From a virus, in IMG/VR virus record IMGVR_UViG_3300023440_000021, positions 1 to 27,079 of that record: a DNA stretch of 27,079 nucleotides; one strand, given 5' to 3'. The position numbers and the translations under genes were made by a program. Positions 1 to 27,079 of this stretch are shown one piece after another. Every line of letters begins with the position of its first letter. The stretch's first letter is position 1. The notes under the pieces are model-generated. The model saw only the letters and a list, made by a program, of their open reading frames with translations. It had not been told where the DNA came from and searched no databases.

Positions 1-492
1 GCCGGTCAGGTAGTTCAGCAACCGCAGGCTGGCCTTGCCGTCGACATGCGCGTCGGCCTGCTTGGCCAACCGACCGATATCGATAGTCATGCGGATGTCG
101 TGTTGCTGCGGAGAGGGGGAGACCATGTGCTGTGTTGAAAAATAATGGTTCACCAGCGCACGTTGAATTTTCCAGGCAAGGTCATCGTTGAACGACTTGA
201 CCAGCATTCCGTACCCGGATTTGGTCAAAATGATGGCTTCATTTACTTTTCTACCCCCAACGGCGTACGAATTTCGTACGCCGTTGGCTTTAAACACCGC
301 CAGTTCTTCACCGCTGATGCGGTAGTAGTCCTCCCCCTCAAGCATATGTTTCTTGTTTTGATTGAAATTTCGGCGCGCTGTGCCCCTTGGACGTTCATGC
401 AGTTCGTCCACCATCGGCAACGTAACCACCGGCTGATCTTTAAACTCGACACGAGTCACAGCCTTCCCATTAATATCCACGATCTGGTTCAT
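1..492 (-). CDS. ORF6N-domain antirepressor-type protein (partial, runs off left edge)
   Basis: Reverse-strand reading frame, open from the ATG at 492 to the window edge; about 164 residues are visible and the C-terminus is missing. The N-terminal 110 residues look like an ORF6N domain. They include the stretch LEGEDYYRISGEEL, then an NGVRN segment, then ILTKSGYGMLVKSFNDDLAW and ALVNHYF. ORF6N/KilA-N proteins are phage DNA-binding proteins, often antirepressors. The ATG overlaps the stop of the preceding gene (ATGA, 489-492), so it is probably translationally coupled to it. The visible tail (DIRMTIDIGRLAKQADAHVDG) begins a variable C-terminal region. A 31-bp palindrome lies inside the gene at 257-287. 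Confidence 0.8.
   Translation of the reverse strand, partial: MNQIVDINGKAVTRVEFKDQPVVTLPMVDELHERPRGTARRNFNQNKKHMLEGEDYYRISGEELAVFKANGVRNSYAVGGRKVNEAIILTKSGYGMLVKSFNDDLAWKIQRALVNHYFSTQHMVSPSPQQHDIRMTIDIGRLAKQADAHVDGKASLRLLNYLTG
257..287. repeat. 31-bp perfect palindrome inside the ORF6N gene
   Basis: Arms of 15 bp (257-271 and 273-287) around a single central base at 272; the core is CGGCGTACGAA / TTCGTACGCCG. It encodes the NGVRNSYAV segment of the ORF6N domain in frame. A coding palindrome this long is unlikely by chance. It could be an operator, a hairpin in the mRNA or the trace of a local duplication. Confidence 0.85.
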
Positions 493-737
493 GCGTTACC
501 CCTTTCTTTGGTTAAAAGGTCGGCAAGCTGCTGCTCCACCGCCGCCAGGCGCGCGGCCAGATCGACCGGCTGCACGGCAGCACCGAACATATCAACCAAG
601 GCTTCGCGGTCGGCGCGCAGCCGCTCTGCCGGCGTGCCGCCGGCCCTGGCCAGAATCGACCTGAGGCGCTGAATTCTGTCTTGCGGCTGGTTTTGACGCG
701 GGCGAACGGGGAAGGGGATGATCTGTGCGGTCGGCAT
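489..737 (-). CDS. Small hypothetical phage protein, predicted helical
   Basis: 82 residues. The ATG at 737 is chosen because AAGGAG lies 7 nt upstream; the longer frame to 827 would run through the structured leader. The sequence starts MPTAQIIPFP, is rich in R, Q, A and L, and ends with a probable helix (LAARLAAVEQQLADLL). No family is recognised. It overlaps the ORF6N gene by ATGA, so the two form one operon behind the promoter at 994-1022. Its ribosome binding site is a partner in the alternative pairing described for the leader. Confidence 0.65.
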   Translation of the reverse strand: MPTAQIIPFPVRPRQNQPQDRIQRLRSILARAGGTPAERLRADREALVDMFGAAVQPVDLAARLAAVEQQLADLLTKERGNA

Positions 738-987
738 GGCGGGCTCCTTAGGTAGAGGGTTGATAACCGCCCCTTTGCGCTTCCAAACACAAAAAGGGCG
801 AACCGTGCGGGTTGGAAGACCGGTCACCTAAGGAAGACCGGCGGGCACGAGGCCCCCCGCACGGCCGCCCAGATAAAACCAGAGACGCCGTGCCCCGGAT
901 ACAACAACACCACTGGCAAGTGCAGTGGCGGTATCCGCCTTAGGTGTTTTTCGGGCTTCCAATCCCGGTTACTGAATTTGCAGCAAC
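738..987 (-). promoter_or_regulatory. Long structured 5' leader with possible Shine-Dalgarno switch
   Basis: About 250 nt lie between the promoter (994-1022) and the ATG at 737. In the leftward transcript a closing stem pairs 938-946 with 825-833 (CACCUAAGG / CCUUAGGUG, 9 bp). Inside it are a stem 896-902/931-937 with an inner hairpin 910-915/923-928, and a stem 859-865/887-893. The anti-SD strand CCUUAGG (827-833) can alternatively pair with CCUAAGG at 746-752, which contains the SD of the 489-737 gene. The upstream copy at 938-944 mimics that SD. A 10-bp direct repeat (GGAAGACCGG, 814-823 and 832-841) is also present. No known riboswitch class is recognised. Confidence 0.5.
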
Positions 988-993
988 GGTTAA

Positions 994-1022
994 AGATTAG
1001 TCGTCGGTGGCGTGGTTGTCAA
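994..1022 (-). promoter_or_regulatory. Leftward sigma70-type promoter
   Basis: TTGACA (1017-1022), 17-bp spacer, TAATCT (994-999) on the reverse strand. The -35 box is perfect and the -10 box is near consensus. It sits directly after a reverse-strand terminator (1041-1067), so the ORF6N operon is an independent transcription unit. Confidence 0.65.
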
Positions 1023-1040
1023 TTATAAAAAACGCTCAAG

Positions 1041-1067
1041 AAAAAACCCCCGACATTTCTGCCGGGG
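1041..1067 (-). terminator. Rho-independent terminator, leftward
   Basis: Reverse-strand hairpin CCCCG / CGGGG (1063-1067 and 1048-1052) with a 10-nt loop, followed by G and six T. Loop and 3' arm share a 15-bp sequence (CATTTCTGCCGGGGC on the plus strand, 1054-1068) with the terminator at 1202-1243. It ends transcription from the right before the ORF6N promoter. Confidence 0.7.
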
Positions 1068-1081
1068 CTTGCTATAATAAA

Positions 1082-1184
1082 AATCTGGAAACGCCCCCAT
1101 CGCATGCCGCGTCGACGGCCGGCCGCATAGGACATGCGGGGGTAAGCCGGTGGGCCGTCCGCCGCTTATTCGCGTTTCCAGATT
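1082..1184. repeat. 103-bp inverted-repeat element, strongly structured
   Basis: Perfect 13-bp inverted arms AATCTGGAAACGC (1082-1094) and its complement (1172-1184) enclose GC-rich DNA. A second stem inside pairs 1095-1098 plus 1101-1106 with 1133-1142. Leftward, the outer stem is followed by TTTATT, so it may act as a large terminator. Both arms match the last codons of the portal gene. It lies between two related terminators. It could be a REP-like element, a packaging signal or a recombination scar. Confidence 0.6.
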
Positions 1185-1189
1185 AATTC
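1162..1189. repeat. 28-bp direct repeat, copy A
   Basis: Identical over 28 bp to 2144-2171, the 3' end of the portal gene including its stop codon. Flanking bases differ. The two copies bracket the retropepsin/DUF5678 cassette. Confidence 0.9.
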
Positions 1190-1201
1190 CCTTGGCGCGT
1201 T

Positions 1202-1243
1202 CATCAAAAAGGCCCCAGCATTTCTGCCGGGGCCTTTTTGATG
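1202..1243. terminator. Bidirectional rho-independent terminator
   Basis: Perfect 15-bp stem (1202-1216 / 1229-1243, CATCAAAAAGGCCCC and its complement) with a 12-nt loop. A or T tracts lie in both arms, so it can work in either direction. It lies 20 bp after the retropepsin stop codon and ends that operon. Confidence 0.85.
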
Positions 1244-1262
1244 CGCGACTATGGGAAACCCT

Positions 1263-1685
1263 TTATGGGTTTTTCAACGAAAAACACTGGTTGGGGTAAT
1301 CAACCGTGAGAACAAACCTGCTCATAAAATTCCTGACACCAAGCAGGACAACCCCCAGGTTGGGCATGAAGTCGATAGGAGTGTCAGTGATGGTGTACAA
1401 TGGCGCCCCGTTGCCCGCACCAAAAATGTCTATTTTCGTGGTGTGGGCATAGGCATTGGTTTCACCGTTGCCGGTCCCTATTTTTTTTACAGCACCCTTC
1501 AGCAAATCATGCCCGAGGATAGCTGCATATTGAGCCGGCATGGCACAGTCATCAGCGCCTGTGTCGATTAAGGCCCATGTCCTGGTTGATAACCCCGTGT
1601 GCGGATTGTGGATCTCAATCGGCAACATCGGCCGCGCCATTTGTCCGGGAATGACAGCGGAGAACGGATAGGACGTAATTGGCAT
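1263..1685 (-). CDS. Retropepsin-like aspartic protease
   Basis: 140 residues. The catalytic signature ALIDTGADD (Asp41-Thr-Gly) is typical of single-lobe retroviral-type aspartic proteases, which work as homodimers. A second hydrophobic segment (LGVVLLGVRNFMSRFVLTVDY) fits the later strands of the fold. The ATG overlaps the stop of the DUF5678 gene by one base (TGATG), so translation is coupled. Substrate unknown. In bacteria such small retropepsins often sit next to DUF5678 proteins (established association). Here the pair is inserted directly downstream of a head protein carrying a toxin domain. Confidence 0.85.
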   Translation of the reverse strand: MPITSYPFSAVIPGQMARPMLPIEIHNPHTGLSTRTWALIDTGADDCAMPAQYAAILGHDLLKGAVKKIGTGNGETNAYAHTTKIDIFGAGNGAPLYTITDTPIDFMPNLGVVLLGVRNFMSRFVLTVDYPNQCFSLKNP

Positions 1686-1873
1686 CAGTAGACGCAGGCC
1701 ATCGGCTTTTCGGGGACAAACAGCAGCACTGCCGTGTCGATGCCTTTTTCTTTCGCGCGGCTCATAACCGTCGCCGGGTCATTGCCCGAAGCAACAACCT
1801 TGTTGACAGAGAACGATTCCAGGGCAACATATTTACCCAAATATTTTTTTTGGTTTACCAGTACCTGACTCAC
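1685..1873 (-). CDS. DUF5678 family small protein
   Basis: 62 residues from the GTG at 1873; a GTG at 1876 is also possible. AAGGAGG (1880-1886) is 6 nt from the 1873 start and only 3 nt from the other. The family pattern is visible: KYLGKYVAL, then VVASGNDP, then a C-terminal VLLFVPEKP. Function unknown. DUF5678 proteins are commonly encoded with retropepsin-like proteases, as here, so this may be a partner or substrate of the protease. Confidence 0.8.
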   Translation of the reverse strand: MSQVLVNQKKYLGKYVALESFSVNKVVASGNDPATVMSRAKEKGIDTAVLLFVPEKPMACVY

Positions 1874-1887
1874 CACAGTCCTCCTTC

Positions 1888-1909
1888 GGATGACATCTGC
1901 ACGTCATCC
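1888..1909. promoter_or_regulatory. Inverted repeat upstream of the DUF5678 RBS
   Basis: GGATGAC (1888-1894) and GTCATCC (1903-1909), 7-bp perfect arms with an 8-nt spacer, directly upstream of the AAGGAGG. It may be an operator or a leader hairpin. Confidence 0.4.
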
Positions 1910-1953
1910 TTCCTCCCTGGTTGAGACATCATGAAATGACCACTATACACTTT

Positions 1954-1959
1954 ATTATA
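1954..1959 (-). promoter_or_regulatory. Possible -10 element of the cassette promoter
   Basis: Perfect TATAAT on the reverse strand 81 bp upstream of the DUF5678 start. No convincing -35 is seen at 16-18 bp, so this is a weak call or an activator-dependent promoter. Confidence 0.35.
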
Positions 1960-2003
1960 TCGGGTAAGCGTGTGAAAAACTTCAGAAAAAATAACAGGGA
2001 CAA

Positions 2004-2030
2004 GCCGTTAAGGCATACAGCCTCAACGGC
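2004..2030. repeat. 11-bp inverted repeat (hairpin) between portal gene and DUF5678
   Basis: GCCGTTAAGGC (2004-2014) and GCCTCAACGGC (2020-2030), one mismatch, 5-nt loop. There is no T tract. It lies between the two candidate promoters and may be an operator. Confidence 0.55.
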
Positions 2031-2083
2031 GTCCGGTAAAGAGCTGACCCCACTCAGTACGATTTGTTCATGTGCATAGGTAT

Positions 2084-2112
2084 TATTTAGACATAGGTGT
2101 CCTATTTGTCAA
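2084..2112 (-). promoter_or_regulatory. Leftward promoter of the moron cassette
   Basis: TTGACA (2107-2112), 17-bp spacer, TAAATA (2084-2089). The spacer region holds a GACA-CCTA-TGTC inverted repeat that could be an operator. It lies just downstream of the portal stop codon and would give the retropepsin pair its own expression. Confidence 0.45.
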
Positions 2113-2143
2113 TGACTTATGCCCCCTTCTGCCAGGGGATTCA

Positions 2144-2171
2144 CCGCTTATTCGCGTTTCCAGATTAATTC
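2144..2171. repeat. 28-bp direct repeat, copy B (portal 3' end)
   Basis: Overlaps the last codons (ELIWKRE) and stop of the portal gene; identical to 1162-1189. Confidence 0.9.
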
Positions 2172-4757
2172 ACCTTCCCTTATCCGTTCGTATTCCGATG
2201 CATCCGGCGGGAAGGCGGTTACCCCCTCCCACCCATCGTCAGTCTCCTCAAACACAACCAGCCCGGGCCGATCATGCCCTTCGATCAGCTGCCGGGAGAT
2301 ATACCGGCGGCGGTCGTTCAACCCCTCTTCCGGTGCCGGCACCAGCCGGATCTCATCCGGGTTCTTGATCGTCTCCGCCAGGGCGACCACGTAGACTTCC
2401 CGTCCACGCTTGAACAACTTCAGCTTGCCATTCCGATCGCGGAACAGCTTGTCCGAGATCTCCAGCTCGGTCCCGGTCACATCGACAAATTTCACGGTGT
2501 CGCCAGCTTCAGCCCCGAACCGGGCCATGAAGGCGCTCAGGTAAAATGCGGCGTCCTTGCCTTTAGCCAGCAGCGTCGCCGCCGGGTAATAGCGCGGCGG
2601 CGGCATCTCCATCTTGGGGCTGTCGACTTCCGACGCCGCCGGTCGATTTGCGCAGCGGCAGCGCGGGTGGGTGTCGGCCACCGGAACGGGCGCCTTTTCG
2701 ATCGGGTAGTCGCCGCGCAGCGACATACACAGCGGACAGGCGTCCGGAGCCGGGGTGAACTCCACCATGGCCACGTCCCAGGCCTGCCACTCCTGCAGCT
2801 TGGCCCGCTCGGCCGCCAGGCTCATCTCGCTGCGGGCCAGACGTTTCCAGTCACTGTTGCCGGCGCCGAACAGTTTCTCAAGTCGGGCGGCGACCTGCAC
2901 CGGGTTGCTGCCGGCGATGGCATGGGCTTCCATCTCGGCCAGAATCTTCTCTTTCAATCTGCGGGTGGCGTTGTTTTTGACCAGGTCAAACCCATCCTGC
3001 CTGAGCGTCTCGTAAATCTCCCGGTTCTTGATCAAATCAAGAATCGGCCGGTCCTTGCCGACCAGGTGCGCGGCCTGCACCAGGCCGAGGCTGTAGGCCT
3101 GGCCGTAATACCAGGTCAGCGGCGAGTTTTCATTCTCCGGCCGGTAGCGCCCCAGCCACTGTTTCAGCGCCGCCAGCACGGCGGCCCGCTCTTCCACCGA
3201 AAAGGTGAAGCTGTCGCGGGTCACGCCCTTGTCGGCTGCCGGTACGCCCAGCCCAAGGATCCCCTTGACCCGCTCGTGCAGTTCCTGCCAGTCGTCCTTC
3301 AGGCGTTGCTCGTATTCATCTTCCAGCTGATCCAGTTCGGGCCAGTCGTCGGTGCGGTGGATCTCCTTGGCGCGGTGCTGACCGCAGCCGCAGCCGCCGT
3401 CAGCACCGAACGACTTTTTTCCTGGGGCCGCCTTTCCGGACTCGCCAGGGTCCTCCGTCTCCTGCTCGGCGCCCATCATGTCGGCCTGGGCGTTGAGGAA
3501 CCGGGCCTGAGCCTGGGCGACCATGTCGCGCAGATTCGGGGTTTCGAAGACCATGCCCCAGTCGCCGGGCTTCTCCATGCTGGTGGTGACACTGCTCCAG
3601 CTGTGGCCGCGCAGCTTCAGGTAGGTGGAGAACAGGCGGATGAACTCCGGCAGCATCGCCAGCTGGCGGACCTTGGCATCCTGCAGAATGGTCTCCACCT
3701 CCAGGGTCGCCATGCGCTCGGTGGTGCTCCAGTAGATCCCCAGCATCCACGAGGGCAGACCGGTCTTGCTGACAATCTGCTCCAGCACATGTCGGGCCGG
3801 CACCTCCAGATCCAGCACCTGGTTGTCGGCGCCGATCACCTTGATCTCCATCGTGTCGTCGGCGTTCAAGGCGCTGACGAAGTCGGCCGATTTGCCGTTG
3901 CGCTTCGCCCGCACCGCCGCGGCGAAATCGTCGGCAATCTTCTTCCGACGCTCCTCCAGGGTTTCGCCCGCCAGGCTGCGCTTGGTCAGCCCGTAGCTGA
4001 CGTGATAAGATGGGTCGCCGAAACGCTCCCAGACATTGCCGAGACTGTTCTGCATGGTCGCCAGCAACTTGGCGCAGAACTCCATGCTGCGCATCAGGCT
4101 GACCCCGTAGGGGTTGGTGTTCTCGTTGTTGATGGAGAAATACATCTTGTTGCCCGGGTGCAACTTCTCTTCCCAGACGCCGCCGATCAACACCTGCTGG
4201 TTGAACTCGGCGGTCAGGATCCGCTCAACCAGGCTGCCCGGGCTGGCGACGGCCAGGGTGTCCCCCGGTCGGCCGGCATTTCGGTACCAGGTATCCAGCC
4301 CCCCTTTGGCGTTGCGCCGAAAGACGATGTCCTTGCTGTCGGCCACCCGCAGGCCGGCGATGTCTTTCATGTCCGCGCTCACCACGAACTCGCCCAGGGC
4401 GAAGCCCTGTTCAAAGGTCTCGTTGCCGGCATTCTCCAGAAACGCCTGGATGCCGACCTGCTTGTCGTTGACCGGTACATTCAGGCAGAAATCCTCAAGC
4501 TCTTTCACCAGAACCGGATTGTCGCCGATAACCCGTATCGTCCCGTTCAGACTGATCAGGCGCCGGATCGCCGCGTCGATCACCGGAATCCCTTCGCGCA
4601 GCGCCTCGTAAAAGCTACCGCTCACTTTCCTGAAATAGTAGTCCTGGAAGTAGGGCGACAGCGGGCCCTGGGCCGCGTTGCAGATCCCGATCTGGGCCCG
4701 GGTATCGTTGCGGCTCACGTTCTTGCTGCGACTGATCTCAAAACCGAATAGTTTCAT
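2148..4757 (-). CDS. Portal-MuF-PBECR fusion: portal protein with minor head and toxin-nuclease domains
   Basis: 869 residues, far longer than a usual portal (400-550). Residues 1-450 resemble Mu gp29-like portals (SLGNVWERFGDPSYHVSYG; SKTGLPSWMLGIYWSTTERM). A Gly/Cys-rich linker (about 450) follows. Residues 465-702 are a MuF (SPP1 gp7-like) minor head domain ending in the Cys motif CPLC...HPRCRC (672-702). The last 125 residues (about 745-869) resemble a phage Barnase-EndoU-ColicinE5/D-RelE-like nuclease (PBECR), with NPDEIRLVP, RRRYISR and GLVVFEET. The portal forms the DNA entry ring. The MuF-toxin part is probably packaged and delivered with DNA (known for MuF toxins). The start has no strong SD and lies 3 bp after the TerL stop, which suggests coupling. 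The domain split at the linker is a visual estimate. Confidence 0.85.
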   Translation of the reverse strand: MKLFGFEISRSKNVSRNDTRAQIGICNAAQGPLSPYFQDYYFRKVSGSFYEALREGIPVIDAAIRRLISLNGTIRVIGDNPVLVKELEDFCLNVPVNDKQVGIQAFLENAGNETFEQGFALGEFVVSADMKDIAGLRVADSKDIVFRRNAKGGLDTWYRNAGRPGDTLAVASPGSLVERILTAEFNQQVLIGGVWEEKLHPGNKMYFSINNENTNPYGVSLMRSMEFCAKLLATMQNSLGNVWERFGDPSYHVSYGLTKRSLAGETLEERRKKIADDFAAAVRAKRNGKSADFVSALNADDTMEIKVIGADNQVLDLEVPARHVLEQIVSKTGLPSWMLGIYWSTTERMATLEVETILQDAKVRQLAMLPEFIRLFSTYLKLRGHSWSSVTTSMEKPGDWGMVFETPNLRDMVAQAQARFLNAQADMMGAEQETEDPGESGKAAPGKKSFGADGGCGCGQHRAKEIHRTDDWPELDQLEDEYEQRLKDDWQELHERVKGILGLGVPAADKGVTRDSFTFSVEERAAVLAALKQWLGRYRPENENSPLTWYYGQAYSLGLVQAAHLVGKDRPILDLIKNREIYETLRQDGFDLVKNNATRRLKEKILAEMEAHAIAGSNPVQVAARLEKLFGAGNSDWKRLARSEMSLAAERAKLQEWQAWDVAMVEFTPAPDACPLCMSLRGDYPIEKAPVPVADTHPRCRCANRPAASEVDSPKMEMPPPRYYPAATLLAKGKDAAFYLSAFMARFGAEAGDTVKFVDVTGTELEISDKLFRDRNGKLKLFKRGREVYVVALAETIKNPDEIRLVPAPEEGLNDRRRYISRQLIEGHDRPGLVVFEETDDGWEGVTAFPPDASEYERIREGELIWKRE

Positions 4758-4760
4758 CGC

Positions 4761-6608
4761 TCAACTCCCGACTGCGAAAAGGTCTTCAACGGGCTCACCC
4801 ATCACCGCCGCCAGCTTCGCCACGCGGTGCGAGTCGATCAGGTGGTCGTTCTGCTTGTTGTAGATCCGCTGCCGCTCACCGATACGGCAGGTGTGATTGG
4901 TGTAGGCGCTGACGATATCCGGATCGGGCGGCAGCTCGACCATCTGCCGCTGCACCTGCTTGTCTATCCAATCCGTCGCCAGCTCCTTCAGGGTGATCTT
5001 CGCCGGTTTGCCGGTCTTGGCGTCAGTGATCGGCTCGCCCAGGTCATCGATGTTGTCGGTTGTGCTCTGGAACATGAAGCCGCGCAGCCGATCGTCAAAG
5101 TGCCGGTCACGGTAGATGTCGAGCCCCTGCAGGTCGTGGGCGACCGCGCTGCCGGCGTTGCCGTAGTCGGTGCCCCAAGTCATGCTGGCATCGCCATACA
5201 GGTCATCAAGCGCGGCAATCGCCTGGCACTGCTGGTCGTAGGTCACCTGTTTCAGCTGCAGCCGGGCCACCAGCCGGTCACGTTTGCCGATCTGGTTCCA
5301 GATGGTCAATTCGGTCGGGTCGGGAGCGAAACCGAAGTCGCCGCCGCCGAACCTCTTCCCTGGAACCGCCACGAAGAACGAACGGATCTGGCGCTTGAAC
5401 TCGCTCTCCCCATCCTCGTCCAGCGCGAAAAACGCCGCCAGGTTGAAGACCTCCTCGAGAATCATCACCTGGGTCGGACGCGGCCCCTCGGCGTCAACGA
5501 CGTAGTCGCAGCGGTAGCCGTTGAGAATCACCTCCTGGTGGGCGGTGTCGACCAGCACCTTCAGGGCGCGGTACTCCTGGATATCGCGCAGACACAGCTT
5601 CAGCCGCGCCCAGGGGAAGACCGTGTTCTCCGGGTCGCCGTGCTCGCCCAGCACGTTGTGCCGGTAATCGGGCGAATCCTCGCCGCCGTATTGCTCGATG
5701 AAGTAACGCTTGCGCTCCGGAGTCCAGAACGGTGGCGGCATCAAATGCTTGCCCCAGCGGAACAGGGTCCACTGCAGGTTGCTGAAGGCTTCCTGCCGGG
5801 CGGCGCCGTCCTCGGTCTGCCCGGCAGCCCGCGTGGTCAGCTTGTAGTAGCCCGATTCCCGATCACCGTCCGGCACCGAGTAGATCCGCGCCACGGCCGA
5901 CGGTTTCAGCGCGCGCCAGAATTCGGACCACTGCTTGGGGTTTTTCTTCTTCGCCGCCTCGTCGACAATGCCGAAGGTCGCCGCATGCACCCCGCGGTAG
6001 GCATTGCCGTCGAACCCGGCCGGGCGGTAATCCTCTTTGAACCGGTTGGCGAAGACGAACTGCGTGTAGGGCTGTTTCTTGTGCTTCACCAGTCCCTTGG
6101 CCAGCACCGGGTTGAAGTCGAGCTGCTCGAGCTTGGCGTCGATGATTTCGTCCAGGTGAATCTGCAGCGGCGCCCCAAGCAGCCCCGACCCGGACGGCGT
6201 GGTGAAATTCTTCCACAGCGTCCAGGCGATGATCTCCCGGGTCTTGCCGACCTCGGCGCCGTCCTGGTGCACCACACTGGTGCGGCAGCGTAGCGATTCG
6301 ATCTGGTAATCGAAGAACTGGTAAGGATCCTTGTGGTCGATGTCGGTCGGCTCGCGCAGAAACGCCGAGCACCACAGCAGCGGATCGGCGCAGATGATCG
6401 CCAGCTGCAACCACTGCAGCCGCTCGGCCCGGCTGTCGCCAGGGACACCGGGCGGAAATTCCCCGCGGGCGATCTGCTGCCAGGTCCAGTCATACTGTTC
6501 AAGGGTCTGCTCGAAAATCTCCCGCGGGATGATGACCCCCTTGCCGAGATCGGCCGGGTCGTCGATCGGGGCGATCGGCGGCGAAACGGGACGGCCGGAC
6601 CCGTTCAT
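4761..6608 (-). CDS. terL: Phage terminase large subunit
   Basis: 615 residues. The packaging ATPase has a deviant Walker A (GAEVGKTRE, 117-125) and Walker B with catalytic acid (FGIVDEAA, 212-219). The C-terminal RNase H-like nuclease shows GGGDFGFAPDPTELTIW (Asp424), TWGTDYGNAG (Asp481) and NDHLIDSHRVAK near 595. Together these cut and translocate DNA into proheads through the portal encoded next. The ATG overlaps the stop of the TerS-like gene by ATGA (6605-6608). Full length, with no damage seen. Confidence 0.93.
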   Translation of the reverse strand: MNGSGRPVSPPIAPIDDPADLGKGVIIPREIFEQTLEQYDWTWQQIARGEFPPGVPGDSRAERLQWLQLAIICADPLLWCSAFLREPTDIDHKDPYQFFDYQIESLRCRTSVVHQDGAEVGKTREIIAWTLWKNFTTPSGSGLLGAPLQIHLDEIIDAKLEQLDFNPVLAKGLVKHKKQPYTQFVFANRFKEDYRPAGFDGNAYRGVHAATFGIVDEAAKKKNPKQWSEFWRALKPSAVARIYSVPDGDRESGYYKLTTRAAGQTEDGAARQEAFSNLQWTLFRWGKHLMPPPFWTPERKRYFIEQYGGEDSPDYRHNVLGEHGDPENTVFPWARLKLCLRDIQEYRALKVLVDTAHQEVILNGYRCDYVVDAEGPRPTQVMILEEVFNLAAFFALDEDGESEFKRQIRSFFVAVPGKRFGGGDFGFAPDPTELTIWNQIGKRDRLVARLQLKQVTYDQQCQAIAALDDLYGDASMTWGTDYGNAGSAVAHDLQGLDIYRDRHFDDRLRGFMFQSTTDNIDDLGEPITDAKTGKPAKITLKELATDWIDKQVQRQMVELPPDPDIVSAYTNHTCRIGERQRIYNKQNDHLIDSHRVAKLAAVMGEPVEDLFAVGS

Positions 6609-7483
6609 CCGTCGCCCTTCGGCTTGCCCAGCCCCTCGGCGGCCATACGGAAGATGTCGGTGACCGACTGCACCGCTTCCTCATCCCCCCGCTTGCGCTC
6701 AACCGCGGCTGGCGTGATCATGAAATCCGGCATGGTCAGCCCGGCAGCCTTCAGCAGGTTCGACAGCGGCAGCAACGACGGGTTCGGCTTCAGCTCGAAG
6801 CCGATCACCTCGCCGTTCTTGTTGAGCTTCTCGCTCTTCATGTAGACGCCGTTTTCGAGGATGGAGGCCTGCAGCTCCTCGATCACCTGGAGGGTGCCGC
6901 CAAGCTGCAGGGTGACCACGGATTTCAGGTCGCTGAGTTCGCCCTGTTCCAGGGCTTTCGACAGGGCGGCCAGGGTGGTGAGAAAGTATTCCTTGTCGAG
7001 ACAGTCAGCGCCCGGCCTCACGTCGCCGTCGTTGACCAGAGAGCAGGGGTACTTCACGCAGGTGGTGCGGCACGGTTTGCCCATCCCGAGCACCCGGCGG
7101 CGGGCGTACTGGCCGTGCTTCCAGCCGTTGCGGCTGCTGGCCGCCTTCCCTTCTTCGGTTTTCGGGCCGGTCGACTTCTGCGCGTTCTTGCGCCGAGCCT
7201 CAAGCGCCGCCTCCGAAAGGGTGTACGGCCGCCGCTTGACCTTCAGCCGGGTCAGCAGCGGATCTTCCCCCTCATCGTCCTCGCGCTCAAGATCGGCCTG
7301 CAGCGCCGCCTGTAACCGCAGCAGTTTCTCCAGCTGGTCGGCCAGGCCGCTTTCACCGGCATCGATGCGCCGCTTCAGATCGTCAATCTGCCCCGGCAGC
7401 AGCTCCAGCGTCGTCTGCTTGTCTTCCTGATTCAAAAAAGCCTCCCGGAGCCGGGCGTTTTTCCAGCTCCTGAGAGGCTTCAT
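6605..7483 (-). CDS. Probable terminase small subunit (P27-like C-terminus)
   Basis: 292 residues from ATG 7483. Residues 17-85 are charged and coiled-coil-like. Residues 97-125 carry the RRKNAQKSTGPKTEEGK / NGWKHG motif found in many DNA-associated hypothetical proteins. A Cys cluster (CRTTCVKYPC) follows. The C-terminal part (PNPSLLPLSNLLKAAGLT) resembles P27-family small terminases. Position directly before terL with an ATGA overlap supports the role of DNA recognition in packaging. The start is uncertain: the ATG has no SD, whereas a TTG at 7435 has GGGAGG 5 nt upstream, inside the terminator-like hairpin 7434-7480. Confidence 0.7.
   Translation of the reverse strand: MKPLRSWKNARLREAFLNQEDKQTTLELLPGQIDDLKRRIDAGESGLADQLEKLLRLQAALQADLEREDDEGEDPLLTRLKVKRRPYTLSEAALEARRKNAQKSTGPKTEEGKAASSRNGWKHGQYARRRVLGMGKPCRTTCVKYPCSLVNDGDVRPGADCLDKEYFLTTLAALSKALEQGELSDLKSVVTLQLGGTLQVIEELQASILENGVYMKSEKLNKNGEVIGFELKPNPSLLPLSNLLKAAGLTMPDFMITPAAVERKRGDEEAVQSVTDIFRMAAEGLGKPKGDG
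7434..7480 (-). terminator. Terminator-like hairpin overlapping the TerS start
   Basis: Reverse strand: AAGCCTC and GAGGCTT outer stem (7 bp), internal loop, GGAGC/GCTCC stem, then six T. It lies just downstream of ATG 7483 and upstream of TTG 7435, and contains the SD of the latter. It could stop middle transcription before the packaging genes or mask the SD. Confidence 0.6.
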
Positions 7484-7571
7484 AGCAAAAAATCAAGCGG
7501 TGATCTGGCAGATCACTGCATTACCGCGCACAACCAGGCGAATGTCGAAACGGCGAACCGATATCTTGATG

Positions 7572-7796
7572 TTAGGCACGAGAAGTGTTTGTAATTCTTG
7601 CCAGGGTTGCAATGGCCATATTGGCAAGCCGTGTATTTCCGCTGGTTCTTACTTCCTGCGCAAGTTCTACCAGTTGGTCGCGCTGGAACTCGGCAATTGC
7701 AACCCTGGTGCACAGTGTCTCAATCTGTTTCAGCGCTACTTCATTGCCGTCTATCACGGCTTTGGCTACCTCTTCGGCTGTAAACATTTTCCCCAC
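7572..7796 (-). CDS. Small hypothetical phage protein
   Basis: 74 residues from the GTG at 7796, chosen because AGGAGG lies 5 nt upstream (7802-7807). Predicted all-helical (FTAEEVAKAVIDGNEVALKQ; FQRDQLVELAQEV; NMAIATLARI). No family is recognised. It sits in the leftward operon between the paralogous pair and the packaging block. Confidence 0.65.
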   Translation of the reverse strand: MGKMFTAEEVAKAVIDGNEVALKQIETLCTRVAIAEFQRDQLVELAQEVRTSGNTRLANMAIATLARITNTSRA

Positions 7797-7866
7797 TTCA
7801 GCCTCCTGTGGTTTGAGTCCAACGAAGCAAATCAATATGGAGCTACGCATCCTTTTATCGTGGGCG

Positions 7867-8199
7867 TTAAAACAAAGGCTCTTGCCCGACCTTAGCCAGC
7901 ATCCTGTCAACTTCCGCCATAACTCCCGGCCGCCCGTTCCTGAGATTTGTCAGATAATCGTAAATCTCTGTCCTCCCGGCGGCGACCGCTGACGCCCGGT
8001 CGTGGAAAACCGTCCGTTCAATTTGCGGCAGATACCCGACACAGTACCCACTGGTTGCAACGCGCACATCAATCCCGATCCGGTACCATCCGGACAACTC
8101 CGCCAGATGGATTTTTGCGTATCCGCCGCCTGGCCGGTAGTAAAGGGTCACCGTCTCAGTCGGCTCGAACACGCCATGTTCATTCGGCTGCGCCTTCAT
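7867..8199 (-). CDS. Hypothetical phage protein, paralogue of the upstream gene
   Basis: 110 residues. Shares a pattern with the product of 8196-8567: QPN-HGVF near the N-terminus, GWYRIG versus GWRYGL, GYLP in the middle, an A-AGRTEI versus A-ARDEI helix, and a C-terminal V-ML...LF. The two are adjacent and overlap by ATGA, so this looks like a tandem duplication followed by divergence. Function unknown; no catalytic motif seen. Confidence 0.7.
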   Translation of the reverse strand: MKAQPNEHGVFEPTETVTLYYRPGGGYAKIHLAELSGWYRIGIDVRVATSGYCVGYLPQIERTVFHDRASAVAAGRTEIYDYLTNLRNGRPGVMAEVDRMLAKVGQEPLF

Positions 8200-8567
8200 C
8201 CGAACAGCCCTAACTGCCGCATGGCATCGAGCATGGCATCAATGTGCTTGACGACATGCGGCGTGAATGCCAGGGCCCGCCGGCGGCGATCCTCCAGGGC
8301 GCCGATGATCTCGTCCCTGGCGGCATCAATCGCCTGCTTCCTTGACCCGTAGGGCCTGCAGATCTCTGACGGCAGGTACCCATAACCGCCAGCGCCCTCA
8401 ATGACCCCGCCGTAGCGGAAAGACAGACCGTACCGCCAGCCAGCGTCGGTATCGGCCAGGGCGACATCCGCCCAGCCGCGCGGAGAATCGTCGAGCAAGA
8501 CCAGGCGCTCGACATCGACAAAGACCCCATGTTTATTCGGCTGCGCCGGCATGTTTTTTCTACCCAT
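8196..8567 (-). CDS. Hypothetical phage protein, paralogue of the downstream gene
   Basis: 123 residues. The ATG at 8567 shares its A with the stop of the upstream gene (TAATG), which fixes the start better than the longer frame to 8651. Same architecture as 7867-8199, with a Gly-rich YGGVIEGAGGYGYLP segment and an Arg-rich helix (EDRRRRALAF). Function unknown. Confidence 0.7.
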   Translation of the reverse strand: MGRKNMPAQPNKHGVFVDVERLVLLDDSPRGWADVALADTDAGWRYGLSFRYGGVIEGAGGYGYLPSEICRPYGSRKQAIDAARDEIIGALEDRRRRALAFTPHVVKHIDAMLDAMRQLGLFG

Positions 8568-8773
8568 TACCCAACCCCCAATAGCGTCAACTGCCCATCC
8601 TCTTCCGGTCTGTAGGCCATCCGGTCGATGCCGTTCCGACAGCACCAGCACTCCAGATTATGGTCAAGAGAGCAATCCATCCCTGTCTTTTCAATCTCAT
8701 CCGCTGTCGGCGGATACAGACAGGTGAGGTTACCTTCGCATCCACACTTTTCGCATGGCACGCATTCACTCAT
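8567..8773 (-). CDS. Small cysteine-rich, probable zinc-binding protein
   Basis: 68 residues with eight Cys, including CVPCEKCGCEG at the N-terminus and CWCC in the middle, consistent with one or two zinc sites. AAGGAGAG lies 5 nt before the ATG. Coupled by TAATG to the next gene. No family is recognised. Confidence 0.65.
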   Translation of the reverse strand: MSECVPCEKCGCEGNLTCLYPPTADEIEKTGMDCSLDHNLECWCCRNGIDRMAYRPEEDGQLTLLGVG

Positions 8774-8809
8774 AGCATCTCTCCTTTCGTGATGTGCCCA
8801 ACGACAAAT

Positions 8810-9082
8810 TCACGTTCCACCGCCCACAATGTCACGCACCCGGCGGGTTTTCAGCCCATACCTGAGTGCCAGTTCTTCGTAATTGCGGCCGTTGAACTCG
8901 TTGCGGATCCGCCGGTCGCGTTCCTTGCGGTAGAGGTATTTCAGGTCGGGGAACGTCATCCGGGTTCCGCCCAGCACCTGGACCAGCTTGTTGATGATCT
9001 GCGGCGCCATGCTCCCGAATTCGCCGTGCAGTTGGCTGAACAGTTCTTCGATCACTTCCTGGTTCTCACCGCGGTACGACAT
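8810..9082 (-). CDS. mor: Mor family transcription activator
   Basis: 90 residues. The Mu Mor/C family pattern is clear: LGGTRMTFPDLKYLYRKERD, then RNEFNGRNYEELALRYGLK, then RRVRDIV. The C-terminal part is the helix-turn-helix, the N-terminal part the dimerisation region. AGGAGG precedes the ATG, and the gene overlaps the recombinase 3' end by 17 bp. In Mu, Mor turns on middle and late transcription. Here it lies upstream of the packaging genes in the same orientation, so it may activate them. Confidence 0.85.
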   Translation of the reverse strand: MSYRGENQEVIEELFSQLHGEFGSMAPQIINKLVQVLGGTRMTFPDLKYLYRKERDRRIRNEFNGRNYEELALRYGLKTRRVRDIVGGGT

Positions 9083-10160
9083 CGAGGCCCTCCTGGCAGT
9101 TGATGATCTCCTTCAGTCTCTTGTCCGGGATAGCGGTGCGCCTCAACACACGCTCGGAAATGGCGATATAGCCCATGGTGGTCTTCGGGTCTTCATGCCC
9201 CATCAGGGCGGACAGCTCAGCGATACCGACATACTGGATCACCTGGCCGCAGCGGGGGCAGCAGTCGTGCCCCGAGTCGTATAGGTCGGTGGCGAAGGTC
9301 GAGCGCATCTTGTGGCAGAACGCATCGACACTGTCGATCCCAACCAGCCGGGCGTATTTCTTCAGGATGTCCTGTACCCGGCGGGCGGAGAGCCGGGTCG
9401 GGGCTGCCCGCAGGGAAACAAACACCCCGTTATGCTGGGCGTCGATCTCGCGGCGCAGCAGCAGCCATTGACGCAGCGGCTGGCTGGCGTGGGTACGCAG
9501 GGTGACCGCACGGCTTTTGCCGCCCTTGCCGTCGAGGATCTCGATACGGATGTACCCACCGGTGTCGTGGATGTGGTTCAGATCCAACCCTACCAGCTCG
9601 GACACCCGCGGCCCTGCGGCATACAGTGTCATCAGGATCGCCAGGTCACGTACACCCATCGGGGTCGAAATGTCCGGAGCGGAAAACATCCGGTTCAGCT
9701 CTTCGGTCGTGAATTTCTTGGCCAGGTTCGGCTGCACCTTCGGCGATGGGATGCCCTTGGTCGGATCCCGGTCAATCCGGCCGTCGAAACGCAAAAAGCC
9801 GAAGAACGAGCGCAGGGCCGAAAGCTTGCTGGCCCGGGTCCGGTTCGAGACATTGCCGCGCTCGTAGAAAATCGCCCGTTGCCATTCAGTGACATGGTCC
9901 CGGGCGATAAACTCCGGAGAAGCCGTCATCCCCCTGCTTTCCACCCAGGCGAAGAACTCGACGATCACCCGCTGGTACTGGTCGACGCCTCGCAACTGCT
10001 GCCCCTTTTGGACAATGCAGTGCTCCCTCCAGGCGGCGATGGCATCCTCAAGCTCAACCCGCATAATCCCCCCCGGACCCCCCACTTTGGGAAAAATGGT
10101 TTTCAGGAAATCGCTCGATAATAGATCGAACCAGTCGGGCGGACAGGACGCCGCAGCCAT
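9066..10160 (-). CDS. Tyrosine recombinase (XerC/D-like), with CxxC-type insertion
   Basis: About 364 residues from ATG 10160; a TTG at 10169 would add three. A SAM-like core-binding domain spans about 40-130 and the catalytic domain 150-350. Numbered from the TTG, catalytic residues are Arg188 (PRVSEL), Lys215/218 (GKGGK), His286-x-x-Arg289 (CHKMR), His325 (MGHEDPKT) and Tyr334 (MGYIAI). Between His286 and His325 sits an extra segment with CCPRCG, possibly a small zinc knuckle, making that interval about 13 residues longer than in XerD. Tandem repeats and the candidate origin lie just upstream, so multimer resolution is as likely as integration. Confidence 0.85.
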   Translation of the reverse strand: MAAASCPPDWFDLLSSDFLKTIFPKVGGPGGIMRVELEDAIAAWREHCIVQKGQQLRGVDQYQRVIVEFFAWVESRGMTASPEFIARDHVTEWQRAIFYERGNVSNRTRASKLSALRSFFGFLRFDGRIDRDPTKGIPSPKVQPNLAKKFTTEELNRMFSAPDISTPMGVRDLAILMTLYAAGPRVSELVGLDLNHIHDTGGYIRIEILDGKGGKSRAVTLRTHASQPLRQWLLLRREIDAQHNGVFVSLRAAPTRLSARRVQDILKKYARLVGIDSVDAFCHKMRSTFATDLYDSGHDCCPRCGQVIQYVGIAELSALMGHEDPKTTMGYIAISERVLRRTAIPDKRLKEIINCQEGLDVVPR

Positions 10161-10229
10161 ATCTTTCAAGGGGGGGCACCCCCAGGACCTTCACCATTCC
10201 TGTTTCTACTTCACATTTCATCAGCAAAA

Positions 10230-10270
10230 TCCCTACAAGTTCCCTACAAGTTATTGAATCGATTGAATCG
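10230..10270. repeat. Tandem repeats next to the tyrosine recombinase (arm- or core-site candidates)
   Basis: TCCCTACAAGT is repeated twice in tandem (10230-10240, 10241-10251), followed by ATTGAATCG twice (10253-10261, 10262-10270). They start 70 bp upstream of the recombinase start. Tandem short repeats in this position resemble recombinase arm-type or resolution sites. Confidence 0.6.
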
Positions 10271-10294
10271 CCGTTACCCCCAGGCCTGCCGACT

Positions 10295-10313
10295 TCACAT
10301 TTTGAGATAATGT
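10295..10313. promoter_or_regulatory. Possible operator palindrome
   Basis: CACATT, 7-nt spacer, AATGTG, preceded by TT. TTCACATT also occurs near 10210 and 10350, and TTCAC half-sites recur in the repressor control region near 18990 and 20000. Confidence 0.3.
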
Positions 10314-10535
10314 GCAGTTAACCTTTTCGCTTTTTTCGGTTCGGTTTAGTTCACATTGTTTATAAAACGCGACCAGAGCCAGCACAGGGACAACCACAAA
10401 CCCGCCACCGACCTGCACTCCAGAGCTGCACACGGCCCTCAGAAAAAGACTCGTCAAAGGCATTTGTTACGAATTCTCCCCGAGGATCCACGGCAAAAAC
10501 TTTCCTTTTTCGCGATCGGTCGAGCATTTTTCACG

Positions 10536-10878
10536 CTGCACCACTGCACCAATCACCTTCAAACCTCCTTGCCATGCGGGTTTGAGGGCTGGTGCAGTCC
10601 AAAAATACACCGCCGGACTGCACCAAGCTGCACCACAACTGCACCACAACTGCACCACCAACTGCACCAAGACTTTTATCAATAAAAATAAATATTTAAG
10701 TCTATTTTGGTGCAGTGGTGCAGTCTCTCAGGAAAATGCGTCTCGCGCGCGCGAATCGTTAAATAAGAAGGAGAAAAACGGCCGTTTTGTCTCTTTTTTG
10801 TGCACCGCTACCCTCTTTTCAAAAACAACTGCACCATGTGAACAGCGACGACTGCACCAGAATCTGGCGACTGCACCA
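10536..10878. repeat. Iteron-like array, candidate replication origin
   Basis: Thirteen exact copies of CTGCACCA or its complement occur in 343 bp. Direct copies start at 10536, 10544, 10618, 10628, 10639, 10650, 10662, 10829, 10852 and 10871; inverted copies start at 10590, 10708 and 10716. The five from 10618 to 10662 are spaced 10-12 bp, one helical turn. An AT-rich stretch (10672-10709) lies inside the array and could be the melting region. The primase-helicase gene ends 2 bp after the last copy. The gene-free 10170-10879 interval otherwise holds the tandem repeats at 10230-10270 and a CG-alternating run near 10743-10753. Confidence 0.75.
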
Positions 10879-10879
10879 C

Positions 10880-13800
10880 TTACCTCACCAGCGTGTGGCG
10901 GAACTTGAAGAACCGCTTGCCGGCGACAATCTTGTGATACGGCTCCTTGCCTGGGGAGCAGACCAACTCCCAACCCGACTTCGCCAGCACGTTGCGGTCG
11001 TTGCGCAGCCGAGAGGTGAAGATCGCAGCCGAGCTGTAGACGTTGTGCTTGCCGGTATTCTTGGCCAGCATGTCGAACGCATCGACCATGTCGGCGCTTG
11101 TCGCAACAAACTCGATCGTCGAAACGACATAGGGTTCGCCGTTTTCATCATGCTTGGCTTCCGGCTGGGTCTTGTACATGGTCAGGCCATAGTCCCGATG
11201 CTCCAGGACGAAGACCGGCTGGTCGTAGCCATCCACGATCATTGTTTCGGTCTTGAGCTTGTTGGCCTGGATGTACTCACGCACCAGGCCACCCAACAGC
11301 TGCAGGATGTTGTTCGACCCGGTTTCCGTCTCCCTGGCCACCTGGTTCTGTTCCTCGATCCAGGCCTCGTAGATCTCCTTCTCGATGACCGTGTCCGGAT
11401 CGATTCCGAACTGGATATCATCCTTGGTGTAATAGGGGATGTACTTCAGCAGCCGCGAGAGAATCAGCATCAGCAGCGCCAGATAGGCATTGGTTCGATC
11501 CTTGGCATGACCGCGGAACATCTTGTTCAGGATGGTCATGTAGTGCTTGCGCTGTTCCAGGTTGGTGAGAACCTCTTTCTGGATGAACCGGATGATCGCC
11601 GAGACGATCAGATCCCGCTTCTTTTTCAGGTTCTCCAGCACCTCAGCCTCGAAGAATGAGTCGTCACCATAAACACGACGATCAAACGGAATCTCGAACG
11701 TCCTGGTGATCAACTCTGACAGGGTGAAGGGTTCGATCGCGGTGACACAGACCAACGACCGCGGGCTTTCATCGACCGTACCGGTGTCGCTGCCCCCCTT
11801 ACGCTTGCTCTTCTGCCCCCTTGTGGCTGCCAGGAGCAGAAACTTCTGCATACCTCGGCTCAGGTCCCTGTTTTCGAGGTTGTCGATGACCAGCAAAGGA
11901 TTCTGTGACGCTTCAGAAAACGCCGCGGCCCCCGAAGGGTCCGAAAGCTCTTCGGTGCCGAAAAACAGAGTGGTGATAAATTTCGCCGCCGTCGACTTGC
12001 CAGACGAAGCATAACCACCGAACTTCATCAGGAACTGGTAGGGGGCAAGATCCGGACACAAGCCGCTGATCAGCCACGCCAGTACCAGATACTTCTGCTT
12101 TTTCTCAATCGCCAGATTGTCAAAAACCAGATCCTTCAGAGCCGTCATCCCCTCCTGGATGTCGACGTCCGGCAGCCAGTTCAGCGGGGCGATCTTCGGC
12201 GAAGATGACAGCAGAACATGATCGTCATTCATCCCGTTCTGGATCTCTTCAATCGCCCCGCGGGAAACCTTCAAAATGGTGTTGTTGGGCCCGTTCAGGT
12301 TGATATAGATCGATTCCTTCACCGGATCCGTGTGAATCCACCGACAGCGATCGATGCGCCGACCGTTCAGGTAGGCGGTATGCTTCAGCGCATCCCAGAC
12401 TTGCCCCCCTGGCGCCTGGCTGACGATCATCCGCGTCATCTTCAGCATCAAGGCATTGAACTTGGTGTTATTGTTCACCTCGTAGGTTTCATTCTGGTAG
12501 ATCAGCCAGACGCTGTTCTCCGCGTCATAGTAGAAACGGCCATGATGGGCGAAAAACTTGAAGATGATTTCTCCAAGAACGATCGGATCGATTTCCTTCG
12601 GATTCTCGACAGACTCCAGGTAGAGCTGTACCTGCCGCAACAGATCCTGGCTGAAGTCGAGCTGCTGGGTGATGGCCTTCTCACTGAATCCCAGTACGGC
12701 CAGTTTCTCGCGATAAATATCCTGCCGAATCGCCTGCTCCCGACCGATGCGCTGAAAAATTTTCTTTTCCTGCAGGTGCAGCAGCTTCTCTTCCAGGCTC
12801 CCCAGCTCCGCGGCCTTCTGCAGCTCCCAACTGATATAGTCGAGAGCCTCCAGCTGCAGCCGGCGGATCTCCTTGCGCCTGGTGTCCCGGGCCTTCTCGC
12901 CATCGATAGCCCGCAGCCAGGCGTCAGGGTCATCCCCGGGCTTGCCATAGACCAGGATCCGGATATTCAGATTCGGCAGTGCCGTGCAGATTTTTCGGAT
13001 ATAGCCATCGCCGGCGCTGTCATTGTCGACCCAGAGATAGAGCTTCTTGCCATTGCAGAGCTTCTTCAGCGCCTGAATCTGCTCGTCACTGATCTGACCG
13101 ATCATGGCCATGACATAGCCGATCCCGACGTTCAGAACCTGCAGCCGGTCATTTTCACCCTCGACCAGGAGGATCTCGTCATACCTGTCCAGCGCGTCCT
13201 GGCCGTAGAAGGCCCAGCGCTTGTCCCGCTGCTTGTTCGGCAGCTGAAACTTCAGCTTCTTCTGCGGATCCTTCTGGGTGAAGTGCAGCACCTTACCGCG
13301 GCTGAAATGCGGGAAAATCACCAGCCCGCTGCCGAAGAAATCGAGCAGCACCTTGCGCCCGTTCTCGACCTCGCGCTCCCGGCCCAGTCCGCTGGCCAGA
13401 ATATCCGTGTCGGAAAACCCCTTCGCGCGCAGATGATCGACCAGGTCGCCGTTACTGAAGCCGATCTTCTCCTTCTCCAGAGTCTCCACGGCATGGCCCC
13501 GCGTCTGGACCAGATAGTCCCGACCGCCGTTCTGCAGCATGTGCGCATGATAATAGTCGGCCGCCTCGAGGCGGATTTTGTCCGTAACCGTCAGCCGCGT
13601 CCGCCGTGGCTTTTTCTCTTCCAGGGGGATCCCGGCGATCTCGGCCGCCCGCTTCAGGGCCGCTGCCTTGTCCAGGTTATGAAATTTCTGTAGAAAGGTG
13701 AAAATATCGCCCTTGCCATCATCGCACTGGAAGCACTTGAAATAATCCTTGCCCTTCGGGACATGGAAACAATCGTGCCCCCCGCAGAACGGACATTGGG

Positions 13801-13891
13801 GGAAATGGGTCTTCCCCATTAACTGCCCAGTCTCCTGCTCGATGACCTTGCGCAGGTCGACCGCCTCCTTGACGATTTCAAAATCTGTCAT
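10880..13891 (-). CDS. Phage primase-helicase (CHC2 zinc finger, TOPRIM, helicase ATPase)
   Basis: 1003 residues. A DnaG-type zinc finger (CPFCGGHDCFH...KCFQC, 33-56) is followed by the TOPRIM primase core with LLVEGEND (Glu244) and LWVDNDSAGDG (Asp289, Asp291). A linker then leads to a helicase-like ATPase with Walker A GGYASSGKST (625-634) and Walker B LLVIDNLE (666-673). It would lay primers and unwind phage DNA. The last codon lies 2 bp from the iteron array, so initiator and origin are neighbours as in many self-replicating phages and plasmids. First large gene of the replication block, in the leftward early operon. Confidence 0.92.
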   Translation of the reverse strand: MTDFEIVKEAVDLRKVIEQETGQLMGKTHFPQCPFCGGHDCFHVPKGKDYFKCFQCDDGKGDIFTFLQKFHNLDKAAALKRAAEIAGIPLEEKKPRRTRLTVTDKIRLEAADYYHAHMLQNGGRDYLVQTRGHAVETLEKEKIGFSNGDLVDHLRAKGFSDTDILASGLGREREVENGRKVLLDFFGSGLVIFPHFSRGKVLHFTQKDPQKKLKFQLPNKQRDKRWAFYGQDALDRYDEILLVEGENDRLQVLNVGIGYVMAMIGQISDEQIQALKKLCNGKKLYLWVDNDSAGDGYIRKICTALPNLNIRILVYGKPGDDPDAWLRAIDGEKARDTRRKEIRRLQLEALDYISWELQKAAELGSLEEKLLHLQEKKIFQRIGREQAIRQDIYREKLAVLGFSEKAITQQLDFSQDLLRQVQLYLESVENPKEIDPIVLGEIIFKFFAHHGRFYYDAENSVWLIYQNETYEVNNNTKFNALMLKMTRMIVSQAPGGQVWDALKHTAYLNGRRIDRCRWIHTDPVKESIYINLNGPNNTILKVSRGAIEEIQNGMNDDHVLLSSSPKIAPLNWLPDVDIQEGMTALKDLVFDNLAIEKKQKYLVLAWLISGLCPDLAPYQFLMKFGGYASSGKSTAAKFITTLFFGTEELSDPSGAAAFSEASQNPLLVIDNLENRDLSRGMQKFLLLAATRGQKSKRKGGSDTGTVDESPRSLVCVTAIEPFTLSELITRTFEIPFDRRVYGDDSFFEAEVLENLKKKRDLIVSAIIRFIQKEVLTNLEQRKHYMTILNKMFRGHAKDRTNAYLALLMLILSRLLKYIPYYTKDDIQFGIDPDTVIEKEIYEAWIEEQNQVARETETGSNNILQLLGGLVREYIQANKLKTETMIVDGYDQPVFVLEHRDYGLTMYKTQPEAKHDENGEPYVVSTIEFVATSADMVDAFDMLAKNTGKHNVYSSAAIFTSRLRNDRNVLAKSGWELVCSPGKEPYHKIVAGKRFFKFRHTLVR

Positions 13892-13892
13892 G

Positions 13893-14210
13893 CTATGCCT
13901 CAGCGGGGAACAGTTCCCCGTTTAAATGCGCCGCGTGCGCCCGGTACAGCTCGAGCCAGGCGCGAAAAAACGCCACGCAGGCCGGTCTGAATTCATCCAA
14001 CAGACCGTTGTTGCGCAACTCCCCCAGATGCTCCTCGGCCGCCACATCGCATGGTTCAACCAGGTCCGGCCGATTGGCACGGGCCCAGGCCACCGCCCCG
14101 GTCACCGCCTGCGGCCAGCGCTTCATGACCACCTCGGCCAGTTGCCCGTGCTTTTCGGCCAGGTAGGCATCGCAGGCCAAAACCGACTCTTCCAGCGAGT
14201 GTCCGGTCAT
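13893..14210 (-). CDS. Hypothetical phage protein
   Basis: 105 residues, predicted helical with many Ala and Trp (RWPQAVTGAVAWARANRPDL). The ATG overlaps the stop of the upstream gene by ATGA, and the stop lies 1 bp before the primase start codon, so it is tightly coupled to the primase. It may assist replication (inference from context). No family is recognised. Confidence 0.7.
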   Translation of the reverse strand: MTGHSLEESVLACDAYLAEKHGQLAEVVMKRWPQAVTGAVAWARANRPDLVEPCDVAAEEHLGELRNNGLLDEFRPACVAFFRAWLELYRAHAAHLNGELFPAEA

Positions 14211-14425
14211 TTGTGACTCACAAACAGCGGGCCATGATCAACAAGCCCACTTGCGTCTCGCCGGTGATCAACAACGCCCTCCAGCCCGCGGAAGGTCCGC
14301 AACCTGAACAGAGGGCAACTCGGCTCCGGCTCATCCCGAAGCTTGGCCAGCACGAACCGGATATGGAACCGCCCATACTCATCCTTGCTGCATGGCCTTT
14401 GGCAGGCCGGGCATTCGATGGCCAT
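14207..14425 (-). CDS. Small zinc-ribbon-like protein
   Basis: 72 residues from the ATG at 14425, which has GGGAGGG 4 nt upstream. It starts MAIECPACQRPC, and a later Cys (SCPLFR) could complete a zinc site. The longer frame to 14512 lacks an SD. Coupled by ATGA to the next gene. Confidence 0.65.
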   Translation of the reverse strand: MAIECPACQRPCSKDEYGRFHIRFVLAKLRDEPEPSCPLFRLRTFRGLEGVVDHRRDASGLVDHGPLFVSHK

Positions 14426-14447
14426 AGCGCCCTCCCGAAGTGCTCCC

Positions 14448-15026
14448 CTAACCCAGAATCCGCAACTGCTCGACAAACGCCCGAACCGGCCCGCTGCTGC
14501 CGCCGAAATCATCCTCCGGGTTCTCCTGGCGCAGGTAGCCCTTGACCTCGATCAACTGGCCCTGCTGCGGGATATCCAGAAACTTCTCCGACTGCAGCCA
14601 CAGCTCCAGCCGTTCCGCCTCCTGGTCGCCACGCTGCAGCTGGAGCAAAAGGCGCTGCCCCAGCGTAACCGCCGAGACAACCTCCACTTCACCCTTGAGG
14701 ATGAATGCCGCGCGCGGGTCACTTTCGCGTTCTTCCCAGTGGTACACGGTGAACGAGGCATAGACGTTGTTGCGCTCATCCCAGAACTGGCTGAAAAAAC
14801 CTTTCAGAAAAATCGGCGTCTGCGGCCGCTGCATGACGTGCTCGACAAACGGCTCAAACCGCTCCGCCTTCCACATCCGGCAAAACGCCCTCACCGATCC
14901 ACAGCGCCGCCCCGAAACGTTGACCTGGAAATTGATGAATTCGGTGTTCGGGTTCTTTTTTCGTTCGATCGACTCGAGATCCACCCGGCCGAAAACGCTG
15001 CCCATGTTGAAATGCTTACCACTCAC
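14448..15026 (-). CDS. OB-fold-like, possible single-strand DNA-binding protein
   Basis: 192 residues. The beginning (MGSVFGRVDLESIERKKNPNTEFINFQVNV) and the later repeated pattern (IEVKGYLRQENPEDDFGG) look like two OB-type beta barrels. Acidic Gly-rich text near the C-terminus also fits SSB-type proteins. The position between early genes and the primase suits a replication accessory role. The family assignment is by pattern only. The start overlaps the upstream gene by ATGA (15023-15026). Confidence 0.55.
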   Translation of the reverse strand: MSGKHFNMGSVFGRVDLESIERKKNPNTEFINFQVNVSGRRCGSVRAFCRMWKAERFEPFVEHVMQRPQTPIFLKGFFSQFWDERNNVYASFTVYHWEERESDPRAAFILKGEVEVVSAVTLGQRLLLQLQRGDQEAERLELWLQSEKFLDIPQQGQLIEVKGYLRQENPEDDFGGSSGPVRAFVEQLRILG

Positions 15027-15238
15027 TGGTCGCCTCCCACCGGTTGCAGGTCATTTGCATAACAGTAAAACTCCTCCGGCTCGAAATCAGGTGTCTCCAG
15101 GGTTTCGACCAGGTAGATTTCGGGCTTTGGTTGCCGGACCACACCCAACACCATGCAGGCGGTCCCGGGGTCAATGAGGGCACCGGTCGGGGCCACAACC
15201 GGGCTGACCGTTTTGACCAGGTCGCCGGAGACCATCAT
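15023..15238 (-). CDS. Small hypothetical protein, beta-rich
   Basis: 71 residues from the ATG at 15238, which overlaps the upstream stop (GCATGATGG); the next codon is also ATG. Contains DPGTACMVLGVVRQPKPEIYLVETL and looks like a small beta barrel. No family is recognised. The longer frame to 15382 reads antisense-free sequence of another gene and lacks an SD. Confidence 0.6.
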   Translation of the reverse strand: MMVSGDLVKTVSPVVAPTGALIDPGTACMVLGVVRQPKPEIYLVETLETPDFEPEEFYCYANDLQPVGGDQ

Positions 15239-15783
15239 GCCGCCTGTGCCTTTAAGGCGGCGATGGTCTTGTTCAGATCCTCGGCTACAATCGCCGGAAG
15301 GTTGGCTGTGGGCTGAGATGCCGCAGGAAGATAGCTTTCGACTTCGGGCCAGAGGTCTTTCAGCTTTTTCAAGGTGGTGCAAGATTCAAGCATGGCCCTG
15401 ACTTGTCGTTTGAGGTCGTCTTTGTCTTTCTTCAGCCTGGCTTCCTTCTTTTGCAGCGTTTCGTACCGCTTGATAATCCCTTTGTCATCCACCTGCGTCC
15501 GGAGATTAAGCATGGAATACGGAATGCGCCGCTCCGTTGAAAGCGGGATCTGGCCAACCGTAAAGCGCGACTCACCAAACCGCACCCTGATGTGACCAGC
15601 CACGGGATAAAATCCATCTGGTGCGTTCTTGATGGCATCCTCATGCTTGCCAACCACTTTGTTGAGGACAACATCACCCAAAGCCCTCATTTCCTGTTTG
15701 AGGTTTTCCTCACGTTTTTTGAACGTGTCCTTGATAACCCCACTTAAAATCTGATCTTTCAATCTAACCGTCAGCCTCATCAT
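15235..15783 (-). CDS. Hypothetical phage protein, weakly Nmad5-like
   Basis: 182 residues with AAGGAG 4 nt before ATG 15783. The N-terminus (MRLTVRLKDQILSGVIKDTFKKREENL) followed by an ALPDG-like turn (NAPDGFYPV) recalls the phage Nmad5 family (nucleotide modification associated), but I cannot confirm this. Residues 105-145 are a Lys-rich coiled coil (LQKKEARLKKDKDDLKRQV). It lies in the replication block. Confidence 0.65.
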   Translation of the reverse strand: MMRLTVRLKDQILSGVIKDTFKKREENLKQEMRALGDVVLNKVVGKHEDAIKNAPDGFYPVAGHIRVRFGESRFTVGQIPLSTERRIPYSMLNLRTQVDDKGIIKRYETLQKKEARLKKDKDDLKRQVRAMLESCTTLKKLKDLWPEVESYLPAASQPTANLPAIVAEDLNKTIAALKAQAA

Positions 15784-15809
15784 GGTTCTCCTTTCGCCTC
15801 GTGTTGTCG

Positions 15810-16025
15810 TTATTCGATCCCCTTGGCCGGGCAGTTGGGGGCATGCCCTTCATCCCGGGGATAATGACAGTGCCGGCACTGCTGCCAGGATTCTTCATCG
15901 CTGTAGCCGAGTTCGTATGTCAGCGCATCGATCACGACCGCCAGCTGTCGCGCCTCCCTGGCTCCGCCAAGACCACACTCAACCCGGGCCAGGATTTCCC
16001 GGATGCTGGTTGCCGGCTGACTCAT
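15810..16025 (-). CDS. Small protein with C-terminal zinc motif
   Basis: 71 residues. The ATG at 16025 overlaps the upstream stop by ATGA, so it is preferred to the frame start at 16064. The C-terminus has CRHCHYPRDEGHAPNC, a plausible CCHC zinc site. No function assigned. Confidence 0.7.
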   Translation of the reverse strand: MSQPATSIREILARVECGLGGAREARQLAVVIDALTYELGYSDEESWQQCRHCHYPRDEGHAPNCPAKGIE

Positions 16026-16639
16026 GCTTGCACCTCCATCGCTTTCTCGATCAAAACCAGACATTGCGCCTCCACGCTGCGACGCTCCACTCGGGCCAGA
16101 TCCATGATCCGCTGCAACAGTTCTTTATCGCGCTCATCTTCAAACGGGAGAGCAATTGGGCGCCCCTGCACAACCTGTTTCTGTCCGGCTGCCGCCGGTG
16201 ATTTGTCCCGGGTCCTGGCGCCACTCCCCTTTTGACCGCCCGTCTTCCTTGGCGGCACCGGGCCACGTGGTTTAAACCTATCGAGGGACCCTGCCTTCTT
16301 GTGCTGGTAATAACAGCGGCCGCACAGTCCCCTGCCGATGATCTTCATCTCCCTGCCACAGTCGGCACAGGTGCGTTTCTTCGCCATTGATGTTTCCTCC
16401 CCGGTCGATTCCGATTCCTTGCGTTTTTTGGGCGCCGACCACCGCTTCCTTCTGGCGGCCAGCGTCTCCTCCCGGCTCGGCTCCTTTTCCATCCGCTCGC
16501 AGCCCCTGCAGGCCTCGAGGTTTTCGACCTGGTAGTGATCGCAGGTTGTGGGGCTGATTTGCGCCGAAAAACGCCGGCAGGCGATGGCATTCTGCTGCAG
16601 CCAGAGTTCCTGCTCCGACAACCCGGCCGCGGTGCTCAT
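16022..16639 (-). CDS. Zinc-finger protein with possible internal start
   Basis: 205 residues. The N-terminal part has four Cys (ACRR, TCDH, CRGC). Residues 90-115 form a zinc ribbon (CADCGREM...LCGRCYYQHK). The C-terminal 35 residues (DLARVERRSVEAQCLVLIEKAM) resemble a ribbon-helix-helix. Probably DNA- or RNA-binding. An in-frame ATG at 16387 (MAKKRTC) has GGGGAGG 8 nt upstream, so a shorter 121-residue product could be made. It overlaps the recombinase stop by ATGA. Confidence 0.7.
   Translation of the reverse strand: MSTAAGLSEQELWLQQNAIACRRFSAQISPTTCDHYQVENLEACRGCERMEKEPSREETLAARRKRWSAPKKRKESESTGEETSMAKKRTCADCGREMKIIGRGLCGRCYYQHKKAGSLDRFKPRGPVPPRKTGGQKGSGARTRDKSPAAAGQKQVVQGRPIALPFEDERDKELLQRIMDLARVERRSVEAQCLVLIEKAMEVQA
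16387..16400 (-). promoter_or_regulatory. Internal ribosome binding site in the zinc-finger gene
   Basis: Reverse strand GGGGAGG followed 8 nt later by ATG 16387 in frame, just before the zinc ribbon. Stronger than the signal at the gene's first ATG. Confidence 0.45.
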
Positions 16640-17247
16640 ATCGCCGCCACCTTCGCCATCTGCTCCTTGGTCGGAGCGGTATAAATCAGCGTCGCCGACA
16701 TACTCTTGTGACGCAGCTGCCGGTTGACCAGGCTCAGCTTGCGGTCCCTTTCCTCCGGGGCCAGGTGACGCACGTCATCCATCACCCGGCGGCCCTTGGT
16801 GTGGCGTAACCCGTGCGGCGTGATGCGCGGCACCCCGGCCTCGCGACACCACCTGTCGACCAGATCGTTCACCGCCCGGCGGGTCATCCGGCCGCCCCGG
16901 CGCGAAACGAACAACGGCGCGTCATCCGCCACATCCTCGCCCCAGGCGCGCTTGCGGCGCAGGTAGGTGGCCAGCACCTCCTGCAGCTCAACCGGGATAT
17001 CCAGAACGCCGGTGCCCCCCTTGCAGGCGATCCGCTCATCCACCACCAGCCGGGAACGCCCGGTTACGTCCCCGACGTCCAGCGCCAGCGCCTCCGAAAC
17101 CCTAAGCGCCAGCAGGCGCATCACCTTCAACAAGGCAAAATCCCGCTCGGCCTGCCGATCCTTGAGGCGTTTCAGATAACCGAACAATCGTTTCTCGTCC
17201 TTCTCGGTCAGGTAGTTTTCGCCGGCCCTGGTTCTGATGCTTTCCAT
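16636..17247 (-). CDS. Minimal tyrosine recombinase (catalytic domain only)
   Basis: 203 residues with all catalytic positions: Arg49 (LRVSEAL), Lys76 (CKGGTG), His145-x-x-Arg148 (HGLRHT), His180 (LRHKSMS) and Tyr189 (IYTAPT). The usual 90-100 residue N-terminal core-binding domain is absent. GAGGAGG lies 5 nt before ATG 17247, so this is a true start and not a truncation at the 5' end. It is the second tyrosine recombinase in the window, inside the early operon. It may act in resolution, inversion or regulation of the main integrase. Confidence 0.85.
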   Translation of the reverse strand: MESIRTRAGENYLTEKDEKRLFGYLKRLKDRQAERDFALLKVMRLLALRVSEALALDVGDVTGRSRLVVDERIACKGGTGVLDIPVELQEVLATYLRRKRAWGEDVADDAPLFVSRRGGRMTRRAVNDLVDRWCREAGVPRITPHGLRHTKGRRVMDDVRHLAPEERDRKLSLVNRQLRHKSMSATLIYTAPTKEQMAKVAAI

Positions 17248-17342
17248 GGCTGCCTCCTCTCATGGCCTCAAGGGGGATACGGGGCAGGCGGCTGAGGCGG
17301 TCCGCTTTTCGGGAGCGACCCTAGCCCCGCAATTCGGGATAT

Positions 17343-17489
17343 CTATCGGCCCGGGCTTACATCGGTAACCCAGGCCAGCCAGGCGCCGGATCGTGACAAC
17401 CGGTCCATCTCCAACTGGTCCTGGTAGTCAAAATGGCCGACAATCCCCAGCACGATCAGAATGACCAACAACAGCAAAAAACCACGCAT
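17343..17489 (-). CDS. 48-residue single-pass membrane protein
   Basis: Starts at ATG 17489 within TGATG, sharing the A of the upstream stop. The N-terminal segment RGFLLLLVILIVLGIVGHF is a membrane anchor, followed by a short polar tail rich in D, W and R. No family. Too short for normal gene callers, but coupled to its neighbour. Confidence 0.5.
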   Translation of the reverse strand: MRGFLLLLVILIVLGIVGHFDYQDQLEMDRLSRSGAWLAWVTDVSPGR

Positions 17490-17605
17490 CAGAAGTGCCT
17501 CCAGACCGTGACCCACAGGAAAGCCGCATATAAAAAGAGACAGAGAACCACGCCGACCAGCGCCAGCAGCTCATCTGTCTCCATGCCACGAAACCAACGT
17601 TTCAT
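17489..17605 (-). CDS. 38-residue single-pass membrane protein
   Basis: ATG 17605 has AGGAGG 5 nt upstream. The product MKRWFRGMETDEL is followed by a 20-residue membrane helix (LALVGVVLCLFLYAAFLWVT). It lies just after the terminator at 17632-17674 and is coupled to the next membrane protein. The two could be a small membrane pair of the early region. Confidence 0.55.
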   Translation of the reverse strand: MKRWFRGMETDELLALVGVVLCLFLYAAFLWVTVWRHF

Positions 17606-17631
17606 GCCAACCTCCTGATGATTCCTCCTGT

Positions 17632-17674
17632 AAAAAAACTCCCGGGGGCCAGGAGGAGGGGAAACCCCCGGGAG
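17632..17674 (-). terminator. Rho-independent terminator in the early operon
   Basis: 10-bp perfect stem CTCCCGGGGG / CCCCCGGGAG (17639-17648, 17665-17674) followed by seven T on the reverse strand. It would limit early transcription before the membrane pair, recombinase and replication genes unless antitermination acts. Confidence 0.8.
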
Positions 17675-17688
17675 AAACTCTCAACGGC

Positions 17689-17856
17689 TCAGCTCGTCTC
17701 CGACTCACGCCAACGGCGGTACGTGTCGCAAAATCTCCGGCAATGCTCGATCCCCTCCTCGCCGACACAACCCCGGCAAGGATTGCGCCGTGGGCGGCCG
17801 CCGCCCAGCGCCCACCAGAGGACCATCAGTAACAACGATAAGGCCAAGGCTTTCAC
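17689..17856 (-). CDS. 55-residue protein with N-terminal hydrophobic segment and Cys pairs
   Basis: GTG start at 17856 overlaps the upstream stop (GTGA). N-terminal KALALSLLLMVLWWALGG is a signal or anchor; the rest has CRGC and CRRFC, possibly a zinc or disulfide site. It is the last gene before the terminator. Confidence 0.5.
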   Translation of the reverse strand: MKALALSLLLMVLWWALGGGRPRRNPCRGCVGEEGIEHCRRFCDTYRRWRESETS

Positions 17857-18062
17857 TGAACGAACATCCAGCCGTCGTCGGAAAGGGACACATGCAACCC
17901 AGCCCTTGAGATGGCATCGGCCTCCATGATGACCTCCTTCTTGGTCACCCTTAAACTTGCTTGCTCTTTAAAGATTCCACCGGGCATATCTGCCCGTCCC
18001 TTGATGATGACAAGGATAATTTTCGCCTTTCTGGCCATCGCGCGGATTTCGTCGGGTTTCAT
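17853..18062 (-). CDS. Small hypothetical early protein
   Basis: 69 residues (MKPDEIRAMARKAKIILVII). The ATG shares its A with the upstream stop (TAATG, 18060-18064). No family is recognised; mixed alpha/beta composition. Confidence 0.6.
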   Translation of the reverse strand: MKPDEIRAMARKAKIILVIIKGRADMPGGIFKEQASLRVTKKEVIMEADAISRAGLHVSLSDDGWMFVQ

Positions 18063-18205
18063 TATTCTTCGCTCCTTTGGGTCGCCTTGATAGCATCGAT
18101 CTTGCGCCGCAATCTGAGCACCCCGGGGAAAAACACCTCACGCAGATAACGCTTGTCGGCCTCGTCCCACTGGTCGTAGGGCAACTGGCGAGCTTTGCGG
18201 GGCAT
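18062..18205 (-). CDS. 47-residue early protein
   Basis: ATG 18205 lies in TGATG with the stop of the CII-like gene; the stop lies in TAATG with the next start. Product is basic and helical (KRYLREVFFPGVLRLRRKID). It is held in place by overlaps on both sides, which supports it being real despite its size. Confidence 0.6.
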   Translation of the reverse strand: MPRKARQLPYDQWDEADKRYLREVFFPGVLRLRRKIDAIKATQRSEE

Positions 18206-18663
18206 CAACCCTCCTCCACCATCCGGGTCAAGGCCGCGAACTCGGCCATCGCCTCGTAGGCCTCCTTGACAATCTCTTGCCGCTCGTTGGGGGTCAGCTT
18301 GTCATCTTCCAGGGCCTTCGCCGCCACGGAGAAAACCTCGCTCGCCTCTTTTATTGTCCGGCAAAGCTGCTGGCTGATCTCGACAGTGTTGATGGTCCGC
18401 GGCACCGGCGGCAGGAACAAACCACCGAACTGCTGGGCCAGGTAGTGGATTGGGGCATAGGCATCACGGGCCGGAACGCCGGCCTTGAGGCTCTCTTCGA
18501 TGATCGCCTCGATCCGGTCGAGCGGATTGATCGCGCCGCTGTCAGTGAAGTCGGTCGCCGGCTCGCACCACTTGTGTACCAGGCTCGACGACCGGCCAAG
18601 CCGCTTGGCGACCCTGAGAGCATGTCCCGCTATCGATATTCGTAATGCCTGATGTGATTCCAT
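18205..18663 (-). CDS. Phage CII-type (CP76-like) regulator
   Basis: 152 residues from ATG 18663. ATGs at 18708, 18696 and 18675 are in frame but the first lies in a hairpin loop. The helix-turn-helix region (HALRVAKRLGRSSSLVHKWCEP) and the following INPLDRIEAIIEESL and PIHYLAQQFGGLF are typical of the phage regulatory protein CII (CP76) family. It would act as an early DNA-binding regulator of the lysis-lysogeny choice or of replication. Directly downstream of the Cro-like gene. Confidence 0.75.
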   Translation of the reverse strand: MESHQALRISIAGHALRVAKRLGRSSSLVHKWCEPATDFTDSGAINPLDRIEAIIEESLKAGVPARDAYAPIHYLAQQFGGLFLPPVPRTINTVEISQQLCRTIKEASEVFSVAAKALEDDKLTPNERQEIVKEAYEAMAEFAALTRMVEEG

Positions 18664-18692
18664 CTCTTGCCCCATTCCGTAATGGACGTGCG

Positions 18693-18721
18693 CCATGCGG
18701 TCAGCCATGCTGACCGCATGG
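18693..18721. promoter_or_regulatory. 12-bp perfect inverted repeat at the CII-like gene start
   Basis: CCATGCGGTCAG (18693-18704) and CTGACCGCATGG (18710-18721) with a 5-nt loop. In the leftward mRNA the loop carries the AUG at 18708. It could be an operator or a translation-controlling hairpin. Confidence 0.65.
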
Positions 18722-18723
18722 AA

Positions 18724-18939
18724 TCAGCAGCCGGTGCCCTCTTCCAGAACCAGCAGATCCTCCCGCTCCAGCCGCTCGAGGATCATCGACGATATCGCCC
18801 CGCCACCGCCCTGCCCACGACTGCCGGCGACCACCGCATAGAAAATACGGTGGCCGACTCCAAAGGCCCGGTAGCAGGCCGCCACGCTGCCGTATTTGGC
18901 GCGGCACCGTTCCCTGGTTGCTTCAGAATTGATTTTCAT
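18724..18939 (-). CDS. Cro-like helix-turn-helix protein
   Basis: 71 residues from ATG 18939 (AAGGAA 6 nt upstream). KYGSVAACYRAFGVGHRIFYAVVAG matches phage HTH proteins of the type GSVAAFARALGV. It is divergent to the gene at 19034 across an operator-like palindrome (18981-18996) and precedes the CII-like gene. A Cro role is inferred. Confidence 0.65.
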   Translation of the reverse strand: MKINSEATRERCRAKYGSVAACYRAFGVGHRIFYAVVAGSRGQGGGGAISSMILERLEREDLLVLEEGTGC

Positions 18940-18969
18940 TTGAAATTCCTTGCTGTTCCTTGGTATGTT
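18940..18969 (+). promoter_or_regulatory. Rightward promoter for the 19034 gene
   Basis: TTGAAA (18940-18945), 18-bp spacer, TATGTT (18964-18969). The operator-like palindrome lies just downstream. Confidence 0.4.
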
Positions 18970-18996
18970 CATGTGCACAGGTGAATTCAGATTCAC
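18967..18996. promoter_or_regulatory. Operator-like sites between divergent genes
   Basis: GTGAAT-TCAG-ATTCAC (18981-18996) is a perfect 6-bp inverted repeat. GTTCATGTG (18967-18975) recurs at 19978-19986 in the CI/leftward promoter region, so one repressor may bind both. Confidence 0.5.
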
Positions 18997-19033
18997 AACC
19001 GATCAACAAATCGCTATCAAGGAGGGCTCCGCC

Positions 19034-19279
19034 ATGGCTGACAACACCATCAACATCAATCTCAACAACATGCACCTGCTGGCCCCGGTTGTTGCCTCCA
19101 ATCTGGCTGGCGTCATCTTGTCCGAACTCGACAAAATCCCAGCAGAGAAAAGAACAGAAGACGCCAAAGCTAAAGCCATCAGCTCCGTTATGAAGCTCTG
19201 GAGCGAGATAACGCACCAGCTATATCAGTTGCCATCTGCGCCAATTGCTCGCCCGAAGGCTGGGGCCCAACAAGATTGA
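19034..19279 (+). CDS. Small hypothetical protein read against the early operon
   Basis: 81 residues. AAGGAGG lies 8 nt before ATG 19034. Begins MADNTININLNN, then a helical region (DAKAKAISSVMKLWSEI). The last 92 bp overlap the 3' end of the leftward gene 19188-19427 tail to tail. No family. The position opposite a Cro-like gene suggests a regulatory role (inference). Confidence 0.6.
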   Translation: MADNTININLNNMHLLAPVVASNLAGVILSELDKIPAEKRTEDAKAKAISSVMKLWSEITHQLYQLPSAPIARPKAGAQQD

Positions 19280-19427
19280 TGTTGACCGCGCCTGAGGTCT
19301 GCCCTTTCCCGCCACCCAGAACAAACTCAGCAAGAGGGCGGGACGTCTCGACTGCCTTCTCGACCGGCGTGCCGTGTGCGAGCACGAGCTTCAGGCATTC
19401 CAGGCGGATTTCGTTGTCACTGAGCAT
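19188..19427 (-). CDS. Small hypothetical early protein
   Basis: 79 residues from ATG 19427 with GGAGG 5 nt upstream; the sequence GGAGGCTCACATG is identical to that at the 19958 start. N-terminus LSDNEIRLECLKLVLAHGTPVEKAV is of a type common in small phage and plasmid proteins. The C-terminus (VNINLVG) is Gly/Ser-rich. Overlaps the opposite-strand gene 19034-19279. Confidence 0.65.
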   Translation of the reverse strand: MLSDNEIRLECLKLVLAHGTPVEKAVETSRPLAEFVLGGGKGQTSGAVNINLVGPQPSGEQLAQMATDIAGALSRSRAS

Positions 19428-19581
19428 GTGAGCCTCCATGTTTTTGCATTGCGGCGATGGCCCGGTTTAGGCAGCCGACGGCATCTTCCAGCGCCTCCCA
19501 TGCGGCCATGTCGACGCCCCGACACGCCATCGAGGCATGCCGAATAGATCTTCTGAGGTGTTGCAGCCGTTTGATTGTCAT
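19417..19581 (-). CDS. Small hypothetical early protein
   Basis: 54 residues from ATG 19581 (TTGGAG 5 nt upstream). Helical, with AWEALEDAVGCLNRAIAAMQKHG. Its 3' end overlaps the start of the next gene by 11 bp. Confidence 0.5.
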   Translation of the reverse strand: MTIKRLQHLRRSIRHASMACRGVDMAAWEALEDAVGCLNRAIAAMQKHGGSHAQ

Positions 19582-19606
19582 CAACACTCCAAGAGGGGGA
19601 TGAAAT

Positions 19607-19858
19607 ATGGCCATGCAATTCGAATATGAAATTCTCAACGTCGATGAACCTGATGATTCCTTTGGCTTCTTTACATCAGATGTTCAAATCGCCGGGATCA
19701 TTCCTGGTCAACAGTTGAGGCTGGATTCGAGTCGATACTCTGTAGAACGAGACTTCCGTCTGAAAGTAGTTCGCATCGAGTCCTGTATCCTTGCCCCAGA
19801 CGACGCGGTCGTGAAGGTTTCGTATCGGGTTTTTTGCGAGCGGGTAAAAATTCAATAA
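19607..19858 (+). CDS. Small beta-rich hypothetical protein, antisense to an early gene
   Basis: 83 residues. GAGGGGG lies 8-9 nt before ATG 19607. Sequence (FEYEILNVDEPDDSFGFFTSDVQI ... VVKVSYRVFCERVKI) looks like a folded beta protein. It overlaps 161 bp of the leftward gene 19698-19958, which also has a good RBS. At least one is probably real; both are reported. Confidence 0.5.
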   Translation: MAMQFEYEILNVDEPDDSFGFFTSDVQIAGIIPGQQLRLDSSRYSVERDFRLKVVRIESCILAPDDAVVKVSYRVFCERVKIQ

Positions 19859-19958
19859 TGTCGTACCCGGCGATTAGCAGGCGGTTGGCGATTGCACGGC
19901 CATGCCCCCGGACATCGACATAGATTCTAGGTATGTGGTCATTTATAGGGTCATCCAT
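19698..19958 (-). CDS. First gene of the leftward early operon, hypothetical
   Basis: 86 residues. GGGGAGG lies 5 nt before ATG 19958 and the promoter at 19991-20019 fires into it. The first 42 residues (IPRIYVDVRGHGRAIANRLLIAGYDIIEFLP) look like a genuine fold; the basic tail is less convincing. Antisense overlap with 19607-19858. Confidence 0.5.
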   Translation of the reverse strand: MDDPINDHIPRIYVDVRGHGRAIANRLLIAGYDIIEFLPARKKPDTKPSRPRRLGQGYRTRCELLSDGSLVLQSIDSNPASTVDQE

Positions 19959-19970
19959 GTGAGCCTCCCC

Positions 19971-19998
19971 TTGCTGGGTTCATGTGAGCAAAGATAAT
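19971..19998 (+). promoter_or_regulatory. Rightward promoter of the CI-type repressor
   Basis: TTGCTG (19971-19976), 16-bp spacer, GATAAT (19993-19998). Overlaps the leftward promoter, so the two compete for RNA polymerase. Confidence 0.45.
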
Positions 19999-20019
19999 TC
20001 ACAATGCGAACAGAGTCAA
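19991..20019 (-). promoter_or_regulatory. Leftward early promoter
   Basis: TTGACT (20014-20019), 17-bp spacer, TATCTT (19991-19996) on the reverse strand. Near-consensus. TTCAC-type half-sites and GTTCATGTG (19978-19986) overlap it, consistent with CI repression of the early operon. Confidence 0.65.
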
Positions 20020-20034
20020 CAAGAAAAGTTCACT

Positions 20035-20439
20035 ATGAGAGATGTTGAGTCCATCATAGCCAGAATGATCCAGGCGGCCGGGGCCAAAAACATGTCTCAA
20101 ATGCTTGAAATTTGTGGCTTATCTCGGAGTTCTGGGAGCACATGGAAAAGCAGGGGGTCTGTCCCCTCCGGAAGCATAGCTCGCGTTGCGAGCAAAACTG
20201 GGGTGTCTGCCGAATGGATTGCCACCGGCGAAGGTGAGATGTCGCAGCCGATCCAACCGCTCGACCGGGAGCTGTTGATCGAAGCGGCCACCATCATCCG
20301 CATGGCCGAAGACACCGCCGGGGTCAAGGTCCGGGCAGAAAAGCTCGGGGAACTGATCCTGGCGATCTACAACAAATACGCCGCCGGCGCCGAGGTGTCG
20401 CCGGTCGAAGTGATTCAACTTGTCAGGAAGGCAGCCTGA
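20035..20439 (+). CDS. CI-type phage repressor (no peptidase domain)
   Basis: 134 residues from ATG 20035; a GTG at 19984 would start inside the promoter. The N-terminal CI helix-turn-helix is clear: KNMSQMLEICGLSRSSGSTWKSRGSVPSG, then SIARVASKTGVSAEWIATGEG. The C-terminal 55 residues are helical and fit a dimerisation domain. There is no S24 peptidase Ser/Lys, so induction is probably not by RecA-driven self-cleavage; the antirepressor-type ORF6N protein could fill that role (inference). Confidence 0.8.
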   Translation: MRDVESIIARMIQAAGAKNMSQMLEICGLSRSSGSTWKSRGSVPSGSIARVASKTGVSAEWIATGEGEMSQPIQPLDRELLIEAATIIRMAEDTAGVKVRAEKLGELILAIYNKYAAGAEVSPVEVIQLVRKAA

Positions 20440-20463
20440 CGACTAACAAATGGAGGGGGGGAA

Positions 20464-21087
20464 ATGAGCAGACTTGTGTTTTGGGCCGTTGCGCCTCTGC
20501 TTTTTCTTCTGCAGGCCTGCGGGGGAAGCGGATCTGGCAGCGACTCGCAAACCACAACGGCAGCAACGGCGCCAACCGCTGTGGCTCCACTCAACTTCGC
20601 AGTCGAAACCGGCACAGACATCATCCTCGACGCCTCGGCCAGCAGCGACCCGAACGGTGAGCAACTCAGCTTCTTCTGGGAGATCAAAACCAGATCTGGT
20701 CTGATTAATGTGCCGATATCGGACCCAACGGCCCCGACGCTGATTTTCAACCCGGTGACCGACGGATCGTGGCTGGTTACGGTGACAGTAACCAACGAAT
20801 CCGGAGAGTCGCAGACGATTGGAGGCACTGTCGGCTGCTATACGCCAAGCGGTCCAACGAGACAGGTGTTGCTGTTCAACACAGCCGATGAAATGTTCGG
20901 CTGGCTTATCGATGAACCAATCAGCCTGGCCGAAGAACATATTCGCAACGGCTATCCTGAACTGCTCGACGGCTGGTTGGCTGGGGACATCATTGCTTCG
21001 GAATTATCCGTTCCGGAGATCTTCATCTATAGGCCTGAACTGTACGAGGTCGTCAACTGGGTGCCACAACTCCGCATGGCACCCTGA
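20464..21087 (+). CDS. Lysogeny-expressed lipoprotein with PKD-like domain
   Basis: 207 residues. GGAGGGGGG precedes the ATG. Signal peptide with lipobox LLQAC (Cys19) and a Gly/Ser linker. Residues 45-115 are PKD-like (DIILDASASSDPNGEQLSFFWEI ... GSWLVTVTVTNESGES). The C-terminal 90 residues are unassigned and contain acidic helices. It would be an outer-membrane lipoprotein. It lies 25 bp after CI in the same direction, so it is likely made in lysogens, where such proteins often alter the surface or block superinfection. Confidence 0.8.
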   Translation: MSRLVFWAVAPLLFLLQACGGSGSGSDSQTTTAATAPTAVAPLNFAVETGTDIILDASASSDPNGEQLSFFWEIKTRSGLINVPISDPTAPTLIFNPVTDGSWLVTVTVTNESGESQTIGGTVGCYTPSGPTRQVLLFNTADEMFGWLIDEPISLAEEHIRNGYPELLDGWLAGDIIASELSVPEIFIYRPELYEVVNWVPQLRMAP

Positions 21088-21161
21088 ATGCGTCGCCGTT
21101 TTGCTCTCCGCCATTTTGTGCTATGGTTTCAGCAGGCACGTCAGAACAGGGGGACTTTTTC

Positions 21162-21857
21162 ATGGGGGAAAAGATCAAATATTCAGGCGATGGGATCTAC
21201 ACCATCCCTGAAGCAGCACGGTTGACAAGGGTACCCGCAGCCTCGATTTATCGCTGGCTGTTCGGCGGCAGCCTCTCTAAGTACTTGCGCTCTTCTGTCG
21301 AAGCCAGCCCGGTGGTACACCACAAGTTCGACGTTCTCGAAAATGTTGCCAACCTCAGCTTCGCCGACCTCATCCAGATCCGACTGATTCACGATTTCCG
21401 CATCCACAACATCAGCCTGCAGAAGATCCGCAAGGCCGCAAAAAATGCCGCAAGACTGTTGGATAGCCCGCACCCGTTCTGTAGTGTTCGGTTCAAGACT
21501 GACGGGGTATCGCTCATGCTGGATGTCGAAGGAGATGACGGAAAAGAGTCACTGATTGAGCTCAGCACTTTGCAACAGGTCTTCCGTGACATCATCAATC
21601 CGTTTCTGAAGGATCTCGAGTACGATGATGACTTTGTTTCCAGATGGTGGCCCAAAGCTGGGAAACATCTGGTTGTGATCGACCCGAACCGGAATTTCGG
21701 GCAGCCGACATTGGCACGGGAGGGGGTTCCCACAATCTCGATCTTTGAAGCATATAAAGCCGCAGGTGGCTCATGCGAAAAGGTCGCAGCCTGGTATGAA
21801 ATCCCCGAATCCGCCGTCAGATCTGCCGTCGAATTCGAGGAAAGCCTGGCTGCGTGA
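21162..21857 (+). CDS. DUF433-containing antitoxin-type DNA-binding protein
   Basis: 231 residues from ATG 21162 (AGGGGG 7 nt upstream); the ATG at 21123 lacks an SD. N-terminal HTH-like part (YTIPEAARLTRVPAASIYRWLF), a middle region, and a C-terminal DUF433 domain (REGVPTISIFEAYKAAGGSCEKVAAWYEIPE). It overlaps the PIN-like gene by GTGA. DUF433 proteins are commonly antitoxins of PIN-like toxins; the HTH suggests autoregulation. Confidence 0.8.
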   Translation: MGEKIKYSGDGIYTIPEAARLTRVPAASIYRWLFGGSLSKYLRSSVEASPVVHHKFDVLENVANLSFADLIQIRLIHDFRIHNISLQKIRKAAKNAARLLDSPHPFCSVRFKTDGVSLMLDVEGDDGKESLIELSTLQQVFRDIINPFLKDLEYDDDFVSRWWPKAGKHLVVIDPNRNFGQPTLAREGVPTISIFEAYKAAGGSCEKVAAWYEIPESAVRSAVEFEESLAA

Positions 21858-22258
21858 AATTTTTCGTCGATAACTGCCTCGCCCCAAGAATCGCCCGCAT
21901 GCTTCATGGCTACTTTGAAGCCGACGGGCACAGTGTTGCCCACCTGAAGGACAAATTCGCCCCCAACACCCCAGATGAAGAGTGGATCGCAACCTTGGCC
22001 GACGAGGGCGACTGGGTTGTCATTTCGGCTGACAACCACATCACCAAGAAGCCCATCCTCCGTGACTTGTGGCATCGGGCCGGATTGACAGGGTTCTTTT
22101 TGAAGAAAGGCTGGAACATCCCGCCAGACCAGCAAGCCCAGAAATTGATGGGCATTTTTAATGACATCATCAAGGTTGCAGAAAGAAGTCCGGCCGGAAC
22201 AACTGTATTGATCCCGGTCAACGCCAAGTCAGCAAGGGACTTTGACATCAAGCAGTAG
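21854..22258 (+). CDS. PIN-like (DUF5615-type) toxin RNase
   Basis: 134 residues from GTG 21854. N-terminal KFFVDNCLAPRIARML has the metal-binding Asp6. DEEW (42-45) and DWVVISADNHI (Asp53, Asp60) complete the acidic site. The C-terminal region (AGLTGFFLKKGW) fits the fold. Probable RNA nuclease neutralised by the DUF433 protein; the pair would act as an addiction or phage-defence module in the lysogen. Confidence 0.8.
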   Translation: MKFFVDNCLAPRIARMLHGYFEADGHSVAHLKDKFAPNTPDEEWIATLADEGDWVVISADNHITKKPILRDLWHRAGLTGFFLKKGWNIPPDQQAQKLMGIFNDIIKVAERSPAGTTVLIPVNAKSARDFDIKQ

Positions 22259-22271
22259 CAGGAGGGGTTTC

Positions 22272-22796
22272 ATGTCGCAATCAGCCCGCCGACTCCGCCA
22301 GGATCGCGACAAACTCGTTCAGGCATTCGCCGGAGCCGTTGAAAAAAAGGCGCCGGCCACCGGCCGAACACTGATCATCTGTCTCATCATCGCTCTGATC
22401 GGCACCATGGTGCCGTTGCAGGCCGCCAATGTTTTTTTCTCTATCGCATCCATACTGACCTCAATCGCGTTGTTCGTGCTGCGCCGCCGGATAACCATGC
22501 CGCGCCGCTGGCAGATGGCCGCAGCGGCCCTGCTCCTGGCGTCAACAGCAACCGGCTGCAGCCCAGCGTTCCTCGATCGCCTGGACGCCGACATTCTCGC
22601 CAGTTGCGAAACTTCGACCGGTAACGCCTGCCGGGTTGGAGTGGCTCAGGGCTGGTCAATCGCGGGCATCCCTATCAGCCACGCCACCATCGATCAGGCG
22701 CGGCTCGATGGTGGCGTGCAGAAGGTGTTTGGAGTTGAAACCGTCAGAGGGTCTGGCCTGATCAGCGTGACCAGGCTGACGGTTTACGGATCTTAA
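22272..22796 (+). CDS. Two-TM protein fused to a TRL-like lipoprotein domain
   Basis: 174 residues from ATG 22272 (AGGAGG 6 nt upstream). Residues 31-68 form two membrane helices (LIICLIIALIGTMVPL; FFSIASILTSIALFV). Residues 75-95 then look like a lipoprotein signal (MPRRWQMAAAALLLASTATGC). The C-terminal 80 residues match the TRL-like pattern (SHATIDQARLDGGVQKVFGVE ... TRLTVYG). No SD is seen before the internal ATG, so this seems a true fusion, odd because the lipobox is internal. Confidence 0.65.
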   Translation: MSQSARRLRQDRDKLVQAFAGAVEKKAPATGRTLIICLIIALIGTMVPLQAANVFFSIASILTSIALFVLRRRITMPRRWQMAAAALLLASTATGCSPAFLDRLDADILASCETSTGNACRVGVAQGWSIAGIPISHATIDQARLDGGVQKVFGVETVRGSGLISVTRLTVYGS

Positions 22797-22810
22797 AGGG
22801 CGGGGAAACC

Positions 22811-22873
22811 ATGACTTTTTTCATCATCGGAGAAGGTACTGCAACAAGCAATAGAGGAAGGAGCCACATGTGA
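22811..22873 (+). CDS. Possible 20-residue upstream peptide
   Basis: ATG 22811 has GGGGAAA 2 nt upstream. The frame stops at 22871-22873, overlapping the GTG of the next gene (ATGTGA). It may only couple translation. Confidence 0.25.
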   Translation: MTFFIIGEGTATSNRGRSHM

Positions 22874-23100
22874 CACCGGAATGGCTGCTTTTTGTGCTAG
22901 GCACCATTGTCATCAGTTGCTTTCATCAGTTGCTTGGTGGTGATATTTTTTATCACAAAGTTGCGAAACCCAAACCCCATGGGCGGAGGTTAAACCAGGC
23001 TCGTAATAAGCAGATGCCCGGGCCAGTCGTTCAGAATCGGAACAGACATCAGGGTGACAATTATCGAAACAAAAAAGGGGCTGATCCGGATCGGCGGTGA
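22870..23100 (+). CDS. Small membrane-anchored protein, 3' part overlaps the CsrA frame
   Basis: 76 residues from GTG 22870 with GGAAGGAG 6 nt upstream. Residues 5-18 (WLLFVLGTIVISCF) are a membrane helix. The second half is basic, low-complexity and lies over the CsrA-like gene in another frame. A frame change near 22980 would end this gene at the TAA (22991-22993), right at the SD of the CsrA frame. A frameshift, or a shorter original gene, is therefore possible. Confidence 0.45.
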   Translation: MTPEWLLFVLGTIVISCFHQLLGGDIFYHKVAKPKPHGRRLNQARNKQMPGPVVQNRNRHQGDNYRNKKGADPDRR

Positions 23101-23179
23101 GGCGCCCAGGGAGATCAGGGTTGAGCGGTTGGATGACGTGGAGATGTCGGTTCCTTTGATGGCTCGCGACAAGGCATGA
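22997..23179 (+). CDS. csrA: CsrA-like RNA-binding regulator lacking a canonical start codon
   Basis: The frame opens after a TAA at 22991. Reading from 22997 it gives LVISRCPGQSFRIG, then DIRVTIIE, then IRIGGEAPREIRVERL, aligning with CsrA along its length (E. coli LILTRRVGET..., VRIGVNAPKEVSVHREE). The key RNA-binding Arg44 equivalent is kept (VER). GGAGGT (22985-22990) lies 6 nt before codon 1, which is AGG where ATG is expected. No ATG, GTG or TTG occurs before GTG 23054, too late for a working protein. It is either a decaying gene, a non-standard start or a sequence error. Confidence 0.6.
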   Translation, partial: RLVISRCPGQSFRIGTDIRVTIIETKKGLIRIGGEAPREIRVERLDDVEMSVPLMARDKA

Positions 23180-23260
23180 AACTTAACCAATACAAGTTGG
23201 CGGTCGATAAATAATCTACACACTGCCAGTATAGAGGGTGCGCGATAATGATGGTTTTTG

Positions 23261-23289
23261 TTGACACTATGAACAGTTTTTTCTATTTT
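23261..23289 (+). promoter_or_regulatory. Rightward promoter of the membrane pair
   Basis: TTGACA (23261-23266), 17-bp spacer, TATTTT (23284-23289). The 23180-23425 interval is AT-rich and holds no other gene. Confidence 0.6.
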
Positions 23290-23336
23290 TTGTTAACCAA
23301 CCTCACGAGACCCCTCGTAACCGCTCTTTTTTAGGG

Positions 23337-23342
23337 TATAAT
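23337..23342 (+). promoter_or_regulatory. Second -10 element before the membrane pair
   Basis: Perfect TATAAT 84 bp before ATG 23426; the -35 region is poor. A 27-codon frame (23350-23433) begins about 8 nt downstream and overlaps the gene start; it may be coincidental. Confidence 0.35.
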
Positions 23343-23425
23343 CCCCCCGATGGTAGCGGCCCAGAGGAAATCCAACAACTGCTTCCGGCACCGGTTCCCC
23401 CAATCCCTCTCTTACGGGTCGTGCT

Positions 23426-23842
23426 ATGGGTAAAAAAAACAAGGCCACACTGGAGGCCGAAAATAGAATATTACGCAAGTCAAACCTCTCCCAAGGTATC
23501 GTAGCTGTCATCCAAACACTAATCAGGGTCGGCGGAGCAGTTGTGATTGTATATTTTTTCAGGGACATCGTTGGGGAGTTGGCAGGTAAACAAACCAGCA
23601 GTGACATTAAGTTCACCCTTGCTGGTCTCGATTTTTCTGGAGAAGGTCTAAAACCGAATGAAATAGTAGCTTATGTGGTCAGCGCTGTTTCTGTCATCTA
23701 CGGGCTACTTCAGAAAAGACTCCGTAAAAACACAATTGAAAAAATGCACGTACGGACCGAAATCCTAGAAAGAACTGTAGATCCGAAACGTTCCTCAAGC
23801 AACTTGACTACCAGGGGAGACACCAGGCCGGAGGACGCATGA
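23426..23842 (+). CDS. Two-TM membrane protein, first gene of a membrane pair
   Basis: 138 residues. Membrane helices at about 28-50 (VIQTLIRVGGAVVIVYFF) and 79-96 (EIVAYVVSAVSVIYGLL). The C-terminal cytoplasmic tail has IEKMHVRTEILERTVDPKRS followed by SSNLTTRGDTRPED. I recognise the DPxRSSSxLTxxGxTxPED pattern from uncharacterised membrane proteins. Overlaps the next gene (GCATGATGG). Lower GC than the phage core suggests separate acquisition. Confidence 0.7.
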   Translation: MGKKNKATLEAENRILRKSNLSQGIVAVIQTLIRVGGAVVIVYFFRDIVGELAGKQTSSDIKFTLAGLDFSGEGLKPNEIVAYVVSAVSVIYGLLQKRLRKNTIEKMHVRTEILERTVDPKRSSSNLTTRGDTRPEDA

Positions 23843-24411
23843 TGGAACAATATCTGATAAATATCGCTTCTTTCTTTTTTGGGCTGCTTGTTCTGTGGGT
23901 GCTGATAGTTTATTTCCTCAGAGACTTGGCGGTCGACTATTACAGACAGAACATGTTTGCTCTTCGTGACAGCCTCTTTGATGCGGCCGCAGAAGGGCTG
24001 ATAGCATTCGATCATCCAGCCTATGGCCTGCTACGTAGCACGATGAATGGTTTCCTGAGATACGGCCACAAAGTCACTCTGTTGGGCGTGTTCGTTCAAT
24101 ACCTTTTCTTGAGAAAAGAGCTGAAAGAATTTAAGAAACATTCTTTTGAATACCAGTGGAAACTTGTGATCAAGGATCTCCCAACAAAAACTCTTGAAAG
24201 ACTGGGTACATATAGGCAGAGAATGATTATCCTTGTTGGTACACAGGCCCTTATTGGCTCTCCCCTCCTCATGGTTTTGTTGTTTTGCTGTATTATTCTT
24301 GTTTTCCCGGCGCTGATCTTGCTGGCACTGAAAAACCAAATACTAACTTGGCTCGGAGAGAAATTGAATCCCGCTGAATCGGCAGCAATGGCATTCGGCC
24401 AGGCCTCCTAG
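23839..24411 (+). CDS. Membrane protein, second gene of the pair
   Basis: 190 residues. N-terminal helix (FFFGLLVLWVLIVYFLRD), then the pattern MFALRDSLFDAAAEGLIAF, DHPAYGLLRSTMNGFLRYGH. Two C-terminal helices follow (IILVGTQALIGSPLLMVLLF; IILVFPALILLAL). The middle motif occurs in uncharacterised proteins of many bacteria. Start overlaps the previous gene, so the two are co-translated. Role unknown; location in the accessory slot of a prophage suggests exclusion or defence. Confidence 0.7.
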   Translation: MMEQYLINIASFFFGLLVLWVLIVYFLRDLAVDYYRQNMFALRDSLFDAAAEGLIAFDHPAYGLLRSTMNGFLRYGHKVTLLGVFVQYLFLRKELKEFKKHSFEYQWKLVIKDLPTKTLERLGTYRQRMIILVGTQALIGSPLLMVLLFCCIILVFPALILLALKNQILTWLGEKLNPAESAAMAFGQAS

Positions 24412-24491
24412 CTGAAAATAAAAAAAACACCCGACCCTCCTTTTTGCATCGGAGATGCCACGGCTTCCAGATATCAACTAAAACAGCGGTG

Positions 24492-24520
24492 TTGACGGCG
24501 ACAAGTGACCAAGATATACT
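24492..24520 (+). promoter_or_regulatory. Promoter of a short leader or small RNA
   Basis: TTGACG (24492-24497), 17-bp spacer, TATACT (24515-24520). One of the best promoters in the window; predicted start near 24527. Confidence 0.7.
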
Positions 24521-24526
24521 CTGTGT

Positions 24527-24634
24527 ACAGGAACAGGAATTGATTCAGTTCTTGGAAAATCAGACAAGAAATCGCGCCCCCTGGCAGTAAGCCTCCCACC
24601 AATCCGTGGAGAAGCCGATCCCAGGGGGTTTTTT
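24527..24634 (+). ncRNA. Predicted ~108-nt small RNA or attenuator leader
   Basis: Lies between a strong promoter and a strong terminator with no convincing reading frame. Ends 26 bp before the NYN gene, so it may be a free small RNA or a leader in which termination controls NYN and integrase expression. No known RNA family is recognised. Confidence 0.5.
24577..24634 (+). terminator. Terminator with internal helix
   Basis: CCCCCTGG (24577-24584) pairs with CCAGGGGG (24621-24628), followed by six T. The 36-nt interior contains further pairing (CCAC/GTGG). Confidence 0.75.
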
Positions 24635-24660
24635 GTATCCTCTGTTGGAGGGGCAAGAGC

Positions 24661-25359
24661 ATGGAAAACGTAGCCATTTTGGTTGATGCCGAATTTTTTA
24701 TCAAACAATTCCGCATTCATTACAACAAGGAGGCAACACCGGTAGAAATAGCAACAGGGCTGTACCGTATTTGCCTGAAGCACTTGACCAGCCGAAGAGG
24801 CAATCATCGCGACCGGCTGTACCGAATCATTGTTTATGATTGCCCGCCCATGCTGAAAAAAGTACACCATCCAATCACCGGCCGAGCTATTGATTTATCC
24901 AAAACCGCAACGGCAAAAAGCCGGCTGGCATTCCATACTGAACTTAAGAAACTACGAAAAGTGGCCTTGAGGTTGGGTTATATAGACGAAGATAACGCAG
25001 CATGGACTGTATCACCGAAGACCATGCGACAACTGTTAAAGAAGGAAAAAACAATTGATGACCTTGAAGACCATGAGGTCAATTATCTCGGCCGCCAGAA
25101 GGCCGTGGACATGAAAATCGGCCTTGATATTTCTTCACTGGCACTGAAACGGATGGTCGATAAAATTATCTTGATTGCCGGAGATAGCGACTTTGTCCCT
25201 GCTGCGAAACTAGCTCGTCGTGAGGGTATCGATTTTGTCTTGGACCCAATGTGGAAAACCGTTAAGCCCGACTTGCTGGAACATATTGACGGGATCAGGA
25301 CTACAATAAAAAGAAGAGGCCCCAAGCAGAAAGCAGAACTGCAGGCAGACCCCAAATGA
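24661..25359 (+). CDS. NYN-domain (PIN-like) nuclease
   Basis: 232 residues; GGAGGGG 8 nt before the ATG. NYN signatures: NVAILVDAEFF (Asp9), IIVYDCPP (Asp60), QKAVDMKIGLDI (Asp150) and IILIAGDSDFVPAAKLAR (Asp175, Asp177). Likely metal-dependent RNase of the LabA/DUF88 type. The stop overlaps the serine integrase start by ATGA (25356-25359), so the two are made together. The nuclease may serve in integration control, RNA turnover or defence. Confidence 0.85.
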   Translation: MENVAILVDAEFFIKQFRIHYNKEATPVEIATGLYRICLKHLTSRRGNHRDRLYRIIVYDCPPMLKKVHHPITGRAIDLSKTATAKSRLAFHTELKKLRKVALRLGYIDEDNAAWTVSPKTMRQLLKKEKTIDDLEDHEVNYLGRQKAVDMKIGLDISSLALKRMVDKIILIAGDSDFVPAAKLARREGIDFVLDPMWKTVKPDLLEHIDGIRTTIKRRGPKQKAELQADPK

Positions 25360-26840
25360 CCTGCGCCATCTACATCCGCAAATCCCGCGACGATAAAGAC
25401 AAGGCCAGCCACCGCCTCACCGTCCAGCGGCAGCAACTGCCCGAGCACGCCAGGGCCCAAGGCTGGCAGGTACAGATCTACGACGACGGCCACGCCAGCG
25501 CCGCCAGGGGCAAGGTCGAGGATCTCCGCGAGCGCAACCGGCTTGAATCCGACATCCGCAATGGGCTGATCAACATCATCCTGAGCATCGAACTCTCGCG
25601 CCTCAGCCGGGATGAATCGATGCAGGATTACGTCTCCTGGCTGCACCTCTGCGCCGAGCATGGCGTCAAACTCGCCACCATGACCCGAACCCTCGACCCG
25701 GCCCAGCCGTCCGACTGGATGCTGCTGCTGATGGAAGGGGGATTTTCCAGCGTCGAAATGAAGGTGTTGCAATCCCGGATGAAAGAAGGGCGACTCCAGG
25801 CCCTGCGCGAAGGTCGACACCTCGGCGGCGGCATCGCCCCACCCTACGTTTACGACAAGTCCAGCAAACAGATCCGGATCGACCAGGACCAGCTGCGCGA
25901 GATCGACCACATCCTCACCCTAGCCGAAACCCACAGCGCCCGGGCCATCGCCCAACAGGTCAACAGGCCCGAAATCAGCATCCGCCGGATCCTCTCCGAC
26001 AACCGGCTCCTGTTCTACCAGGCCCTGAGAGAAGACCCCGAGACCGGCGAGATGATCCAGGGCGACTGGCCGGCCATCATCGACGCCGAGCGCGCCGCCC
26101 GGATCCGCGCCGGCAGACGCACCCGACGCACCAACGCAGGCCGCCGCGAGTATGGCGCCCTGCTCTCCAACCTCGGCATCCTCTACTGCGGCTACTGCGG
26201 CCGCACCGCCAAAACGTGGGCCAACAGCCGCACCCGCAAAGACGGCACGCGGCTCGACTACTACGGCTGCCAGGTCAAAAACTCCCAGGGCGCCTGCACC
26301 AACAGCCGCCTGATCGCCCAACCCGAACTCGAACGCCGCGTCCTCGACTGCCTGTTCCGCAACGTCGCCGATTCGGCAGCCCTGGCCGACGCCTGGGACG
26401 CCGAACAGGCCGCCAACAACCCACGCCAGGAGATCGAGCGGCTCACCCAACAGCTGCAAAAAGAGCAGGCCAAAAAACAGCGACTGATCGCCGCCATCAC
26501 CGAGGGGATCATCGACTTCGCCGAAGCCAAAGACCAGAAGCGCACCATCGACACCGCAATCGAGCAGCTGCAAGCCCAACTCAAAACCGCCCGGGCCGCC
26601 GACACCACGTCCCCGGACTGGGACGCCATCTGCATCCATCCCGAGGAGTTCAGCCAACTCGCCCCCGCCGATCAGCGCGACTACCTCACCCTGGTCATCC
26701 ACAAGATCCGGCTCTACAACGCCTACGCCCTGGTCGACTTCCGCTTTCCACGCCTCACCGGCGACCGCACCGCCCGCGTTAAACTCCCACCGATCTCACG
26801 CGGCACCCGCAAAGGCCTCGCCCCCCGTTACAAGGCCTAA
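25356..26840 (+). CDS. Large serine integrase
   Basis: 494 residues. Resolvase catalytic domain with nucleophile Ser10 (YIRKSRDD), then LSIELSRLSRDESMQDY. Recombinase domain (ALREGRHLGGGIAPPYVYD). Zinc ribbon (LYCGYCGRTAK ... YYGCQVKNSQGACTN). Coiled coil (PRQEIERLTQQLQKEQAKKQRLIAAI). This is the complete order of phage integrases that join attP and attB. It is the last gene before the tRNA-like fragment, as expected at a prophage end. Confidence 0.92.
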   Translation: MTCAIYIRKSRDDKDKASHRLTVQRQQLPEHARAQGWQVQIYDDGHASAARGKVEDLRERNRLESDIRNGLINIILSIELSRLSRDESMQDYVSWLHLCAEHGVKLATMTRTLDPAQPSDWMLLLMEGGFSSVEMKVLQSRMKEGRLQALREGRHLGGGIAPPYVYDKSSKQIRIDQDQLREIDHILTLAETHSARAIAQQVNRPEISIRRILSDNRLLFYQALREDPETGEMIQGDWPAIIDAERAARIRAGRRTRRTNAGRREYGALLSNLGILYCGYCGRTAKTWANSRTRKDGTRLDYYGCQVKNSQGACTNSRLIAQPELERRVLDCLFRNVADSAALADAWDAEQAANNPRQEIERLTQQLQKEQAKKQRLIAAITEGIIDFAEAKDQKRTIDTAIEQLQAQLKTARAADTTSPDWDAICIHPEEFSQLAPADQRDYLTLVIHKIRLYNAYALVDFRFPRLTGDRTARVKLPPISRGTRKGLAPRYKA

Positions 26841-26892
26841 GTCCGCGATTTAAAAGACTTTCGCCCACAAACCAAAAACCGCCCCGTAACGC

Positions 26893-26933
26893 AAAAAATA
26901 AAAAAGGCCAGCAACCTTGAATGGTTGCTGGCC
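26893..26933 (-). terminator. Strong terminator between integrase and tRNA-like fragment
   Basis: Perfect 11-bp stem GGCCAGCAACC (26906-26916) with its complement (26923-26933) and a 6-nt loop. On the reverse strand it is followed by a TTTTTTATTTTTT tract, so it terminates leftward transcripts from the tRNA side; weaker for the integrase side. Confidence 0.8.
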
Positions 26934-26951
26934 GTATTCTCTTTTCCACGC

Positions 26952-26982
26952 TCACCCGCTCTACCAACTGAGCTATCGGGGA
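26952..26982 (-). pseudogene. 5' half of a tRNA-Asn-like gene
   Basis: Reverse strand: acceptor TCCCCGA, TA, complete D arm GCTC-AGTTGGTA-GAGC, G, then GGTGA, where the anticodon arm breaks off. No anticodon loop, T arm or matching 3' acceptor follows. The 5' half fits bacterial tRNA-Asn from memory. It is flanked by a 9-bp inverted repeat (26935-26943 / 26982-26990). It is probably an attachment-site remnant or an internally deleted tRNA. Confidence 0.6.
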
Positions 26983-26986
26983 AGAG

Positions 26987-27030
26987 AATAGTTTTTCTAA
27001 CTCGCCGTTTTTACGAGATGAAAAACTATT
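26987..27030. repeat. Large hairpin at the right edge
   Basis: AATAGTTTTTC (26987-26997) and its complement (27020-27030), 11 bp, with an inner CTCG/CGAG stem. It lies beyond the tRNA-like fragment, possibly host DNA. Role unknown. Confidence 0.6.
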
Positions 27031-27079
27031 TTGCCGTTACAAATGGGCCGAAAAACAACCCGAAAATCCGTGTAACGAC

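Follow-up and report, generated by a model that had tools for sequence, protein, structure and literature searches.

A probable iteron-type replication origin directly behind the primase-helicase gene in a group of tailed phages

In PICI and SaPI elements the origin directly adjoins the 3' end of rep, and its AT-rich region stands between two sets of iterons (PMC6092414). The C-terminus of the SaPI Rep protein recognises the iterons downstream of its gene, and the C-terminal domain of SCCmec Cch2 binds direct repeats that follow the gene of that protein (PMC7581432). ORF904 of pRN1 is a primase-helicase with a C-terminal DNA-binding domain, and here the origin is situated directly downstream of the gene as well (PMC4234260). 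In the 27,079-bp IMG/VR virus record IMGVR_UViG_3300023440_000021 (positions 1-27,079, the whole of the DNA analysed, hereafter called the window), an array of octamers follows the gene of a primase-helicase. Judged from sequence, this array is very probably the replication origin of the phage, or an essential initiator-loading part of it, with the phage's own primase-helicase acting as the initiator. An earlier description of the origin of this phage group was not found in the open-licence literature; one may exist elsewhere.

The carrier is a tailed phage with relatives in Desulfuromonadales/Geobacteraceae-type bacteria. The window encodes a portal/head gene (2148-4757) and terminase-like genes (4761-7483), and the array is adjoined by a tyrosine recombinase gene (9066-10169), whose product is XerC/D-like over residues 40-344 and comprises core-binding and catalytic domains only. 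Between the array and this gene there is an imperfect palindrome with a short spacer (10292-10318), a candidate crossover site; palindromes of this kind, with a 'cttacaa'-type spacer, are present in L011, L014, L019, and L020. Altogether three site-specific recombinases are encoded in the 27-kb fragment (9066-10169, 16636-17247, and 25356-26840), two of them XerC/D-like tyrosine enzymes and one a large serine recombinase. A protein with an Nmad5 domain (nucleotide modification associated) is encoded at 15235-15783 and hints at modified phage DNA.

An earlier note on this DNA, made from the sequence alone, had reported thirteen exact octamers in 343 bp, five of them phased at 10-12 bp, an AT-rich stretch within the array, and a location beside the primase-helicase, and all four observations held on re-examination. 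CTGCACCA occurs 13 times in 10536-10878, with 10 copies on the plus and 3 on the minus strand. Over the whole window and both strands there are 15 copies against 1.1 expected, while the largest number in 100 shuffles was 5. In first-order random sequences the largest count of any 8-mer per 343 bp was 7 for the composition of the region (2000 draws) and 3 for that of the whole window. The phased copies start at 10618, 10628, 10639, 10650, and 10662, with spacings of 10, 11, 11, and 12 bp, 10671-10707 is 86% AT, and the array begins 1 bp past the primase stop codon (10880). The AT-rich stretch and the phased block are framed by two head-to-tail pairs in mutually opposite orientation. The parts of the array are as follows.

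10536..10551, plus strand: distal head-to-tail iteron pair CTGCACCA CTGCACCA, kept at about +118/+126 in most relatives
10556..10588, no strand: imperfect inverted repeat CCTTCAAACC ... GGTTTGAGGG, after the distal pair and before the single inverted copy
10590..10597, minus strand: single inverted iteron, at about +70 in relatives
10618..10669, plus strand: five phased iterons, 10-12 bp apart, a block found in nearly all first-set loci and in further loci
10670..10707, no strand: AT-rich gap between the proximal pair and the phased block, 86% AT, a putative unwinding element
10708..10723, minus strand: proximal head-to-tail pair, opposite to the phased block, at -56/-48 in relatives
10724..10754, no strand: GC-rich box ending in a GACGCATTTT motif (primase sense), seen directly in the sequence
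10829..10878, plus strand: three widely spaced iterons (10829, 10852, and 10871) by the primase stop, with one to three in most close relatives

The GC-rich box at 10724-10754 separates the proximal pair from the outer copies, and relatives with different words have a similar box. A AAACCCGCA/TGCGGGTTT element resembling the inverted repeat at 10556..10588 is found in several relatives.

Relatives were collected by searches with the primase protein and its alignments among IMG/VR contigs and MAGs, with sources including Geobacteraceae, Desulfuromonadales, and Deltaproteobacteria; assemblies of this kind may be incomplete or chimeric. About 47 related loci have the array 3' of the primase gene. 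In eight of them (L014, L017, L027, L031, L033, L034, L037, and L039) the primase and the array are separated by other sequence, mostly genes, and the array is therefore not a byproduct of the 3' end of the primase gene. The repeated word varies among phages and is nearly uniform inside each array, as expected if each array had one cognate binder. In the primase sense, the word is GGTGCAGT in the window and many relatives, GGTTGCAAGT in L003 and L004, GGTGAAAGT in L016, L027, and L036, GGTAGCAGT in L017, L025, L033, and L039, GGTAGAAAGT in L035, GGGGGAAAGT in L028, GGGGGGAAAGT in L014, and GGTGCTGT in L030. GGGTGCAAGT is shared by L029, L031, L037, and most of the distant group L071-L078, and the words GGGGCAG, GGGGGCAAGT, and GGGGAAGT belong to L075, L076, and L084, respectively.

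The geometry of the array is mostly fixed to 1-2 bp, despite the divergence of the word and of most of the protein, whose identity falls to 33%. With the first phased copy set to 0, opposite copies stand at -56 and -48 in most loci, and the phased block continues at 11-12, 22-23, 32-34, and 43-45. Beyond this block come one copy in opposite orientation near +70 and a final pair near +118 and +126; the gap has a median length of 40 bp and a median AT content of 82%. Spacing this constant suggests that proteins assemble on the DNA into a complex of defined size. In relatives of 37-48 kb nearly all copies of the word lie within this array, one cluster per genome, and no second cluster was found in these records, which may be incomplete.

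Arrays were not recovered in L021 and L026, which are truncated, nor in L024, which is rearranged into the terminase gene: at 8070-8400 the array and the recombinase are absent, and the primase is followed by an ORF and then by a truncated terminase gene. L024 is probably a defective prophage or a misassembly. In L023 (11046-11900) a transposase-like insertion lies between the primase stop and the array, which the end of the contig cuts short. When arrays not linked to this primase were sought by pattern scans, no new member loci emerged and one dense array was found, L093 (3682-3890), with 12 copies of TGCACCA after a different replication protein (prim-pol-like, by eye) in an unrelated phage; the word is identical, the arrangement is different, and the array is apparently independent of the primase-linked ones.

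The primase-helicase carries CHC2 zinc finger and Toprim domains and matches phage primase families. Its full-length AF2 model (pLDDT 86.4, pTM 0.51) matches the folds of DnaG (2au3, E 2.8e-15), SCCmec Cch (5dgk, E 4.5e-10), and SaPI5 Rep (7ola, E 2.5e-7), with further matches to AsfvPrimPol and NrS-1. A separate model of residues 880-1003 (pLDDT 91.7) has a helix-helix-strand-strand order. Compared with the PDB by Foldseek and VIA-align, the model of the C-terminal domain gave nothing confident (best E 0.078, best Z 5.0), and its profile had no useful match among PDB sequences. The P4 structure 1KA8 was not among the matches listed for this model, and its absence excludes nothing. The gene, the domain, and the codons of the two residues that vary with the word are listed below.

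10880..13891, minus strand: DnaG-type primase fused to an SF3/D5-like helicase, 1003 aa, the proposed initiator, identified by its domains and predicted fold
10883..11119, minus strand: C-terminal domain, residues ~925-1003, proposed to bind the iterons on the grounds of the AF2 model and covariation
11015..11017, minus strand: Thr959 codon, in the predicted helix 955-971; Gly with AAG words, Ala/Ile/Ser/Thr/Val with CAG words
10928..10930, minus strand: Ile988 codon, in the predicted strand 987-989; Ile/Val/Met/Thr with GGTG, Lys/Arg with GGTA, GGTT, and GGGG

The consensus copies were used to code three features of the word manually, and all columns of the primase and of the adjacent tyrosine recombinase were scanned for residues that separate them. 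GGTG words are separated from all others by a single primase column out of 997, that of residue 988 (Ile/Met/Thr/Val vs Lys/Arg), and AAG words from CAG words also by one of 997, that of residue 959 (Gly vs Ala/Ile/Ser/Thr/Val). The third feature, GA vs GC in the middle of the word, is separated by 33 primase columns, which says little because the phages concerned form one clade; residue 963, considered as a third specificity position for this feature, was rejected as confounded with that clade, with only 2 changes on the tree. Among the recombinase columns, 0 of 330 separate any feature of the word.

Residue 988 and the word do not mismatch in any of the 47 rows. In a tree built from residues 1-900, with the C-terminal domain left out, the GGTG/non-GGTG trait and residue 988 undergo 9 changes each, the two agreeing in 8 of 8 independent pairs on supported branches (sign test, p 0.0078). 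L003 and L004 have Gly959, Arg988, and the word GGTTGCAAGT, while L002 has Ile959, Ile988, and GGTGCAGT, and the rest of the protein differs little between them. The relation was also tried out of sample: the C-terminal residues of new loci were read, the predictions recorded, and the arrays read afterwards, with the distant group (33% identity) marked as low confidence before its arrays were read. Residue 988 predicted the word in 13 of 13 scorable new loci, L041 and L057 being scored as fits on GTG, since their first base can be A. Lys988 accompanies GGGG words in L075, L076, and L084 and GGTA in L023, where the array stands behind the insertion sequence; L074 has Ala at this position, a residue unseen before. 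The prediction from residue 959 held in 11 of 13 new loci, with L041 (GCAAC) and L057 (GCATG) as misfits and L023 ambiguous. The array of L057, missed by the automatic block finder, was located by hand.

The array is most likely the origin because the neighbouring protein has helicase and primase domains, the AT-rich gap is framed by iterons, and there is one cluster per genome. The simplest account is that the primase-helicase likely binds the repeats via its C-terminal domain. Parts required of an initiator, a DnaG-type primase and an SF3/D5-like helicase fold, are present in one protein. The C-terminal domain would bind the octamers (primase-sense GGTGCAGT), and the two sets of sites, facing each other over the 40-bp AT-rich gap, would position the helicase domains there. 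The SF3/D5-like helicase would then melt the gap and load itself, the Toprim primase would lay the first primers, and replication would start at the array.

The earlier note had interpreted the repeats as an iteron-like origin and, seeing no typical Rep, had supposed that the initiator may be new. The origin is upheld by the position, the layout, and the covariation with the replication protein; the novelty of the initiator is not. No separate Rep initiator of the Rep_3/RepA type was present among the window proteins scanned (a subset of the ORFs), and none is needed, since the covariation implicates the primase-helicase through its C-terminal domain. A separate Rep, or one of the zinc-finger or helix-turn-helix proteins that the note had named for gel shifts, was rejected as the binder because the word tracks the primase residues.

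The array might instead consist of primase-helicase sites serving replication or copy control, in the manner of P4 crr or an incompatibility locus, and not be the start site. P4 has two iteron sites, ori and crr, of which crr occupies the same place (directly 3' of alpha, before attP) and is laid out similarly; the array could therefore be a helper site of the crr type, with replication starting at another place. The cumulative GC skew of the 27-kb fragment, which the earlier note expected to mark the site, has no inflection at the array, as would suit a helper site. Against this, no iteron origin apart from the array, of the kind known in P4, is seen: the 37-48-kb relatives have no second cluster of the word in their possibly incomplete records. 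An AT-rich gap between two iteron sets fits an unwinding element. A role as sites needed for replication or copy control but not as the start is considered unlikely.

The two remaining explanations place the binder elsewhere. The recombinase gene comes after the array in most relatives, and attP arms typically show repeats in both orientations, so the repeats could be arm-type or accessory sites of the adjoining tyrosine recombinase (9066-10169) and part of attP. Yet none of the 330 recombinase columns tracks the word, L007 has the same word with a recombinase of 31% identity, and in L025 the array is kept while no recombinase homolog was detected within 8 kb; L025 is alone in this, as L033 and L039 carry divergent homologs (29% and 33%). 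The palindrome at 10292-10318 is distinct from the array and lies between it and the recombinase gene. Being XerC/D-like over residues 40-344, the enzyme leaves little room for the usual arm-binding domain, a model of which had no match in the domain search, and attP arm sites, a highly improbable reading, were rejected on these grounds. The repeats could also be operators of a phage transcription factor encoded elsewhere and regulating the recombinase or the late genes, since the array lies upstream of leftward genes and phased operators can have this appearance. Here the downstream gene varies while the geometry of the array is constant, and a promoter/terminator scan found no sigma-70-like promoter pattern in 10100-11000, which is weak evidence. 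The covariation of the word with primase residues makes an operator function unlikely, and its probability is put very low. An origin served by the primase-helicase thus remains the preferred reading.

On this reading, a known kind of origin layout occurs in tailed phages that have structural genes and whose primase-helicase is of the DnaG type. The group offers about 47 natural initiator/iteron pairs, comprising at least 10 words, and in them part of the word follows a single residue without exception. This makes the joint change of an initiator and all its iteron copies testable via simple swaps. It is possible, and tentatively proposed, that these proteins form a new phage initiator family, in which a C-terminal DNA-binding domain of a kind not described before would read iterons via a few decodable residues (988 for the GGTN half and 959 for the other half), specificity would be switched by one or two residues together with the whole set of 9-13 repeats, and many mutually non-cross-reacting origins would exist within one phage group.

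Among the known systems, P4 alpha is, like the window protein, a Toprim-type primase fused to a helicase. The P4 type-1 repeats, GGTGAACA(G), have a GGTG...CAG frame in common with the window word GGTGCAGT. The P4 gene order is alpha, crr, and attachment site, with crr directly downstream of alpha as the window array is after the primase, and the crr unit, composed of a tandem pair, an AT-rich stretch, and opposite copies, resembles the array. However, homology between P4 alpha and the window protein was detected only in the N-terminal zinc part (hhalign 96%, E 2.5e-9, 149 columns), and profile comparison revealed none between their C-terminal domains (probability 0.4%), of which that of P4 alpha is a winged-helix domain that binds the origin. 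The two also differ in that P4 has two separate repeat sites, ori and crr, whereas the window group has a single cluster in 37-48-kb relatives, possibly incomplete, and in that P4 is an 11.6-kb satellite, while the carrier of the window array is a tailed phage with structural genes.

The PICI/SaPI layout, known from SaPIbov1, SaPI5, and EcCICFT073, recurs in the window as two iteron sets and an AT-rich region 3' of the initiator gene, a likeness of general layout, the pattern of the window being 2-5-1-2. As in these elements, the C-terminal domain of the window protein may set the iteron specificity, as the natural covariation suggests. The helicase fold is common to the window protein and SaPI5 Rep, but SaPIbov1 and SaPI5 have archaeo-eukaryotic primases and that of the window is DnaG/Toprim. 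Moreover, PICIs are satellites without structural genes, whereas the window record is not a satellite island because it has portal and terminase-like genes. The pRN1 origin is a 100-nt stem-loop served by an archaeo-eukaryotic primase, in contrast to the iterons and DnaG-type primase of the window, and SCCmec Cch2 is a D5-type helicase with only three 5-nt repeats, the primase being in a separate protein complex. The window module would work like the P4 and PICI modules and is filed as a member of neither because of the differences in homology, repeat sites, satellite nature, and primase type.
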